Assembly: GCA_002840155.1 (NCBI GenBank)
Contig: PGZH01000010.1
Span: 122,612-186,611, forward strand
Direction: 5' to 3'
DNA: 64,000 nt
DNA from: Gammaproteobacteria bacterium HGW-Gammaproteobacteria-13
GTDB taxonomy: Bacteria; Pseudomonadota; Gammaproteobacteria; Pseudomonadales; Pseudomonadaceae
The translations under genes and the position numbers were made by a program. Shown one piece after another: positions 1 to 64,000 of the stretch. Each line of letters opens with the position of its first letter. Positions within the stretch are counted from its first letter, which is position 1. The notes under the pieces are model-generated. The model had not been told where the DNA came from, made no database searches, and saw only the letters and a program-made list of their open reading frames with translations.

Positions 1-638
1 TTCGCGGCTATATGAGCCAGCTTGGGCCGATTGAAATCCCGTTCAAGAGCTGGGAATCGGTCGAGCAGAATGCCTTCTTCAGCCCCGACCCGGACAAGGT
101 GCCGGAGCTGGAAGCCTATATGGACCAGCTGCGCCGTGATCAGGATTCGGTCGGCGCGAAAATCACCGTGGTTGCCGAGGGCGTGATGCCAGGCCTGGGC
201 GAGCCGATTTTCGACCGCCTGGACGCCGAACTGGCACACGCGCTGATGAGCATCAACGCGGTCAAGGGCGTGGAAATCGGCGCAGGTTTCGCCAGTGTGG
301 CGCAGCGCGGCACCGAGCACCGCGACGAGCTGACCCCTGAAGGTTTCCTCTCCAACAACGCCGGCGGCATCCTTGGCGGTATCTCCAGTGGCCAGCCGAT
401 TGTTGCCCATTTGGCGCTCAAGCCGACTTCGAGCATCACCACGCCGGGGCGTTCGATTGATATTCACGGCAACCCGGTGGATATCATCACCAAGGGCCGT
501 CACGACCCGTGCGTGGGCATCCGCGCCACGCCAATCGCCGAGGCGATGATGGCTATCGTGTTGATGGATCACCTGCTGCGCCACCGCGCGCAGAATGCCG
601 ATGTACGGGTCAGCACGCCGGTGCTGCCGCAGCTGTGA
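1..638 (+). CDS. aroC: Chorismate synthase, C-terminal part (5' end outside window)
   Basis: Final enzyme of the shikimate pathway: it makes chorismate from 5-enolpyruvylshikimate-3-phosphate using reduced FMN, in the cytoplasm. The reading frame is already open at base 3 (R-G-Y-M-S-Q), so the Met at base 12 is internal and the gene is cut by the window edge. About 212 C-terminal residues remain of a family length near 360. Visible family motifs are [15 protein letters not shown], the KPTSSI stretch and the [11 protein letters not shown] signature. An MFS gene follows 58 bases after the stop, the neighbour aroC also has in other Pseudomonas as I recall. Identity is secure; only the upstream part is unknown. 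Confidence 0.97.
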
Positions 639-696
639 TCAGCGCTGCTGCGCGGCCACGTGTGGTCCGCAACACGCTGCCGGGTTTGTGCTCAGC

Positions 697-1848
697 ATGA
701 GCCCGGTTTTGCCGTACTGGCGTCTGTCCGGTTTCTACTTCTTCTATTTCTCGCTGCTTGGCGCCACCGCGCCGTTTCTCGCGCTGTATTTCGATCACCT
801 GGGGTTTTCTGCCGCGCGGATTGGCGAGCTGATCGCCATTCCCATGCTGATGCGCTGCATCGCGCCGAACATCTGGGGTTGGCTGGGTGACTACAGCGGG
901 CGCCGGCTGGCCATCGTGCGCTTTGGTGCGATCTGCACGCTGCTGTGCTTTGCCGGCATCTTTATCAGCCAGAGCTATGCCTGGCTGGCGCTGATCATGG
1001 CGCTGCATGCGTTCTTCTGGCATGCGGTGCTGCCGCAGTTTGAAGTCATCACCTTTGCCCATCTCAAGGAACAGGCGGCGCGCTATAGCCAGATTCGCCT
1101 GTGGGGCAGCATCGGCTTTATCGTCGCGGTGGTGGGGCTGGGCAAGCTGTTCGAGGTGCTCAGCCTGGACGCCTATCCCTGGGCGCTGATCCTGATCATG
1201 AGCGGCATCGTGCTGAGCAGCTGGTGGGTGCCCAATGCCCAGCCGCAAATGCGCCCGAATACCCTGGAGCAGGGCGGCTTTCTGCAACAGTTGCGGCGGC
1301 CGGGGATTCTCGCCTTCTACCTCAGCGCCGGGCTGATGCAGTTGAGCAACGGCCCGTACTACACCTTTCTCAGTCTGCATCTGGAAGCACTCGGCTATTC
1401 GCGTGGGGTGATTGGCCAGCTATGGGCGTTGGGCGTGCTGGCCGAAATCGTGCTGTTTATGGTTATGGCCAGGTTGCTGGCGCGCTATTCCCTGCGTACC
1501 GTGCTGCTGGCGAGCTTTCTGATTACTGCCGTGCGCTGGTTGTTGCTGGGTAACCTGGCTGGGCATCTGCCGGTGCTGCTGTTTGCCCAGTTGATGCACG
1601 CCGCAACCTTTGGCAGTTTCCATGCAGCGGCCATGCATTTTGTTCAGCGCAGCTTTGCCGACCGCCAGCAGGGGCAAGGCCAGGCCTTGTATGCCGCTTT
1701 GGCGGGAGTGGGCGGGGCACTGGGCGCGCTGTATTCCGGTTACAGCTGGCACAGCCTCGGCGCCGCCTGGACCTTTGCCATCGCCAGCCTGATTGCCCTG
1801 GCTGCTGCGGTAATTACCGCGCGTTATATGCGTGATGAACGGCCCTAG
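697..1848 (+). CDS. MFS transporter, HcaT-like (MFS_1_like)
   Basis: Inner-membrane major facilitator protein of 383 residues, close to the family length of E. coli HcaT (phenylpropionate transporter). The chain is a series of about twelve hydrophobic helices, with a typical loop after helix 2 (GDYSGRR). The open frame extends back to base 595 inside aroC, but those 34 residues are Cys/Arg-rich and unlike a membrane N-terminus. The ATG at 697 starts directly before the first helix, so it was chosen, although no strong Shine-Dalgarno precedes it. The substrate cannot be read from the sequence. Confidence 0.88.
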   Translation: MSPVLPYWRLSGFYFFYFSLLGATAPFLALYFDHLGFSAARIGELIAIPMLMRCIAPNIWGWLGDYSGRRLAIVRFGAICTLLCFAGIFISQSYAWLALIMALHAFFWHAVLPQFEVITFAHLKEQAARYSQIRLWGSIGFIVAVVGLGKLFEVLSLDAYPWALILIMSGIVLSSWWVPNAQPQMRPNTLEQGGFLQQLRRPGILAFYLSAGLMQLSNGPYYTFLSLHLEALGYSRGVIGQLWALGVLAEIVLFMVMARLLARYSLRTVLLASFLITAVRWLLLGNLAGHLPVLLFAQLMHAATFGSFHAAAMHFVQRSFADRQQGQGQALYAALAGVGGALGALYSGYSWHSLGAAWTFAIASLIALAAAVITARYMRDERP

Positions 1849-1901
1849 TTTTTATTTGCCGAATTGAACATCTGAATTAAAACCGTACGAGAGCCCTGAC
1901 C

Positions 1902-2450
1902 ATGAGCAGCCTGACCGTCTACCACCAGTCCTCGCCCGAGTACCCGAACAAGCTGCTGACTCACGTTGAGGACATCGCCAGTACCTTGGCCGCCGTCGGT
2001 GTGCAGTTCAGTCAGGTGCCGGTAGCGCAGCCAGTTACCGCCGGCAGCTCCAGTGATGAGCTGCTGACGGCCAGTCGTGTGCAGATCGACCAACTGATGA
2101 CCGCGCATGGCTACACCAGTGCCGAGGTCCTGAGCCTGTGTGATGAGCGTGGTGAGGGCAGTGAGCTGGCCCGTGGCCTGCGTGCGGAGCAACGCTGTCA
2201 GCCGGCCCATCTGCATTACTACCTGGCCGGCCGTGGCCTGCTGGCGCTGCATATTGGTGAGTACGTCTACAGCCTGCTGTGCGAGAAGGGCGACCTGCTG
2301 CTGGTGCCGGCCGGCACGGCGCATTGGTTCGATGCTGGCGAGCATCCGCGCTTTGCCGTATTGCGCCTGTTCGATAGCCCGCAGGTGCCGGGTTTTGTGC
2401 CAGTGGCGGGTGATTTTGCCGCCGCGTTTGCCGGGCTGGATGACTGCTGA
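1902..2450 (+). CDS. Acireductone dioxygenase (MtnD) homologue with substituted metal ligands
   Basis: A 182-residue cupin clearly homologous to acireductone dioxygenase of the methionine salvage pathway: the N-terminus MSSLTVYH, the block AGRGLLALHI and the block VPAGTAHWFD are all present. In the Klebsiella enzyme the metal is held by H96, H98, E102 and H140. Aligned without gaps, this protein has Q97, C99 and H103 at the first three positions and keeps only H141. Nearby His105 could take part in an altered site. In P. aeruginosa, as I recall, mtnB-mtnD-mtnC follow the aroC-linked MFS gene; here neither mtnB nor mtnC is adjacent. It is probably a repurposed or non-enzymatic paralogue, so the symbol is withheld. 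Confidence 0.8.
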   Translation: MSSLTVYHQSSPEYPNKLLTHVEDIASTLAAVGVQFSQVPVAQPVTAGSSSDELLTASRVQIDQLMTAHGYTSAEVLSLCDERGEGSELARGLRAEQRCQPAHLHYYLAGRGLLALHIGEYVYSLLCEKGDLLLVPAGTAHWFDAGEHPRFAVLRLFDSPQVPGFVPVAGDFAAAFAGLDDC

Positions 2451-2487
2451 AAAAGCAAACTGCTGAACTCTTGTAGCGAGCGGCTAT

Positions 2488-2514
2488 CCTACGAAGGCGA
2501 AACCTTCGCATAGG
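2488..2514 (+). promoter_or_regulatory. Hairpin overlapping the Shine-Dalgarno of the next gene
   Basis: CCTA-CGAAGG (2488-2497) can pair with CCTTCG-CA-TAGG (2503-2514), with a CGAAA loop and a two-base bulge. The 3' arm contains the first part of the TAGGAG ribosome-binding site of the gene starting at 2526, so folding would partly hide it. Seen in sequence; a regulatory role is inference. Confidence 0.3.
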
Positions 2515-2525
2515 AGCGTCAAATT

Positions 2526-2717
2526 ATGGGTTCAACATTCAACGGTTTGCTGGGGCTGGTCATTCTGGCGCTGGATATCTGGGCGATTCTCAGCGTCATT
2601 AAAAGCAATGCCGAAACGGGCATCAAGGTGTTGTGGATCTTGCTGATCGTCTTGCTGCCGGTGATCGGTCTGATCATCTGGGCGCTGATGGGCCCGCGTG
2701 GCACGGTCAAGTTCTAG
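2526..2717 (+). CDS. Small PLDc_N-domain membrane protein
   Basis: A 63-residue protein with two hydrophobic helices separated by a short polar turn (KSNAETGIK). The second helix ends in a WALMGPRG motif characteristic of the PLDc_N (phospholipase D nuclease N-terminal) family, which in short proteins like this is only a membrane anchor without a nuclease domain. TAGGAG lies 9 bases before the ATG. Likely an inner-membrane protein of unknown role. Its last bases overlap the presumed start of the downstream phosphatase gene. Confidence 0.85.
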   Translation: MGSTFNGLLGLVILALDIWAILSVIKSNAETGIKVLWILLIVLLPVIGLIIWALMGPRGTVKF

Positions 2718-3294
2718 CAGGCTGTTGAAAAACTACCTGCGTTGGCGATACGGCGCGTGGCTGTTAGCGCTGTATCTGCTGAGCAGCGCGGTTCAGGCCA
2801 GCGATAAGCAAGCCTGGACCGCGTTGCGTGAAGGCCGCGCCGTGCTGCTGTTGCGCCATGCCACAGCGCCCGGCACGGGTGATCCGGCGAATTTTCAGCT
2901 GAATGATTGCCGCACGCAGCGCAATCTCAATCAGCTTGGTCGCGAGCAAGCGCAGCGCTGGGGACAGTTGTTGCGTAGTCAGTGGATTGAGCCGCGCCTG
3001 TTCAGTAGCCGCTGGTGCCGCGCGCAGGACACTGCCCGCGAAATGGGTTTGGGCGCAGTCGAAGCGCTGCCAGCCCTGGACTCCTTCTTTCAAACACCCA
3101 ACACCGCCCGTGAGCAGACTGCTGCGCTGATCGAGCTGATCAATGCGCAACCCCGTGGTGCGTCGTTGGTGCTGGTCTCCCATCAGGTCAATATCACCGC
3201 GCTGACCGGTATCTACCCGGCGTCTGGCGAAGGGTTGATTCTGGCGTTACCGCTAGAGACTCCGGCGCGCGTGCTGGCGCGGGTTCAACCCTAG
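2698..3294 (+). CDS. Exported histidine phosphatase family protein
   Basis: Histidine phosphatase (phosphoglycerate-mutase-like) protein of about 198 residues. The catalytic LLLRHATAPG motif (the RHG-like box whose His is phosphorylated) comes just after a signal peptide ending in AVQA-SD, and the second catalytic His is in VLVSHQVN. It is therefore probably periplasmic; the substrate is unknown. The start is uncertain: GTG at 2698 overlaps the previous gene by 20 bases, and TTG at 2725 would give a shorter N-terminus (KNYLRWRYGAWLLALYLL) that is also a good signal peptide. Neither has a strong ribosome-binding site. Confidence 0.82.
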   Translation: MARSSSSRLLKNYLRWRYGAWLLALYLLSSAVQASDKQAWTALREGRAVLLLRHATAPGTGDPANFQLNDCRTQRNLNQLGREQAQRWGQLLRSQWIEPRLFSSRWCRAQDTAREMGLGAVEALPALDSFFQTPNTAREQTAALIELINAQPRGASLVLVSHQVNITALTGIYPASGEGLILALPLETPARVLARVQP

Positions 3295-3295
3295 G

Positions 3296-3793
3296 CTAAA
3301 TGCTCAGCAAGCGCTGTTCCGGCAACTGCGCCCCTTCCAGTTTGAGCAATAGCGCCTTGCGTGGCAGGCCGCCGGCATAACCGGTAAGGCTGCCGTCGCG
3401 GCCAATTACCCGGTGGCAGGGAATGATGATGGCAATCGGGTTGGCGCCATTGGCCGCGCCGACGGCGCGCACTGCCTTGGGTCGCGCGATCTCGGTGGCG
3501 AGGTCGCTGTAGCAGCTGGTGCGGCCAAACGGAATGGTCTGCAGCGCCTGCCACACGACCTGCTGGAACGCTGTGCCCTGCGGCGCCAGGGGCAGCTCGA
3601 AGCGCTGCCGCCGCCCGGCAAAATACTCATCCAGCTGTCGGCACACTTCATCCAGTTCATCGGCGGCGCGGCTCCAGTGTTCGCCGATATGCCAGGGCTT
3701 GCCGTCGATATCCATCAGCAATTGCTGCAAGCCGGTTGCGTCAGCGGCCAACAGCAGGCGGCCGATTGGGCTGTCGTGATAGCGGTAGAACAT
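3296..3793 (-). CDS. ogt: Methylated-DNA--[protein]-cysteine S-methyltransferase
   Basis: Suicide repair protein of 165 residues that moves alkyl groups from O6-alkylguanine (and O4-alkylthymine) to its own cysteine. The active-site block [13 protein letters not shown] with the acceptor Cys and the C-terminal GYAGGLPRK are intact. A longer frame reads back into alkA, but the ATG at 3793 gives the family N-terminus and lies 4 bases after the alkA stop, so the two genes form one minus-strand operon for alkylation damage. No AraC-like Ada domain is fused, so this is the Ogt type. Confidence 0.93.
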
Positions 3794-3797
3794 CGTT

Positions 3798-4682
3798 TCA
3801 GCCCTCGGAGTAGTTGTGCCACAGGTGTGCGGCGGCATAGGCGCGCCACGGTCGCCAGGCTTCGGCACGGGCCTTGAGTTGTTTGGTGTCGATGCCATCC
3901 GCACCCCACACCGGCGCTTTGAGCAGGCCCAGGTCGCTGGCGGGAAAGGCATCGACCTCGCCAAAGGCGCGCAGGGCAATATATTCCGCAGTCCACGGGC
4001 CGATGCCGGGTAGGGCGCACAGCTGCTCGACAAAGGTTGTGTAGCCCACCTGCAGATCCAGGCGCAGGTCGCCGCTGGCCACCTGCGCGGCGAAGTGTTG
4101 CAAGGTCTGCACACGCTTGCCGGGCATGCCGATGCCGTCCAGATTGGCTTCGGCGATAGCGTCTGGGCTGGGGAACAGCCGTTGAATATCGGTCGCATCG
4201 GCAAACTGCAGTGATTCACCCAGACGCGTAACCAGGCGGCCGGTGATGGTCACTGCTGCCTTGACCGTAACCTGCTGGCCAACGATGGCGCGCACCGCCT
4301 GCTCAAAAGGCTCGAAGGCTGTCGGCAGGCGCAAGCCAGGGTTACGCGCAATCAGCGGCCCGAGCTGCGCATCGTTGGCAAAGTGCGCGCTGATCTGCTG
4401 CGGTTGGCAGTCCAGATCAAACATCTTGCGCACCCGCGCGGTAAGTGTCGCCAGGCAGGGCAGCAACGATTCGCTGTAGTGCAGCTGCAGGGCATGCTGA
4501 TTATCCAGCGGCTGCACGCGGAACCAGCCGCGCTGGCCATCGAGGTGCACGCTGCGTGCGTAACTGTGTGGCTGCAGGCTTTCCACCCCAGCCAGGGCGC
4601 GTAGGGCAAAGTGCGCGTGGAATTGTTGCCACTGCCAGGGCGGCTGGTAGCTCAGTAATAGGGGGTGGGGTGATTGGCTCAT
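3798..4682 (-). CDS. alkA: DNA-3-methyladenine glycosylase II (AlkA type)
   Basis: A 294-residue base-excision enzyme that removes alkylated bases such as 3-methyladenine. It has an AlkA_N-like N-terminal domain (about 1-110), then a helix-hairpin-helix glycosylase domain with [15 protein letters not shown] and the downstream catalytic Asp in [10 protein letters not shown], in the place of E. coli AlkA D238. Length is close to E. coli AlkA (282). It is the first gene of a two-gene operon with ogt, whose start follows its stop by 4 bases. In some bacteria AlkA and methyltransferase domains are fused; here they are separate but coupled. Confidence 0.92.
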
Positions 4683-4770
4683 GGCCGAACAATAACCGTC
4701 GTTCGGCTGGCTGTCAGCGCAGAACTGACTTTCAAACTGGAGCCGGTAGGGCGGGATGTGCTCGTTTTAC

Positions 4771-4900
4771 AACCTGTTTAAGACCTCGCGAGCTAGAGTC
4801 CGGCAAGGCAAAAACAGGCGAGGAAGCGGAGTGTACTGTTGTACATGAGCATTCCGAGCCTGTTTTTAACACCGCAGGGCCGACGCGCAGCAGGTCGTGG
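4771..4900 (-). repeat. Dispersed ~140-bp repeat, copy 1
   Basis: Contains the shared blocks AACCTGTTTA, CGCGAGCTAGAG, GGCGAGGAAGCGGAGT, GAGCATTCCGAGCCTG and CCGACGCGCAGCAG. The same blocks occur in reverse-complement order at 11423-11564 and, with internal changes, at 44331-44507. The middle is a small palindrome (GTAC-TGTT-GTAC). Short open frames here are repeat shadow, not genes. Confidence 0.85.
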
Positions 4901-4906
4901 TAGGTA

Positions 4907-6349
4907 TTAAGCGCTGGCCACCCGCTGATGCAACTGATGCGACAACTGTTCCAGCTGCTGGCCCAGCTGCACCAGTGACTCCTGGGCCTGCAGCAGTTCG
5001 GCGCTGGCGGCGCGTTGGCGTTGGCTGGCGTCACGCTGCGCGGCGCTGTTGTCGCGCACATGCAGCAGTTGCTGGTGCGCGTGGGTAAGCGCCTGGCTGT
5101 GCTGCAGGATCGAGTTGGACAGGTTGTCGGTCAGCCCGGCGTTGCTGCTTAGCGCGGTGCCGACATCGCTGACCTGGGCCGCGCCAGTGTCAATGATCTG
5201 CTGCGACTGGCCCAGTACGTTCTGCACGGTGTCGGCCGTTTCGTTGCTGCGCCGTGAGAGGTTGCGCACCTCATCGGCGACCACGGCAAAGCCGCGGCCA
5301 TGATCGCCGGCGCGGGCTGCTTCGATGGCGGCGTTTAGCGCCAGCAGGTTGGTCTGCTGGGCGATGGCGCTGATCATCTGCATGGATTCGGCGATGCGCT
5401 GGTTGCTCTGCTGAATCGCCTGCATGCTGGCCTGGGCATCCTCCATACGTTGGGCGCAGGCATTGACCTGACTGCTGCTGTGCTGGGTGTCCTGGCTGAG
5501 CTGCTGCATGTGGTCGGTGCTGGAGGCAAGGCTGTCCAGCACTTCATGCAGGGCCAGATCCAGTTGATGCATGGCATCGGCCTGCTGTTGCACATCGGTG
5601 TCGGTGCTCTGGCAACGCTGGCGAATGCCGCCGAGGGTCTGTTGCAGCTGGCCGGCCATCTGCAGCAGGTCGCTGGCGGTGCTGCGCACTTCATCGACGA
5701 TGCCGCCAAGTTGTTCCTGATTACGTGCGGCGCGCTGGCCAAACTCGCGGGATTCGCTAAGCGCCAGCTCGGCATCGGCCAACGCCTGGTTGCGCAGTTG
5801 TGCGCTGTACCACTGCGCTAGCCATACGGTCAGCACCGGCAGGATAAACCCGGAATAGGTGTTCACCGCCGCATCGCGCGGGCTCAGTTCAAATACCGGC
5901 AGGCTCGCACCGCTGCGTTCCAGGCGGATCAGCCAGAACACGAACAGCACCTGTACCAGGCTCCAGACCATGGCGCTGCGAGCGCCGGCCAGCAGGTAGG
6001 CGAAGACGATGATTACCGCCGGCCAGTAGATATGCGCCGAGTGCAGGCCGCCCAGTTGGTAGATCAGCAGCATCGAGTAACTGGCCATGCACGCCAGGGC
6101 CATATTCGCCGCCACGGCCAGCGGCAGCACGGCGCTGCGCAGCACCAGCAGCATCAGTGGCATGCCCAGTACCAGCAGCAACGAGCCATACATCAGCGCA
6201 TCGTTGCCCATGCGGCCCCATTTGATGCAGCTGTACAGGCCGATCACCACGCTGCACAAGCCGCTGAAGGCCAGGGTGCGGGCCAACAGAATGCTGGCCT
6301 GGTCGGTCAAATCATGTGGCAGGAACTGCCCAAGGAAACCCTGTCGCAT
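4907..6349 (-). CDS. Methyl-accepting chemotaxis protein with multi-helix membrane N-terminus
   Basis: Chemoreceptor of about 480 residues. The first ~190 residues contain five or six hydrophobic helices and little periplasmic sequence, and no HAMP domain is evident. The rest is a coiled-coil signalling domain with the conserved tip [20 protein letters not shown] followed by [18 protein letters not shown], which contacts CheA and CheW. The tip has AGDHGRG instead of the usual AGExGRG. ATG at 6349 is preceded by GGAG and was chosen over an upstream extension. It may sense a membrane-linked or cytoplasmic cue; the ligand is unknown. Confidence 0.9.
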
Positions 6350-6478
6350 GAAAACTCCAGTCAGTTGGTTATTCAGCAGTATCGGCGCAAATGGCCGCCA
6401 GCTTGAGGGTGGAAACTGCCAATTTGACGGATGAAATAGCAAAGTGCCATCTGCGCCGACGACTTGTCAGTCGCGTTT

Positions 6479-7501
6479 TCAGGCCAGTGTTTGTCGATAT
6501 TGCCCTGGCGTGAGGCCTTTCCAGCGTTTGAAGGCATGCAGGAAATTCGACACCTCGCTGTAGCCCAGGCGTTCGGCAATCTCCTCCTGGCTCAGGCTGG
6601 CGATGGCCAGCAGCTCTTCAGCCAGGGCCTGACGCACTTCCTCCTGCAGCTGGCGAAAGCTGCTGCCCTGGTCTTCCAGGCGGCGGCGCAGGGTGCGGCT
6701 GCTGATATTCAGCTCGCTGGCGATCAGTTCCATATCCGCCAGTCGCCCCGGTGTGCTGAGTAAACGGTCACGAATCTGCCCAGCCAGGCCGCTGCGCACT
6801 TGCCGTTTAGCCAGCAGGGCCTGGCATTGCAGCTCACAGAGTTGCGCGTTGTGCGGATTGGCGCGGGGCAGGGGCAGGTCGAGCAGATGACGGGAAAAAC
6901 TGATGCGGTTCTGCGCGCAGGCGAATTCCGGCAGCAGGCCGAACTGTTCTATAAAACGCGTCGGATCGGCGGGCGCTGGCATGCTCAGTTGCACCCGGCT
7001 CAGCGGCACCCTGGCGCCCGTGAGTTCGCGCTGAATCACCATCACCGCCACGGCGTCGCGCAGCAGCAGAAAATCGCGCAGCTGGTCCGGCAAATGGCTG
7101 CCGTCCAGCTGCAGATGCGCTTGGCTGGCGTCTTCGCACAAGGTGATGCGGTTGAAGGCGAAGGTCAGGTCCAGGTAACGCAGGCCAAGGTCGGCGGCCT
7201 GGCGGAAGGACTGGCTGCTGAGCAAGGCATAACCCCAGATGCCGTAGGTGGTCAGCTGATAACGCAGGCCGGCCTGCAGCCCCAGGTCGTACTGCGCGGG
7301 CAGGGCGTCGATCAGGTTGCGGATCAGCTGCAGCTCCTGCGCCCCTTCGATTTCACTGTGCAACTCGGCCAACTGCAGGGGGCTGAGGCCGGTTTTGTGC
7401 AGGCAGCGTTCAACACTCAGGCCGTGGTCGAGGCCCAGTTGGGTCAGCAGTTGCACGCTGGTGATGCTGCGCCGTGGCAGGCTGTAGGGGACGGCCGACA
7501 T
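6479..7501 (-). CDS. AraC family transcriptional regulator (Arabinose_bd + HTH_18 type)
   Basis: A 340-residue regulator. The N-terminal ~200 residues fit the effector domain seen in OruR/GliR-type AraC proteins (for example YQLTTYGIWGYALLSSQSF). The C-terminus carries two helix-turn-helix motifs (ELNISSRTLRRRLEDQG and AERLGYSEVSNFLHAFKRW) and ends in the family signature LTPGQYR. It is divergently transcribed from the monooxygenase-hydrolase-dehydrogenase cassette beginning at 7621, with 119 bases between, so it is the natural candidate activator of that cassette. Confidence 0.92.
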   Translation of the reverse strand: MSAVPYSLPRRSITSVQLLTQLGLDHGLSVERCLHKTGLSPLQLAELHSEIEGAQELQLIRNLIDALPAQYDLGLQAGLRYQLTTYGIWGYALLSSQSFRQAADLGLRYLDLTFAFNRITLCEDASQAHLQLDGSHLPDQLRDFLLLRDAVAVMVIQRELTGARVPLSRVQLSMPAPADPTRFIEQFGLLPEFACAQNRISFSRHLLDLPLPRANPHNAQLCELQCQALLAKRQVRSGLAGQIRDRLLSTPGRLADMELIASELNISSRTLRRRLEDQGSSFRQLQEEVRQALAEELLAIASLSQEEIAERLGYSEVSNFLHAFKRWKGLTPGQYRQTLA

Positions 7502-7620
7502 GCAGTTATCCGCTGATTTGTCCGAAAGTCACAATCGATTGGCCGACTATGCCATAACCGGCCAGGTGCCAGGCAAGTAGCATCCTCGCATCCGCACTGT
7601 TTGCGGTTGGGGATATAACA

Positions 7621-9096
7621 ATGCACAACACTTCCCAGAACCAGGCCCCGTTGCGCGTGCTGGTTATCGGCAGCGGCTTTGGCGGCCTGGGCATGGCCAT
7701 TCAGTTACAGAAGGCCGGTATCGAGGATTTTTTGATCCTGGAGAAGGCCGCCGACATCGGCGGCACCTGGCGTGACAACTGCTACCCGGGGGCGGCCTGC
7801 GATGTGCCGTCGCACCTGTATTCGTTTTCCTTCGAGCCGAAAACCGACTGGAGCCGCAAGTTCGCGCCCCAGGCGGAAATCCACGGCTACATGCTGCACT
7901 GTGTGGCCAAGTACCAGCTGCGCTCGCGTATTCGCTGCAATGCCGAGGTGGCCTCGGCCGCATTCGATGCTGCTACTGCACTGTGGCGGGTGACCCTGAG
8001 CAATGGCGAAGAACTCTGCGCCGAGGTGCTGATCAGCGCCTGCGGCCAGCTCAACCAGCCGGCCTATCCGGCGTTGCCGGGAATTGAGCAGTTCGCCGGG
8101 GAGGCCTTTCACTCGGCGCGCTGGCGGCATGATCTGAATCTTTCCGGTAAGCGCGTGGCGGTGATCGGCACCGGCGCCTCGGCGATTCAGTTTGTCCCGC
8201 AGATTCAGCCCAAGGTGGCGCAGCTGCAGCTGTTCCAGCGCTCGCCGGCCTATGTGTTGGCCAAACCAGACCGCGCCTATCGGCCGTGGGAGCTGGCGGT
8301 GATGCGCCGGCTGCCCTGGCTGCAGCGCATCGACCGTGGCCTCAAGTACCTGCAACACGAAGTGCGCGGCCTGGCGTTTATCAGCATGCCGTGGCTGATG
8401 AAGCTGTTCCGCTTCAGCTTCGAGCGTCATCTCACGCAGCACATCAGCGATCCACAACTGCGCACCCAGTTGCAGCCGAATTATCCGATGGGTTGCAAGC
8501 GCATCCTGATCAGCAATGATTACTTCCCGGCCCTGGCGCAGCCCAACGTGACGGTGATCAGCGAGGCGATCAGCCGCATCAGCGAGCACGCCATCATCAC
8601 CGCCGATGGCCGCGAGCACCCGTGCGATGTGCTGATCTACGGCACCGGCTTTGCCGCCACGGATTTTCTTGCGCCGATGCAGATTCGCGGGCTCGGCGGG
8701 CAGGAGCTGAACCAGGCCTGGCGCGACGGTGCCGAGGCCTACAAGGGCATCAGCGTTAGCGGTTTTCCCAACCTGTTTATCCTCTACGGGCCGAATACCA
8801 ACCTGGGGCACAACTCGATCATCTATATGCTCGAAAGCCAGTTCCGCTACGTGCTCGGCTGCATCGATTTGCTGCGCCAACAAGGCGCCCGTTATGTCGA
8901 CGTAAAAGCCGCAGTACAGCAGCGCTACAACCAGCAGATTCAAGCCAGCTCACATCGAACGATATGGGAGCAGGGCTGCTCAAGCTGGTACAAAACCGCC
9001 TCCGGCAAAAGCACCAACAACTGGCCGGGCTATACCTTTACCTATCGCCTGCAGACCCGCGCCCCGGAGCCCGATGACTATGAATGCACCCGTTGA
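7621..9096 (+). CDS. Flavin-containing / Baeyer-Villiger-type monooxygenase
   Basis: A 491-residue FAD- and NADPH-dependent monooxygenase. The FAD Rossmann motif VIGSGFGGLGMA is at residues 15-26, a Baeyer-Villiger-like fingerprint FAGEAFHSARW is near 160, and the NADPH motif VIGTGASAIQF follows at about 180. Such enzymes insert oxygen next to a ketone to make an ester or lactone. The next gene is an esterase-type hydrolase overlapping its stop, and a dehydrogenase follows, which fits an oxidise-then-hydrolyse ketone pathway. The actual substrate cannot be deduced; long-chain or cyclic ketones are plausible. Confidence 0.9.
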   Translation: MHNTSQNQAPLRVLVIGSGFGGLGMAIQLQKAGIEDFLILEKAADIGGTWRDNCYPGAACDVPSHLYSFSFEPKTDWSRKFAPQAEIHGYMLHCVAKYQLRSRIRCNAEVASAAFDAATALWRVTLSNGEELCAEVLISACGQLNQPAYPALPGIEQFAGEAFHSARWRHDLNLSGKRVAVIGTGASAIQFVPQIQPKVAQLQLFQRSPAYVLAKPDRAYRPWELAVMRRLPWLQRIDRGLKYLQHEVRGLAFISMPWLMKLFRFSFERHLTQHISDPQLRTQLQPNYPMGCKRILISNDYFPALAQPNVTVISEAISRISEHAIITADGREHPCDVLIYGTGFAATDFLAPMQIRGLGGQELNQAWRDGAEAYKGISVSGFPNLFILYGPNTNLGHNSIIYMLESQFRYVLGCIDLLRQQGARYVDVKAAVQQRYNQQIQASSHRTIWEQGCSSWYKTASGKSTNNWPGYTFTYRLQTRAPEPDDYECTR

Positions 9097-10009
9097 ATTC
9101 ACCGCTCCAGCGGCCGACCAGGCGCTGCTGCGCAGCGTCTTGCGTACCAGCTTGCGCCTGCTGTTTCGTGGTTTGGTGCGCCCACCGATGCCGATTGCTG
9201 GGCAGCGCGCGGTGCTGCGCCTGCTGACAGCAGCCAGCCCGGCGCCGCGTGGTATCACCCGCAGTGCCGGCACCCTGGGCGGACGGCCCTGTGAGTGGCA
9301 TAAACCACAGAGTGGTCGCGGCACGGTGCTGCTGTACCTGCATGGCGGTGCATACCTGATTGGTGGGCCGAACACCCACCGGGCGATCTGCTCAAACCTG
9401 GCCAAGCGCGGGCAGATGGATGTGTGCGCCCTGGATTATCGCCTGGCCCCCGAGCATCAATACCCTGCGGCCCGTGACGATGCCTTGGCCGCGTTTCAGG
9501 AGCTGATCACGCTGGGTTACAAACCCGAGCAGATCGTGATTGGCGGTGATTCGGCCGGCGGCAACTTGAGCCTGATCACCAGTCTGCGCCTGCGTGACCT
9601 GGGTTTGCCGCAACCGGCGGCGTTGGTGTGCTTCTCCCCGGTCACCGACTTTACCGGCACCCAGCTGCACGAGCCGCCCGCCGGTGATCCGCTGATCCAC
9701 CGCAAATGGGTGGAGCAGGCGCTGGCGCTGTATTGCCCGGCTGGATTGGCACATGATGACCCTGGCTTGTCGCCGCAGTTTGCCGACTTGCAGGGGCTGG
9801 CCCCTGTGCTGATCCAGGTCGGTGAAGACGAGATTCTGCGTAACGACAGCCTGCGTTTTGCCGACAAGGCCAAGGCAGCCGGTGTGGATGTGCGCTTGCA
9901 GCGTTATCCCGACCTGTGGCACGTGTTCCAGGCCCACGCGGGCTTGCTCAAGGCCGCCGATTTCGCCCTGGCCGAAGTGGTGAGCTTTCTGCGTGAGCGG
10001 GGCTGCTGA
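9074..10009 (+). CDS. Alpha/beta hydrolase (hormone-sensitive lipase family esterase)
   Basis: A 311-residue serine esterase of the HSL/GDXG family. It has the oxyanion-hole motif YLHGGAYLIGG, the nucleophile elbow IGGDSAGGN, the acid residue in QVGEDEILRND and the catalytic His in DLWHVFQ. Its ATG overlaps the end of the monooxygenase gene by 23 bases, with GGAG just upstream; a second ATG at 9080 is also possible. With the preceding monooxygenase it would hydrolyse the ester or lactone product. Cytoplasmic: no signal peptide is seen. Confidence 0.92.
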   Translation: MTMNAPVEFTAPAADQALLRSVLRTSLRLLFRGLVRPPMPIAGQRAVLRLLTAASPAPRGITRSAGTLGGRPCEWHKPQSGRGTVLLYLHGGAYLIGGPNTHRAICSNLAKRGQMDVCALDYRLAPEHQYPAARDDALAAFQELITLGYKPEQIVIGGDSAGGNLSLITSLRLRDLGLPQPAALVCFSPVTDFTGTQLHEPPAGDPLIHRKWVEQALALYCPAGLAHDDPGLSPQFADLQGLAPVLIQVGEDEILRNDSLRFADKAKAAGVDVRLQRYPDLWHVFQAHAGLLKAADFALAEVVSFLRERGC

Positions 10010-10771
10010 GTGAACAATATTCTGATTACCGGCGCTGCCTCGGGGATCGGCGCCGCCACCGCCAGGTTGTTTCATCAACACGGCTGGCAGGTTGGGCTGT
10101 TGGATATCAACCACCAGGCACTGGCCAAGCTGGCCGGTGAGCTGGGTAATGTCTGGCATGCCGAGCTGGATGTGAGTGATCCGGCGGCGGTCAAGGTCGC
10201 CCTGGCGGACTTCTGCAGCCAGCATGGCGGCCAGCTGCGCCTGCTGTTCAACAGCGCTGGGATTCTGCAGTGCGGGCACTTCGAGGAAATCGAACTGAGC
10301 GAGCATGCACGGATTCTGCAGATCAACGTGCAGGGCCTGCTGAATATGACTTACGCGGCCTTTCCCTATCTGAAAGCCACGCCAGATGCCCAGGTGATCA
10401 ATATGGGCTCGGCCTCTGGGCTGTATGGCGTGCCGCATCTGGCCAGCTACTCGGCCTCCAAGTTCGCCGTGCGCGGGCTGACTGAGGCGCTGGATCTGGA
10501 ATGGGCCAAGTACGGCATCCGCGTCGGCGACCTAATGCCACCGTTTGTCAGCACGCCGATGCTCAACAATCAGCGCTTCCAGGCCCCGGTGCTAAAGCGC
10601 TTGGGGGTTAACCTTGAGGCCGAAGCCGTGGCCCAAGCCGCCTGGGCGCAAAGCCGCAGCCGTGCAGTACACCGACCGATCAGCCTGCAATTCAAGCTGC
10701 TGTACTGGTCCGGCCAGCTGACGCCCGCCTGGCTGACCCGGCGCATCATGGCCTGGCTAGGGCGCGACTGA
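10010..10771 (+). CDS. Short-chain dehydrogenase/reductase
   Basis: Classical SDR of 253 residues. The cofactor motif TGAASGIG is at the N-terminus, NSAG takes the place of the usual NNAG, and the active site has the YSASK pair (YxxxK) after a serine-rich strand. The gene starts at GTG immediately after the TGA of the hydrolase gene, so all three genes are translationally linked. A probable role is oxidising the alcohol released by the esterase or supplying the ketone to the monooxygenase; this is inference from context. Confidence 0.9.
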   Translation: MNNILITGAASGIGAATARLFHQHGWQVGLLDINHQALAKLAGELGNVWHAELDVSDPAAVKVALADFCSQHGGQLRLLFNSAGILQCGHFEEIELSEHARILQINVQGLLNMTYAAFPYLKATPDAQVINMGSASGLYGVPHLASYSASKFAVRGLTEALDLEWAKYGIRVGDLMPPFVSTPMLNNQRFQAPVLKRLGVNLEAEAVAQAAWAQSRSRAVHRPISLQFKLLYWSGQLTPAWLTRRIMAWLGRD

Positions 10772-11086
10772 GGGGCTGGATGTGTTTCTGAAACAACTTT
10801 CGCTGGGCAAACGCCGCGCGATGGGACTAGTCTGCAACTAACGCTTCTGACTTGTTCGCCCTGAACAAGCCTGCGTTGACCAGCCCTGGTTTCAGGTCTG
10901 GCTTATGACATATCAGGCAGCACATCGCTTGATTCTCGGGCGGCACTGCAATCGGTGCCGCAACACCGCTGATGCTCTGGCGGTCGCAATGGGAAAGCGT
11001 TTACCAGGTCGTTGCACTGCAGTATCGACTCACAGTTGGTTCTTTAGCGTCCTGTAAATTTGTCCATCGCCTGAGGAGGTCACTTC
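10772..11086. other. Gene-free spacer with one short palindrome
   Basis: No supportable open frame on either strand. It contains a perfect 7-bp inverted repeat, CTTGTTC-GCCCT-GAACAAG (10851-10869), which could be an operator or weak hairpin. The end of the spacer holds the strong ribosome-binding site GAGGAGG of rraB. Confidence 0.5.
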
Positions 11087-11422
11087 ATGAGCACAGCCTT
11101 GCACGATGATGTCAGTAACGGGGTTTTACGGCGGATGAAGGAGGGTGGCTTCGACTTTGCCAGCTTCCATCCCATCGAGTTCTACGCCTTATTCCCGGAT
11201 GAGGAGCGGGCCCGCATGGCCACCCGCAAATTTCGAGGTGAATCTTTACACGCCCTGGTGACCGAGCGTGATGACGGTGTCTGGCACCTGCAAGTCAGTA
11301 AAGTAATGTTCGCGACATACCACGGCATCGACGACTTCGAGCATGACCTGGAGTCGGTCGTGGCGCCGCTTGGCGGCAAATTAGATGGGTGGGGCGTAAC
11401 CCAGGAGGTAAGGCAGCCCTGA
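11087..11422 (+). CDS. rraB: Ribonuclease E inhibitor RraB family protein
   Basis: A 111-residue acidic protein resembling RraB, which in E. coli binds RNase E and modulates its activity and degradosome composition. Family-like features are VLRRMKEGGFDF, the IEFYALFPDEERA stretch and DDGVWHLQVSK, with a compact ferredoxin-like alternation of strands and helices. GAGGAGG lies 9 bases before the ATG, one of the best ribosome sites in the window. It appears monocistronic, and a dispersed repeat begins just after its stop. Confidence 0.85.
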   Translation: MSTALHDDVSNGVLRRMKEGGFDFASFHPIEFYALFPDEERARMATRKFRGESLHALVTERDDGVWHLQVSKVMFATYHGIDDFEHDLESVVAPLGGKLDGWGVTQEVRQP

Positions 11423-11564
11423 GAACCTGCTTACGGTCTGCTGCGCGTCGGCCCTGCTGCGTTAAAAACAGGCTCGGAATGCTCATTTACAACCGTAAAC
11501 TCCGCTTCCTCGCCTGCTTTTGCCTTGCATGGCTCTAGCTCGCGAAATCGTAAACAGGTTCTGC
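11423..11564 (+). repeat. Dispersed ~140-bp repeat, copy 2, with terminal inverted repeats
   Basis: Opposite orientation to copy 1. The ends form an imperfect inverted repeat (GAACCTGCTTACG at the left, CGTAAACAGGTTC at the right). Inside are GCTGCGCGTCGGCCC, TTAAAAACAGGCTCGGAATG, ACTCCGCTTCCTCGCC and GGCTCTAGCTCGCGA, all shared with copy 1. It starts at the very end of rraB. Confidence 0.85.
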
Positions 11565-11675
11565 AATCCAAACACGGGCCGGCCATAAGCTGGCCCGTGT
11601 CATTTCTACCTCGCCGACGCGCGCCCAACCAATCGCCCCTCGACCCCAGCCTGCGCTTTGCTTCAGACTTGGCGC

Positions 11676-12383
11676 ATGACCGATATCCTGATTTTTACCC
11701 ACATTGATTACTGCCCGCCGGCCCACCTGGGCAAGGTGCTGGAGCAGGCTGGCCACCCCTTTACCGTGTTACGCGCTGATCTTGGTGAGTTGGACGGCAT
11801 TGATCTAGACCGCCCCAAGGCTGTGGCCATCATGGGCGGGCCGATGAGCGTCAACGATCCGCTGCCCTGGCTGGCCACTGAGGTTGCCGCGCTGCAACAT
11901 TTTATTCGCCGCGATATTCCGCTGATCGGCCACTGCCTGGGCGGCCAGCTATTGGCCAAGGCGCTGGGCGCGCAAATCAGCCGCATGCCCTACACCGAAA
12001 GCGGTTGGCAGCCGCTGAGCCGTCTTGACCACGCGGCGCCCAGCCCCTGGTTGCAGCATGTGCCTGAACAGTTCCCGGTCTTCCAGTGGCACGGCGACAG
12101 CTTTGCCATTCCCGAGGGCGCGCAGCCCTTGCTTAGCAGCCCATGGTGCAGTAACCAGGCGTTTGCCTGGGGCGACAAACTGCTGGCCTTGCAAGGCCAC
12201 CCGGAAATGGACGAAGCCTTGGTGCGCCAATGGCTCGGCGACTGGCACCACCTGCTGGATGAAAGCCAACCCAGCCAGCAGAGCAGGGCGCAGATGCTCG
12301 ACCAGTTGCCCGCCAAAGTCGCCGAACTGAACCGCGTGGCCGAAGGCTTCTATCGCCACTGGCTGCAGCTGGCCGGGCTCTGA
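11676..12383 (+). CDS. Class I glutamine amidotransferase-like protein
   Basis: A 235-residue GATase1-fold protein. The nucleophile elbow GHCLGGQLLAKALG carries the catalytic Cys, and the His-Glu pair lies in LQGHPEMDE. No synthetase domain is fused, as in the stand-alone amidotransferase/gamma-glutamyl hydrolase-like group. The frame extends upstream to a TTG at 11658, but ATG at 11676 gives the normal N-terminus MTDILIFTH directly at strand 1. A second, different protein of the same fold is at 24002. The ATP-grasp operon begins about 260 bases downstream; a link is possible but not shown. Confidence 0.85.
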   Translation: MTDILIFTHIDYCPPAHLGKVLEQAGHPFTVLRADLGELDGIDLDRPKAVAIMGGPMSVNDPLPWLATEVAALQHFIRRDIPLIGHCLGGQLLAKALGAQISRMPYTESGWQPLSRLDHAAPSPWLQHVPEQFPVFQWHGDSFAIPEGAQPLLSSPWCSNQAFAWGDKLLALQGHPEMDEALVRQWLGDWHHLLDESQPSQQSRAQMLDQLPAKVAELNRVAEGFYRHWLQLAGL

Positions 12384-12390
12384 TACCCGA

Positions 12391-12464
12391 GTAGGGTGGA
12401 TGACGCTTTATCCATCCACCGGTGGCTGCAGTGCGGTGGATAAACAGAGCGTTATCCACCCTAC
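12391..12464. repeat. Palindromic repeat of the GTAGGGTGGAT type
   Basis: Imperfect inverted repeat: GTAGGGTGGATGACGCT at the left and GCGTTATCCACCCTAC at the right, with a second inner pair (CCACC/GGTGG). This is a common REP-like intergenic form in Pseudomonas and here follows the amidotransferase gene. It has no run of T after it, so it was not called a terminator. Confidence 0.75.
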
Positions 12465-12646
12465 GGTGCTTTAACCCGGATGGCCGCCTTAAAATGGCGC
12501 GCCCTGCGACCTAGTGGTCACCATTGCGCCCTGGCTTGGTGCGTTGCTCATATCGTAAATACCTAAGCTACTGATTTAAAACATTTTTATTGTATGGCGC
12601 GGGCCTTGCAAAGCTGTCTCCATGTCCGGGTGACAAGGAGTACGGC

Positions 12647-14056
12647 ATGGCCCGCACCTTTTATGACGAGATGTACGACGCGAGCGGCGCTGTCCGCCCG
12701 CACTACCAAGCTTTTGCCCGCTGGTTAGCGGATACGCCGGATGAACTGCTGGCCCAGCGCCGCCGGGAAGCCGACCTGCTGTTCCACCGCGCCGGTATCA
12801 CCTTCACCCTGTACGGCGACGACCAAGGTACCGAGCGGCTGATCCCGTTCGACATCATCCCGCGAAGCATCCCCGCCAGCGAATGGCGCATCGTCGAACG
12901 CGGCTGTATCCAGCGCGTGCAGGCGTTGAATATGTTTCTCGCCGACCTCTACCACGACCAGCGCATTATCAAGGCCGGCATCGTGCCCGCCGAGCAAGTG
13001 CTGGCTAACGAGGGTTACCAGATCGCTATGCAGGGCCTCAACCTGCACCGCGACCTCTACGCTCATATCGCCGGGGTCGATCTGGTGCGCGATGGCGACG
13101 GCAGCTACTACGTGCTGGAAGACAACCTGCGCACCCCGAGCGGCGTGAGCTACATGCTCGAAGACCGCAAGATGATGATGCGTCTGTTCCCCGAGCTGTT
13201 CGCCGCCCAGCGTGTGGCGCCGATTGATCACTACCCGAACCTGCTGCTCGATACGCTCAAATCCTCCAGCCCGCTGGATAACCCCAACGTCGTGGTGCTG
13301 ACGCCGGGGCGCTTCAACAGTGCCTACTTCGAGCACGCCTTCCTCTCCCGGGAAATGGGCGTGGAGCTGGTCGAAGGTGCGGATCTGTTCGTACGCGACG
13401 ACAAACTCTTTATGCGTACCACCGCCGGGGCCAAGCAGGTGGACGTGGTTTATCGGCGCCTCGACGACGCCTTCCTTGATCCATTGGCTTTCAACCCCGA
13501 CTCCATGCTTGGCGTGCCCGGCCTGCTGGCCTGCTACCGCAGCGGCAACGTGGTGCTGGCCAACGCCATCGGCACCGGGGTGGCGGACGACAAATCGATC
13601 TACCCCTATGTCGACGACATGATCCGCTTCTACCTCAGCGAAGAGCCGATCCTGAAAAACGTGCCGACCTTCCAGTGCCGCAAACCGGCCGAGCTGTCCC
13701 ACGTGCTGGCCAACCTGGAACAGCTGGTGGTCAAGGAAACCCAGGGTTCCGGCGGCTACGGCATGCTGGTCGGCCCGGCAGCCACCAAGGCCGAGATCGA
13801 AGACTTTCGCGCCCGCCTGATTGCCCGCCCTGAGGCCTATATCGCCCAACCGACCCTGTGCCTGTCGACCTGCCCGACCTTTGTTGAGCGCGGCATCGCG
13901 CCACGCCATATCGACCTGCGGCCATTTGTGCTGTCCGGCAAGGAAACCCGCATCGTCCCCGGCGGCCTGACCCGCGTCGCGCTGCGCGAAGGTTCGCTGG
14001 TGGTCAACTCGTCCCAGGGTGGCGGCACCAAAGACACCTGGGTGGTGGAGGACTAA
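12647..14056 (+). CDS. Circularly permuted ATP-grasp protein (DUF404/407 type)
   Basis: A 469-residue protein of the circularly permuted ATP-grasp family, proposed from comparative genomics to be a peptide-bond-forming amidoligase. Characteristic stretches are VLEDNLRTPSGVSYMLEDR near residue 160, KETQGSGGYGM near 365 and the C-terminal SSQGGGTKDTW. AAGGAG precedes the ATG at 12647; an upstream in-frame start at 12590 has no such site. It is followed at once by an alpha-E gene and a transglutaminase-like gene, the usual trio. Substrate and product remain unknown in the family. Confidence 0.92.
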   Translation: MARTFYDEMYDASGAVRPHYQAFARWLADTPDELLAQRRREADLLFHRAGITFTLYGDDQGTERLIPFDIIPRSIPASEWRIVERGCIQRVQALNMFLADLYHDQRIIKAGIVPAEQVLANEGYQIAMQGLNLHRDLYAHIAGVDLVRDGDGSYYVLEDNLRTPSGVSYMLEDRKMMMRLFPELFAAQRVAPIDHYPNLLLDTLKSSSPLDNPNVVVLTPGRFNSAYFEHAFLSREMGVELVEGADLFVRDDKLFMRTTAGAKQVDVVYRRLDDAFLDPLAFNPDSMLGVPGLLACYRSGNVVLANAIGTGVADDKSIYPYVDDMIRFYLSEEPILKNVPTFQCRKPAELSHVLANLEQLVVKETQGSGGYGMLVGPAATKAEIEDFRARLIARPEAYIAQPTLCLSTCPTFVERGIAPRHIDLRPFVLSGKETRIVPGGLTRVALREGSLVVNSSQGGGTKDTWVVED

Positions 14057-14058
14057 TT

Positions 14059-15009
14059 ATGTTGAGTCGTACTGCTTCCGATCTGTACTGGATGTCGCGC
14101 TACCTGGAGCGTGCGGAAAACCTCGCGCGCATGCTTGAAGTCAGCTATTCGCTGTCGCTGATGCCGCAGGACGGCCGTGGCGATGGCCTGGAAGAGCTGG
14201 CCCTGCCGCTGCTGATTACCGGCACCCTGGATGATTACCTGGAGCGCCACGGCCCGCTGCACGCCGAGCGCATGCTGCACTTCTTCGCCCTTGATGCGAC
14301 TAACCCGGCGAGCATCTACTGCTGCCTGCAGGCCGCGCGCAGCAACGCCCACGCCGTGCGCGGGCGGATTACCGCCGACATGTGGGAAAACATCAACGCC
14401 ACCTGGCTGGAAATCCATGGCATCGCCCAGCAAGGCCTGAGTCGCTACGGCATCAGCCGTTTCTGCGAATGGGTCAAGGAGCGCTCGCACCTGTTCCGTG
14501 GCGCCACCTTCGGCACCATCATGCGCGGCGACCCGTATCGCTTTATCCGCCTGGGCACCTTTATCGAACGCGCCGACAACACCCTGCGCCTGCTCGACGC
14601 GCGCTATGAAATGCTTGGCGAAGACATCGACGAAGTCGACGGCCGCCCGGCGCGCAGCTACTACCAGTGGACCGCGCTGCTGCGTGCGCTGTCCTCGTTC
14701 GAGGCCTTTGCCGAGATCTACCGCGGCTCGCCCGGTACGCGCAAAGTCTCCGAACTGCTGCTGCTACGCGCCGACGTGCCGCGCTCGCTGCGCGCCTGCA
14801 TGGACGAACTGAGCCTGATGCTCGCCAGCCTGCCTGGCGACAACGGTCGCCCAGCCCAGCGCCTGGCCGCTGAACTGGAAGCGCGACTGCGCTATACCAG
14901 CATCGAAGAAGTACTCGACGAGGGCCTGCACGCCTGGCTCACCGATTTCATCCTGCTGGTGCGCCAGCTGGGCCAAGCCATCCAAAGCTCCTACCTGGAG
15001 GTCGCATGA
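14059..15009 (+). CDS. Alpha-E domain-containing protein (DUF403)
   Basis: An all-helical 316-residue protein beginning MLSRTASDLYWMSRYLERAE, the hallmark of the alpha-E family, with a second conserved segment at FIRLGTFIERADNTLRLLD. It has no known catalytic motif. It starts 2 bases after the ATP-grasp stop and overlaps the transglutaminase start by 4 bases (ATGA), so the three are translated together. It is presumably a partner or scaffold of the ATP-grasp enzyme; function is unknown. Confidence 0.93.
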   Translation: MLSRTASDLYWMSRYLERAENLARMLEVSYSLSLMPQDGRGDGLEELALPLLITGTLDDYLERHGPLHAERMLHFFALDATNPASIYCCLQAARSNAHAVRGRITADMWENINATWLEIHGIAQQGLSRYGISRFCEWVKERSHLFRGATFGTIMRGDPYRFIRLGTFIERADNTLRLLDARYEMLGEDIDEVDGRPARSYYQWTALLRALSSFEAFAEIYRGSPGTRKVSELLLLRADVPRSLRACMDELSLMLASLPGDNGRPAQRLAAELEARLRYTSIEEVLDEGLHAWLTDFILLVRQLGQAIQSSYLEVA

Positions 15010-15803
15010 GACTGTCAATCAGCCACGACACTACCTATCACTACGAAGACCAGGTGCGCACCAGCATCCAGTACCTGCGCATGACCCCGCACGACAGCGA
15101 GCGCCAGCAGGTGCTCAGCTGGCAGTTGACCCTGCCGCGCCCGGTGCGCGCGCAGCTCGACCCCTACGGCAATATCCTGCATGTGCTGACCATGGATGAG
15201 CCGCACGAATCCATCGTTATCGGTGCCCGTGGCCAGGTGGAAATCGACGAGGCGCGCGAGGCCGAGCACGAAAGTCAGTCGGCTCTGCCGTTTCTGCGTT
15301 TTACCCGCCTGACCGAGGCCGACGAAGCTCTGCGTGAATTCGCCAAGCTGCAGAGCCGCAGCCGCCCGGACCGCAGCGGCCTGATCGACCTGATGCATGC
15401 GTTGAATGCGCATATCCGCTATCAGCCGGGTGCCACAGCCGTGGAAACCAGCGCCAGTGAGGCCTTCGCCGGCGGCAAGGGCGTCTGCCAGGATCACGCC
15501 CACGCCTTCCTGGCTTGCGCACGCAGCCTGGGGGTTCCAGCGCGTTATGTGTCGGGCTACTTGTTTACCGACAGCGAAGACCACCTGGCCAGCCACGCCT
15601 GGGCCGAGGCCTGGCTGGACGACGCTTGGTACAGCTTTGACGTGACCAACTGCCTGGCCAAGCCGGAGCGGCATTTGAAGTTGGCCGTGGGCCTGGATTA
15701 TCTGGATGCCTGCCCGGTACGCGGTATGCGCAGGGGTGGCGGCATCGAGCAGATGCATGCGCAGGTGGAGGTTGCCCCGCTGGTGCGGGTGCAACAGCAG
15801 TAG
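15006..15803 (+). CDS. Transglutaminase-like cysteine peptidase of the ATP-grasp/alpha-E operon
   Basis: A 265-residue protein with the bacterial transglutaminase N-terminal domain (about 1-90: MRLSISHDTTYHYED) and a catalytic core carrying Cys in GKGVCQDHAHAFLACAR, His in ASHAWAEAWLDD and Asp in SFDVTN. The family is usually regarded as proteases or isopeptidases. In this operon it may cut or transfer the peptide built by the ATP-grasp partner (inference from published comparative genomics of ATP-grasp amidoligases). No signal peptide is seen, so a cytoplasmic location is likely. Confidence 0.92.
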   Translation: MRLSISHDTTYHYEDQVRTSIQYLRMTPHDSERQQVLSWQLTLPRPVRAQLDPYGNILHVLTMDEPHESIVIGARGQVEIDEAREAEHESQSALPFLRFTRLTEADEALREFAKLQSRSRPDRSGLIDLMHALNAHIRYQPGATAVETSASEAFAGGKGVCQDHAHAFLACARSLGVPARYVSGYLFTDSEDHLASHAWAEAWLDDAWYSFDVTNCLAKPERHLKLAVGLDYLDACPVRGMRRGGGIEQMHAQVEVAPLVRVQQQ

Positions 15804-15894
15804 GCGCTTAAAGCCCCTCTGCCCGCTTGAGGGAGAGGGTTGGGGAGAGGGTTTTAATGGCGCGTGACGCCGGCCTCGAATGAAGCCTGCTTCG

Positions 15895-15964
15895 TAGGGT
15901 GGGTTAGTGGCGCTGATCTGAGGTTGATTGCGCAACTCGAAGCTTGAGCGCCACGTAACCCACC
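15895..15964. repeat. Palindromic repeat (TAGGGTGGGTTA type)
   Basis: Left arm TAGGGTGGGTTAGTGGCGCT pairs imperfectly with the right arm GAGCGCCACGTAACCCACC. Fragments of a similar TAGG/ACCCATCC form also occur near 16340 and 24890. Confidence 0.75.
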
Positions 15965-16051
15965 AAGCGGTGGTAGCCGTTGCACTGGTTTGCCTGCTGG
16001 GGCTTTTAGCGGTCGTTGTGCAGTTCAGTTTTTGCGGTCAGCTCTAATTTT

Positions 16052-16245
16052 GGTTTCGCCCCTTACGGGCGAGTCCCTTTTGGCAATTGCCCCAAAAGGA
16101 ACCAAAAGGTCTAGCCCCGACATCCGGCCCTGCCTGCGGCAGGGTAAAGGGCCATCCCTGGCCCATCGCGGCTCTCGCGACATCCATGTCGCTCAACCCC
16201 TTCCACAACGATTCTGTTCACCCTCCTGAAGGGGCGTTTGGCGCC
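16052..16245 (+). repeat. Long dispersed repeat, copy A
   Basis: Shares with copy B, in inverted orientation, the ordered blocks TTTCGCC..TTACGG..CGAGT, GGGCC.TCCCTGGCCC, CTCTCGC..CATCCATG..GCTC and CCTCCTGA.GGGG. The internal segments differ, so the copies are related rather than identical. Confidence 0.7.
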
Positions 16246-16385
16246 GTATGCACGTTTTGTGTGGCTGAACCAAAAGCAAAGCCAAAACAACGGCCTGCCA
16301 CTACAGCGATTTGATGGGTATCGCGTTGCTCAACCCATCCTACGGACAAGGGTTTTAAGCATTTCGGTTTCTAAACACATATCTC

Positions 16386-16624
16386 AGATGCGCGCGCAAA
16401 ATCCCCGTCAGGAGGCCGAGTGGAGGTGTTGCGTAGGGGGACGAGCCGCATGGATGCGGCGAGAGGCTTAAAGGGCCAGGGACGGCCCTTGTAAGCCGGC
16501 CCCCGGAGCAGCGCCGGAGCGAGGGAAGTTTCGCGCAGCGAAACCCGGATGCAGGGGCGCATTCTCTTTGGTTACTTTCTCTTGTGCGAAGCAAGAGAAA
16601 GTAACTCGCCGTAAAGGCGAAAAG
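16386..16624 (-). repeat. Long dispersed repeat, copy B (inverted relative to A)
   Basis: Read on the minus strand it begins TTTCGCCTTTACGGCGAGT, carries a hairpin TTTCTCTTGCTTCGCACAAG plus GAGAAA, and ends with GGCCTCCTGACGGGGATTTT. It lies 95 bases from the stop of the TIR-like gene. Confidence 0.7.
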
Positions 16625-16718
16625 CATAGGTTCAGTCGGCACAGGATGTTTCGTGGAACGGCGATAAGGGATGAATAGAGCTTCAAGATTTTGAAGATTA
16701 AAAGTGTTCTTTTGGTTT

Positions 16719-17504
16719 TTAATTCATAAATTCTCTGCGAATGGTTGCTAAGACATCCCCGTAGGTTTCTTTGATATTGTTTTTTGTAAATCGGATGTAT
16801 TGAACGCCTGCTACATTAGAGAACTCTTCTATTCCGTCTTCTAAGAGCATAACTGCGCGAGGAAACCCAAGTTTTCCTTGGAATAATCCCGCCTCATGAA
16901 TGACATTTTGCCTTGCACGATACTGGCCATTAGGTTGCTCATCCTCAGATGTAAGGACAAGAACGGCAAATGAACTTTTAGCAATCATATCTTCCAGTAT
17001 GTCGCGTATGGTGTGGCCAGCTCTCGCTCCTGTTTCATATGCTTCGACCTTGTATCCGTGCTTTTCTTGAAGGTGGTCCTTCAAGTCTCTCCATTGTGGA
17101 GACCTGCCGTGCCCAATGAATATAGTTGGACCTTGCGCTTTATGTTCCTCTTCTGGAACTTTACAAGCTTCAGCCGAAGTTTCGAAAATTTCAAATATGG
17201 ATTCAATGTTTGAGCGAATATCACATTCGACTTGGACTCTTGCGTAGTCTTCAAAAGTCCAGAATGATAGGGATTTATCTTCGTGCGAGACGAGAAGGTT
17301 CGCATCGCTATGATATTTTCTGTAGTCAGAGAGGAACTCTTCTAGTGAGTCATGGTGCCACTCTTCGTTTCCGTTTCCTACGCTAAGGTTTAGTAGTTTT
17401 AGTTCTTCAACTCCTACCTTTGAAGTTTCGGCAAATCTAGCTAGCGAGTTTTTTATAACTTCTGTGGTAAATCTGGTGGAGATAAATTTTTTGGATTTTT
17501 TCAT
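16719..17504 (-). CDS. TIR-like nucleotide-binding-fold protein (CAP12/Pycsar-TIR type), probable defence effector
   Basis: A 261-residue protein. Residues about 126-240 fit the TIR-like domain of the PF10137 kind: PTIFIGHGRSPQWRDLKDHL at the first strand-loop-helix, YETGARAGHTIRDILEDMI, then FAVLVLTSEDE, and ARQNVIHEAGLFQGKLG, where E204 is the likely catalytic glutamate of an NAD-cleaving TIR enzyme. The N-terminal ~120 residues are helical and acidic, resemble no family I know, and probably sense a trigger or mediate assembly. No cyclase or partner gene is adjacent. The gene is markedly AT-rich compared with its neighbours and sits beside long inverted repeats, signs of transfer. The enzymatic activity is inferred, not shown. 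Confidence 0.82.
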   Translation of the reverse strand: MKKSKKFISTRFTTEVIKNSLARFAETSKVGVEELKLLNLSVGNGNEEWHHDSLEEFLSDYRKYHSDANLLVSHEDKSLSFWTFEDYARVQVECDIRSNIESIFEIFETSAEACKVPEEEHKAQGPTIFIGHGRSPQWRDLKDHLQEKHGYKVEAYETGARAGHTIRDILEDMIAKSSFAVLVLTSEDEQPNGQYRARQNVIHEAGLFQGKLGFPRAVMLLEDGIEEFSNVAGVQYIRFTKNNIKETYGDVLATIRREFMN

Positions 17505-17583
17505 ACGGATTCTTCTTTTAAATTTTTAGCTAGCTTGGTTGCATGGTTTTTCATGGCTAGAAGGATATGAAAAAGTGAGGTTC

Positions 17584-18393
17584 TCAATCACTTGGTTTCT
17601 GCTTTGCCATATGCCCCAAATACTCAACCAATTCCCCCAATTCCTTGTCACTCAACACCTCAACCGCAAACCCCGGCATCTTGCCTTGCGGCCAACGGCG
17701 CAAGCTTTGTGGGTCGCGGATATAGCGGGTTAGAAAGTCGCCGCTGAAATACTCGGTAGGGTTATGCGGAATATTCAGGTCGGGGCCGAATTGTGAGTCG
17801 CCTGCGCCATTCAGGCGATGACAGGCCATGCAGTTTTTCTGGTACTGGGCAAAGCCGGCCTGCACCGCCGGGCTGGCATCGGCCGCTGGCAGCAGTTGCG
17901 GGAAGCGCTGCGCCACCGGGGCTAGTTTGCGGATGCTGGCCAGCTGGAATGGCCATTGTTCCGGGCCGATCTGGCTGGCGGCTGGGTTTTGCCAGACCAG
18001 ATAAAACGGCCCGGCGCTGGGTTTGCCGTTGCCGAGGGCCGGCCAGGGGTGCGCTGGGTCTTCGATGGCCAGCCAGGCCTGGCTGCCAGTTTGGCTAAGC
18101 GCGGGGGCGGCGGAGAGTTCGGCGGCAAAGCCGTCGCTGGCTACCAGTTGCAGGTGATCACCCGGCCGCACGCCTTCCAGCAGCGCGGCCAACGGTACGG
18201 CGCGATAGCGCATGCTGCGTTTGTAGCTGACGTCGTCACTGATCTCGATACTTTGCGCCTGCGGGTGGGCGAGCAGTTGGGCGCTGCTCAGGCGCTGGCT
18301 GCCGTTGCCCAGTTCCAGGGTCAGTTCGGCGGCGTGCAGGTGGCTGAAGGGTAAGAGGGCGAACAGGGCGATGCAGAGGGTGCGCTTGTTCAA
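17584..18393 (-). CDS. Exported protein with molybdopterin-oxidoreductase-like domain fused to cytochrome c
   Basis: A 269-residue periplasmic protein. A signal peptide (1-21) is followed by a domain of about 125 residues resembling the fold of molybdopterin-dependent oxidoreductases, as in short accessory forms (MRYRAVPLAALLEGV, then GPFYLVWQNP). A mono-heme cytochrome c domain follows: heme site CMACH at 188-192 and a probable axial Met239 in QGKMPGF. It starts at TTG, overlapping the rhodanese stop (TTGA), so it is the second gene of a two-gene minus-strand operon. Likely an electron carrier for a sulfur- or redox-related reaction; the partner is unknown. Confidence 0.82.
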   Translation of the reverse strand: MNKRTLCIALFALLPFSHLHAAELTLELGNGSQRLSSAQLLAHPQAQSIEISDDVSYKRSMRYRAVPLAALLEGVRPGDHLQLVASDGFAAELSAAPALSQTGSQAWLAIEDPAHPWPALGNGKPSAGPFYLVWQNPAASQIGPEQWPFQLASIRKLAPVAQRFPQLLPAADASPAVQAGFAQYQKNCMACHRLNGAGDSQFGPDLNIPHNPTEYFSGDFLTRYIRDPQSLRRWPQGKMPGFAVEVLSDKELGELVEYLGHMAKQKPSD

Positions 18394-18749
18394 TCCTGCG
18401 ACTCCAGGGCGAGTTTCAGTTCGTCATAGCCACCGGCGTTGATCAAGTTGCTGTAACCCATGGCGCGCAGGTTTTCTTCGGCGATGCCGGAACGGCGGCC
18501 GCTGCGGCAGTAGAGGATGATCGGCGTGTCTTTATCCGGGGCGAGGGCGCTGATGCGGCTGGCGATCTGTTCATGCTCGATTTGCTCGGCTCCGGGCAAT
18601 GCGCCGGCGGCGAATTCTTCGGCGGTGCGGACATCGATCAGCACGCTTTCCGGTGATTGCAGGGCGACAACGGCGGCGCTGAGTTCGGCTTCGCCGGCCA
18701 GCAGAGGCAGGCTGACCAGCAGGCCGAGGGTGGCAAGTAGGGTGCGCAT
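18390..18749 (-). CDS. Periplasmic single-domain rhodanese
   Basis: A 119-residue protein with a signal peptide (MRTLLATLGLLVSLPLLAGE) and one rhodanese domain. The active-site loop CRSGRRSG (Cys81) would carry a persulfide, as in PspE-type thiosulfate sulfurtransferases. AAGGAG lies just before the ATG. It is the first gene of an operon with the downstream cytochrome c fusion, suggesting a joint role in periplasmic sulfur transfer or oxidation (inference). Confidence 0.9.
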   Translation of the reverse strand: MRTLLATLGLLVSLPLLAGEAELSAAVVALQSPESVLIDVRTAEEFAAGALPGAEQIEHEQIASRISALAPDKDTPIILYCRSGRRSGIAEENLRAMGYSNLINAGGYDELKLALESQD

Positions 18750-18871
18750 GGCATGCTCCTTAGGGTGATTGAAATCACCCTAGCACAGGTGCCAGCTTTC
18801 AAGCGGTTACGGGGTTGTGCTGCCGCTGCCGGCTCACTCCACGGTGGCAGGCAGGGCAGGAAATCAGGGGT

Positions 18872-18967
18872 TTAGCTGACCAAGCGGGTCAGGTTGGGAA
18901 GAATCAGAATGACGGTGGTGGCAAACACGATCATGCCTGCCTGACGCATTTTCACTGGATTGAACAT
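18872..18967 (-). CDS. Candidate 31-residue membrane microprotein
   Basis: A short frame starting at ATG 18967 with a possible AAGG site upstream. The product is a basic N-terminus (MFNPVKMRQAG) followed by one hydrophobic helix (MIVFATTVILILPNL) and the tail TRLVS, the layout of a single-pass membrane microprotein. It lies alone in an otherwise empty spacer upstream of the rhodanese operon. Recognised from composition only, with no family known to me. Confidence 0.5.
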   Translation of the reverse strand: MFNPVKMRQAGMIVFATTVILILPNLTRLVS

Positions 18968-19422
18968 GGCGGTTGGCCTTGTTGTTTTTTGCGGGTGGTC
19001 GTCGCTGTCCTGCTCAATATGCGGATGCGACGCCACACCTCGTGTTGATCATTCAAGCCGTCCCGGCAAAACCCGGCGACGACGCCTACAGCAGCCGACC
19101 TGCACACTATTTGCCGGTGGCTTGATTCAACTGTAGGGGCGCGCAGCCCCTGGCTATAGACGCCTTGATTACTAAGGTGCGCGGCTTAGTTGCCTGTGGT
19201 TATGACGCGGGCTCCGCCACTGGCAAGCGGAGCTTGAGCTAGACACGCTTGTTGGCCTTCGCCCAGTGATTGACCGTTTGTCTGAGCTGAGCGGTCAATA
19301 GGCCTGAGCGCTTCGGTCATTGAGCCTGCTTGCGCGCGGCGTATGGTAGGCGCACTCAACAAAAACAGGCGTGGGCCCCACCTGCGCCATCAGCCACCCT
19401 CCATTGGAGGTCTGAGGACGCC
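18968..19422. other. Gene-free spacer upstream of the thiolase gene
   Basis: No convincing gene. It contains an 8-bp perfect inverted repeat, ATTGACCG (19269-19276) and CGGTCAAT (19292-19299), separated by 15 bases and about 125 bases before the thiolase start, a possible regulator site for the beta-oxidation pair. I looked for a PsrA-like GAAAC..GTTTC site and did not see one. Confidence 0.45.
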
Positions 19423-20628
19423 ATGACCGAAGCATATATTTTCGATGCGGTGCGCACGCCCCGCGGCAAGGGCAAGAAGGACGGCGCGCTGTACAGCGTC
19501 AAGCCTGTCGACCTGATCGCCGGCCTGCTCAAGGCGCTGCAAGCGCGCAATAACCTGGACACCAGTCAGGTCGATGACATCGTGCTCGGCTGCGTCACGC
19601 CGGTGGGTGATCAAGGCGCGGACATCGCCAAAACCGCGGCCATGGTTGCCGATTGGGATGTCAGTGTGTCGGGTGTGCAGCTCAACCGTTTCTGCGCCTC
19701 GGGGCTGGAAGCGGTGAACATGGGTGCGATGAAGGTGCGTTCCGGTTTTGAGGACCTGGTGGTGGTCGGCGGCGTCGAGTCGATGTCGCGCATTCCCATG
19801 GGCTCCGATGGCGGCGCCTGGGTGATGGACCCGGCGACCAATATGCACACCCATTTCACCCCGCAGGGCATCGGCGCCGATCTGATTGCTACCCTCGAAG
19901 GCTTTAGCCGCACGGACGTCGACAGTTTCGCCCTGCGCTCGCAGCAGAAAGCCGCCCGCGCCAGCAAGGACGGCTCGTTCAATAAATCGCTGATTCCGGT
20001 GGCCGACCAGAACGGCATCGTCCTGCTCGACCATGATGAATTTATCCGTGGCGAATCCACCCTCGAAGGCCTGGGCAAGCTCAAGCCGAGCTTCGAGATG
20101 ATGGGCCAGATGGGCTTCGACAGCACTGCGCTGCGGGTTTATAGCCATGTCGAGCAGATCAACCACGTACACACCCCGGGCAACAGCTCGGGCATCGTCG
20201 ACGGCTCCGCCTTGATGCTGATCGGCAGCGCTGCCAAGGGCAAGGAACTGGGCTTGAAGCCGCGTGCACGCATCGTCGCCACCGCCGTGACCAGCACCGA
20301 CCCGACCATCATGCTCACCGGCCCAGCGCCGGCTACGCGCAAGGCGTTGGCCAAGGCTGGGCTGAACGTCAATGACATCGACCTGTTCGAAGTCAACGAA
20401 GCGTTCGCTTCGGTGGTGATGAAGTTTATGAAGGACATGGGCGTCAGCGAGGACAAGGTCAACGTCAACGGCGGCTCCATCGCCATGGGCCACCCGCTGG
20501 GTGCGACCGGCTGCGCCATCCTCGGCACCCTGATCGACGAGCTGGAGAAGCGCCAACTGCGCTACGGCCTGGCCACCCTCTGTGTGGGCGGCGGTATGGG
20601 TATTGCCACGATTATTGAACGAATCTGA
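19423..20628 (+). CDS. Acetyl-CoA C-acyltransferase (thiolase)
   Basis: A 401-residue thiolase that cleaves 3-ketoacyl-CoA to acetyl-CoA and a shortened acyl-CoA. The acyl-accepting Cys91 is in [11 protein letters not shown], the His is in [14 protein letters not shown], and the second catalytic Cys is in [10 protein letters not shown] longer frame runs back to 19330, but ATG at 19423 follows GAGG and gives the family start [15 protein letters not shown]. It is followed by a FadB/FadJ-like gene, forming a beta-oxidation pair in thiolase-first order. Confidence 0.92.
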
Positions 20629-20633
20629 TCAGG

Positions 20634-20701
20634 CGTAGGAGCGGGCCATGCCCGCGAAGCCGACGTTGCGCTGATGATCGCGGGCATGGCCCGCTCCTAC
20701 G
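20634..20701. repeat. REP-like perfect palindrome between the thiolase and FadB-like genes
   Basis: Two perfect 24-bp arms (20634-20657 and 20678-20701) containing TAGGAGCGGGCCATGCCCGC are separated by 20 bases. This is the typical Pseudomonas REP pair (GCGGGCATGGCCCGC). Its place inside an operon suggests an mRNA-stabilising or processing hairpin. Confidence 0.9.
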
Positions 20702-20756
20702 GTTTCTGCGTTGCCCACCAGTTGAGTGCAACTGCCAGTGAGAAAGGAATTAAGTA

Positions 20757-22901
20757 ATGACTGACGCCATCCGTTACGAAAAAGGCCAGGACAATATCGT
20801 CGTTCTGACCATGGACATGCCCGGCCAGAGCGCCAACACCATGAACGCGGTGTACCGCGAAGCCATGGGCAAGATCGTCGAGCGCCTGGAAGCCGAGAAG
20901 GACTCCATCGCCGGGGTGATTGTCACCTCCGCGAAGAAGACCTTCTTCGCTGGCGGCGACCTCAATGAGCTGATCAAGGTGACCAAGGCCGATGCGCCGG
21001 CCTTCTACCAGATGATCCTCAACATCAAGGGCCAACTGCGCCGCCTGGAGTGCCTCGGCAAGCCGGTGGTTGCGGCGATCAATGGCGCGGCCCTGGGCGG
21101 CGGCTGGGAAATTGCCCTGGCCTGCCATCACCGTATCGCCCTGGACAGCTCCAGCATCCAGCTCGGTCTGCCGGAAGTAACCCTCGGCCTGCTGCCGGGC
21201 GGTGGCGGGGTGGTGCGTATGGTGCGCCTGCTCGGTCTGGAAAAAGCCCTGCCGTATCTGGCCGAAGGCAAGAAGGTACGTCCCGATGCGGCACTCAAGG
21301 CTGGCTTGATCCACGAACTGGCTTCCGACAAGGATGACCTGCTGGCCAAGGCCCGCGCCTGGATCGCCGCCAACCCGGCGCCCAAGCAGCCTTGGGATGT
21401 CGCCGGTTACAAGATTCCTGGCGGCACACCATCCAGCCCGAACGTGGCGCAGATGCTGGCCATTGCCCCGAGCGTATTGCGCGACAAGACCAAGGGCTGC
21501 TTCCCGGCGCCGGAGAAGATCATGTGCGCCGCCGTCGAGGGTGCCCAGGTTGACTTCGACACCGCGCAGATCATCGAAGCGCGCTACTTCACCGAGCTGA
21601 CCACCGGCCAGGTGGCGAAGAACATGATTGGCACTTTCTGGTTCCAGCTCAATGAAATCAACGCAGGCGGCTCCCGCCCGCAAGGCTTCGAGCCTTACGT
21701 GACCAAGAAGGTCGGCGTGCTGGGTGCCGGCATGATGGGCGCCGGTATTGCCTATGTGTCGGCGGTCGCCGGTATCGAGGTAGTGCTTAAGGACATCTCC
21801 ATCGAGGCGGCCGAGAAGGGCAAGGATTACTCGGCCAAGCTGCTGGAGAAGAAAGTCGGCCGTGGCCAGATGAGCGCTGACAAGCGCGATGGCATCCTGG
21901 CGCGGATCAAACCGACCGTTAGCGATGCCGACTTTGAAGGCTGCGACCTGATTATCGAAGCGGTGTTCGAGGATCGCGACCTCAAGGCCAATGTCACGGC
22001 GGCTGCCGAGCGTGCGGCGCTGGCGGATGCGGTGATTGCCTCTAACACCTCAACCCTGCCGATCACCGGCCTGGCCACCGCGGTGCAGAAGCAGGACAAG
22101 TTTATCGGCCTGCATTTCTTCAGCCCGGTGGACAAGATGCCGCTGGTGGAAATCATCAAGGGCGAGCACACCAGCGACGAGACCCTGGCGCGCGGTTTTG
22201 ATTACGTCATGCAGATCAAGAAGACCCCGATTGTGGTCAACGACAGCCGTGGCTTCTTCACCTCGCGGGTGTTCGGCACATTCACCAACGAAGGCCTGGC
22301 CATGTTGGGTGAAGGCGTGAGCGCGGCGATGATCGAGAACGAAGCGCGCAAGGCCGGCATGCCGGTCGGCCCGCTGGCGATCAGCGATGAAGTGTCGATG
22401 AGCCTGATGAACCATATTCGTCAGCAGACCATCAAGGATCTGGCCGCCGAAGGTAAGTCCATCCCCGAGCACCCGGCGTTTGCGGTGATCGATATGATGC
22501 TCAACGAGTACAAACGGCCGGGAAAATCGGCTGGTGCGGGCTTCTACGATTACCCTGCAGGCGGCAAGAAGCACCTGTGGCCGGAGCTGAAAGCGCGCTT
22601 TGAGAAGCGCGATGCGCAGATCTCGCAGATCGACGTACGTGATCGCATCCTGTTTATCCAGGCCATCGAAACCGTGCGCTGCGTGGAAGAGGGCGTGCTC
22701 AAGTCGGTTGCCGACGCCAATATCGGCTCGATCATGGGCATCGGCTTTGCCGCCTGGAGCGGCGGCGCGCTGCAGTTTATCAACCAGTACGGGGTGAAGG
22801 ACTTCGTCGCCCGCGCCCAGTACCTGGCTGAGCAGTATGGTGAGCGCTTCCTGCCGCCGGCGCTGCTGCTGGAGAAGGCGGCGAAGAACGAAAGTTTCTA
22901 A
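20757..22901 (+). CDS. Bifunctional enoyl-CoA hydratase / 3-hydroxyacyl-CoA dehydrogenase (FadB/FadJ-like)
   Basis: A 714-residue multifunctional beta-oxidation protein. Residues 1-~200 are a crotonase domain (FFAGGDLNEL; INGAALGGGWEIALACHH). From about 318 comes the NAD-binding dehydrogenase motif VGVLGAGMMGAGIA, followed by the C-terminal dehydrogenase domain with HFFSPVDKMPLVEI and NDSRGFFTSR. It hydrates enoyl-CoA and oxidises the product to 3-ketoacyl-CoA for the upstream thiolase. GAAAGGA precedes the ATG. A strong terminator follows, closing the operon. Confidence 0.93.
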   Translation: MTDAIRYEKGQDNIVVLTMDMPGQSANTMNAVYREAMGKIVERLEAEKDSIAGVIVTSAKKTFFAGGDLNELIKVTKADAPAFYQMILNIKGQLRRLECLGKPVVAAINGAALGGGWEIALACHHRIALDSSSIQLGLPEVTLGLLPGGGGVVRMVRLLGLEKALPYLAEGKKVRPDAALKAGLIHELASDKDDLLAKARAWIAANPAPKQPWDVAGYKIPGGTPSSPNVAQMLAIAPSVLRDKTKGCFPAPEKIMCAAVEGAQVDFDTAQIIEARYFTELTTGQVAKNMIGTFWFQLNEINAGGSRPQGFEPYVTKKVGVLGAGMMGAGIAYVSAVAGIEVVLKDISIEAAEKGKDYSAKLLEKKVGRGQMSADKRDGILARIKPTVSDADFEGCDLIIEAVFEDRDLKANVTAAAERAALADAVIASNTSTLPITGLATAVQKQDKFIGLHFFSPVDKMPLVEIIKGEHTSDETLARGFDYVMQIKKTPIVVNDSRGFFTSRVFGTFTNEGLAMLGEGVSAAMIENEARKAGMPVGPLAISDEVSMSLMNHIRQQTIKDLAAEGKSIPEHPAFAVIDMMLNEYKRPGKSAGAGFYDYPAGGKKHLWPELKARFEKRDAQISQIDVRDRILFIQAIETVRCVEEGVLKSVADANIGSIMGIGFAAWSGGALQFINQYGVKDFVARAQYLAEQYGERFLPPALLLEKAAKNESF

Positions 22902-22929
22902 CGCCGTCGCGTTAAGGCTGAAGTACTGA

Positions 22930-22957
22930 AAACCGGCTCCCAGTGAGCCGGTTTTTT
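22930..22957 (+). terminator. Rho-independent terminator after the beta-oxidation operon
   Basis: AACCGGCTC-CCAGT-GAGCCGGTT followed by a run of T residues; perfect 9-bp stem. Confidence 0.9.
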
Positions 22958-23016
22958 TATGGGCATGGCACTAGACTGCTGCAACAGCCACGCGGATGTG
23001 GCGCAAGGGAGGTGTT

Positions 23017-23418
23017 ATGAAAATCGGGATAAGCACTGCGCTGGCAATCAGCCTGGGGTTACTGGCCGCGCCGGTGTGGGCGGATGACTGCGCCAATGCC
23101 ATGGATCAACTAACCCTCAACCAGTGCGCGGCGGCGGACTACGCCACCCAGGACAAGCGCCTGAATCAGCTCTACGGCGATTACCGCAAGCGTCTGGATG
23201 ATGGGCAGAAGCAGCAGCTCAAGGAGGTGCAGCTGGCCTGGATCAAGTTCCGCGACCTGGCCTGCGCGTTCGAGTCGGCGTCGGTGGAGGGCGGTTCGGC
23301 CTATCCGATGGTGCTGAACGGCTGCCTGACGCAAAAGACCGCCGCACGGGTCAAGGAGCTGGAGCAGCTGGCCGTCTGTGAAGAAGGCGACCTTAGCTGC
23401 CCGATGCCAGCGCAGTAG
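23017..23418 (+). CDS. LprI-family periplasmic protein (DUF1311)
   Basis: A 133-residue exported protein. The signal peptide (MKIGISTALAISLGLLAAPVWA) ends before DDCANAMDQLTLNQCAAADY, the start of the DUF1311/LprI domain, which has conserved cysteines and an AWIKFRDLACAFES segment. Members include a lysozyme-inhibitor lipoprotein of mycobacteria, but most are uncharacterised. GGAGG precedes the ATG at 23017. Single gene, with small genes on the opposite strand right after it. Confidence 0.85.
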   Translation: MKIGISTALAISLGLLAAPVWADDCANAMDQLTLNQCAAADYATQDKRLNQLYGDYRKRLDDGQKQQLKEVQLAWIKFRDLACAFESASVEGGSAYPMVLNGCLTQKTAARVKELEQLAVCEEGDLSCPMPAQ

Positions 23419-23421
23419 TTA

Positions 23422-23619
23422 TCAGCAGACCTGGCGGCCGCAGACCAACTGCTGGATAGCCTGACGCTCGCTCAGGTGAGTGGGCATGCGCAGGGTGGTC
23501 AGGGTGCCATCGCTAAGCTGGATGGCCAGCTCTGACTCGAAGTGGATGCCGCTGCCGTCGACAGTGGCGTAGGTCACGCCATAGACGTTCTGGTTGCTCA
23601 GCGATTGGGCGATGCTCAT
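23422..23619 (-). CDS. Small protein of unknown function (65 aa)
   Basis: I do not recognise the family. The product is soluble and beta-rich (NVYGVTYATVDGSGIHFESE, then LAIQLSDGTLTTLRMPTH) with a C-terminal CGRQVC pair of cysteines. AGGAG lies before the ATG. It lies 26 bases after the stop of another small gene on the same strand, so the two may be co-transcribed. Coding potential is supported by the ribosome site and sensible composition only. Confidence 0.6.
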   Translation of the reverse strand: MSIAQSLSNQNVYGVTYATVDGSGIHFESELAIQLSDGTLTTLRMPTHLSERQAIQQLVCGRQVC

Positions 23620-23645
23620 GGCGTTCTCCTGATTGCGGGGCGCAT

Positions 23646-23780
23646 TTATTTAGCGGCGTTCTGCTCGGCCTTGAATTGTTCGGCCTGCACTTTTTCGGTT
23701 TGGCGCTGGCTACTCGCACTGTGGCTGCTGGTGAATGCGGAAGCGGCAAGCAGGCTGGCGATGGCGGAAAAACTGGTCAT
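23646..23780 (-). CDS. Very small alanine/serine-rich protein, possibly exported
   Basis: A 44-residue frame starting MTSFSAIASLLAASAFTSSH: a short weakly hydrophobic stretch followed by a charged, glutamine- and lysine-rich tail (RQTEKVQAEQFKAEQNAAK). AGAGGA precedes the ATG at 23780. It could be a secreted or periplasmic peptide or may not be real. It is upstream of the 65-residue small gene. Confidence 0.45.
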   Translation of the reverse strand: MTSFSAIASLLAASAFTSSHSASSQRQTEKVQAEQFKAEQNAAK

Positions 23781-24001
23781 GCTGATGTCCTCTGGTTGGT
23801 TGGGCGCAGTGCCCGATGGCCAGATCATCTGCGCGTGCCGCTATCGACAGAAGTGAATGGTGCTTATGGTGACTATCGAGGCCGCTGATGGGCCTCGGGT
23901 AATTGGTCGGGTTTGCCCTGCAGCTATTGCCTTGCAGCCTGTCAGCAGGCACGCTTGCGCGCTGGTAAAACAACCCTCCTGCGCCCTAGGTAACCGCCCA
24001 T

Positions 24002-24730
24002 ATGCCGCTGCAGATCTGCATCCTGGAAACCGATGTTCTTCGCCCTGAATTGGTCGACCAATACGACAGTTATGGCCGTATGTTCGAGCAATTGTTCGCC
24101 CGTCAGCCGATTGCTGCCGAGTTCAAGGTGTACAACGTGATGGAGGGGCACTACCCGCCGGACAGCGAGCGCTACGATGCCTATCTGGTGACGGGCAGCA
24201 AGGCAGATTCCTTCGGTAGCGATGCCTGGATTCAGACCCTGAAAACCTACCTGCTGGAGCGCTACAACCGGGGCGACAAACTGCTCGGTGTATGTTTCGG
24301 CCATCAGTTGTTGGCGTTGCTGCTGGGCGGCAAGGCCGAGCGCGCGGTGCAGGGTTGGGGGGTGGGTATCCATCAGTACCGTATGGCGAGCAAGCCGACC
24401 TGGATGAGCCCTGATCTGGAAGACCTGACCCTGCTGATCAGCCACCAGGACCAGGTGACCAAGCTACCGGAAAACGCCACATTGCTGGCCAGCAGTGAGT
24501 TCTGCCCGATTGCCTCCTATTGCATCGGTGATCAGGTGCTGTGCTTCCAGGGCCACCCTGAGTTCGTGCATGACTATTCGCGCGCGCTGCTCGACCTGCG
24601 CCAACAGCATATAGGTGAGCCGACCTACTCCAAGGGCGTCGACAGCTTGCAGCACGACCACCAGGGCCACACCGTGGCCGAATGGATGATGCGCTTTGTC
24701 GCCCAGGGCCGTGCCGGCCTGGCTGAGTAA
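24002..24730 (+). CDS. Class I glutamine amidotransferase-like protein
   Basis: A 242-residue GATase1-fold protein. The Cys elbow is GVCFGHQLLALLLGG and the His-Glu pair is in CFQGHPEFVHD. It differs from the protein at 11676 in the elbow (CFGHQ versus CLGGQ) and in carrying a C-terminal extension (HQGHTVAEWMMRFVAQG), so they are distant relatives. The family includes PuuD-like gamma-glutamyl hydrolases and GMP synthase-related proteins; the reaction is unknown. Single gene closed by a strong terminator. Confidence 0.85.
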   Translation: MPLQICILETDVLRPELVDQYDSYGRMFEQLFARQPIAAEFKVYNVMEGHYPPDSERYDAYLVTGSKADSFGSDAWIQTLKTYLLERYNRGDKLLGVCFGHQLLALLLGGKAERAVQGWGVGIHQYRMASKPTWMSPDLEDLTLLISHQDQVTKLPENATLLASSEFCPIASYCIGDQVLCFQGHPEFVHDYSRALLDLRQQHIGEPTYSKGVDSLQHDHQGHTVAEWMMRFVAQGRAGLAE

Positions 24731-24781
24731 CGCGAGGTCGGACGAAAAAGCCCCGCACTAGGCGTAATGCTGTTCACATAA

Positions 24782-24825
24782 GAAAAATGCCGCTTCTCCG
24801 TTGCTGGGGAAGCGGCATTTTTTGT
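24782..24825. terminator. Bidirectional terminator between the amidotransferase and corA
   Basis: AAAAATGCCGCTTC pairs with GAAGCGGCATTTTTT across a short loop. T runs on both strands serve the upstream plus-strand gene and the minus-strand corA. Confidence 0.9.
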
Positions 24826-24912
24826 GCTACAGAACTGTCGGATGGGGGAGGCAGCCTAGGTGCTAAGCCGTCAATTGGCTGATGGGTTCGCACCCATCCT
24901 ACGGTCTGATTT

Positions 24913-25884
24913 TTATAGCCAGCCGGAGCGCTTGAAGCTGACGAAGAGCCCAACGCAGCCGGTGGTGATCAGCCCGAGCACGCCGAAGTAGCCATACTGC
25001 CAGGCAAGCTCTGGCATGTTCTGAAAATTCATCCCGTAGATCCCCGCCACCGCCGTGGGGAAGGCCAGAATCGCCGCCCAGGCGGCGAACTTGCGCTGGG
25101 TGACGCTTTGCCGCGAGGACTCCAGCAACAGGCCGACTTCGATAGCGTGATCGGCCATCTCGCGCAGGGCGGTGAGGTCTTCCAGCAGGCGGTTGACGTG
25201 AATCGCCACGTCGCGGAAGTAGGGGCGCATGTTCTTGTCGATAAACGGGAAGTCCAGACGCTGCAGCTCTTGGCAGATTTCCGCCAGCGGCCCGATATAA
25301 CGACGCAACCGCAGCAGGTCACGGCGCAGCCCCTGGATGCGCTCGACATCGGCCTGGCTGAGCGGGTTTTTCAGTACGTGATGCTCCACCTCTTCAAGCT
25401 CGGTGTGGTAGTTGTCCATCAGCGGGCGGTAGTTCTCGATCACAAAGCTGAGCAGGGCGTAGAGCACGAAGTCCTCGCCGTGCTCTAGCAGCAGCGGGCG
25501 CGCCTCGCAGCGTTGGCGCACCTGGGAGTAGGGTGCGGATTCGCCGTAACGGGCGCTGATGATGTAACCGCTGCCGGCGAACAGCTGGGTTTCGACAAAG
25601 GTCAGCTCATCGTTAAGCAGAATGGGCGAGTACAGCACCAGAAACAGCGCATCGCCGAAGGTTTCCAGCTTGGGTCGGGTGTGCCGCTGCAGGGCGTCTT
25701 CCAGCGCCAGTTCATGCAGGTCGAATTGCTGCTGCAGGCTGATCAGCTCTTCGGGGCAGGGATCATGCAGACCGATCCAGACGAAATGTCCGGGCTTCTT
25801 CGACCATGGCTTGCCTTCGTCGAGGCTGATGTTGGTGACTTTCTTGCCCTTGCTGTAAACGGCGGCAGCAACAACGCGACCCAT
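24913..25884 (-). CDS. corA: Magnesium/cobalt transporter, CorA family
   Basis: A 323-residue divalent-cation channel. A large cytoplasmic N-terminal alpha/beta and helical domain (1-~260) is followed by two C-terminal membrane helices; the first ends with the signature YGMNF that forms the selectivity filter, and the loop after it begins QNMPELAWQYGY. A Lys/Arg-rich tail (FKRSGWL) follows the last helix. Its length is typical. It is monocistronic on the minus strand, between two hairpin terminators. Confidence 0.94.
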   Translation of the reverse strand: MGRVVAAAVYSKGKKVTNISLDEGKPWSKKPGHFVWIGLHDPCPEELISLQQQFDLHELALEDALQRHTRPKLETFGDALFLVLYSPILLNDELTFVETQLFAGSGYIISARYGESAPYSQVRQRCEARPLLLEHGEDFVLYALLSFVIENYRPLMDNYHTELEEVEHHVLKNPLSQADVERIQGLRRDLLRLRRYIGPLAEICQELQRLDFPFIDKNMRPYFRDVAIHVNRLLEDLTALREMADHAIEVGLLLESSRQSVTQRKFAAWAAILAFPTAVAGIYGMNFQNMPELAWQYGYFGVLGLITTGCVGLFVSFKRSGWL

Positions 25885-25971
25885 AATGCTTCTCTTATTG
25901 GTGGTGAACTCAGCACGCAGCTTAGCGGCTTAGTCGCTGCCAGTGGGCGTTGCTGGGCTCTGCAGGCAAGA

Positions 25972-25998
25972 AAAAGCCCAGCGCGTGGCTGGGCTTTT
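25972..25998 (-). terminator. Rho-independent terminator of plsC
   Basis: AAAAGCCCAGC and GCTGGGCTTTT form the stem. On the minus strand it is followed by TTTTTC, directly downstream of the plsC stop. Confidence 0.85.
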
Positions 25999-26016
25999 GG
26001 GGCGTTACGGGTTGCC

Positions 26017-26739
26017 TCAGGCGCTTTGGCTGAGCTGCTGATCCATGGCGTCGATGCACTGCTGCATTTGCGTGCGGCAGGTTTCGACCAGCTGCGGCAG
26101 GTCATCCTGGCTCAGGCCGGCAGTGGGGATGGCCGGCAGCGAGCGGATCATGATCTCGCCGCTGTTCCAGCGATTGAGCTGGATATGGTTGACGTAGGTG
26201 CTGACGCACACCGGGATGATCGGCACGCCAGCGGCAATTGCCATCTGGAATGCGCCTTTCTTGAATGGCAGCAGGCCCTTGCCGAGGTTACGCGTGCCTT
26301 CCGGGAACACCCAGATCGAGGTGTCCTTGTGCTTGAGCGTATCGGTGGTGGTGAGCATGGCCTGCTTGGCGCGAATCGCATTGCCACGGTCGAGCAGCAC
26401 GTTGCCGGCCAGCCAGTACAGCTGGCCGAAGAATGGCACCCACTTCAGGCTCTTCTTGCCGATGCTCACAGTGCGCTTGGGCACCACGCGGCCGAGCACG
26501 TAGAGATCGTAGTTGGACTGGTGGTTGGCGATGATCACGCAGGAGTACTGGTGTTCCAGGCTGTGCACATCGGTCTTCAGCTTCCAGCGCAGCAGCCACT
26601 GTGCCGGGATGCTGTAGATACGGGCGCACAGACGGCTGTTGTCTGGATTGAACGGGCGGCAGATGCCAAGCAACAGGCCGAGGATGCCGGCGAGGATAAA
26701 GTGCACGCCCATCGCCAGCATGCGCAGAAGAAAAAGCAT
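26017..26739 (-). CDS. plsC: 1-acyl-sn-glycerol-3-phosphate acyltransferase
   Basis: A 240-residue membrane-bound acyltransferase that makes phosphatidic acid from lysophosphatidic acid. An N-terminal membrane helix (LFLLRMLAMGVHFILAGI) is followed by the catalytic HX4D box NHQSNYD (72-78) and the phosphate-binding box FPEGTR (145-150). Length and motif spacing match PlsC. It is monocistronic, 70 bases after the next upstream minus-strand gene. Related lyso-ornithine acyltransferases share these motifs, so the exact substrate is an assignment by similarity. Confidence 0.88.
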   Translation of the reverse strand: MLFLLRMLAMGVHFILAGILGLLLGICRPFNPDNSRLCARIYSIPAQWLLRWKLKTDVHSLEHQYSCVIIANHQSNYDLYVLGRVVPKRTVSIGKKSLKWVPFFGQLYWLAGNVLLDRGNAIRAKQAMLTTTDTLKHKDTSIWVFPEGTRNLGKGLLPFKKGAFQMAIAAGVPIIPVCVSTYVNHIQLNRWNSGEIMIRSLPAIPTAGLSQDDLPQLVETCRTQMQQCIDAMDQQLSQSA

Positions 26740-26809
26740 TTGGTACGCCCGTCATAGGAAAAAGGCGCGCAGTGTACGGGCGTGCACTGCTTTCGGCAAT
26801 TGATGCTGA

Positions 26810-27670
26810 TCAGAGGTCGTTACCGCTTGTTGCGTCCTTGCCGGTGCCTTTGCCGGTGGCGGGTAGCAGGTCAATCGAGCTGTAGCGCTGAGCCAGGCGG
26901 GTGATGCTGCCATCCTGCTCAAGGGCCAGCAGGGCCTGATCCAGTTGCTGCATAAAGTCCTGCTTGTAGGGGTAGGCCTGTTCATTGATGCGGGTATAGC
27001 CCAGATGGCCGTGCTCGCTGGATAGCGTCGGCCCTTCAACCAGCCAGTCCAGCCCACTGCTGGCAAACAGGCCTTCGCTGCGCATCTGCTGCAGCTCCCA
27101 GAGGATCGACAGGCGATCATTGATATACACATCGATGCGCTTGCGTCTGAGTTGCAGCAGGTTGGTGCGGTTGTCCGTGGCGTAGCTCTGCTGCACCTCG
27201 CCAGCCGCGAGCATGGTCTTGTAGCTGGGCGCGGCGATGATATTGAAGCCGCGGTTGAGGCCGATACGCAGGCCGGCGTAGGCGGCTGGGAAGTCTGCGA
27301 TGGCGCGCTGCTGGGCCAGTTCGCTGCGCACGAAGGCCACCACGCTTTCTTCCAGAATTGGCCGCGAGTAATCCATCCATGGGCGTTCCACGGGGCGGTG
27401 GTAGGGCGGGAACAGGGCAAAGGCTGTGCCTTTTTCCAGCGCCGCCAGCCCGCGTGGCCAGGGCACCGGGCGGATGCTCACGCGATAACCCGGCATGCGT
27501 GCAAAGGCCGCACGCAGAATGTCGCTGTACAGGCCTTTGGCTTCGCCGTTTTCGGCGTAGCTGTAGGGTGGATAACTGGCGTCACACAGCACCGTAACAC
27601 TGACGGGCGTTTGCGCCTGGGCGATGCCCTGCATGGCCAGGCACAGCAGCCACGTTACGAGTATGCGCAT
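26810..27670 (-). CDS. Periplasmic substrate-binding protein (SBP_bac_3 type)
   Basis: A 286-residue exported protein of the amino-acid-binding HisJ/FliY fold. The signal peptide MRILVTWLLCLAMQGIAQA is followed by VTVLCDASYPPYSYAENG and the second-strand segment PWPRGLAALEKGTAFALFP. AAGGAG precedes the ATG at 27670; the upstream extension is dismissed. No permease or ATPase gene is adjacent, so it is an orphan binding protein. The next upstream gene is a chemoreceptor whose ligand domain looks amino-acid specific, so a sensory partnership is conceivable but unproved. Confidence 0.85.
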   Translation of the reverse strand: MRILVTWLLCLAMQGIAQAQTPVSVTVLCDASYPPYSYAENGEAKGLYSDILRAAFARMPGYRVSIRPVPWPRGLAALEKGTAFALFPPYHRPVERPWMDYSRPILEESVVAFVRSELAQQRAIADFPAAYAGLRIGLNRGFNIIAAPSYKTMLAAGEVQQSYATDNRTNLLQLRRKRIDVYINDRLSILWELQQMRSEGLFASSGLDWLVEGPTLSSEHGHLGYTRINEQAYPYKQDFMQQLDQALLALEQDGSITRLAQRYSSIDLLPATGKGTGKDATSGNDL

Positions 27671-27732
27671 GCCCAATCTCCTTATCGGTTGGCGCTGGCT
27701 GCACGCGCAGGTGCAGCCCGATGTATGGGGAC

Positions 27733-29616
27733 TCAGACCTTGAAGCGCCCGAGCAGATGGTCCTGCTGGCCGACCTGTTCGACCATTACGGCGCACTGAC
27801 GCACCTGTTCTTCGGCACCCGCGGCCACTTCATGGCTGATGTCGCGGATATTGGTGGTGTTGCGGTTGATCTCCTCGGTGGTGGCGCTCTGCTGCTCGGC
27901 GGCGGTGGCGATTTGCAGGTTCATGTCGTTGATGCGGGTGATGGCATCGCTGATGCGCCCGAGCATGTCGTTGGCCGCGCCAGCTTCTTCAGCGGTCTTG
28001 CTGGCGGTATCGCGGCTCTGCTGCATGCGCGACTCGGCTTGCTTCACCCCGGATTGCAGCTGGTCAATCATCTGGCGGATTTCCTGAGTCGACTGCTGGG
28101 TGCGTGAGGCCAGTGAGCGTACCTCATCGGCAACCACGGCAAAACCTCGGCCGGACTCACCCGCGCGCGCGGCTTCGATGGCGGCATTGAGGGCGAGCAG
28201 GTTGGTCTGGTCAGCAATGCTGGTGATCACCGAGAGGATCGACTCGATGTTGTGGCTGAGCTTGGCCAGCTCGTTGATCGCGTGGCTGGTTTCGTCCATT
28301 TCCTCGGCCAGGTGCTTGATCGCCTCGGTGGAGCGCGAGACCACGCGCACGCCATTCTCGGTTTCCTGATTAGCCGCCAGCGCTGCTTGCGCCGCAGCCT
28401 GTGCATTGCGCGCAACTTCTTCGGCAGTGGAGGCCATTTCCTGCATGGCGGTGGCCAACTGATCGAGCTCCTGTAGCTGCTGCTGTAAACGATTGGCGGC
28501 CTGGTTGGCTTCGCTGGAAGTCAGGGTGGTGCTTTCACGCACTTGTCTGGAGCTGCCCATCACCTCGCTGATCAGGCTCTGCAGGCTTTGCAGGAAACTG
28601 TTGAACTCCTTGGAGACCAGGGCTATTTCGTCGTTACCGGTGGCGGGCAGGCGGCGGGTCAGGTCGCCTTCACCGCTGTTCACCTCATGCAACGAGTTGT
28701 GCAGATGATCAAGGGGCTTAAGCAGGCTGTTCATCAGCACGCCGAGCACGATCAGACTGATGATCACCCCCAGGATTGTGCCAATCACTGCGCGCCAGCT
28801 GAGGGCATTGGCTTCGGCCATGACGACGCCCTTGTCCAGCACCACGCCGATATACCAGTCCATACCCTTGAGGTTCGGCAATGGCGTGAAGGACACCAGC
28901 AGGTCCTTGTCGCCGCCGCTGGTTTCCTGCAGCTCCTTGTTCAGCGCCGGGCTCTGGCCGCCGAACAGCTCGCTGTAGCTTTTGCCGTTCAGCTCGGTAT
29001 TGGGGTGGGAAATGATATTGCCGTTGCGCGTGAGCAGGAAGGCGTAGCCGGCGCCGTTGAAATCCAGGGTGTTGACCGCGTCGGCGACGGTTTTCAGGCG
29101 GATATCGCCACCCAGCACGCCGAGAAATTCGCCAGCATTGGTGATGCGGGTAACGGCGGAAATCAGGATTTCGCCGGTAGTGGAATCCACATAGGGTTCG
29201 GTGAGCACGGCCTGGTTACTGGCTTTACCCGTGGCGTACCAGGGGCGCTGGCGGCCATCCCACTCTGGTGCAGGTTGCCACTCGTCAGTGTTTTTGATCG
29301 GTTTGCCATCACTTTGCAGGGCACCGAATACCAGGATGAACTCGCTCTTCAGCATGGGCGTGTTGACGATGCGCTGGGTTTCTTCGGGGCTGTAGTTGCT
29401 GTCGATGCTTTGCGCCATCAGGTCCATCAGTTTGAGTTTGGCGTTGAGCCAATTTTCGATCTGTCGCGCGAGTGCGTTGCTCGACTCCGCGATGCTCGCC
29501 GCCACCTGGTTATGCAGGGTTTCGCGAACCTGGCTGACTTGCGCCAGTGACAGCAGGCTGGTGGTAAGGAACAGCACGATGGCCGCGGCCAGACCAACCT
29601 TGTGGGCAATCTTCAT
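27733..29616 (-). CDS. Chemoreceptor with dCache_1 domain, predicted amino-acid sensor
   Basis: A 627-residue methyl-accepting chemotaxis protein: membrane helix 1 (about 8-28), periplasmic double-Cache domain (35-275), helix 2 (~280-300), HAMP (~302-355) and signalling domain with the canonical [20 protein letters not shown] tip. The ligand pocket shows R124, W126, Y127, Y142 and D171 with exactly the spacing of R126, W128, Y129, Y144 and D173 of the P. aeruginosa amino-acid receptor PctA. The PctA Y121 position is W119 here. This predicts an L-amino-acid ligand with altered specificity. No C-terminal CheR-tether pentapeptide is seen. Confidence 0.92.
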
Positions 29617-29741
29617 AACACGCTCCCGGCGGCAATTTCGAATAGATCGGTGAGTGCCTCTGCTCCCTGGCCTTACCTGTTAAAAGTAATACAGCCTGGG
29701 CAGATTGCTTGCGGGTTCGCCACTGTTTTGCCATTAAATGT

Positions 29742-29768
29742 AAAAAGCCCGGCACATGGGCCGGGCTT
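29742..29768 (-). terminator. Rho-independent terminator of the crotonase gene
   Basis: AAGCCCGGC and GCCGGGCTT form the stem; on the minus strand it is followed by TTTTTA. Confidence 0.85.
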
Positions 29769-29789
29769 CATGGTGTTGCTGGGTAGGTT

Positions 29790-30479
29790 TTACCCCATGT
29801 GTTTCTTGTCCAGTTCGACCGCTTGGTCGAGGGCTTCGAGCAGCGCCTTGCGCACTTTCAGTTTGGTGTTCTTGTGCGCCGTCATGTTGATCTTCTTCAT
29901 CTGCTGGGCAACCGCCAGGGCGGTTGCGTGCAGTTGCTCAGCTGGCACTACCTTGTCGAGGAAGCCGGCATCCACCGCGCCTTGCGGATCGAACATCTCA
30001 CCGTTGATCACCGAACGGTGGAAGGCCGATTTGCGCAGGCGGTCACGGGCCAGTTCGATGCCAGCGTGGTGCATGGTCATGCCGATCTGCACTTCGTTGA
30101 GGCCGATGCTGAACGAGCCTTCGACGCCGATACGGTAGTCCGACGAGAGCAGAATAAAGGCACCCTTGGCCACCGCGTGGCCTGGGCAGGCGACAATGAT
30201 CGGGAAGGGGTGAGCGAGCATGCGGCGCGCCAGGGTGGAACCGGACGCAACCAGGTCGATGGCATTCTGCGGGCCGGAGGTCATCACCTTGAGGTCGTAA
30301 CCACCCGAAAGAATGCCTGGCTGGCCGGTGATGATTACGATGGCCTTGTCCTGCACGGCGCGATCCAGAGCTGCGTTGAAGGCAGTGATCACATCCGGGG
30401 AGATGGCATTCACCTTGCCATTACACAGGGTCAGGGTGGCAATGCCATCGTCAAGTTGGTAGCTGATCAGGTCGCTCAT
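29790..30479 (-). CDS. Crotonase/enoyl-CoA hydratase family protein
   Basis: A 229-residue single-domain crotonase. Oxyanion-hole regions are SGGYDLKVM (first) and CPGHAVAKGAFILLSSDYRIG (second). The usual catalytic glutamates of true hydratases are not evident in the expected GMTMHHAGIELARDR stretch, so it may be an isomerase, thioesterase or another crotonase activity. It is shorter than canonical hydratases (about 260). Single gene on the minus strand; the FadB-like gene elsewhere in the window is not linked. Confidence 0.85.
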   Translation of the reverse strand: MSDLISYQLDDGIATLTLCNGKVNAISPDVITAFNAALDRAVQDKAIVIITGQPGILSGGYDLKVMTSGPQNAIDLVASGSTLARRMLAHPFPIIVACPGHAVAKGAFILLSSDYRIGVEGSFSIGLNEVQIGMTMHHAGIELARDRLRKSAFHRSVINGEMFDPQGAVDAGFLDKVVPAEQLHATALAVAQQMKKINMTAHKNTKLKVRKALLEALDQAVELDKKHMG

Positions 30480-30706
30480 GGTCGGGTTCCTTGTGCTGAA
30501 GTGCAGCAGACGTTACTCATCCGCACTGGCCAGGTAAAGCGCGATGGCTGACTGGCTGGTCAGCGATTGCTGCGCTTGTTGTCGTCAGCCTGTTTATTTC
30601 CCAGGGCTTTGTTCTATTAACCTGGCGGCGATTCGAGCAAGGCCGGCAAACCTCACGACTGATCCCAGCATTTGGCATAAGCGCATGAATCTTTTGAAAA
30701 AAGCTT

Positions 30707-30735
30707 TTGCCTTTGCAAGGCTGTTCGGCTAGATT
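30707..30735 (+). promoter_or_regulatory. Probable sigma70 promoter of tRNA-Ser
   Basis: TTGCCT (-35, 30707-30712) and TAGATT (-10, 30730-30735) are separated by 17 bases, about 38 bases before the mature tRNA. Confidence 0.55.
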
Positions 30736-30772
30736 AGCGCGCCTCGACAGACAGCAATGCCGGTCGAGCCCC

Positions 30773-30862
30773 GGTGAAGTGTCCGAGTGGCTTAAGGAGC
30801 ACGCCTGGAAAGTGTGTATACGAGAAATCGTATCGAGAGTTCGAATCTCTCCTTCACCGCCA
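30773..30862 (+). tRNA. tRNA-Ser(GGA)
   Basis: A 90-nt class II tRNA. Acceptor GGTGAAG pairs with CTTCACC, followed by discriminator G and encoded CCA. Anticodon loop CTGGAAA gives anticodon GGA. A long variable arm (ACGAGAAATCGT) and T-arm GAGAG-TTCGAAT-CTCTC are present. Its 3' 30 bases are duplicated at 35438-35470, so the present 3' end was supplied by an integrated element. Confidence 0.97.
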
Positions 30863-30865
30863 TAT
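30833..30865 (+). repeat. attL: left direct repeat of the tRNA-Ser element
   Basis: 33 bases, from the T-arm of tRNA-Ser to just past its CCA (contains GTTCGAATCTCTCCTTCACC), identical to 35438-35470. Confidence 0.93.
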
Positions 30866-30869
30866 ATAG

Positions 30870-30905
30870 AAAACCCCCAGAGAGCAGCCTTTCTGGGGGT
30901 TTTTT
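30870..30905 (+). terminator. Terminator after tRNA-Ser (element-borne)
   Basis: AAAACCCCCAGA pairs with TTCTGGGGGTTTTTT. It lies inside the element, and the presumed original tRNA terminator is at 35480-35517. Confidence 0.85.
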
Positions 30906-30935
30906 CGTTTCAGGCCCCGCAAGTCTCCGCCGAAT

Positions 30936-30956
30936 TGGTACAGCGGAGTGGTACAG
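30936..30956 (+). promoter_or_regulatory. Left pair of TGGTACAG sites (candidate integrase arm sites)
   Basis: TGGTACAG at 30936-30943 and again at 30949-30956, with a 5-base spacer. The same arrangement occurs near the right end at 35344-35364. The second site ends at the base before the chosen integrase ATG. Confidence 0.6.
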
Positions 30957-32285
30957 ATGACTGTCATGGCACAACCTTGGAAGCATCCTGTGAGTGGCGT
31001 TTTTTACTTCCGCCGTGAGGTCCCCGAAGACATCCGGGGTCTCATCGGTAAGCGGGAGTGGAAGTTGTCGCTGAAGACCAAGGAGCTGGTGCAGGCTCGG
31101 CCACGCTTCGCCCATGAATCAGCGAAGTGCGAGCAGGTGTTCCTCAATGCGCGCGAACAGCAGGCTGGGCGTTTGGTGCTGCAGCACTCAGATGTCCACA
31201 AATTGGCGGACCGCTGGTCTGCCGAGGTCATCGCTGAGTGGGAGGTGGACGCAGAAGCCCCGAAAGATTTCTTGGTCTTTCAGGGGGATGAAGTGTTAAC
31301 AGCCACGGACATGGTGGATGTTGAAGACTCTGATAGTTGCTTCAAAGCGGTTGAGGTCTACATCCGCTCTGCGCTGGCCAAGGCCATGCTACCGCTCCCG
31401 GACCGCGCAGACCCCGTTTGGGAGCGTCTTGCCCAAGAGTTCTACCGTGCTTGGCGCGACCTTTGCCGTGTAGCGCTATCCCGTCATAAGGGAAATTGGC
31501 GGGATATGCCCGTACTTGAAGCTGCGTCACAGCGCCTTGCCCATGAAAATAAGGCTGCATCGCTAGCGTCCAACGTGCCCCGGCTTTCACAGGTGTTCAG
31601 TAACTGGTCTGAGGACAAGCTGCTGAACGACGGCGACACCCGCAGCGCCCGGAAAACCATTAGTGAGTTCGGTTCGGCGGTCACTCGCTTTATCGAACTC
31701 CACCGCGACTTACCCGTGGATCAAGTCAACCGTATCGTCTGCCGGGACTTCCGCGCCAACCTGTTCAAGATACCCACAAAGGGGCAGGGAATACGCGGTA
31801 TGACGGCTCTCGCTCTTATCGAAAAAGCCGCTGCTGAAGGGCTGCCTACGGCCGAATTAGCAACCGTGAACAAGCAGCTTAGGGCCGTGTCGGCAGTGCT
31901 GGGCTTTACCCTCCAGGTGTTGGGTGTCATCCACGAAAACCCGATTGTTGCGTCGGGCCTCATTCAGCGCTCCAAGAAAGCGGAGCGGAAGCAAGGAGCC
32001 AGTGACGATGACAAGGGCTACACCCTCCCTGAGCTTCGGCAGATGTTCGCAAGTCCGTTGTTCCGTGGTGAATGGAAACCGACGAAAGCGGACTTGGGCC
32101 AGGCCCTCTACTGGATGCCCTTAATCCTGGCGTACACCGGTGCGCGGCGTGAGGAGCTGGCGCAATTATTGGTCGCGGATGTGAAGCAAGAGGAGGGGGT
32201 CTGCCTACTCAAACGTGGATGCCCACACGGACTCGATATGCGTGTCGTGCAACGCTGCGTTGGGGCTCTGCTCTGTTGCAACTGA
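30957..32285 (+). pseudogene. Truncated tyrosine recombinase (DUF6538-type integrase)
   Basis: About 442 residues remain. The N-terminus (PWKHPVSGVFYFRREVPEDI) matches the DUF6538 arm-binding domain of phage-like integrases; a core-binding domain follows, then the first catalytic segment LILAYTGARREELAQL with box I Arg. After DVKQEEGVCLL the sequence loses similarity and ends in a cysteine-rich tail; the Lys, HxxR, second His and Tyr nucleophile are missing. So the catalytic half was deleted or replaced near 32200. ATG 30957 follows GGAG by 8 bases. It lies just inside attL, the usual place for the integrase of a tRNA element. Confidence 0.85.
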
Positions 32286-32353
32286 GGTTCCCAATGCAGG
32301 GCGGACGCAATGGTGCCTACGGCCATAAGGGGCGCTGAAAGGCTGCTCCAAGA

Positions 32354-32370
32354 GGGGGGGGAGGGGGGGG
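32354..32370 (+). other. G-rich tract G8-A-G8
   Basis: Two runs of eight G separated by one A, between the broken integrase and the helicase stop. It could form a G-quadruplex or be a slippage-prone site; it may also be a place for sequencing error. Confidence 0.6.
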
Positions 32371-32479
32371 TGCGCTGCTGTATTACTTAAAAGACGAACA
32401 GATTTTTGGCTAAAAATAAGCCTGCAAATTCATACGACTGCATGCATGCGCAGTAGAAGTTAGTCATTCAAGCGCGTCA

Positions 32480-34444
32480 TTAACCCCGTGAGTTAACTTG
32501 CTGGGGGCGTGTGGCGTCCTTTAACCAATCGCTAATTTCCCCCGGCATTTCGAGTTCGTACTTGGCGCGTGAGCACGCTGTGTATAGTTTTGCGCATGCA
32601 GTGCCCAAGTGGTTGCTGTTCCCATCTGAAATCGGGCGTAGCAAGTCGCTTCCGACTAAAACAGAATTAAACTCTTGGTTCTTTACGTCTTCGATTCTAG
32701 CTAAGTAAATATATCCGCCGGGCTTGCAGTAAGAGTTGATTCGCTCTTGGAAGTCGGAGTACGTAAATCCTTTTTCTAGCAATCTTTGAATATCTGCTAA
32801 CGGACGAAAGCCCCCGAAGGTTTCCATTAATTTGTCCCACGTACTGAAATTGAAAATCATCCGATGTCGAGGGCGCACTGAATCAGTGTAAAGGGTAATT
32901 AAGTCGTAAAATAGTCCAGTGAAGTCTTTATGCACTGATTGAGGGAGTTCAAAGCTTGCTTTTGCCGTTGTGAGCCGTATGAACCAGTAAAGAATTCCCC
33001 ATAGATCGCTGACGATAATTGTTGTGGGTTTAGTAGGGATGGGTACGTACTTGTATGAGTTTATTGATGTGGAGTGGTCGGCAAGCCCCTCGAATGAGTC
33101 TTTGATCGAATTCGGGTGTGCTTGAATAAGAGGGTTTAGGACTTCGCTCATTTTAGATCCCGCCCGCAATGACTGGGTAATATTGCGTTGGCGGATGAAA
33201 GATCCATGGCTGGATGAGTGGTTAGATAAATTTTGGAACTCGTCGCCTAAAGTGATTACTGACTGGGGGCTACGGTCTAGTATCTGGATCATTGGAGCAG
33301 TTAATTCGTGGCTTTCATCAATTATGACGTGTGTATATGATTCCGGAATAATGTCGTTGCGTAACGATAAAAATTTAATGCGATGAGCATTGCGGATGGG
33401 GATTCGAATTTCGCGTTCCGATGGTCGAATTAACTCGTTCCAATATAATTTGCTGTATTCCATTAATACGGCAACATCGGTTTCTGATAGCTGAAGTTTT
33501 ATAGCGGGTAAGTGTCTGGCCTCAATGGTCATGCTGGGTGATTGACAAAATGCAAACACGGTACGCCTGCAAATGGTTGCGACTTCTTTAGGGTGGAGCG
33601 AGTTCACAGGGTTAAATTTTAGCCACATAGCTATCTGTTGGTCAGTGACTAAGTAGTTAGTCTGAGTTCGCTGGCTATCTGTAATGCGCCAGCCCTGGCT
33701 TGTGCGATCCATGTTTAGAAGTAAATTGGCCATGCGGCCGAATGTCATGGCAGTTATGTTGTCATGCCCGCTAAATTGGCTAACTTTACTTTTTAATGCT
33801 TCTACCTGCTGCGGAATTAAGGCCATGAAAAGTGTGGATGCAGGATTTAAAAAATCGAATAATCGCGCAATGAGATAAGTTTTTCCTACGCCAGCGTATC
33901 CCTGGATGTGAAACGACTCATCCATGCAGACTTTGAATTCGTCAAAGACTCTTCCTTGTTGGTCGCTAAGTTTTATTTTAGTTCCTGATGAAAGTGTTAT
34001 CTCTTTCCTGAGTGGCTGAGATCGTTCACGTTGGCGTGCACTAAAGGTGAAGTCCCAGTTACCATCAGTTGTTAGGTAGTCCCGATTGTGAATTTCCACC
34101 TCGCTGAGAAGTCTTACTCCGTAAGATTCGATTAGAGCTAAAGTTTCTCTTAAAGTATCTTTGTTGAATTTAGTATTGAGGTTTTCTACGAATTTTGATT
34201 TTTGAATTGTCGGTGGGGTGACTGCTTGTCTAAGCGCCTTTTCATATAGGCGCTCAATAGTTGTAGCGGCAGGGTTTTGCTGGCTTATCTTGTGAAAGTC
34301 AAGAAGAAGCAAAAGACTAATTAGCTCTGGCGTTGCTGCAGAGGATGTGAAATTTATAAGTGGAGCGCCATTAGTCAAGTTGCTCAGGGCTTCCGCTGAG
34401 ATAGGTAGGAAGAAGAAGTGTGATGGTGTATTTGAAGATTTCAT
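32480..34444 (-). CDS. SF1 (UvrD/PIF1-like) helicase with uncharacterised N-terminal region
   Basis: A 654-residue protein. Residues 1-~155 match no family I know. The helicase core begins with a Q-like motif LSDQQGRVFDEF (159-170), Walker A GYAGVGKT (182-189), Walker B VIIDESHE (373-380), motif III TLGDEFQNLS (398-407), motif IV-like TQSLRAGSKM (423-432) and motif VI-like LYTACSRAK near the C-terminus. This set defines superfamily 1. It is co-oriented with and 82 bases downstream of the nuclease gene, so the two form an operon. The region is AT-rich with non-host codon use. By analogy with Gabija-like nuclease/helicase pairs, an anti-phage role is inferred. Confidence 0.85.
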   Translation of the reverse strand: MKSSNTPSHFFFLPISAEALSNLTNGAPLINFTSSAATPELISLLLLLDFHKISQQNPAATTIERLYEKALRQAVTPPTIQKSKFVENLNTKFNKDTLRETLALIESYGVRLLSEVEIHNRDYLTTDGNWDFTFSARQRERSQPLRKEITLSSGTKIKLSDQQGRVFDEFKVCMDESFHIQGYAGVGKTYLIARLFDFLNPASTLFMALIPQQVEALKSKVSQFSGHDNITAMTFGRMANLLLNMDRTSQGWRITDSQRTQTNYLVTDQQIAMWLKFNPVNSLHPKEVATICRRTVFAFCQSPSMTIEARHLPAIKLQLSETDVAVLMEYSKLYWNELIRPSEREIRIPIRNAHRIKFLSLRNDIIPESYTHVIIDESHELTAPMIQILDRSPQSVITLGDEFQNLSNHSSSHGSFIRQRNITQSLRAGSKMSEVLNPLIQAHPNSIKDSFEGLADHSTSINSYKYVPIPTKPTTIIVSDLWGILYWFIRLTTAKASFELPQSVHKDFTGLFYDLITLYTDSVRPRHRMIFNFSTWDKLMETFGGFRPLADIQRLLEKGFTYSDFQERINSYCKPGGYIYLARIEDVKNQEFNSVLVGSDLLRPISDGNSNHLGTACAKLYTACSRAKYELEMPGEISDWLKDATRPQQVNSRG

Positions 34445-34526
34445 TGTTATATACCCTTACTAAATTGAATGGCTAGGCATGGGCAAAGTCGATACTAGTA
34501 GGGTGTCGTTTTGGGCGCGGCATCGG

Positions 34527-35192
34527 TTAAGCAATGTCATACACCTTATTCGATGCCTTGGATGAAGTGGCGATTTTTTCGGCAAATCGGCAGAGTAGCC
34601 ATTCAGCTTTACAATGCTGTAGATGAAGAGAGTTCTTGAAGTGATTTAATGGTCCATTGTTTTCCTCAAAAAAGCTTTCTAATTGATTTCGGTCTAGAAG
34701 TGAATATATCCAGCCTAATAGTAAATTTGAGATGCCCTGCATTTGGAAATTTTTGTTTGGGGTGATGGCTTTTATGAATTTTAAATGAGATTTTGAGTCT
34801 AGACCTTGATCTATTAATTGGCTTATTTCTTCAATTGTAACTAATGGTGCGCGCTTACCGTTATGGAAATATGCTAACTCGGCACCTGTAGCATGGCCAT
34901 TAGTCCACTCGGGCTTTCCATACGCAAAGACGACAGGACAACTAGTGGCAGCTTCCAGATCGGCAGCTTTTTCAATTTCTATTGCTGTTGGCGTAGCGCC
35001 TTTTACTTCCAAGAAAATTCCAGCGGCAGGCAAATAAAAATCAGGCTTGTACCAACCATGACGGGTATCTTCCCGTCGCCACTCGTAAAGCCAGACAACT
35101 CCAATGGCGTCCATAATCGCCGCCCACCGTGTCTCTGAATGGGACCGCATTTCATAGCCTGAATGTATAAAAGCCGACTGCCTTCCGTGCAT
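34527..35192 (-). CDS. PD-(D/E)XK nuclease, first gene of the island pair
   Basis: A 221-residue protein with a compact PD-(D/E)XK nuclease core in its first 70 residues: E20 in SHSETRWAAIMDA, P50-D51 in YKPDFYLP, then E62-V-K64 in FLEVKGA, the expected E...PD-X10-EXK order. The C-terminal ~110 residues are helical and unassigned. A longer frame starts at 35228, but ATG at 35192 follows AGGGGG and gives MHGRQSAFIHSG. The next gene on the strand is the SF1 helicase. Such nuclease-helicase pairs occur in several phage-defence systems, but this combination is not one I can name. Confidence 0.8.
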   Translation of the reverse strand: MHGRQSAFIHSGYEMRSHSETRWAAIMDAIGVVWLYEWRREDTRHGWYKPDFYLPAAGIFLEVKGATPTAIEIEKAADLEAATSCPVVFAYGKPEWTNGHATGAELAYFHNGKRAPLVTIEEISQLIDQGLDSKSHLKFIKAITPNKNFQMQGISNLLLGWIYSLLDRNQLESFFEENNGPLNHFKNSLHLQHCKAEWLLCRFAEKIATSSKASNKVYDIA

Positions 35193-35343
35193 TTTTACCC
35201 CCTTTTGGAGCCCCGTAGCAGCCACCACGCTACGACCAAGCCATAGCCTGCCAAATGGCTGCAGATAACGTAAGAGGGGGCGGAGATTTATGAAGGCCGA
35301 ATGAGCTGGCGATGCTTTCGCTAGTGTCGCGGAGCTAATTGAC

Positions 35344-35364
35344 TGGTACAGAACACTGGTACAG
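35344..35364 (+). promoter_or_regulatory. Right pair of TGGTACAG sites (candidate integrase arm sites)
   Basis: TGGTACAG at 35344-35351 and 35357-35364, the same 8-mer, direction and 5-base spacing as at the left end of the element. Confidence 0.6.
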
Positions 35365-35437
35365 AATAGGCCTCATTGGAGACTTGAAGCCCTTGATTTA
35401 TAAGGGTTTCAATGGGGCTGCCTTGGCAGATGTAGAC

Positions 35438-35470
35438 TCGAGAGTTCGAATCTCTCCTTCACCGCCATAT
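35438..35470 (+). repeat. attR: right direct repeat of the tRNA-Ser element
   Basis: Identical to 30833-30865: T-arm and acceptor end of tRNA-Ser without the rest of the gene. Marks the ancestral tRNA 3' end. Confidence 0.93.
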
Positions 35471-35479
35471 TGATTCAGC

Positions 35480-35517
35480 TAAGGCCCTGATAACTAATAA
35501 GTTGTCGGGGCCTTTTG
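35480..35517 (+). terminator. Presumed original terminator of tRNA-Ser
   Basis: AAGGCCCTGATAAC and GTTGTCGGGGCCTTTT fold into a long stem 10 bases after attR. Its position fits the terminator used before the element inserted. Confidence 0.75.
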
Positions 35518-35561
35518 CTTTCTGGCGTTTGGTGGTGTCGATAGAGTGTCGAAAACCTTTA

Positions 35562-35825
35562 TCAGTCGTAGTGCGACCAGAGCCGTAGAACCTTCACCAC
35601 CTGTTCATCCGGCAGCACCATATAGACCAGCCGATGCTGAATGTTGATGCGGCGTGAGTAAGCCTCGGCGAGATCCCCGACCAGCTTTTCATAGGGAGGA
35701 GGGTTCTGAAACGGGTTTTCCTGTACGACTGCCAGCAGGGCTTTAGCTTTGTCCTTTAAGCCAGCCGCTGCCAGTTTCTGTGCATCTTTCTGAGCTTGCT
35801 TTGTGTAGACGAGCTGCCAATTCAC
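35562..35825 (-). CDS. yoeB: YoeB-family mRNA interferase toxin
   Basis: An 87-residue RelE-fold toxin that cleaves mRNA at the ribosome. The basic N-terminus (QAQKDAQKL), the central NPFQNPPPYEKLVGDLAEAYSRRIN segment and the C-terminal catalytic tail VKVLRLWSHYD match YoeB; the C-terminal His and Tyr are part of its active site. GTG at 35825 overlaps the antitoxin stop; a TTG one codon earlier is also possible. It is the second gene of the yefM-yoeB operon, 92 bases outside the right end of the tRNA-Ser element. Confidence 0.93.
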   Translation of the reverse strand: MNWQLVYTKQAQKDAQKLAAAGLKDKAKALLAVVQENPFQNPPPYEKLVGDLAEAYSRRINIQHRLVYMVLPDEQVVKVLRLWSHYD

Positions 35826-36064
35826 CAATCCAGTTCCTTAGCGCATTCCTCGACCGGCTCGGCCATGCCTTCTTTGATCGACTCGCGCATGCCAGGAACT
35901 GACAGCAGGTACAGAGTCTCTTGAATCGCGTCCCAGTCTTCGGCCGACACCAGAACAGAGTTGGTGCGCTTGCCTGAAATCAGGATGGGCTGGTGCGATT
36001 CGGCAGATTGATCCATCAGCCGGTACAGGTTTGTGCGTGCTTCGCTTGCGGTTAGGGTTTGCAT
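35822..36064 (-). CDS. yefM: YefM/Phd-family antitoxin
   Basis: An 80-residue antitoxin and autorepressor. The N-terminal Phd/YefM DNA-binding fold is shown by MQTLTASEARTNLYRLMDQ and GKRTNSVLVSAEDWDAIQET; the acidic C-terminus (GMAEPVEECAKELDW) is the segment that wraps and neutralises YoeB. It precedes and overlaps the toxin gene, the usual order. A palindromic CGTACG-based site 30 bases upstream fits YefM autoregulation. Confidence 0.94.
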   Translation of the reverse strand: MQTLTASEARTNLYRLMDQSAESHQPILISGKRTNSVLVSAEDWDAIQETLYLLSVPGMRESIKEGMAEPVEECAKELDW

Positions 36065-36093
36065 GGGGCTCGGCCTCCTATGTCGTTGTGCGT

Positions 36094-36115
36094 AGCGTAC
36101 GGCAAAACGTACGCT
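36094..36115. promoter_or_regulatory. Probable YefM-YoeB operator
   Basis: Perfect inverted repeat AGCGTACG-GCAAAA-CGTACGCT, 30 bases upstream of yefM. The E. coli yefM operator is built on TGTACA hexamers; the two CGTACG cores here are the probable equivalent. Confidence 0.7.
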
Positions 36116-36388
36116 TTGTTAACGTCATTTATCGGCCAGCGGGTTCAGTGTCAAAGCATCCTGTAGGTGATCGGGGCTGGCGTGCATAGCGCATCCATGT
36201 CAGCGCGCTCGCACCCTTCCTCTGAGTCCAGTCATGGCCTATCTGTTTACCTGCCACGCAGTTGGTTGACCACGACATTGGAGGCTATTGCGGCTGTTTC
36301 TAAGAGCAACTTGGATTAGCGCGGCAGGCTTTGTTCGACGTAATGAGGCCTAGACTGAAGGGTACAAATCCTTTGATCAGGCTCTGTG

Positions 36389-37153
36389 ATGAGATGGTTG
36401 TGGTTAGCCCTTTTGCTTGTTCTCTGGCCGCTGGCGCAGGCCGAGCCTCTGAGTATCCGTATCTGCCATGACCGTGAGCCATTGCGGCCCTGGCGGCTTG
36501 AGGGGCAGCAGGGATTGGATTTCGAATTGATCCGTCAGCTCGAACCGCAGCTGGCGGTGCGTTTTGAGTTTATTGCGCTGCCCTGGAAGCGCTGTTTGCT
36601 GAGCTTGGAGCAGGGCCGAGTGGATGGTGCCATGGGCGTGAGTTACTCGGATGAGCGCAGCGCATTTGCCATCTACCCGCTGCACGAGCAGCAACCTCAG
36701 GCTGCCCTGCGAATGCGCAGCGAAAGTTATGTGCTGTACCGGCGCAAGGGTACTGCGGTGCGCTGGCATGAGGGGGCGGTGGTTGATCTGCAGGGTGCTA
36801 TTGGTATCCAGCACGGCTATTCGGTGATCGACTTTCTGCAGCATCTGGGGCTGCCAATCGACAGTGGCGTTGGTAGCTCGGAGGCAAATCTGCACAAGTT
36901 GCTCAAGGGGCGTATCGGGGCTGCTGTGTTGCTGGGTCAGGAAGGTGATTACTGGTTGCGTCATGAGCTGACCTTCCATGCGGCTTTGGAGCGGGTCGAT
37001 CCGCCATTGCAGGAGAAGCACTACTACCTGGTTTATTCACGAGCCTTTTATGCGCGCCACCCTGCCTTGGTGCAGCGCAGTTGGCAGGGCGTTGCCGTGG
37101 CGAGGGATTCGGCGATCTATCGTCAGCAACTGGATGCCAGCCTGCAGGATTGA
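36389..37153 (+). CDS. Periplasmic substrate-binding-like protein
   Basis: A 254-residue exported protein of the SBP_bac_3 fold: signal peptide MRWLWLALLLVLWPLAQA, then LSIRICHDREPLRPW, FEFIALPWKRCLLSLEQGRVD and a second lobe starting GAIGIQHGYSVIDFL. No transport genes are nearby, so it is an orphan solute-binding-like protein, as is common in Pseudomonas. ATG 36389 was preferred to the GTG one codon upstream. The ligand is unknown. Confidence 0.82.
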   Translation: MRWLWLALLLVLWPLAQAEPLSIRICHDREPLRPWRLEGQQGLDFELIRQLEPQLAVRFEFIALPWKRCLLSLEQGRVDGAMGVSYSDERSAFAIYPLHEQQPQAALRMRSESYVLYRRKGTAVRWHEGAVVDLQGAIGIQHGYSVIDFLQHLGLPIDSGVGSSEANLHKLLKGRIGAAVLLGQEGDYWLRHELTFHAALERVDPPLQEKHYYLVYSRAFYARHPALVQRSWQGVAVARDSAIYRQQLDASLQD

Positions 37154-37209
37154 GCGCCGCCAAATGCCGGGCGCTTGTTAGACTGCGCGCCTGACGATTG
37201 GGGGTGGGC

Positions 37210-38343
37210 ATGAAGGCGACTTGGGACATTTTCTGCAGCGTTGTCGATAACTACGGCGATATCGGGGTGACCTGGCGGTTGGCGCGGCAGTTGGTGGCCG
37301 AGCATGGTCTGGCGGTGCGGCTGTGGGTGGATGATCTGGGCGCGTTTGTGCGTTTGTGTCCGCAGGCTGATGCGCAGGCGCAGCGGCAAACCCAGCAGGG
37401 CGTTGAGGTCTGTTTGTGGCGTGCCGAGTGGCAGGCGGTTGAGCCTGCGGATGTGGTGATCGAGGCGTTTGCCTGTGAGTTGCCAGCCGCCTATATAGCC
37501 GCGATGGCGCAGCGTGCGCAGAAACCGCTCTGGCTCAATCTGGAGTACCTGAGCGCCGAAGACTGGGTGGAGGGCTGCCACGGCTTGCCTTCACTGCAGT
37601 CCAATGGCTTGTCGAAGTTCTTCTTCTTTCCCGGTTTTAGCGCAGGCAGCGGCGGCCTGTTGCGTGAGCGTGAGCTGCTGGTGCAGCGCCGGGCGTTTCA
37701 GGCCGATAGCAGCGCCCGCGAAGTGTTTCTGCGCAGCATTGGTGTAACGCCGTTGCCTGACGCGCGGCTGATCTCCCTGTTTGCCTATGAGAACGCTGCG
37801 CTGGCCAGCTGGCTGGATGTCCTGGCTGCAGACGCGCACGCCAGCCAGTTACTGGTGCCGGAAGGTCGCATTCTGACGGATCTGCAGGCTTGGCTCGGTT
37901 GCACCGCTATGTGCGCTGGCGATGCGCAACAGCGTGGCCAACTGCATATTCAGGTGCTGCCGTTTATCCAGCAGGATCAGTACGACCGGTTGCTGTGGAG
38001 TTGTGATCTCAATGCGGTACGCGGCGAGGATTCCTTTGTCCGTGCGCAATGGGCCGGGCGGCCGTTGCTCTGGCATATCTATGAGCAGGCGGACAACGCC
38101 CACCTGGAAAAGCTCGACGCGTTTCTTGCTCTCTATAAGGAGGGTTTATCAGCGGGTGGGCAGCGGGCCCTGGTCGAGCTGTGGCATGCCTGGAATACCG
38201 GTCAGTCAGTCAAAGAAAGCTGGAATCAGCTGCTACAAGGCTGGCCAGAGCAGCAGGCACATGCCGAGCAGTGGTGTCTGCAACGGGCCTCTCAGGCCGA
38301 TCTTGCCGAGGCGCTGGTGCAGTTTTACCTAAATTGGCTATGA
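37210..38343 (+). CDS. earP: EF-P arginine rhamnosyltransferase EarP
   Basis: A 377-residue GT-B-type enzyme that attaches rhamnose from dTDP-L-rhamnose to Arg32 of elongation factor P, which EF-P needs to rescue polyproline stalling. The start MKATWDIFCSVVDNYGDIGVTWRLARQL and the nucleotide-sugar region DLNAVRGEDSFVRAQWAGRPLLW are family hallmarks. Its target gene efp begins 46 bases downstream, and EF-P indeed has Arg32. ATG at 37210 gives the expected N-terminus; an upstream TTG is disregarded. Confidence 0.95.
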   Translation: MKATWDIFCSVVDNYGDIGVTWRLARQLVAEHGLAVRLWVDDLGAFVRLCPQADAQAQRQTQQGVEVCLWRAEWQAVEPADVVIEAFACELPAAYIAAMAQRAQKPLWLNLEYLSAEDWVEGCHGLPSLQSNGLSKFFFFPGFSAGSGGLLRERELLVQRRAFQADSSAREVFLRSIGVTPLPDARLISLFAYENAALASWLDVLAADAHASQLLVPEGRILTDLQAWLGCTAMCAGDAQQRGQLHIQVLPFIQQDQYDRLLWSCDLNAVRGEDSFVRAQWAGRPLLWHIYEQADNAHLEKLDAFLALYKEGLSAGGQRALVELWHAWNTGQSVKESWNQLLQGWPEQQAHAEQWCLQRASQADLAEALVQFYLNWL

Positions 38344-38389
38344 TACGCGGCCAAGAATTTTGTAATTCCATCCAAACCCGGATATTCGT

Positions 38390-38962
38390 ATGAAAACCGC
38401 ACAAGAAATGAAGCCCAACAGTGTGGCCCTGATCGACGGCCAACCTTGGCTGATCCAGAAGGCCGAATTCACCAAGTCCGGTCGTAACAGCGCCATCGTT
38501 AAAATGAAGCTGAAGAACCTGCTGAGCGGTTCCTCGACTGAAACCGTGTACAAAGCCGACGACAAAATGGAGCCGGTGATCCTTGATCGCGTAGACGTGA
38601 CCTACTCGTACTACAGCGAGCCGAACTTCGTCTTTATGGACCAAGAGTTCAACCAGTACGAGCTGAACAAAGACGATCTGGAAAGCGTAATGCCGTACAT
38701 CGTTGATGGCATGACCGACGTCTGCGAAGCCGTATTCTTTGAAGGCAAAGTGGTTTCGGTTGACCTGCCGACCACCATCGTTCGCCAGATCACCTACACC
38801 GAAGGTTCCGCCCGTGGCGACACTTCCGGCAAAGTGATGAAGCCAGCCAAGCTGAGCAACGGCACCGAGATCAAAGTCGCGGACTTCTGCAACATCGACG
38901 ACTGGATCGAAATCGACACCCGTACCGGTGAGTACAAATCCCGCGCTAAAGCTCCGGTTTAA
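38390..38962 (+). CDS. efp: Elongation factor P
   Basis: A 190-residue translation factor that enters the ribosomal E site and promotes peptide-bond formation at proline stretches. The modified residue is Arg32 in TKSGRNSA, the form modified by EarP (E. coli has Lys here and uses EpmA). Domains I-III are complete and the C-terminus ends [13 protein letters not shown]. It is co-directional with earP and ends at a strong terminator. Confidence 0.98.
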
Positions 38963-38984
38963 GATCGGCTTTAACGGCGAGAGT

Positions 38985-39014
38985 AAAAAGCCCGACCTTG
39001 AGTCGGGTTTTTTT
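38985..39014 (+). terminator. Terminator after efp
   Basis: AAAAAGCCCGAC-CTTGA-GTCGGG followed by seven T; it may also act for the converging LysR gene. Confidence 0.9.
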
Positions 39015-39038
39015 ATGGCTGTGGTTTACCGACAGCGT

Positions 39039-39995
39039 CTAGCTGCGCTGCAGGCCGCTTTGCAGCGCCAGATCCCAGGGCGCTACCGGGCCGAAGCGGG
39101 CCCTGAGGAATTCCAGCAACAAGCGGCTGCGCGAGTCGGTTTCGCGTTCCAGGCGCAGGGCGTAGATGCCGCTGGGCTCTGGGGCGGGCAGGCCGTTTTC
39201 GCAGAACAGCGGCAGCAGTTCGCCGCGCAGCAGGTAGTCGCTGATCAGCCAGGTGGGCAAATGGGCAATGCCCAAGCCGGCGAGGGCGCTGAACAGCAGT
39301 GCTTCGGCGTTGTTGGCGGTCATGCGCAAACGCTTGGGGCGGCATAGTTGCAGTTTGCCGTCTTGCTCGAAGCGCCAGGCGTAGGGTGGTGCCAGGCTGT
39401 CCCAGTCGAGGCCGTCATGTTCCAGCAGCTCATCAGGGCTGCGCGGTACACCGCGACGCGCCAGGTAGTCAGGGCTGGCGCAGACGACTCGGACCATGGG
39501 CGATAGCGCCGTGGCGACCAGTCGGGTATCCGCCAGCGGACCGATGCGCAGCACCAGATCGACCTCTCCCAGGTGCGTGCCATGCAGATCGACGAAGCTG
39601 TCGATCAGTCGTAGTTGCACATCCAGTCCCGGATAGGCGACCAGAAACTCGGCAATCGCCGGGGCCAGGTGGCGTCGACCGAATGGCGCGGGTGCGTCAA
39701 TACGAATCAACCCTTCCGGTGCGCTGCTCAGTGATACGGCTTCGGCGCGGGCCAGGTGCAGCTCGGCGAGAATGCGTCGCGCGCGCTCGGCAAAGGCCAG
39801 GCCGGCAGACGTGGCGCGCACGGCATGGGTGCTGCGGCTGAACAGGTTGCTGCCTAATGAGCGTTCCAGGGCATCGATGCGCCTAGCCACTGCCGAGGGC
39901 GTCAGCGGGTGGCGGCGGGCCGCGGCGGAAAAACTGCCGGTTTCCAGCACATCGAGAAACAGGCTGAGTTGGTCGGTCAGGCTATCGGGGTTCAT
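39039..39995 (-). CDS. LysR family transcriptional regulator
   Basis: A 318-residue LysR protein. The winged HTH is in GSFSAAARRHPLTPSAVARRIDALERSLG, followed by the effector-binding domain (from ~90, PEGLIRIDAPAPFGRRHLAP). It is divergent from a TSUP-family exporter, with 106 bases between them containing a LysR-box-like dyad. The likely target is therefore the exporter gene and itself. Confidence 0.92.
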   Translation of the reverse strand: MNPDSLTDQLSLFLDVLETGSFSAAARRHPLTPSAVARRIDALERSLGSNLFSRSTHAVRATSAGLAFAERARRILAELHLARAEAVSLSSAPEGLIRIDAPAPFGRRHLAPAIAEFLVAYPGLDVQLRLIDSFVDLHGTHLGEVDLVLRIGPLADTRLVATALSPMVRVVCASPDYLARRGVPRSPDELLEHDGLDWDSLAPPYAWRFEQDGKLQLCRPKRLRMTANNAEALLFSALAGLGIAHLPTWLISDYLLRGELLPLFCENGLPAPEPSGIYALRLERETDSRSRLLLEFLRARFGPVAPWDLALQSGLQRS

Positions 39996-40020
39996 GGTCA
40001 GGCTCTGCTGTGCGTTGAGT

Positions 40021-40045
40021 GCATAGCCATTTTGCGTTGCTATGC
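40021..40045. promoter_or_regulatory. LysR-box-like dyad between divergent LysR and exporter genes
   Basis: GCATAGC-N11-GCTATGC, a perfect 7-bp dyad with the T-N11-A spacing typical of LysR operators. A second dyad, GCTAG-TGGCGA-CTAGC, lies at 40054-40069. Confidence 0.6.
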
Positions 40046-40101
40046 GTTTCGCGGCTAGTGGCGACTAGCTAGGCTGTGCAGCTTCACACTGGAGCCTACC
40101 G

Positions 40102-40857
40102 ATGACCTTGCTCGACTTTGCCTTGAACCTCTTGCTTGGGCTTGCCCTCGGCACCTTGGGTGGCCTGTTTGGAATTGGCGGTGGGTTGATCGCTATCCCG
40201 GCGCTGGGGGTGTTGTTTGGCCTGGATCAGCAGCTGGCGCAAGGCACGGCTCTGGTGATGGTGGTGCCCAATGTGCTGTTGGCGCTGTGGCGATACCACC
40301 AGCGCAACCGTATCGACTGGCGTCATGCCCTGGCCCTGGCGGTGACCAGCTTGCTGTTTGCCGTAGTGGGCGCCGGTTGGGCGGTGACCCTGGATGCAGA
40401 TCGCATGCGTCTGGGTTTCGTGGTTTTCCTGGTGATGCTGGCGGTCTATAACCTCTCGCGGCTGTACAGCAAGCCGGCCATGCTCTCGGTGGGGATGCGC
40501 TATCCCTGGCCTTGGCTAACCCTGCTGGGCAGCGGTGCCGGTTTGCTCGGCGGCCTGTTCGGCGTAGGCGGCGCAGTGTTGGCCACGCCGGTGCTGACTA
40601 CCGTATTCGGCACCAGTCAGGTGGTCGCGCAGGGGCTTTCTCTGGCGCTGGCGGCACCAAGTACGGCGGTCACCCTGGCGACCTATGCCGTGCATGATCA
40701 CGTCGATTGGTTACTGGGCGCACCCCTGGCGTTGGGCGGTTTGCTCAGCATCAGCTGGGGCGTGAAGTTCGCCCATGCGTTGCCTGAGCGGGTTCTGCGC
40801 GGGCTGTTTGCCGGCTTTCTGCTGCTGTGCGCGGTATTGCTCGGGTTTAAAGTCTAA
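40102..40857 (+). CDS. Sulfite exporter TauE/SafE (TSUP) family permease
   Basis: A 251-residue inner-membrane protein of about eight helices. It is an internal duplication: the motif GTLGGLFGIGGGLIAIPAL in the first half is echoed by AGLLGGLFGVGGAVLATPVL in the second, the hallmark of TSUP anion exporters. Its stop overlaps the next, convergent LysR gene by 11 bases. The substrate (sulfite, sulfoacetate or another organic anion) is not predictable. Confidence 0.92.
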   Translation: MTLLDFALNLLLGLALGTLGGLFGIGGGLIAIPALGVLFGLDQQLAQGTALVMVVPNVLLALWRYHQRNRIDWRHALALAVTSLLFAVVGAGWAVTLDADRMRLGFVVFLVMLAVYNLSRLYSKPAMLSVGMRYPWPWLTLLGSGAGLLGGLFGVGGAVLATPVLTTVFGTSQVVAQGLSLALAAPSTAVTLATYAVHDHVDWLLGAPLALGGLLSISWGVKFAHALPERVLRGLFAGFLLLCAVLLGFKV

Positions 40858-41701
40858 AGCCTTCGACAATCTGCTCGGCCAGGGTTTCGGTGACCTGCGA
40901 CTGCGTCTGGCTGTTACGCAGTAGCACGATACTGGCGGAGGGCATCACCGGCAGGCCCTCGGCAGTGCCGATGATGCGCATGTCCGGGGTAATCAGGCTT
41001 TGCAGCTGTGCGGTAATCGCCAGGCCCGCACTGACGACCGCCATGATCGCCGACAGGCTTGGGCTGGTGTAGGCGATACGGTATTCGCGCTCCATGGCGT
41101 CCAGCGCGTTGCAGGCCCAGGAACGGCAGAAGCACTGGGCATTGAACATCGCCAGTGGTAGCGGCTCCTGCTCATGCGGGCTGAAGCCCTGGGCTTCGGC
41201 CCAGACAATCCGTTCTTGGCGCAGCAGTTGGCCAATTTCGGTGCCGGGCTCGCGGGTTACGATGGTCAGGTCGAGGTCCTGGCGTTGTAACAGCTGGAAT
41301 GAAGGCTCGCAGTGCAATTCCACCTGCACCAGCGGATAGGCTTGGGCGAAGCGCGAAAGAATGCCCGGCATAAAGCGCATCACATAGTCGTCCGGGGTGC
41401 CGATGCGCACAGTGCCAACCATATGCGGGGCACGCATGCTGGTCATCACTTCACTGTGCAATTTGAGAATGCGCCGGGCATAGCCGAGCAGTAATTGGCC
41501 TTCGGCGGTGAGGCTGAACTGGCGCCCGTCGCGCAGAAACAGCGGGCGCTGCACCACATCTTCTTCCAAGCGCTTCATCTGCATGCTGACGGCCGACTGG
41601 GTGCGGTTGACCATTTCCGCAGCGCGGGTAAAACCGCCGTGATCGGCAATCGCGACAAAGGTGCGCAGCAGTTCGCTATCGATGCTCGGGTAGCTGGCCA
41701 T
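40847..41701 (-). CDS. LysR family transcriptional regulator
   Basis: A 284-residue LysR protein: HTH in GGFTRAAEMVNRTQSAVSMQMKRLEEDV, then a substrate domain. It is convergent with the TSUP gene and divergent from a DUF1127 gene at 41799. The ribosome site GGAG precedes the ATG. Target unknown; the DUF1127/DUF3291 genes are the nearest candidates. Confidence 0.92.
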   Translation of the reverse strand: MASYPSIDSELLRTFVAIADHGGFTRAAEMVNRTQSAVSMQMKRLEEDVVQRPLFLRDGRQFSLTAEGQLLLGYARRILKLHSEVMTSMRAPHMVGTVRIGTPDDYVMRFMPGILSRFAQAYPLVQVELHCEPSFQLLQRQDLDLTIVTREPGTEIGQLLRQERIVWAEAQGFSPHEQEPLPLAMFNAQCFCRSWACNALDAMEREYRIAYTSPSLSAIMAVVSAGLAITAQLQSLITPDMRIIGTAEGLPVMPSASIVLLRNSQTQSQVTETLAEQIVEGFRL

Positions 41702-41798
41702 ACATCAATCTCCGAGATGCATTGCATAAGAAACATTCGTTGGATTGATCATAATCCCAGCGCGAGACTGTCGCCAACCCCACAAGGAGGGCGACGAG

Positions 41799-42032
41799 AT
41801 GAAAGGTCAAAAAGGTTATGCAATAGCCAGTGCCGGGCGCTTACAGGGACGCCGGCCGTTTGCAATACTGCGGGCGGTTAGTCGCCAGTTTTCCCGCTGG
41901 TGGCAGCTGGCCGAGCAGCGGCGGCGTTTGGCGATGCTCGATGATGCGGCATTGAAGGACCTGGGCTTAAGCCGTGCGGATGTTATCCAGGAAAGCGAGC
42001 GTTCATTCTGGGATGATCCGCTGGCGCGCTAA
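41799..42032 (+). CDS. DUF1127 (YjiS-like) small protein
   Basis: A 77-residue basic protein. The C-terminal DUF1127 segment is recognisable (WWQLAEQRRRLAMLDDAALKDLGLSRADV). Small DUF1127 proteins in other bacteria bind RNA or affect phosphate and carbon metabolism; the role here is unknown. AAGGAGG lies upstream of the ATG; a longer frame beginning at 41745 lacks a ribosome site. Confidence 0.85.
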   Translation: MKGQKGYAIASAGRLQGRRPFAILRAVSRQFSRWWQLAEQRRRLAMLDDAALKDLGLSRADVIQESERSFWDDPLAR

Positions 42033-42085
42033 GCGGCTGAGGGCCGTGGTTATTCAGGGATTTATATAAATAAGGAGAGACATTG

Positions 42086-42556
42086 ATGTCGAGCTATCAA
42101 CTTGCGCAGTTGAATATCGCCACGATGAAGGCGCCACTGGAGTCGCCAAGCATGGCCGACTTTGTCGCCAATCTGGAGCGCATCAATGCGCTGGCGGAAG
42201 CCTCGCCCGGTTACGTCTGGCGCTTGCAGGACGAGGCGGGCGATGCCACGGCGTTTCGCCCGTTTGGCGATGATGTGCTGGTGAATCTGTCGGTCTGGCG
42301 CGATGTGCAGGCGCTCAGCGATTACGTCTACAAGTCCGCGCACACCGAGATGCTCAAGCGCCGCCAGGAATGGTTCAGCAAGGTCAGTGCCGCGCATATG
42401 GTGCTGTGGTGGGTGCCGGCGGGCCATCGGCCCTCGGTGCAGGAGGCTGCCGAGCGCCTGACGTTGCTGCGAGAGCAGGGCGCCAGCGCGCAGGCGTTCA
42501 GCTTTCGCCAGGCGTTTGCGGCGCCGGATGTGCTTGTGGCTGAGCCTGCCGAGTAG
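42086..42556 (+). CDS. DUF3291 domain protein
   Basis: A 156-residue protein of the DUF3291 family, a dimeric alpha-beta barrel (antibiotic biosynthesis monooxygenase-like) fold without known activity. Typical segments are YQLAQLNIATMKAPLESP, NALAEASPGYVWRLQ and MVLWWVPAGHRP. AAGGAG precedes the start; ATG at 42086 preferred over the TTG one codon earlier. It follows the DUF1127 gene by 53 bases and may share its transcript. Confidence 0.88.
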   Translation: MSSYQLAQLNIATMKAPLESPSMADFVANLERINALAEASPGYVWRLQDEAGDATAFRPFGDDVLVNLSVWRDVQALSDYVYKSAHTEMLKRRQEWFSKVSAAHMVLWWVPAGHRPSVQEAAERLTLLREQGASAQAFSFRQAFAAPDVLVAEPAE

Positions 42557-42670
42557 CGGCAAGCGCTTATCTGCTTGAGCATGAGCGAGGCGAGCGGATC
42601 ACCGGAGCGGCAAGCGGGTGGCGCATCCGCTACAATGCGCGCCGAATTTGTCTTGCCCGAGAGCCTGCCC

Positions 42671-43369
42671 ATGTCCGTCTGCCAGACCCCGATCATCGTT
42701 GCCCTGGATTTCCCGACCCGTGATGCCGCGCTGGCATTGGCTGATCAGCTTGACCCCACGTTGTGCCGGGTAAAAGTGGGCAAGGAGCTGTTCACCCGTT
42801 GCGGGCCGGAGATCGTCAACGTGCTGGCCGGTAAGGGCTTCGAGGTGTTCCTCGATCTGAAATTCCACGACATTCCCAATACCACCGCCATGGCCGTTAA
42901 GGCTGCGGCCGAGATGGGCGTGTGGATGGTTAATGTGCACTGCTCGGGCGGCCTGCGCATGATGGCGGCTTGCCGTGAGACCTTGGACAAGCTCGCTGGG
43001 GCCAAGCCGCTGCTGATCGGCGTAACCGTGCTGACCAGCATGGAGCGCGAAGATCTGGCCGGCATTGGCCTCGATCTCGAACCGCAGGCGCAGGTGCTGC
43101 GTCTCGCTGGGCTGGCTGCGCAGGCTGGTCTGGATGGCCTGGTGTGTTCGGCTCAGGAAGCGCAGGCGCTGAAGGCCGCCTACCCGGAGCTGCAGTTGGT
43201 GACGCCTGGGATTCGTCCGGCCGGCAGCGCTCAGGACGACCAGCGCCGTATTCTGACGCCGCGTCAGGCGTTGGATGTAGGCTCGGATTATCTGGTGATC
43301 GGCCGGCCGATCAGCCAGGCAGCCAATCCTGCCCAGGCACTGGCGGCTGTGGTAGCTGAGCTGGCCTGA
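42671..43369 (+). CDS. pyrF: Orotidine 5'-phosphate decarboxylase
   Basis: Last enzyme of UMP synthesis: it decarboxylates OMP. It has 232 residues, a TIM barrel with the catalytic signature [12 protein letters not shown] (Asp-x-Lys-x-x-Asp) and the C-terminal phosphate-binding region VIGRPISQA. An upstream extension to 42575 is not part of the gene; ATG at 42671 gives [16 protein letters not shown]. Confidence 0.97.
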
Positions 43370-43464
43370 TACTGCTGCGGCAAGGCCGGTATCGGTCTTG
43401 CCGCACTGAATCTGCTTTGAAAGCTGTATACAATCGCCGCGTCTCGACTAGCCAGGTTTTCTCC

Positions 43465-44295
43465 ATGCATCCCGCCGCCGAAGATTCGCCACTGGGCAAA
43501 TCCAGCGAGTACATCGCTACCTACACCCCGTCTTTGTTGTTCCCGATTCCGCGTGCCGCGAAATGGGCCGAGCTGGGCCTGAGCGCCGAGACGCTGCCGT
43601 ATCAGGGTGTGGACTTCTGGAACTGTTTCGAGCTTTCCTGGCTGTTGCCGTCGGGCAAGCCGGTGGTGGCCATGGGCGAGTTCGCCATTCCCGCCGACTC
43701 GCCGAATATCATCGAGTCGAAATCCTTCAAGTTGTACCTCAACTCGCTGAACCAGTCGGTGTTCAACACGCCTGACGAACTGGTGGCGGTGCTGGTGCAG
43801 GACCTCTCGGCAGCCGCCGGCAAGCCGGTTGGCGTGCGTGTGCGCAGCCTGGCAGAGGTGACGGCCGAAGGTGTGCAGGCCGCGCCAGGTGTCTGCATTG
43901 ACGAGCTGGATGTGGTCATCAGCAACTATGCGCAGCCGCAGCCTGAACTGCTGCGCTGTGATGCCGTGCGGGTGGTCAGGGAAAGTCTGCACAGCCATCT
44001 GCTCAAGTCCAATTGTCCGGTCACCGGCCAGCCGGATTGGGGCACGCTGGTGGTGCAGTACCGTGGTCTGGCGCTGGATCACGCTAGCCTGCTGGCCTAC
44101 CTGGTGAGTTTTCGCCAGCATGCGGATTTTCACGAGCAGTGCGTGGAGCGAATTTTTCTCGACCTGCAGCGCCTGCTCAAGCCTGAGCACCTGACGGTGT
44201 ATGCGCGGTATGTGCGCCGTGGTGGATTGGACATCAATCCCTATCGCAGCAGTGGGCCGATCAGTCCGGATAATCGCCGCCTGGTACGCCAGTAA
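43465..44295 (+). CDS. queF: NADPH-dependent 7-cyano-7-deazaguanine reductase
   Basis: Reduces preQ0 to preQ1 in queuosine tRNA-modification biosynthesis. At 276 residues it is the long, two-domain type of gammaproteobacteria. The substrate-binding [11 protein letters not shown] lies in the first half and the active-site Cys in [13 protein letters not shown], which forms a thioimide with substrate. ATG at 43465 gives [17 protein letters not shown] terminator follows. Confidence 0.96.
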
Positions 44296-44298
44296 TGC

Positions 44299-44324
44299 AA
44301 AACCCCAGCTAATGCTGGGGTTTT
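44299..44324 (+). terminator. Terminator after queF
   Basis: AAAACCCCAGC-TAAT-GCTGGGGTTTT. Confidence 0.85.
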
Positions 44325-44330
44325 CGTTAG

Positions 44331-44507
44331 CACCTGTCTCGGATCTGCTGCGCGTCGGCGATGCTGCGTTAAAAACAGCCCGGGACGCGGCGTCTCGGAA
44401 TGCTCATTTACAGCAGTAAACTCCGCTTCCTCGGCGCTTTGACCAGCCGGAGGCTGTTACTACGTAGCGCCTTGTCTCGCACTAGCTCGCGAGATCCGAA
44501 AAAGGCG
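44331..44507 (+). repeat. Dispersed ~140-bp repeat, copy 3 (expanded)
   Basis: Same orientation as copy 2: GCTGCGCGTCGGC, GCTGCGTTAAAAACAG, TCGGAATGCTCATTTACA, ACTCCGCTTCCTCG and AGCTCGCGAGATC occur in order. Two inserted segments (around 44380 and 44440-44480) make it longer than the other copies. Confidence 0.8.
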
Positions 44508-44520
44508 CTATGTAGGTGGC

Positions 44521-44787
44521 TTAGATGCCCATATTGGCCAGGCTCTGCACGATATTGCGCAGGGTGCCGGCGAGGGTCGGGTGGCTGGCTTCGAAGCGTT
44601 CCACCGCGAGGTTGACCCCGTCGATCAGGGTTGCGTCAGGCGCGGCTGCGGCTTGGCGGGCCAGTTGCAGTTCAATTTCCTGGGTCAGTACAAACAGCTC
44701 GGCGCGCTCTTCTTCAGTCAATGGTGGTTGTTCGGCCAGTTGGTCGCGCAGGTCTTGCAGTTGCTGCTGCAGGCGGCTTGCAGGCAT
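44521..44787 (-). CDS. DUF4404 family protein
   Basis: An 88-residue, mostly helical protein matching the DUF4404 family (LQQQLQDLRDQLAEQPPLTEEER and the C-terminal GTLRNIVQSLANMGI). GGGAGA precedes the ATG. Function unknown. The repeat copy 3 ends just after its stop codon. Confidence 0.85.
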   Translation of the reverse strand: MPASRLQQQLQDLRDQLAEQPPLTEEERAELFVLTQEIELQLARQAAAAPDATLIDGVNLAVERFEASHPTLAGTLRNIVQSLANMGI

Positions 44788-44935
44788 GGAATTCTCCCTT
44801 TGTTAGTCGACAGATTGACTGACCTTGCGCAGGGGCGAAAGGTTCTGCATGCCTTCAGGTTAATCCAAGCCGGCAGGCTTTGCTTGCTTTGGATCAAGCC
44901 TGAGGTACTGATTCAGCAGGCAATCTGGCCCTGGC

Positions 44936-45646
44936 TTAGGGCTTCTCGCCCTTATGGCGACGCAGGCTGAGATCCGCCAGGCAGGTGGGCAGGTCGCTGA
45001 GCTGGTCGATAACCGAGTGCACGCCAAGACGATACAGGCTGAGGGTGGCCTGGCTGCGTAGTTGATCGCGTTCGGTCATCGGCAGGCTCTGCCAATCAGC
45101 CGGTGCCAGGCCGCACAGAGGGCCGCTGATGGCCAGGCCGATGGTCCAGATGCCGGCATTCAGCGCCGCCTGTAGCAGGCGAGGTTCGCCGCTGACCAAT
45201 ACGCAGCCTTCAAGCTGATTTACCTGCAGGGTCATCAGGCTGAGCCAGATAGCGTCGGGCGCTGGCCAGGGACGATGGCTATGGCTGGATGTGCCGGGCA
45301 GCCAGTTTGGGAGTGCATTGGCCAGGCTGATGCTGGCGTCACGCGGCAGTTCATCCAGCCAGGCGCAGGGCACCGCTTGCTGGTGCAGCTGCTCAAGCAA
45401 GGGCAGGGCGGCGTGGGTGGCTTCGGCATGCTCGCATGCGGTCTCGCAAAGTGCCTGCTGATAGGTTTGCCACTCTTCAGTCAACGGCTCGCGGCCTAGG
45501 ACCTGCGGCAGACTCTGCAGATTGGCTGCAGCTGGGTAAAGGCGTTGCAGGGTCAGCGGGATGGTGCGAGCGCCAAAATCAACCAGGCAGCCGGACAGGC
45601 TAAACAATATGGCGTTGAAAGCGGGCAAGCTGGCGGGCGTTTGCAT
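44936..45646 (-). CDS. HAD-like protein related to phosphonoacetaldehyde hydrolase, nucleophile Asp lost
   Basis: A 236-residue protein whose N-terminal segment AILFSLSGCLVDFGARTIP aligns with the motif I region of phosphonatase (VIFDWAGTTVDYG). The catalytic Asp nucleophile is Ser16 and the AGT part is SGC. Later HAD-like regions remain recognisable (VLVSGEPRLLQAALNAGIWTIGLA in place of the GD..ND..A..G region). Proteins annotated as phosphonoacetaldehyde hydrolase-related are known in P. aeruginosa. Probably a non-catalytic HAD fold with a binding or regulatory role. Confidence 0.72.
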   Translation of the reverse strand: MQTPASLPAFNAILFSLSGCLVDFGARTIPLTLQRLYPAAANLQSLPQVLGREPLTEEWQTYQQALCETACEHAEATHAALPLLEQLHQQAVPCAWLDELPRDASISLANALPNWLPGTSSHSHRPWPAPDAIWLSLMTLQVNQLEGCVLVSGEPRLLQAALNAGIWTIGLAISGPLCGLAPADWQSLPMTERDQLRSQATLSLYRLGVHSVIDQLSDLPTCLADLSLRRHKGEKP

Positions 45647-45880
45647 GGGCCGTCCTTGAAAATGGTCTAGTCCAGGCTAGCGCTTTCAGGTTACAGGCAG
45701 ATGAAGGCTTTATTTCCGTTCGCGTTGCCGCCAATCACTGGGCTGTACGGCAACAGACGGTAAGATTTTTCAGCTATTTGTTCGTCCGCTATGCTGCCTA
45801 TTTATAGAGCCGCCGCCTTATACTGCGCGGCCTGATTTGGCCGCCTGCGGCAGCCTGAGCATTTTCAAGGAGCGACTGTG

Positions 45881-46582
45881 ATGCGTGTGACCGGTGCGAG
45901 CTGGATTGAACGATTGAGCCTGTTGATTGCCTGTACCGGCGTGCTGTTGCTGCCTGCACTGGCGCAAGCCAACGAAGAAGACCCTTGGCAGGGTTACAAC
46001 CGCTTTATGTTCCGGGTCAACGACAACGTTGATGCTTATACCCTCAAGCCGTTGGCCAAGGGTTATCAGGCGGTGACGCCGCAATTCGTTGAAGACGGTG
46101 TAAGCAATGTCTTCCGCAATATTGGTGATGTACGCAATCTGGCCAACAATTTGTTGCAAGGTAAGCTACACGACGCCGGCGTGGACAGCGGTCGCTTGAT
46201 CTTCAATAGCACCTTCGGTTTGCTCGGTTTCTTCGATGTGGCAAGCAAAATGGGCCTGCAGCGCAGCGATGAGGATTTTGGTCAGACACTCGGCGCTTGG
46301 GGTGTGGGGAGCGGCCCTTACGTGGTCTTGCCGCTGATGGGACCGAGTACCGTGCGTGATACCTTTGGTCGTGTCCCTGATGCCATGTTGACCGCTCCCA
46401 TGCACATCGACCATGTGCCTACGCGTAATGTGGTGATCGGTGTCGAGACACTGAGCTTACGTGCCAGCCTGCTCAAGGCCGAGCGTATGGTCAGCGGCGA
46501 CAAGTACATCTTTATCCGCAATGCCTACCTGCAGAATCGCGAATTCAAAGTGCGCGATGGTGAGGTTGAAGACGACTTTTAA
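45881..46582 (+). CDS. mlaA: Outer-membrane lipid asymmetry protein MlaA (VacJ)
   Basis: A 233-residue protein that extracts mislocalised phospholipids from the outer leaflet of the outer membrane and passes them to MlaC. The VacJ core is clear: DPWQGYNRFMFRVNDNVD, PQFVEDGVSNVFRNIGDVRNL, and GVGSGPYVVLPLMGPSTVRD. The N-terminus has a signal with LIAC, a possible lipobox, and further AQA, a possible signal peptidase I site; which is used is unclear. AAGGAG precedes ATG 45881. A bidirectional terminator follows. Confidence 0.95.
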   Translation: MRVTGASWIERLSLLIACTGVLLLPALAQANEEDPWQGYNRFMFRVNDNVDAYTLKPLAKGYQAVTPQFVEDGVSNVFRNIGDVRNLANNLLQGKLHDAGVDSGRLIFNSTFGLLGFFDVASKMGLQRSDEDFGQTLGAWGVGSGPYVVLPLMGPSTVRDTFGRVPDAMLTAPMHIDHVPTRNVVIGVETLSLRASLLKAERMVSGDKYIFIRNAYLQNREFKVRDGEVEDDF

Positions 46583-46598
46583 GTTGTCGGCACATGTA

Positions 46599-46628
46599 GA
46601 AAAGGCGGCCTACTAGGCCGCCTTTTTT
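46599..46628. terminator. Terminator between mlaA and the PilZ gene
   Basis: AAAAGGCGGCC-TACTA-GGCCGCCTTTTTT, usable from both sides. Confidence 0.9.
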
Positions 46629-46642
46629 GTATGCGAGCGTGA

Positions 46643-46942
46643 TCAGCTCATGGAAATAATTGCCAACCCCAACGCCTGACGGCCATCGTCCATCGCGCTA
46701 ACGCGCACCACCTCGGCTTGCGCATCCAGGCCGCGCAGTTCGTTGTGGTCCGAGGCAATATGGATACGCACCTTGTCGCCCATCTTCACTGCGCTTTCGG
46801 CTTCCAGCTGCATGCCGGTGCTGGACAGGTCGAGGCACAGCGCGGGAATTTCCTTGCCGTCATGGTGCAGAGTAACGGGGGCTTCTAGCCGCATGCGGAT
46901 GTAATCGCGTTTCTCGCTGTAGGCACGATCATTTTGGCTCAT
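46643..46942 (-). CDS. PilZ domain protein (c-di-GMP receptor)
   Basis: A 99-residue single-domain PilZ protein. Both c-di-GMP-binding motifs are intact: RxxxR in EKRDYIRMRLEAPV and DxSxxG in CLDLSSTGMQLE. It therefore probably binds cyclic di-GMP and acts by contacting an unknown partner. Lies convergent to mlaA and upstream (divergent) of rssB, an order like PA2800-PA2799-PA2798 of P. aeruginosa as I recall. Confidence 0.92.
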   Translation of the reverse strand: MSQNDRAYSEKRDYIRMRLEAPVTLHHDGKEIPALCLDLSSTGMQLEAESAVKMGDKVRIHIASDHNELRGLDAQAEVVRVSAMDDGRQALGLAIISMS

Positions 46943-47158
46943 GGGCTTTTTCCTCTTGTTATGGGGGCTGTCCTGCAGCTCTTATAACCTTGGCCGATTT
47001 GAGGTGTAAAGTCGTACGGCGACGACCGGCATGCGCTTGAATCACGTTGCGGATGGGAGTACCGTCTGCGCCTTGAAGCAAGCCGAGTTCGCGCATGCAG
47101 ACACTAGCTCTGCATGTATAAGCCAACCCATACCCGGCGCAGTTTGCCTGGATATCTC

Positions 47159-48343
47159 ATGCACAAAACCAGTGCCACGCTGCTGATAATCGATGACGAC
47201 GACGTAGTGCGTGCGAGCCTCGCAGCCTACCTGGAAGACAGTGGTTTTCATGTGCTGCAGGCCGCCAATGGCTTGCAGGGGCTGGAAGTCTTTCATGCTG
47301 AGTCGCCGGATCTGGTGATCTGCGATCTGCGCATGCCGCAAGTCGATGGTCTCGAGCTGATCCGCCGTATCAATGCCCTGCAAGTGGAAACCCCGGTGAT
47401 CGTGGTGTCCGGTGCCGGCGTGATGAGCGATGCCGTCGAGGCCTTGCGCCTCGGTGCCGCCGATTACCTGATCAAACCCCTGGCCGATCTCGCCGTGCTT
47501 GAGCATTCGGTGCGTCGTGCGCTGGACCGCGCCAATTTGCGCCTGGAAAACCAGCGCTATCGCGATGAGCTGGAAACCGCCAACCGCGAACTGCAAGCCA
47601 GTCTGCACCTGCTGCAGGAAGATCAGAACGCCGGCCGCCAGGTGCAGATGAACATGCTGCCGGTGACGCCCTGGCAGGCTGATGGTCTGAACTTCGCCCA
47701 CCAGATCATTCCTTCGCTGTACCTGTCGGGCGACTTTGTCGACTATTTCCGTGTCGATGACAGCCGTATCGCGTTTTATCTGGCCGATGTGTCCGGGCAT
47801 GGCGCTTCTTCGGCGTTTATCACCGTGCTGCTGAAGTTTATGACCACGCGCCTGCTGTACGAGTCGCGCCGCGGTGGCAATCTGCCGGATTTCAAACCCT
47901 CTGAAGTGCTCGGCCATATCAACCGTGGGTTGATCAACTGCAAGCTCGGCAAGCACGTGACCATGCTTGGCGGCGTGATCGACCAGGCCAACAACCGCCT
48001 GACCTACAGCATTGGCGGCCATTTGCCGCTACCGGTGCTCTACAGCGACGGCCAGGCGCGTTATCTGGAAGGGCGCGGCTTGCCGGTCGGGCTGTTTGTC
48101 GAGGCCGAATACAACGACCTGGAACTGGAACTGCCAGAGGCCTTCAGTCTGACGCTGCTCTCCGATGGCATCCTTGATCTGCTGCCGGGCGACACCTTGA
48201 AAGACAAGGAAACCCTGCTGCCGCAGCTGATCAGTTCCGCGGGCGGCACCCTGGATGGCTTACGTAAGGCTTTTGGGCTGGCCAATCTGGGGGATATGCC
48301 GGATGATATTGCCTTGCTGGTGTTAAGCAGGAACCTTGCATGA
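47159..48343 (+). CDS. rssB: Response regulator with PP2C-type phosphatase output (RssB)
   Basis: A 394-residue protein: N-terminal receiver domain (1-~120; DDDDVVRASL, phospho-acceptor Asp in VICDLRMP, conserved Lys in YLIKPLAD), a coiled-coil linker (~125-155), and a SpoIIE/PP2C-like Ser/Thr phosphatase domain (ADVSGHGASSAF, LLSDGILD). It is expected to dephosphorylate the STAS partner encoded next (overlap of 4 bases), a partner-switching module linked with RpoS or sigma control. The start at 47159 is chosen because it begins MHKTSATLLIIDDDD. Confidence 0.88.
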   Translation: MHKTSATLLIIDDDDVVRASLAAYLEDSGFHVLQAANGLQGLEVFHAESPDLVICDLRMPQVDGLELIRRINALQVETPVIVVSGAGVMSDAVEALRLGAADYLIKPLADLAVLEHSVRRALDRANLRLENQRYRDELETANRELQASLHLLQEDQNAGRQVQMNMLPVTPWQADGLNFAHQIIPSLYLSGDFVDYFRVDDSRIAFYLADVSGHGASSAFITVLLKFMTTRLLYESRRGGNLPDFKPSEVLGHINRGLINCKLGKHVTMLGGVIDQANNRLTYSIGGHLPLPVLYSDGQARYLEGRGLPVGLFVEAEYNDLELELPEAFSLTLLSDGILDLLPGDTLKDKETLLPQLISSAGGTLDGLRKAFGLANLGDMPDDIALLVLSRNLA

Positions 48344-48834
48344 ACCCTGGGATAAGCCCCGGTAGAATCCAGTTTGCCGAACAAGATGGCACCTTCATCT
48401 TGAAGTTTGTCGGTGAAGTGCGCCTGACGCTGTGTTCGGCCCTGGATTCGACCATCGAGAAAATCTTCACCGCGCTGAATTTCTCAGCCATCGTGATTGA
48501 TCTCACCGAGACCCGCAGTATCGATAGTACGACCCTTGGGCTGCTGGCCAAGTTGTCGATTCTCTCGCGGCAGAAGATTGGCCTATTGCCGACAGTGGTG
48601 ACCACCCACGCCGATATCACGCGTTTGCTGCAGTCGATGGGGTTTGATCAGGTCTTCAATATCGTCGACACGCCGGTGCCATGTCCGGATTGCCTGGATG
48701 ATCTGCCGTCGCAGGATCAGTCGGAAGAGCTGGTGCGCGCCAAAGTGCTCGAAGCGCACCGCATTCTGATGGGCTTGAATGAGTCCAACCGCGAAGCCTT
48801 CCACGATCTGGTCAATGCCCTCGAGCATCACTGA
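48340..48834 (+). CDS. rssC: STAS-domain anti-sigma factor antagonist (RssC)
   Basis: A 164-residue protein with a STAS domain (about 10-110). The phosphorylatable Ser sits in TRSIDSTTLGLLAKL. A C-terminal extension has a CPDC pair and a helical tail (AKVLEAHRILMGLNESNREAF). Its ATG overlaps the rssB stop (ATGA), and RssB is the predicted phosphatase for it. By synteny this is PA2797-like; similar HsbA-HsbR proteins exist, so naming rests on neighbours. Confidence 0.82.
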   Translation: MNPGISPGRIQFAEQDGTFILKFVGEVRLTLCSALDSTIEKIFTALNFSAIVIDLTETRSIDSTTLGLLAKLSILSRQKIGLLPTVVTTHADITRLLQSMGFDQVFNIVDTPVPCPDCLDDLPSQDQSEELVRAKVLEAHRILMGLNESNREAFHDLVNALEHH

Positions 48835-48849
48835 TACGACTCGCTAAAC

Positions 48850-48879
48850 AAATGGGGCGCTCACTGAGCGCCCCATTTG
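48850..48879. terminator. Hairpin between rssC and tal
   Basis: AAATGGGGCGCTCA and TGAGCGCCCCATTT overlap to make a 14-bp stem with almost no loop; the T run is short, so termination strength is uncertain. Confidence 0.65.
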
Positions 48880-48891
48880 CATTCAGGCTAT

Positions 48892-49818
48892 TCAGGCTTG
48901 GGCGGTCAGCAGTTTTTCCAGCTTTTCCTGATCGCGGGCAAATAGGCGAATGCCTTCGGCGAGCTTTTCGGTGCCCATGGCGTCTTCATTCATCGCCCAG
49001 CGGAACTGGCTTTCGCTCAGGCTTTGCTTGGTTTCGGCAGCCTTACCAGGGCTGAGCAGGCGCGCCAGTGGTTGCTGATCATCGGCCAGTTGCTGTAGCA
49101 GTTCCGGGCTGATGGTCAGGCGATCGCAGCCGGCCAGTTGTTCGATCTGGCCGATATTGCGGAAGCTCGCGCCCATTACCACGGTCTGGTAGGCGTTGGC
49201 CTTGTAATAGTTGTAGATGCGCGTGACTGACTGCACGCCTGGGTCTTCTGCGCCGACAAAATCACGGCCTTCAGCCTTCTTGTACCAGTCGTAGATGCGC
49301 CCGACGAAGGGCGAAATCAGAAACACGCCCGCGTCGGCGCAGGCCTGGGCCTGAGCGAAAGAGAACAGCAGGGTTAGGTTGCACTGAATGCCGGCTTGTT
49401 CCAGCTGTTCGGCAGCGCGAATGCCTTCCCAGGTCGAAGCGATCTTGATCAGTACGCGCTCACGGCCAATGCCGGCCTCTTCATACAGACCCATCAGGCG
49501 CTCGGCGCGGCGCAGGGTGGCCTGGGTGTCGAACGACAGGCGTGCATCCACCTCGGTGGAGATACGTCCGGGGATGATCTTGAGGATTTCACCGCCCACC
49601 GCGACGCCAAAATGGTCGCAGGCCAGGCCCAGGTCGCCTTTGCCGGCGCTCAGGGCGCTTTTCAGTAGCTCGCTGTAGCGCGGCATGGCCGCGGCTTTAA
49701 GCAGCAGGGATGGGTTGGTAGTGGCATCGACCGGCTTCAGGCGGGCGATGGCGTCGAGGTCGCCAGTATCGGCGACCACAGTGGTGAACTGCTTGAGTTG
49801 ATCCAGCTTGGAGGTCAT
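48892..49818 (-). CDS. tal: Transaldolase
   Basis: A 308-residue enzyme of the non-oxidative pentose phosphate pathway that moves dihydroxyacetone units. The Schiff-base Lys lies in [25 protein letters not shown] and [19 protein letters not shown] are conserved blocks. Start at ATG 49818 ([19 protein letters not shown]). It is followed on the same chromosome side by dusA, also on the minus strand. Confidence 0.96.
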
Positions 49819-49859
49819 GACACAGCCTTGTCGTTGCAGATGCACCGACCTTACCCGAG

Positions 49860-50870
49860 TCAGCGGCCTTGCAGCAATTGCGCCGCTTGATCAAACAGCG
49901 CTAGGGGCTCGCTGGTTTTGTGAATGTCCACCGAGAGCAGTTGGCGAAAGCGTCGCGCGCCGTTGAAGCCCTGGCCCAGGCCGAGCATATGGCGAGTGAT
50001 GTGGTGCATGCTGCCGCCTTCGGCGAGGTGCGCGGCGATATAGCCGCGCATGCTCTGCATAGCCTCGAAACGGCTTATTACGGCGCGAGTGGAGCTGAAT
50101 AGCAGTTGGTCCACTTGGGCCAACAGGTAAGGGTTGTGATACGCCTCGCGGCCCAGCATCACGCCATCGAAGGTCTGCAAATGTTGTTGGCAGTCTTCCA
50201 GGGTCTTGATACCGCCGTTAAGGATGATTTCCAGCTCGGGGAAGTCCTGCTTAAGCTGCGCCGCCACCTCATAACGCAGCGGCGGCACTTCGCGGTTCTC
50301 CTTGGGCGATAGGCCTTCGAGAATGGCGATGCGCGCATGCACGGTAAAGCTGCGGCAGCCTGCATCGCGCACGGTGCCGACGAAATCGCACAGCTCGGCA
50401 TAGCTGTCGCGGCCGTTGATACCAATGCGGTGCTTCACCGTTACCGGGATATCCACCGCATCCTGCATGGCTTTTACGCAGTCTGCGACCAGCTGCGGAT
50501 GACCCATTAGGCAGGCGCCGATCATATTGTTCTGCACCCGATCACTGGGGCAGCCCACGTTGAGGTTGACTTCGTTATAGCCCGCCTCTTGCGCCAGCTT
50601 GGCACAGGCCGCCAGATCCGCCGGCACGCTGCCGCCCAGCTGCAGCGCCAGCGGATACTCCGCCACGCTGTGGCGTAGAAAGCGTGCACTGTCGTTATGC
50701 AGAATGGCTCCGGTGGTGACCATCTCGGTATACAGCAGGGCGTGCTGCGACAACTGGCGCAGGAAGAAGCGGCAGTGGCGGTCGGTCCAATCCATCATCG
50801 GCGCAACGGAGAAGCGGCGTGAAAGCGTGGCTGGGGACTTGTTGGCAGGTGGGGCAGAGTTTTCGGACAT
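49860..50870 (-). CDS. dusA: tRNA-dihydrouridine(20/20a) synthase DusA
   Basis: A 336-residue FMN enzyme that reduces uridine 20/20a in the tRNA D-loop. The N-terminus [21 protein letters not shown] and the catalytic Cys in [12 protein letters not shown] are diagnostic of DusA. FMN-binding [11 protein letters not shown] and [12 protein letters not shown] follow. It lies upstream of tal on the minus strand with a 41-base gap, possibly one transcript. Confidence 0.96.
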
Positions 50871-51105
50871 CGGAATCTGTCTGTTTGACGGCAGGCGCAG
50901 AGGCGGCGGTCGTGATTCGGTGGCTATGCCTGGTGTGGGCAGTGTGGGTGCAATGCACGGCAGTTTATCAGCCCGGAGAGGGTTTTCGTTTTCTTACATG
51001 ACTTGACCGCTGTTGGCAGAGGAATCTGGCATTTTGCGCGGATGGGTTGGGTCACCGGTACTTCATCGTTATGCTCTGCGCCACAAACAAGCCAGTGGGT
51101 GAGTG

Positions 51106-51795
51106 ATGTTTCAGTCTGTGCGTGTAGTAAAACTTCTGCCGGTTGCCCTGTTGTTTCTGCTCGCCGCCTGCGCTGGTGGGCCGCAGCTGCAGCCTGAGAC
51201 CAAGCGCTTGCCCGAGCGGGTCGAGTTGGCCGATGTGCCATTCTTTCAACTCAGTGATGCGCAGGGCGGACCTTCGGCGTTGGCGGCGCTGCTCAATCAT
51301 CATGGGGTGATCAGTAGCCCCGGCCTGGTGGATGAGCGTATTCAGCAATTGGCCAAGGGGCAAAGCGCGCAAGTCGGCCTTGAAGCGGTGGCGCGCTCTT
51401 ATGATCTGCTGGTCTACCCCTTGCCCGGTAACCTGGATGCGCTGATGCAGCAAGTGTCGGCAGGGCATCCGGTGCTGGTGATGCAGGATCGACTGTTTGG
51501 CGGGCCGGGTTCGCAGTTTGCACTGCTGGTCGGCTATGACCAGCGCGAGCGCACGCTGGTACTGCGTTCGGGTAATACCCGGCGTTGGTACACCAGCTTT
51601 GCCAGCTTTGATGATGCCTGGGGCGAGGCGGGGCGTTGGGCGGTATTGGTTGTGCCGACCAATCAACTGCCTGCGCAGCCGCTAAAGCAGACGTGGATGA
51701 CGAGCGCACAGGAACTGCAAGAGCAAGGTCGTACGGCGGCAGCGCAGCGGGCGTTGCGTACGGCGCGTCAGGTGTGGCCGGATGCGCAGCTGTAA
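51106..51795 (+). CDS. C39-peptidase-like lipoprotein lacking catalytic residues
   Basis: A 229-residue lipoprotein: the signal ends in lipobox LLAAC (Cys22). The C39-like fold starts at VPFFQLSDAQGGPSALAALL; active members read about QCGPAALA, so the nucleophile Cys is Gly54 here. In GSQFALLVGYD the usual His before the VGYD strand is Gln. It ends in a helical TPR-like segment (AQELQEQGRTAAAQRALR). It is probably a periplasmic, membrane-tethered binding protein rather than a peptidase. The fold assignment rests on short motifs. Confidence 0.7.
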   Translation: MFQSVRVVKLLPVALLFLLAACAGGPQLQPETKRLPERVELADVPFFQLSDAQGGPSALAALLNHHGVISSPGLVDERIQQLAKGQSAQVGLEAVARSYDLLVYPLPGNLDALMQQVSAGHPVLVMQDRLFGGPGSQFALLVGYDQRERTLVLRSGNTRRWYTSFASFDDAWGEAGRWAVLVVPTNQLPAQPLKQTWMTSAQELQEQGRTAAAQRALRTARQVWPDAQL

Positions 51796-51816
51796 AAACC
51801 GTTGAAAGGTAGAATG

Positions 51817-51846
51817 AAAAACGGCACCTATTGAGGTGCCGTTTTT
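51817..51846. terminator. Bidirectional terminator between the C39-like and oxidase genes
   Basis: AAAAACGGCACCT-ATTG-AGGTGCCGTTTTT. Confidence 0.9.
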
Positions 51847-51863
51847 GTTTGCGGGCTGTGCGT

Positions 51864-53147
51864 TTAGACGCCCAGCTTGTCACGCAGGGTGTAGTACCAG
51901 GCGCCCAGGGCGCTGAATGGCACCTGGAACAGGCGGCCGCCAGGGAAGGGGTAGTGCGGCAGATCGGCGAAGGCATCAAAGCGTTCTGCCTGACCGCGCA
52001 GGGCTTCGGCCAGGACTTTGCCGGCCAGATGGGTGTAAGTCACGCCGTGGCCGCTGCAGCCTTGTGAATAGTAGATGTTGTCGCCAAGACGGCCGACTTG
52101 CGGCAGGCGAGACAGGGTCAGCAGGAAGTTGCCGGTCCAGGCGTAGTCGATCTTCACATCCTTCAACTGCGGGAAGGCTTTGAGCATTTTCGGGCGAATG
52201 ATCGCTTCGATGTTCGCCGGGTCGCGTGCGCCATAAACTACGCCGCCGCCGAAGATCAGGCGCTTGTCGCTGGTCAGGCGGTAGTAGTCGAGCAGGTAGT
52301 TGCAGTCCTCGACGCAGTAGTCCTGCGGTAGCAGGCTTTTCGCCAGCTCAGCGGACAAAGGCTCGGTGGTGATCACCTGGGTGCCGCACGGCATCGATTT
52401 GGCCGACAGCTCCGGAATCAGGTTGCCCAGATAGGCGTTGCCTGCGACGACCACGAACTTGGCTTTGATCCGGCCGTTAGGGGTATGCACTACAGGGTTG
52501 GCGCCGCGCTCGATGCGGATGGCAGGTGACTGTTCGTAAATCACGCCGCCCAGCGACTCGACCGCTGCCGCTTCGCCCAGTGCCAGGTTGAGTGGGTGGA
52601 TATGGCCGCCGCTCATGTCGAGCATGCCGCCCACATAAGCGTCGCTGCCGACCACTTCACGGATGCGTTTGGCGTCCATCAGCTCGAGTTGGGTGTGGCC
52701 GTAGCGTTCCCAGAGTTTTTTCTGCGACTCGAGGTGCTTCAAGTGCTTGGGCGTGTTTGCGGCGAAGACGCCACCGTCCTTAAGGTCGCACTGGATGTTG
52801 TACTTGGCGATGCGCTCGCGAATGATTCGGCCGCCTTCAAAGGCCATGTCGCCTAGCAGTTTGGCTTGTTTGGCGCCGACGCTGCGCTCGATCACGTCGA
52901 TATCGCGGCTGTAACTGTTAACGATCTGCCCGCCGTTGCGGCCTGAGGCGCCAAAGCCGACTTTCGCGGCTTCTACAATGCTGACTTTGAAGCCATTTTC
53001 CAGCAGGGCGATGGCTGTTGATAGGCCGGTATAGCCAGCGCCGACGATGCACACGTCAGTCTCGACTTCACTATTCAATTCTGGACGCGGCGGAACCGGA
53101 TTGGCAGAGGCCGCATAATAGGATTGTGGATAAGCTGTGTGCGCCAT
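51864..53147 (-). CDS. FAD-dependent amine oxidase (PuuB/PauB-like)
   Basis: A 427-residue DAO-fold flavoprotein. FAD-binding motif VCIVGAGYTGLSTAIALLE, flavin-contacting GFGASGRNGGQI, and C-terminal YYSQGCSGHGVTYTHLAGKVLAE match gamma-glutamylputrescine oxidoreductases (PuuB, PauB) of polyamine catabolism. No glutamylpolyamine synthetase gene is nearby in the window, so the exact substrate is open. It is monocistronic and divergent from tRNA-Val. Confidence 0.88.
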   Translation of the reverse strand: MAHTAYPQSYYAASANPVPPRPELNSEVETDVCIVGAGYTGLSTAIALLENGFKVSIVEAAKVGFGASGRNGGQIVNSYSRDIDVIERSVGAKQAKLLGDMAFEGGRIIRERIAKYNIQCDLKDGGVFAANTPKHLKHLESQKKLWERYGHTQLELMDAKRIREVVGSDAYVGGMLDMSGGHIHPLNLALGEAAAVESLGGVIYEQSPAIRIERGANPVVHTPNGRIKAKFVVVAGNAYLGNLIPELSAKSMPCGTQVITTEPLSAELAKSLLPQDYCVEDCNYLLDYYRLTSDKRLIFGGGVVYGARDPANIEAIIRPKMLKAFPQLKDVKIDYAWTGNFLLTLSRLPQVGRLGDNIYYSQGCSGHGVTYTHLAGKVLAEALRGQAERFDAFADLPHYPFPGGRLFQVPFSALGAWYYTLRDKLGV

Positions 53148-53291
53148 TCTGTAACCTCTGTTCTTTATTTTTTACGAATAAGCGGATGCTACCTGAGTTG
53201 AAAATGCTCGGCTAGTGGCCTGTGCGAAATATAAAACGCAGCATAGAACAGTAAAAAATTCAGTTATTCAGGCAGTTAGCGAAAAAATAGG

Positions 53292-53319
53292 TTGACACTT
53301 TTGCTCGCGGCCGTAGAAT
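53292..53319 (+). promoter_or_regulatory. Sigma70 promoter of tRNA-Val
   Basis: TTGACA (53292-53297) and TAGAAT (53314-53319) with 16-base spacing, followed 13 bases later by the tRNA. Confidence 0.8.
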
Positions 53320-53332
53320 GCGCACCCATCGT

Positions 53333-53409
53333 AGGCACGTAGCTCAGTTGGTTAGAGCACCACCTTGACATGGTGGGGGTCGTTGGTTCGAGTCCAATCG
53401 TGCCTACCA
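53333..53409 (+). tRNA. tRNA-Val(GAC)
   Basis: A 77-nt tRNA: acceptor AGGCACG pairs with CGTGCCT, discriminator A and encoded CCA. Anticodon stem CCACC/GGTGG with loop TTGACAT gives anticodon GAC. T-loop TTCGAGT. Confidence 0.97.
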
Positions 53410-53418
53410 GATTTGGTA

Positions 53419-53449
53419 GAAAAAGGGTCGCTTAGGCGGCCCTTTTTTA
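53419..53449 (+). terminator. Terminator after tRNA-Val
   Basis: AAAAGGGTCGC-TTA-GGCGGCCCTTTTTT. Confidence 0.85.
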
Positions 53450-53553
53450 TTGGGTTCTTGCCAGCAAGCCAGGCTTTCTGCAAGCATCCACGCGGTTAAT
53501 AGTTGTTTCAAACCTCCAGTGACTCCGGTTCGGTTTTGGTTGGCTGAAAAGCT

Positions 53554-53572
53554 CCTGCCACTGTATGGCAGG
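53554..53572 (+). promoter_or_regulatory. thrS leader hairpin 1: tRNA-Thr(UGU)-like anticodon arm
   Basis: CCTGCC/GGCAGG stem. Counted as a 7-nt loop it reads ACTGTAT, with UGU at anticodon positions 34-36 and A37; position 33 is C rather than U. It lies about 79 bases upstream of the thrS ATG. Confidence 0.6.
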
Positions 53573-53610
53573 TATACCGCCGAATCGCTTACTGGCTCAT
53601 CCCAACCCAT

Positions 53611-53631
53611 GTGGCCTTTGGTAGAGGTCAC
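53611..53631 (+). promoter_or_regulatory. thrS leader hairpin 2: tRNA-Thr(GGU)-like anticodon arm
   Basis: GTGGCCT pairs with AGGTCAC (one G-U pair). The 7-nt loop TTGGTAG has U33, GGU at 34-36 and A37, exactly the form of a threonine anticodon loop. It sits just before the AGGAG ribosome sites of thrS, where bound ThrRS would block initiation. Confidence 0.7.
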
Positions 53632-53650
53632 CACTAGGAGAGGAGGCGCC

Positions 53651-55573
53651 ATGCCCATCATTACTCTTCCCGACGGCAGTCAACGTTCGTTCGATCACCC
53701 GGTATCCGTACTTGAGGTGGCGCAATCCATTGGTGCCGGTCTGGCCAAGGCCACGGTAGCTGGCAAGGTTAATGGCAAGCTGGTCGATGCCTGTGACCTG
53801 ATTGAAAGCGACGCCACCCTGCAAATCATTACGCCAAAAGATCAGGAAGGCCTGGAAATCATCCGCCACTCCTGTGCGCATTTGATTGGTCATGCGGTCA
53901 AGCAGCTGTTTCCCGCTGCCAAGATGGTGATCGGTCCGGTCATTGAAGAAGGTTTCTACTACGACATCGCATCCGAGCGTCCTTTCACTCTAGATGACGT
54001 GGCGGCAATCGAGCAGCGCATGCAGCAGCTGATCGAAAAGGATTACGACGTCATCAAGAAGGTAACCCCGCGCGCCGAGGTTATTGATGTGTTCACCGCG
54101 CGTGGCGAGGAATACAAGCTGCGTCTAGTTGAAGACATGCCGGATGAGCAGGCCATGGGTCTGTACTACCACGAAGAATACGTTGACATGTGCCGTGGTC
54201 CGCACGTGCCGAATACGCGTTTCCTTAAGGCGTTCAAGCTGACCAAGCTATCGGGTGCTTACTGGCGCGGCGATGCCAAGAACGAGCAGTTGCAGCGCGT
54301 GTATGGCACTGCCTGGGCTGACAAGAAGCAGCTGGCGGCTTATATCCAGCGTATCGAAGAGGCTGAGAAGCGCGATCATCGCAAGATCGGCAAGCGCCTC
54401 GATCTGTTCCATACCCAGGAAGAAGCGCCGGGCATGGTGTTCTGGCATCCGAATGGCTGGACCATTTATCAGGTGCTTGAGCAGTACATGCGTGGCGTTC
54501 AGCGCGAAAACGGTTACCAGGAAGTGCGCACGCCGCAGGTAGTTGATCGGGTGTTGTGGGAGAAATCCGGGCACTGGGGCAACTATGCCGACAACATGTT
54601 CACCACTCAGTCGGAAAGCCGCGACTACGCGATCAAGCCGATGAACTGCCCGTGCCACGTGCAGATATTCAATCAGGGGCTCAAGAGCTACCGCGAGCTG
54701 CCGCTGCGTCTGGCTGAGTTTGGTTCCTGCCACCGTAATGAGGCTTCGGGCGCTCTGCACGGCATCATGCGTGTGCGTGGCTTCACTCAGGATGACGCGC
54801 ATATCTTCTGTACAGAAGAGCAGGTCAAGAAAGAGGCGGCGGATTTCATCAAGCTGACCTTGCAGGTTTACGCTGACTTCGGTTTTAGCGACGTCAAGAT
54901 GAAGCTCTCCACGCGCCCAGCCAAACGAGTGGGTGATGATGCGTTCTGGGATCGTGCCGAAGAGGCGCTGGCCAATGCGCTGAACGAGGCGGGCCTGCCT
55001 TGGGAGTATCTGCCGGGCGAGGGTGCGTTCTACGGTCCGAAGATTGAGTTCACGCTGCTCGACTGTCTCGGTCGTGCTTGGCAGTGCGGTACGCTGCAGT
55101 ACGATCCGAATATGCCGCAGCGTCTGGAAGCGAGCTACGTTTCCGAAGACAACAGCCGCAAGGTGCCGGTCATGTTGCACCGGGCGATTCTCGGTTCGTT
55201 CGAGCGTTTCATCGGTATTTTGATCGAGCACTATGAAGGTGCGTTCCCAGCTTGGCTGGCGCCGACTCAGGCCGTGGTGATGAATATCACTGACAAACAG
55301 GCCGATTTTGCTCTCGAAGTGGAAAAAACGCTCAATCAAAGCGGTTTTCGTGCCAAGTCTGACTTGAGGAACGAGAAGATAGGCTTTAAAATCCGCGAGC
55401 ATACTTTGCTCAAGGTTCCCTATCTCTTGGTTATTGGAGATCGGGAGGTTGAGACGAAAACTGTCGCCGTGCGTACCCGTGAAGGTGCTGATCTGGGCTC
55501 AATGCCCATCACTCAATTCGCTGAATTTCTTGCGCAGGCGGTTTCCCGGCGTGGTCGCCAAGATTTGGAGTAA
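53651..55573 (+). CDS. thrS: Threonyl-tRNA synthetase
   Basis: A 640-residue class II synthetase: N-terminal TGS domain ([19 protein letters not shown]), editing domain ([16 protein letters not shown]), catalytic core with Zn ligands ([10 protein letters not shown]; later [11 protein letters not shown]) and C-terminal anticodon-binding domain ([13 protein letters not shown]). E. coli ThrS has 642. ATG 53651 follows AGGAGG; the upstream open frame through the leader is non-coding. The leader has two tRNA-Thr-like hairpins, suggesting translational autorepression. infC follows after 2 bases. Confidence 0.98.
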
Positions 55574-55575
55574 TC

Positions 55576-56124
55576 ATTATTAAGCGTGAAATGAGACAAG
55601 ATAAACGAGCTGCACCGAAGGCCCCGATCAACGAGAATATCTCGGCACGCGAGGTTCGGTTAATTGGCGCTGAGGGTGAGCAGCTTGGGATTGTGTCAAT
55701 TGAAGACGCGCTTCTTAAGGCCGAAGAGGCCAAGCTGGATCTGGTAGAGATTTCTGCCGATGCAGTGCCCCCTGTTTGCAAGCTGATGGACTATGGCAAA
55801 TCGATCTTCGAAAAGAAGAAGCAGATTGCTGCTGCAAAGAAAAACCAGAAGCAGATTCAGGTTAAAGAAATCAAGTTTCGTCCAGGGACGGAGGAAGGGG
55901 ATTACCAGGTAAAACTACGCAACCTGGTACGTTTCCTTAGTGATGGGGACAGGGCCAAGGTATCGCTTCGATTCCGCGGCCGTGAGATGGCGCATCAGGA
56001 GCTGGGCATGGAGTTGTTGAAGCGGGTTGAAGGTGACCTTGCTGAATACGGCACCGTTGAACAGCATCCAAAGATGGAAGGACGCCAGCTGATAATGGTC
56101 ATCGCCCCCAAAAAGAAGAAGTAA
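55576..56124 (+). CDS. infC: Translation initiation factor IF-3 (AUU start)
   Basis: A 182-residue factor that keeps 30S and 50S apart and checks the start codon. Domain N ([16 protein letters not shown]), linker ([12 protein letters not shown]), and domain C ([17 protein letters not shown]) are intact. The first ATG (55591) is 20 bases from the only ribosome site (GGAG, 55567-55570), while ATT at 55576 is 5 bases from it and gives [11 protein letters not shown]-3 genes classically start at AUU for autoregulation. Starts 2 bases after the thrS stop. Confidence 0.95.
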
Positions 56125-56184
56125 CCACCAGGGCACGGCAGGCCTTGCGGTTATGTTTATCAACTGAATGCGGAGTATCCGAAC

Positions 56185-56379
56185 ATGCCAAAGATGAAAA
56201 CTAAGAGTGGTGCAGCCAAGCGTTTTCTCAAAACCGCTAACGGCTTCAAGCACAAGCACGCTTTCAAGAGCCACATCCTGACCAAGATGTCCACTAAGCG
56301 TAAGCGTCAACTGCGCGGTAGCACCATGGTGCATCCGTCTGACGTAGCAAAAGTGGCGCGCATGCTGCGCGTTCGTTAA
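56185..56379 (+). CDS. rpmI: 50S ribosomal protein L35
   Basis: 64 residues, very basic, with the L35 start [20 protein letters not shown] and [14 protein letters not shown] at the end. It lies between infC and rplT, the standard order; in E. coli, L20 binds this region and represses both ribosomal genes. Confidence 0.98.
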
Positions 56380-56404
56380 TCGGTCAAGATAGAGGAAATT
56401 ACTC

Positions 56405-56761
56405 ATGGCTCGTGTTAAGCGCGGCGTTATCGCTCGCAAGCGTCACAAAAAAATTCTGAAACTCGCTAAAGGCTACTATGGCGCACGTTCACGCGTGTTC
56501 CGCGTTGCCAAGCAGGCTGTGATCAAGGCAGGCCAGTACGCCTACCGTGACCGTCGCCAGAAAAAACGTCAGTTCCGCGCTCTGTGGATCGCTCGTATCA
56601 ACGCTGGTGCTCGTGTTAACGGTCTGTCCTACAGCCGTTTCATTGCCGGCCTGAAAAAAGCGTCCATCGAGATCGACCGTAAGGTTCTGGCTGATCTGGC
56701 AGTGAACGAAAAAGCGGCGTTTGCTGCGATTGTCGAGAAAGCGAAAGCCGTACTGGCTTAA
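56405..56761 (+). CDS. rplT: 50S ribosomal protein L20
   Basis: 118 residues with the long basic N-terminal extension ([18 protein letters not shown]) needed for 50S assembly and a globular C-terminus ([19 protein letters not shown]-like: [16 protein letters not shown]). It ends 96 bases before pheS, with a hairpin between. Confidence 0.98.
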
Positions 56762-56804
56762 GTCCCCGACAATCACCGGGCTCGCCCGGTGCTAAACGTC
56801 ACCA

Positions 56805-56836
56805 ATAGGGGAAGAGCCTTCAAGCTCTTCCCCTAT
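56805..56836 (+). terminator. Strong hairpin between rplT and pheS (possible attenuator)
   Basis: A 13-bp stem ATAGGGGAAGAGC/GCTCTTCCCCTAT with loop CTTCAA, followed by only TTTCG. A partial terminator or processing site. A smaller stem, CACCGGG-CTCG-CCCGGTG, precedes it at 56774-56791. Confidence 0.6.
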
Positions 56837-56856
56837 TTCGTATCTGGAGTCTGTAA

Positions 56857-57873
<1,017 letters not shown>

Positions 57874-57918
57874 CGCCCTCGCATTCCGTAATCGAATTGG
57901 TTCAGGAGAACAGACAGT

Positions 57919-60297
57919 ATGAAATTCAGTGAACAATGGCTGCGCAGCTGGGTAAATCCGCAGGTCTCGCGCGACGATCTGGTTGCCCGCCTGTCCATGG
58001 CCGGCCTTGAAGTCGACAGCGTATCGCTGGCCGCCGGTGTATTCAGTGGCGTGGTGGTGGGTGAGGTGCTGAGCACCGAGCAGCACCCCGATGCGGACAA
58101 ACTGCGTGTATGCCAGGTCAGCAGTGGTGCGGAAACCTTTCAGGTGGTGTGTGGCGCGCCAAACGTGCGTCCTGGCCTGAAGATTCCGTTCGCGATGATC
58201 GGTGCCGAATTGCCCGGCGACTTCAAGATCAAGAAAGCCAAGCTGCGCGGCGTTGAGTCCAACGGCATGCTCTGCTCGGCCTCTGAACTGCAGATCAGCG
58301 AAGAAAATGACGGCCTGATGGAGCTGCCGGCTGATGCGCCGGTGGGCCAGGATATTCGTGTCTATCTGGATCTGGATGACGCCAGCATCGAGGTGGATCT
58401 GACCCCGAACCGTGGTGACTGCCTGTCGTTGGCTGGTCTGGCGCGTGAAGTCGGTGCTTTGTACGCTGCACCCGTCACTCGCCCGGTAGTTGCGGCAGTT
58501 GCGCCGAGCCATGATGAAGTGCGCCCAGTTGAAATTCTGGCTGCGCAAGCCTGCCCGCGTTACCTCGGTCGGGTTGTGCGCAATATCGACTTGTCCAAGC
58601 CCACGCCGTTGTGGATGGTTGAGCGTCTGCGTCGCGCCGATGTGCGCAGTATCGATGCCGCTGTCGACATCACCAACTACGTGATGCTTGAGCTGGGTCA
58701 GCCGCTGCATGCGTTTGACCTCGCCGAGATCAATGGCGGCATCCGCGTGCGTATGGCCGAGGAGGGCGAGAAGCTTGTCCTGCTTGATGGCCAGGAAGTC
58801 AGCCTACGAAGCGATACACTGGTCATTGCCGATCACAGCCGCGCTCTGGCAATTGCCGGCGTGATGGGCGGCGAACACAGCGGCGTCAACGACAAGACCC
58901 GCGATCTGTTCCTGGAAAGTGCGTTCTTCGACACTATTGCCATCGCTGGTAAGGCTCGCTCCTACGGTTTGCATACGGATGCTTCGCACCGCTTCGAGCG
59001 TGGTGTGGACTGGCAGTTGGCGCGCGAGGCAATGGAGCGGGCGACAGGGTTGTTGCTGGAAATCGTCGGTGGCGAAGCAGGTCCGATCATCGAAGTCGTT
59101 AATCAAAAACACTTGCCGAGTGTTGCGCCGGTCACGCTGCGCGCTGAGCGCATCGAGCAGATGCTCGGTCTGAAGATGGATGATGCAGAAATTGTCCGCT
59201 TGCTGGCTGCTTTGGGCTTGAGCATTCGTGCCGATGGCGAAGGGCAGTGGCAGGTGGGTGTGCCAAGTCACCGCTTCGATATCAGCCTGGAAGTCGATCT
59301 GATCGAAGAGCTTGCCCGCTTGTATGGTTACAACCGCTTGCCTGTGCGTTACCCGCAAGCGCGTTTGGCTCCGCAGGCCAAGGCTGAAGCTGCAGTCGAA
59401 TTGCCTGCGCTGCGACGTTTGCTGGTTGCCCGTGGTTATCAGGAGGCGATCACCTACAGCTTTATCGATCCCAAGTTGTTCGAGCTGTTCAATCCAGGCG
59501 TTGCGCCGCTGATGCTGGCGAATCCCATTTCCGCAGATATGGCGGCGATGCGTTCTTCCTTGTGGCCCGGTCTGATTAAGGCGCTTGAGCACAACTTGAA
59601 TCGTCAGCAGCCGCGTGTGCGTCTTTTCGAAAGCGGCTTGCGCTTTGTCGGTCAGCTCGAAGGTTTGAAACAAGAGCCGATGCTGGCGGGCGTGATTTGT
59701 GGTGGTCGCTTGCCTGAAGGTTGGGCGCACGGTCGCGATGATGTCGACTTCTATGATGTGAAGGCTGATGTCGAAGCGTTGCTGGCCAGCGCAGGTGCGG
59801 GTGATAGCTTTGCATTTGTACCGGGCGAGCATCCAGCGCTGCATCCGGGGCAAACGGCACGTATTGAGCGTGATGGGCGTGTTGTCGGTTTCCTCGGTGC
59901 TATTCATCCTGAGTTGTCGAAGGCGCTGGGTCTGGATCAGGCTGTCTTTATGTTTGAGCTGGTGCTGGGTGAGATTACTCAGGGCGTTATGCCGAAGTTC
60001 CAGGAGCTGTCGAAGTTCCCAGAAGTACGACGCGACCTGGCTTTGCTGGTCGATCGTGACGTGCCTGCGCAGGATTTGCTCGGCGCGATTCGTGAAGCAG
60101 CAGGCGAGTGGCTGACCGACCTCAAGCTATTTGACGTGTATCACGGTAAAGGTATTGATCCTCATAGAAAAAGCCTTGCCGTTGGCTTGACCTGGCAGCA
60201 TCCATCGCGCACTCTTAATGACGATGAGGTGAGTATCACAACGCAAAATATTCTCACCTCCCTGGAACAAAGGTTCAACGCCACGTTAAGGAAGTAG
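57919..60297 (+). CDS. pheT: Phenylalanyl-tRNA synthetase beta subunit
   Basis: 792 residues: an N-terminal OB-fold tRNA-binding domain (EQHPDADKLRVCQV), B3/B4 editing domain, B5 (LKMDDAEIVRLLAALGL), catalytic-like core, and C-terminal anticodon-binding ferredoxin fold (KFPEVRRDLALLVDRDV). AGGAG precedes the ATG. ihfA follows after 3 bases, as in E. coli. Confidence 0.98.
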   Translation: MKFSEQWLRSWVNPQVSRDDLVARLSMAGLEVDSVSLAAGVFSGVVVGEVLSTEQHPDADKLRVCQVSSGAETFQVVCGAPNVRPGLKIPFAMIGAELPGDFKIKKAKLRGVESNGMLCSASELQISEENDGLMELPADAPVGQDIRVYLDLDDASIEVDLTPNRGDCLSLAGLAREVGALYAAPVTRPVVAAVAPSHDEVRPVEILAAQACPRYLGRVVRNIDLSKPTPLWMVERLRRADVRSIDAAVDITNYVMLELGQPLHAFDLAEINGGIRVRMAEEGEKLVLLDGQEVSLRSDTLVIADHSRALAIAGVMGGEHSGVNDKTRDLFLESAFFDTIAIAGKARSYGLHTDASHRFERGVDWQLAREAMERATGLLLEIVGGEAGPIIEVVNQKHLPSVAPVTLRAERIEQMLGLKMDDAEIVRLLAALGLSIRADGEGQWQVGVPSHRFDISLEVDLIEELARLYGYNRLPVRYPQARLAPQAKAEAAVELPALRRLLVARGYQEAITYSFIDPKLFELFNPGVAPLMLANPISADMAAMRSSLWPGLIKALEHNLNRQQPRVRLFESGLRFVGQLEGLKQEPMLAGVICGGRLPEGWAHGRDDVDFYDVKADVEALLASAGAGDSFAFVPGEHPALHPGQTARIERDGRVVGFLGAIHPELSKALGLDQAVFMFELVLGEITQGVMPKFQELSKFPEVRRDLALLVDRDVPAQDLLGAIREAAGEWLTDLKLFDVYHGKGIDPHRKSLAVGLTWQHPSRTLNDDEVSITTQNILTSLEQRFNATLRK

Positions 60298-60300
60298 CGT

Positions 60301-60603
60301 ATGGGGGCTCTGACGAAAGCTGAGATGGCGGAACGTCTGTATGAAGAGCTGGGCCTGAATAAACGGGAAGCCAAGGAGTTGGTGGAGCTGTTCTTTGAGG
60401 AGATCCGCCAAGCGCTGGAGCTCAACGAACAGGTCAAGCTCTCGGGGTTCGGTAACTTTGATTTACGCGATAAGCGTCAGCGCCCCGGTCGCAATCCAAA
60501 AACAGGAGAGGAAATTCCGATCACGGCTCGCCGTGTCGTGACTTTCCGTCCAGGCCAGAAACTTAAAGCCAGGGTCGAGGCGTATGCTGGAACCAAGTCA
60601 TAA
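60301..60603 (+). CDS. ihfA: Integration host factor alpha subunit
   Basis: A 100-residue DNA-bending protein that dimerises with IhfB. The beta-arm [14 protein letters not shown], with the intercalating Pro, and the core [12 protein letters not shown] are intact. It starts 3 bases after pheT and overlaps the MerR gene by 20 bases. Confidence 0.98.
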
Positions 60604-60940
60604 CGACGAATTACCCGTCATACCCGGCAAGCGCTATTTCACCATTGGTGAAGTTAGCGAGCTCTGTGCCGTTAAGCCGCATGTGTTGCGTTATTGGGAG
60701 CAAGAATTCCCGCAACTCAACCCGGTTAAGCGGCGGGGTAATCGACGCTATTACCAGCGCCAAGATGTGCTGATGATTCGGCAAATCCGTGCGCTCTTGT
60801 ACGATCAAGGCTTTACCATTGGCGGGGCACGTCAGCGTCTTTCGGGTGATGAAGCCAAAGATGACAGCACTCAGTATAAGCAGCTGATCAAGCAGATGAT
60901 TACTGAGCTTGAAGACGTGTTGTTGGTGCTTAGAAAATAG
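60584..60940 (+). CDS. MerR family regulator downstream of ihfA
   Basis: A 118-residue MerR-type protein: winged HTH ([42 protein letters not shown]) followed by a short coiled-coil dimerisation helix. It lacks the metal-binding cysteines of classical MerR, as in MlrA-like proteins. It overlaps ihfA and is the usual last gene of this operon in Pseudomonas; targets are not known to me. Confidence 0.93.
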
Positions 60941-61030
60941 TCGCCTTATTCAAAAAAGTTTCCATATTTCAGAAGCTTAATGTATAGTTCGCGACGTTTT
61001 CGGCTATCTGAAAACGGATTCACGTCAAGT

Positions 61031-61107
61031 CGGGGCGTAGCGCAGTCCGGTAGCGCACTAGCATGGGGTGCTAGGGGTCGAGTGTTCGAATCACTCCGTC
61101 CCGACCA
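61031..61107 (+). tRNA. tRNA-Pro(GGG)
   Basis: 77 nt: acceptor CGGGGCG with CGTCCCG (one G-U), discriminator A and encoded CCA; anticodon stem CTAGC/GCTAG with loop ATGGGGT gives GGG. A degenerate copy of its 3' end lies at 63793-63820, marking an old integration. Confidence 0.97.
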
Positions 61108-61124
61108 TATAATTGAAGCATTAG

Positions 61125-61153
61125 AGCCTGGTCAGTGATGACCAGGCTTTTTT
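61125..61153 (+). terminator. Terminator after tRNA-Pro
   Basis: AGCCTGGTCA-GTGA-TGACCAGGCT followed by T residues. Confidence 0.9.
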
Positions 61154-61180
61154 GTGTCAGGGACTTTTGCGGGACTTTTT

Positions 61181-61320
61181 TCATCCTGCCTTCCTCCTCA
61201 GTATTGTCAGCGCCGGCCCACGTGAGTCGGTAGCCGATATCTTGTTGGCTTCATCAATCAGCTTGCCCAGTTCTGCGCCCGAGTAGTGGCTGGTGATGCT
61301 GCCGTTCTTGTGGCCGAGCA
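61181..61320 (-). pseudogene. Tyrosine integrase C-terminal remnant, split by IS66
   Basis: On the minus strand, joining 63792-63692 to 61312-61181 (dropping one target copy) gives a continuous frame: GGKVLLGHKNGSITSHYSGA, then ELGKLIDEANKI and a stop after LTILRRKAG. This carries box II (LLGHKNGSIT) and the Tyr nucleophile (SHYS) of phage-type integrases. The N-terminal 300 or so residues are absent, since the other end is bounded by the degenerate att site. A fossil of the integrase that used tRNA-Pro. Confidence 0.75.
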
Positions 61321-61420
61321 GTAAGCGTCCAGCCAAGCCACCTTCCGAGCTCCCGCATTAAGGGCGATGGTGTCCGCGTATTTTTAAGCGGACGCGATAG
61401 CTCTTATCGCCGGGAGTTCC

Positions 61421-61738
61421 ATGCGCCAACGAAGCTCTTACCCCAAACCGTTCAAGGCCCAGGTTGTTCAGGAGTGCCTGCAACCCGGTGCGACCGTCTC
61501 CAGCGTTGCCACTCGCCACGGCATCAACGTCAACGTCATTCGCAAGTGGCTACCGCTTTATCGAGATCAACTGCCAGCTGCGTTGCCGGCGTTCGTTCCG
61601 GCGAGGGTTACGCCCAAACGACCGGCTGAAGCAGCGGTGATTATCGATCTACCGCTTGGCGAGCAATCGGTCACGGTGAAATGGCCAGCCTCCGATCCTG
61701 AAGGATGCGCCCGTTTTATCCGTGGGCTCGCCCAGTGA
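61421..61738 (+). CDS. tnpA: IS66 accessory protein TnpA (Orf1)
   Basis: 105 residues with a helix-turn-helix (YPKPFKAQVVQECLQPGATV, then VATRHGINVNVIRKWL). IS66 elements need this small protein with TnpB for transposition. Its TGA overlaps a GTG (GTGA) where tnpB would start in canonical copies. Confidence 0.92.
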   Translation: MRQRSSYPKPFKAQVVQECLQPGATVSSVATRHGINVNVIRKWLPLYRDQLPAALPAFVPARVTPKRPAEAAVIIDLPLGEQSVTVKWPASDPEGCARFIRGLAQ

Positions 61739-62072
61739 TCCGCATCGATACTATCTGGCTCGCCACCGAGCCGCGATGGACATGCGCGCCGGTACCGATA
61801 CCGCATTGGCGCGTGTGGTGTCCGTGTTCGGTGCGGCGAAGCCGCATTGCGCTTATCTCTTCGCCAATCGCCGCGCCAACCGGATGAAAGTCCTGGTGCA
61901 TGACGGCGTGGGTATCTGGCTGGCCGCGCGGCGGTTAAACCAGGGCAAGTTTTACTGGCCAGGCATTCGCCACGGCTCGGAAGTCGAAATCGACGCTGAG
62001 CAACTTCAGGCGTTGGTACTGGGGTTGCCCTGGCAGCGGGTCGGTGCGGGCGGCACGATCACAGTGCTGTAG
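61735..62072 (+). pseudogene. tnpB: IS66 accessory protein TnpB (Orf2), probably frameshifted
   Basis: Canonical TnpB starts MIRIDTIWLATEP-MDMRAGTDTALARVV. Here GTG at 61735 reads through ...WLATEP (to 61773), then an extra CG (61774-61775) precedes the ATG of MDMRAGTD (61776), so the two parts are in different frames. The rest (CAYLFANRRANRMKVLVHDG, GIWLAARRLNQGKF) is intact to 62072. A protein lacking only the first 13 residues could still start at ATG 61776 or GTG 61722. Confidence 0.75.
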
Positions 62073-62133
62073 CGCCGGCCATTAGCCCATCGGTGTATCT
62101 GCGCTGACGGCCTGCTCTGGCACAATCAGCGGC

Positions 62134-63756
62134 ATGACTTGCTCGCCCAATCTCGACCAACTGACTCCTGAGCAACTGCGCGCCTTGGCCGCGCAATTGC
62201 TCACGCAGGTCGACGCGATGGGCAAAAAGATCCACCGCGATCAAACCATCATCGAGCAGCTCACCCACGATATTGCCTGGTTCAAACGGCACAAGTTTGT
62301 CAAGCGCAGCGAGCAGCTGAGCCCTGGCCAGGGCAGTCTACTGGATGACCTGCTCGACACCGACATCGCCACCATTGAGGCGGAGTTGAAAGCCATCAAT
62401 CCCCCGATTGCCCCAGCCGAACCACGCCTACAGCCCAAGCGCACAGCGCTGCCCGCGCAATTTCCGCGCACCGTGATCCGTCACGAGCCGGAAAACACCC
62501 AGTGCGCCTGCGGCTGCCGGCTGCAACGCATTGGTGAGGACGTCAGCGAAAAGCTGGATTACACGCCGAGCGTGTTCTCCGTCGAACAGCACGTGCGTGG
62601 CAACTGGGCCTGTCGCCAGTGCGAAACACTGATCCAGGCACCCGTGCCGGCCCAGGTGATCGACAAGGGCATCCCCACCGCCGGCCTTCTGGCTCACGTG
62701 ATGGTAGCCAAATTCGCCGACCATCTGCCGCTGTACCGGCAAGAGAAAATCTTTGGCCGTGCCGGCCTGGCCATCGCTCGCTCGACACTGGCGCAGTGGG
62801 TCGGGCAAACCGGCGTACAGCTCCAGCCGCTGGTCGATGCCCTGCGCGAAGCCGTGTTGGCTCAATGCGTGAACCACGCCGATGAAACCCCGGTGCAAAT
62901 GCTCGCCCCAGGCGAGAAGAAAACCCTTCGGGCTTACGTCTGGGCCTACAGCACCACGCCCTTCGCCGATCTAAAAGCGGTGGTGTACGACTTTAGCCCC
63001 AGTCGTGCCGGCGAGCATGCGCGTAATTTTCTAGGTCAGTGGAATGGCAAGCTGGTCTGCGATGACTTCGCTGGTTACAAGGCCAGCTTCGAGCAGGGCA
63101 CTACCGAAATTGGTTGCATGGCCCGCGCCCGCCGCAAGTTCTTCGACTTGCACGCGGCGAACAAAAGCCAACTGGCCGAACAGGCACTCCACGCGATTGG
63201 CGGCTTGTACGAAATCGAGCGGCAAGCACGGGACGTGGGCGATGAAGAACGCAGGCGAATACGGCAGGAAAAGGCCTCACTGATCCTCGACGCGCTGCAT
63301 GACTGGATGCTGGCCCAGCGTGATCTGGTGCCCAACGGCTCAGCCACGGCGAAAGCCTTGGGCTACAGCCTCAAGCGCTGGGTAGCGCTGACGCGCTACC
63401 TGGAAGATGGAGCCGTACCCGTCGACAACAACCAGGTCGAGAGCCAGATCCGGCCATGGGCACTGGGGCGCTCGAACTGGTTGTTTGTCGGGTCGTTACG
63501 CAGCGGTAAACGAGCGGCGGCGATAATGAGCCTGATCCAGTCGGCCCGCATGAGCGGGCACGATCCGTATGCCTATCTCAAGGACGTGCTCACACGACTG
63601 CCGGCGCAGCCGGCCAGTGAGATCGGCCAACTGCTGCCACATCAGTGGGCGCCTGCCTGGGTCACGCAAGGTGAGTTCGGCGTACGCTTACGCCGAGCAA
63701 CACCTTGCCGCCAGCCATTTGAGCTTCCACCGTCGTGGCCTGGACATGATTATTGA
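62134..63756 (+). CDS. tnpC: IS66 transposase TnpC, reading through the right IS end
   Basis: A 540-residue DDE transposase: N-terminal leucine-rich coiled coil (about 10-60), zinc-finger pair (CACGC; WACRQC), and the catalytic domain with D in NHADETPVQ, D in VCDDFAGYK and E in NNQVESQIRP. The IS ends at codon 520; the last 21 residues come from the flanking integrase remnant, so the native stop seems lost or this copy differs from usual ends (HQWAPA). The core looks active. Confidence 0.92.
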   Translation: MTCSPNLDQLTPEQLRALAAQLLTQVDAMGKKIHRDQTIIEQLTHDIAWFKRHKFVKRSEQLSPGQGSLLDDLLDTDIATIEAELKAINPPIAPAEPRLQPKRTALPAQFPRTVIRHEPENTQCACGCRLQRIGEDVSEKLDYTPSVFSVEQHVRGNWACRQCETLIQAPVPAQVIDKGIPTAGLLAHVMVAKFADHLPLYRQEKIFGRAGLAIARSTLAQWVGQTGVQLQPLVDALREAVLAQCVNHADETPVQMLAPGEKKTLRAYVWAYSTTPFADLKAVVYDFSPSRAGEHARNFLGQWNGKLVCDDFAGYKASFEQGTTEIGCMARARRKFFDLHAANKSQLAEQALHAIGGLYEIERQARDVGDEERRRIRQEKASLILDALHDWMLAQRDLVPNGSATAKALGYSLKRWVALTRYLEDGAVPVDNNQVESQIRPWALGRSNWLFVGSLRSGKRAAAIMSLIQSARMSGHDPYAYLKDVLTRLPAQPASEIGQLLPHQWAPAWVTQGEFGVRLRRATPCRQPFELPPSWPGHDY

Positions 63757-63792
63757 GCATGCCAACGGCACTGATGCGTCGACGCAACCAGG

Positions 63793-63820
63793 GTCGATTC
63801 AAGTCACTCCGTCCTGACCA
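63793..63820 (+). repeat. Degenerate attR of the tRNA-Pro element
   Basis: TTCAAGTCACTCCGTCCTGA plus CCA versus TTCGAATCACTCCGTCCCGA plus CCA in the tRNA: three mismatches in 23. A weak hairpin AAAGTCC..GGGCTTT follows, perhaps the original tRNA terminator. Confidence 0.75.
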
Positions 63821-63927
63821 AAGTCCAAAAGGTTTGGGCTTTGTCGTTTCTGCAGGCGACGCGCTGGTGGTCGTGAGGCTGCAGCCGTTTAGTTCTTGGG
63901 GTATTGAAACAAAAGCATAACAATCGA

Positions 63928-63955
63928 TTGACCTTCGTTCGGCAGTCCCTATAAT
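63928..63955 (+). promoter_or_regulatory. Strong sigma70-like promoter at the window end
   Basis: TTGACC (63928-63933) and a consensus TATAAT (63950-63955) at 16-base spacing. Its transcript would start near 63962 and leave the window, so its gene is unknown. Confidence 0.75.
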
Positions 63956-64000
63956 GCGCAGCTCTTCAGGCGTATGCGGTTCCTCAAACTTCTTATAAAA

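Follow-up and report, generated by a model that had tools for sequence, protein, structure and literature searches.

A tRNA-Ser element carrying a PD-(D/E)XK-type nuclease and an FBH1-like helicase: a possible small defence on branched DNA

What might a nuclease and a helicase, encoded side by side in a small element at a tRNA gene, do together? The question is raised by a locus of Gammaproteobacteria bacterium HGW-Gammaproteobacteria-13, analysed here within a window of 64,000 nucleotides (contig PGZH01000010.1, positions 122,612 to 186,611), whose numbering is used throughout unless a relative's locus is named. The first-pass annotation had read the two genes as a stand-alone defence module fitting no named system. 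Its description of the genes is confirmed by the open reading frames: a 654-aa FBH1/UvrD-like SF1 helicase is encoded at 32480..34444 and a 221-aa PD-(D/E)XK-type nuclease at 34527..35192, both on the minus strand and both intact, with the nuclease ending 82 bp upstream of the helicase.

The element at tRNA-Ser and its truncated integrase

The attachment site is provided by a tRNA-Ser (GGA) gene called by ARAGORN (30773..30862, plus strand). A 33-bp stretch at the 3' end of this gene (attL, 30833..30865) recurs as a perfect direct repeat at 35438..35470 (attR), and the distance of 4605 bp between the copies is the length of the element. The corresponding empty site was found in genome G014, the best left-flank match among the 37 other genomes searched. 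Because the left flank (30628-30866) and the right flank (35438-35543) are contiguous there and overlap by about the repeat length, this genome displays the site in its unoccupied state. The compact tRNA element proposed earlier is thus borne out by the tRNA gene, the repeats, the empty site and a contrast in base composition. Near each att site stands a copy of a paired TGGTACAG repeat (30936..30957 by attL and 35344..35365 by attR; repeat family D5); the two copies are 82% alike and are candidate integrase arm sites. Only the genes for a tyrosine recombinase, the helicase and the nuclease were recognised between the att repeats. Immediately beyond attR, and outside the element, lies a YefM/YoeB-type toxin-antitoxin pair (35562-36064). 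Elsewhere in the window, at 16001-18000, G+C falls to 0.496 where the surroundings stand at about 0.62, possibly marking a foreign insert.

The tyrosine-recombinase gene (30948..32285, plus strand) has a DUF6538 N-terminus. Its homology stops at about 32190-32210, and the catalytic C-terminal part with HxxR...Y is absent, a truncation that the first-pass annotation had missed. The ORF comprises 445 aa, compared with 562-610 aa in four relatives (L098, L099, L100 and L106), and in the first two of these a C-terminal region with H-x-x-R and tyrosine was recognised by eye. A faint trace continues in a second frame to about 32325; a search of 32101-36100 turned up nothing credible for the final ~100 residues. 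Since the integrase lacks its catalytic C-terminus, the element is, judging from its sequence, probably immobile at present. Furthermore, the G+C of the cargo genes (0.439 and 0.429) lies well below that of the integrase (0.579; core gene earP, 0.611), which suggests that the cargo came in later, as one piece.

A phage nuclease family and an FBH1-like helicase family

The nuclease start at ATG 35192 fits those of its relatives and is preceded by a strong Shine-Dalgarno-like AAAAGGGGGTAAAA; an alternative GTG start would yield a protein of 233 aa. The E...PD...ExK active site of PD-(D/E)XK nucleases is present, and the residues singled out earlier (E20, P50, D51, E62 and K64) proved invariant across 35 aligned sequences. 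The 34 viral-contig relatives in this alignment are 29-47% identical to the nuclease; one locus (L136) reaches 47% identity over 219 aa and many others lie at 38-43%. The nearest PHROG is phrog_21138 (E 4e-11). The protein is putatively T7-endonuclease-I/Hjc-like; relative to archaeal Hjc and to T7 endonuclease I (PF05367), it bears about 110 extra C-terminal residues, mostly helical. The window nuclease itself gave no Pfam match at E up to 1.

By sequence, the nuclease belongs to a phage replication-module family whose members lie directly behind DnaB in 78 of 80 viral contigs (among the matches listed) and in all seven other Pseudomonas homologues. One member is gp102 of Pseudomonas phage YMC11/02/R656, annotated as 'Holliday junction resolvase', which shares the active-site residues and whose module also includes a replication initiator, NinB and NinG. 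Such phage nucleases are located 3' of DnaB in a replication module, whereas the window nuclease has no DnaB immediately before it and is followed, within a tRNA element, by the gene of an SF1 helicase. A natural DnaB-nuclease fusion ORF of 677 aa at L057:9803-11836 supports a tight coupling of this nuclease with a helicase in phages. Two viral homologues of 43-44% identity (L176 and L177, around 4974-5612) are without an upstream DnaB, and the ORFs upstream of them are functionally unassigned. Homologues sitting mostly in replication modules had been named in the first-pass annotation as a sign against its own proposal; for the nuclease, as regards location, which was the part scanned, this is nearly what was found. 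The idea that the nuclease was left behind by a prophage replication module that decayed was rejected, as the DnaB matches in 32101-36100 are short, with E 0.22 or worse. A weak replication-initiator match (E 0.007) near 35.8-36.0 kb falls outside the element, in the toxin-antitoxin stretch.

The helicase carries the motifs of UvrD/FBH1-like SF1 helicases that had been read from it before. An alignment of 30 sequences, 24-51% identical to the window protein, shows no variation at the key residues of Walker A (G185, G187, K188), Walker B (D376, E377) and motif III (G400, D401, Q404), nor at R626 within the motif VI-like segment YTACSRAKYEL. At the same level of identity, Pseudomonas plasmid and chromosomal proteins annotated as 'AAA family ATPase / helicase / ATP-binding protein' belong to its family. 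The N-terminal ~150 aa, left without assignment at first, align family-wide, and no named domain was found in them. Pfam matches were at superfamily level only, with Viral_helicase1 (1.3e-5) passing its cutoff and the remainder below theirs. A profile of the 30 members retrieved FBH1 (F-box DNA helicase 1) at E 2e-17, followed weakly by 9kwf (a putative deoxyribonuclease), HelD, UvrD1 and PIF1. Motifs Q to IV and V-VI align between FBH1 and this profile, with the match beginning at profile position 151 and the N-terminal region of the ~650-aa bacterial family left unmatched. Counting the genome studied here, 131 of the 398 Pseudomonas genomes contain the family, which was also found in 155 plasmid records, at 12 loci in species-representative genomes and in at least three viral contigs; none of 50,697 phage records contained a relative.

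The two families were not found as neighbours elsewhere. The window nuclease gave no tblastn match (1e-3) at any of 50 fetched helicase loci, the helicase is absent from 80 of 80 viral nuclease loci (among the matches listed), and the inspected loci of the 398-genome Pseudomonas sample and the viral contigs yielded no second case of adjacency. With a single occurrence of this adjacency, the pair does not qualify as a recurring system within the material covered. The earlier proposal therefore holds for a PD-(D/E)XK/SF1 pair as element cargo, and not for a recurring stand-alone system. In the literature surveyed, no title or beginning of an abstract describes the pair.

Cargo of related elements and neighbours of related helicases

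Relatives of the integrase occur in 65 of the 398 Pseudomonas genomes, own included (E 0.001 or better; many are weak). A tRNA-Ser(GGA) or tRNA-Phe gene was called in 13 of 14 fetched loci, and in nine of the 14 a direct repeat of the tRNA end lies 6.3-13.1 kb distant; in L098, L101, L102, L105 and L111 such a repeat was not found. When the cargo of the nine repeat-bounded elements was scanned with PADLOC (65 of about 72 ORFs; best 25 of 114 families at 1e-3), matches were obtained to PDC-S32 (4e-109), PDC-M34 (1e-47) and HEC-04 (4e-38). Pfam domains in this cargo include AbiJ_NTD4, HEPN_Swt1, a caspase domain and HD-CE, in addition to serine-recombinase domains in nine members, ArsB, fatty-acid hydroxylase and phage-like domains. 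On the strength of these matches, the cargo of elements with related integrases is accessory and in part defence-like. A comparable arrangement is provided by the Pseudomonas tmRNA elements I23, I44 and I55, which carry intY and putative defence genes according to excerpts of their description (PMC12595487). In these excerpts the elements are, like the window element, headed by an integrase, flanked by direct repeats and without recognised transfer genes; they differ in their attachment at tmRNA instead of tRNA-Ser, in their larger size and in a working intY (I55) as opposed to a truncated integrase.

The neighbours of the helicase family are mixed. Among the 50 loci fetched, 47 had a recognised helicase ORF, and L075, L115 and L127 fell outside (ORF and BLAST). 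Chromosomal relatives have ordinary neighbours (TonB receptor, two-component system, AraC and LysR regulators, aldehyde dehydrogenase), as seen in 10 neighbours at three chromosomal loci; further relatives are located on plasmids. From 151 non-redundant neighbours of at least 100 aa within 2.5 kb, 108 were scanned, 43 being dropped as short or spurious; the PADLOC results cover the best 25 of 188 families, after which 20 proteins were scanned one by one. Named defence genes lie within 2.5 kb of the helicase in at least four of the 47 loci, a raw count without background control. They include Septu in L116 and L119 (the latter 84% and 76% identical to that of L116), a type I RM system with DruA in L130, near a relative whose ORF has only 499 aa, and a DpdE/ZorD-like SNF2 gene in L012. 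Because defence genes accompany some of the related helicases and several of the related elements, a defensive function of the one pair found here may still be entertained.

A constant helicase partner was sought and rejected, since the ORFs around the helicases included no gene constant across loci. An ImmA/IrrE-like gene (read by eye) is found directly upstream of the helicase in L072:11097-11831 and L133:1397-2131, and a clustered relative of it takes the same place in L128:10673-11380; in L133, a viral contig, an integrase-like gene comes first, followed by the ImmA/IrrE-like gene and then the helicase. A DUF6036 gene follows the helicase in L005, with the same cluster represented in L002, L003 and L009, and a gene of ~150 aa precedes it in part of the clade of ~27% identity. 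ORFs of 485-497 aa after the helicase in L064-L066, of which that in L065 has no Pfam match, were set aside as apparent antisense readings of a neighbouring gene. A 4.5S/SRP RNA gene adjoins the helicase in three of the seven ~27%-clade loci searched (L116 9449-9541, L119 9563-9659 and L122 11457-11553), and lies about 10 kb off in a fourth. In L116, an integrase-like gene and Septu are near the helicase relative, and ffs is a possible insertion hotspot.

Readings of the pair

Branched DNA is a plausible substrate of both an FBH1-like helicase and a T7-endonuclease-I-like junction nuclease. Tentatively, and with a probability of about 0.4, we read the two genes as a locally assembled small defence acting on the branched DNA of an invading phage or plasmid. 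This role is favoured because branched, recombination-rich DNA typifies a replicating phage or plasmid. The genes would be co-expressed and their products, possibly in physical contact, would work as one unit: the helicase would load at single-stranded gaps, D-loops or stalled forks and open them, and the nuclease would then cut the resulting branched DNA at forks or Holliday junctions. A junction nuclease captured from phages would in this way be turned against phages, and the pairing may be an improvised anti-phage device. A more ambitious proposal, by which the two genes form a new anti-phage system whose T7-endonuclease-I-like junction nuclease came from a phage, exchanged DnaB for an FBH1-like helicase and is aimed at the branched replication or recombination DNA of the incoming phage, is doubtful. 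A nuclease/helicase logic has precedent in Hachiman, in which a sensor helicase is described as forming a complex with an effector nuclease (PMC12278908), and in the activation of Nhi and Hachiman by phage SSBs, which a review considers likely (PMC12904381).

Several observations argue against a defence reading. The adjacency is seen once, and the usual partner of the nuclease is, as far as gene order indicates, the replicative DnaB. The cargo of related elements, by its domain matches, includes arsenic-resistance, recombinase and phage-like genes. In addition, the helicase relatives at the three chromosomal loci scanned have ordinary surroundings and others are plasmid-borne, promoter-like matches are at chance level (5 found versus 5.3 expected), and the top matches in a structure comparison of the nuclease tie with unrelated proteins.

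The same DnaB linkage in viral contigs, the YMC11/02/R656 module with its initiator, NinB and NinG, and the frequency of the helicase family on Pseudomonas plasmids would all suit a housekeeping pair that serves the element, or its source plasmid or phage, in replication, recombination or fork repair. Such a role is a serious rival, though less probable than defence. Against it, no replication initiator, relaxase or structural gene was recognised among the ORFs between the att sites and the integrase is truncated, so that the pair would have no evident self-replication of the element to support. The accessory cargo of elements with related integrases also speaks against it.

An equally serious rival is coincidence, by which a solitary helicase gene and a captured phage nuclease gene merely lie side by side, with independent functions or none. 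Consistent with such a coincidence, neither family accompanies the other at the other inspected loci, the nuclease family is present in 8 and the helicase family in 131 of the 398 Pseudomonas genomes, and their unlinked co-occurrence in one genome is only weakly above expectation (five of the seven other genomes with the nuclease; p 0.04). A shared strand, the 82-bp gap, similar base composition, intact reading frames and a cargo space filled by the two genes argue for more than coincidence, as does the lack of a DnaB remnant beside the nuclease.

Gabija, Nhi and Hachiman share the nuclease-plus-helicase logic of the window pair, but their nucleases are unrelated and their helicases match partially at most. 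The partner nuclease of Gabija, GajA, is of the OLD/TOPRIM type, whereas the window nuclease is a member of the DnaB-linked phage family. Nhi, in excerpts of its description, combines nuclease and helicase within one gene (PMC12904381), as opposed to two separate ORFs here, and neither protein had a Hachiman model (HamA and HamB) among its PADLOC matches. PADLOC 2023 returned only partial helicase matches (PDC-M16A 2e-4, Nhi 3e-4 with its best stretch at residues 363-427, GajB 1e-3 and AbiO 5e-3), and Pfam, PADLOC, PHROGs and NCBIfam gave the pair no decisive named-system assignment, in agreement with the first reading. Although the weak Nhi and GajB matches might hint at a diverged form of such a system, this is highly improbable, as they span short helicase stretches and the origin of the nuclease, which had no PADLOC 2023 match at E up to 10, largely contradicts it.

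If the reading as a small defence is true, a phage replication nuclease would have become an immune effector by swapping its helicase partner, and the pair would offer a minimal two-protein test case for telling branched foreign DNA from own. Regardless of this, the FBH1-like helicase family, widespread in Pseudomonas, sometimes adjoining defence genes and named only as helicase or ATPase in the records examined, merits attention. In one of its members, L130 (G042:C22), a gap of about 8 kb separates the match to the helicase N-terminus (query 10-157) from the remainder, with a type I RM methylase and a specificity gene between the pieces, and the gene was possibly split by insertion.
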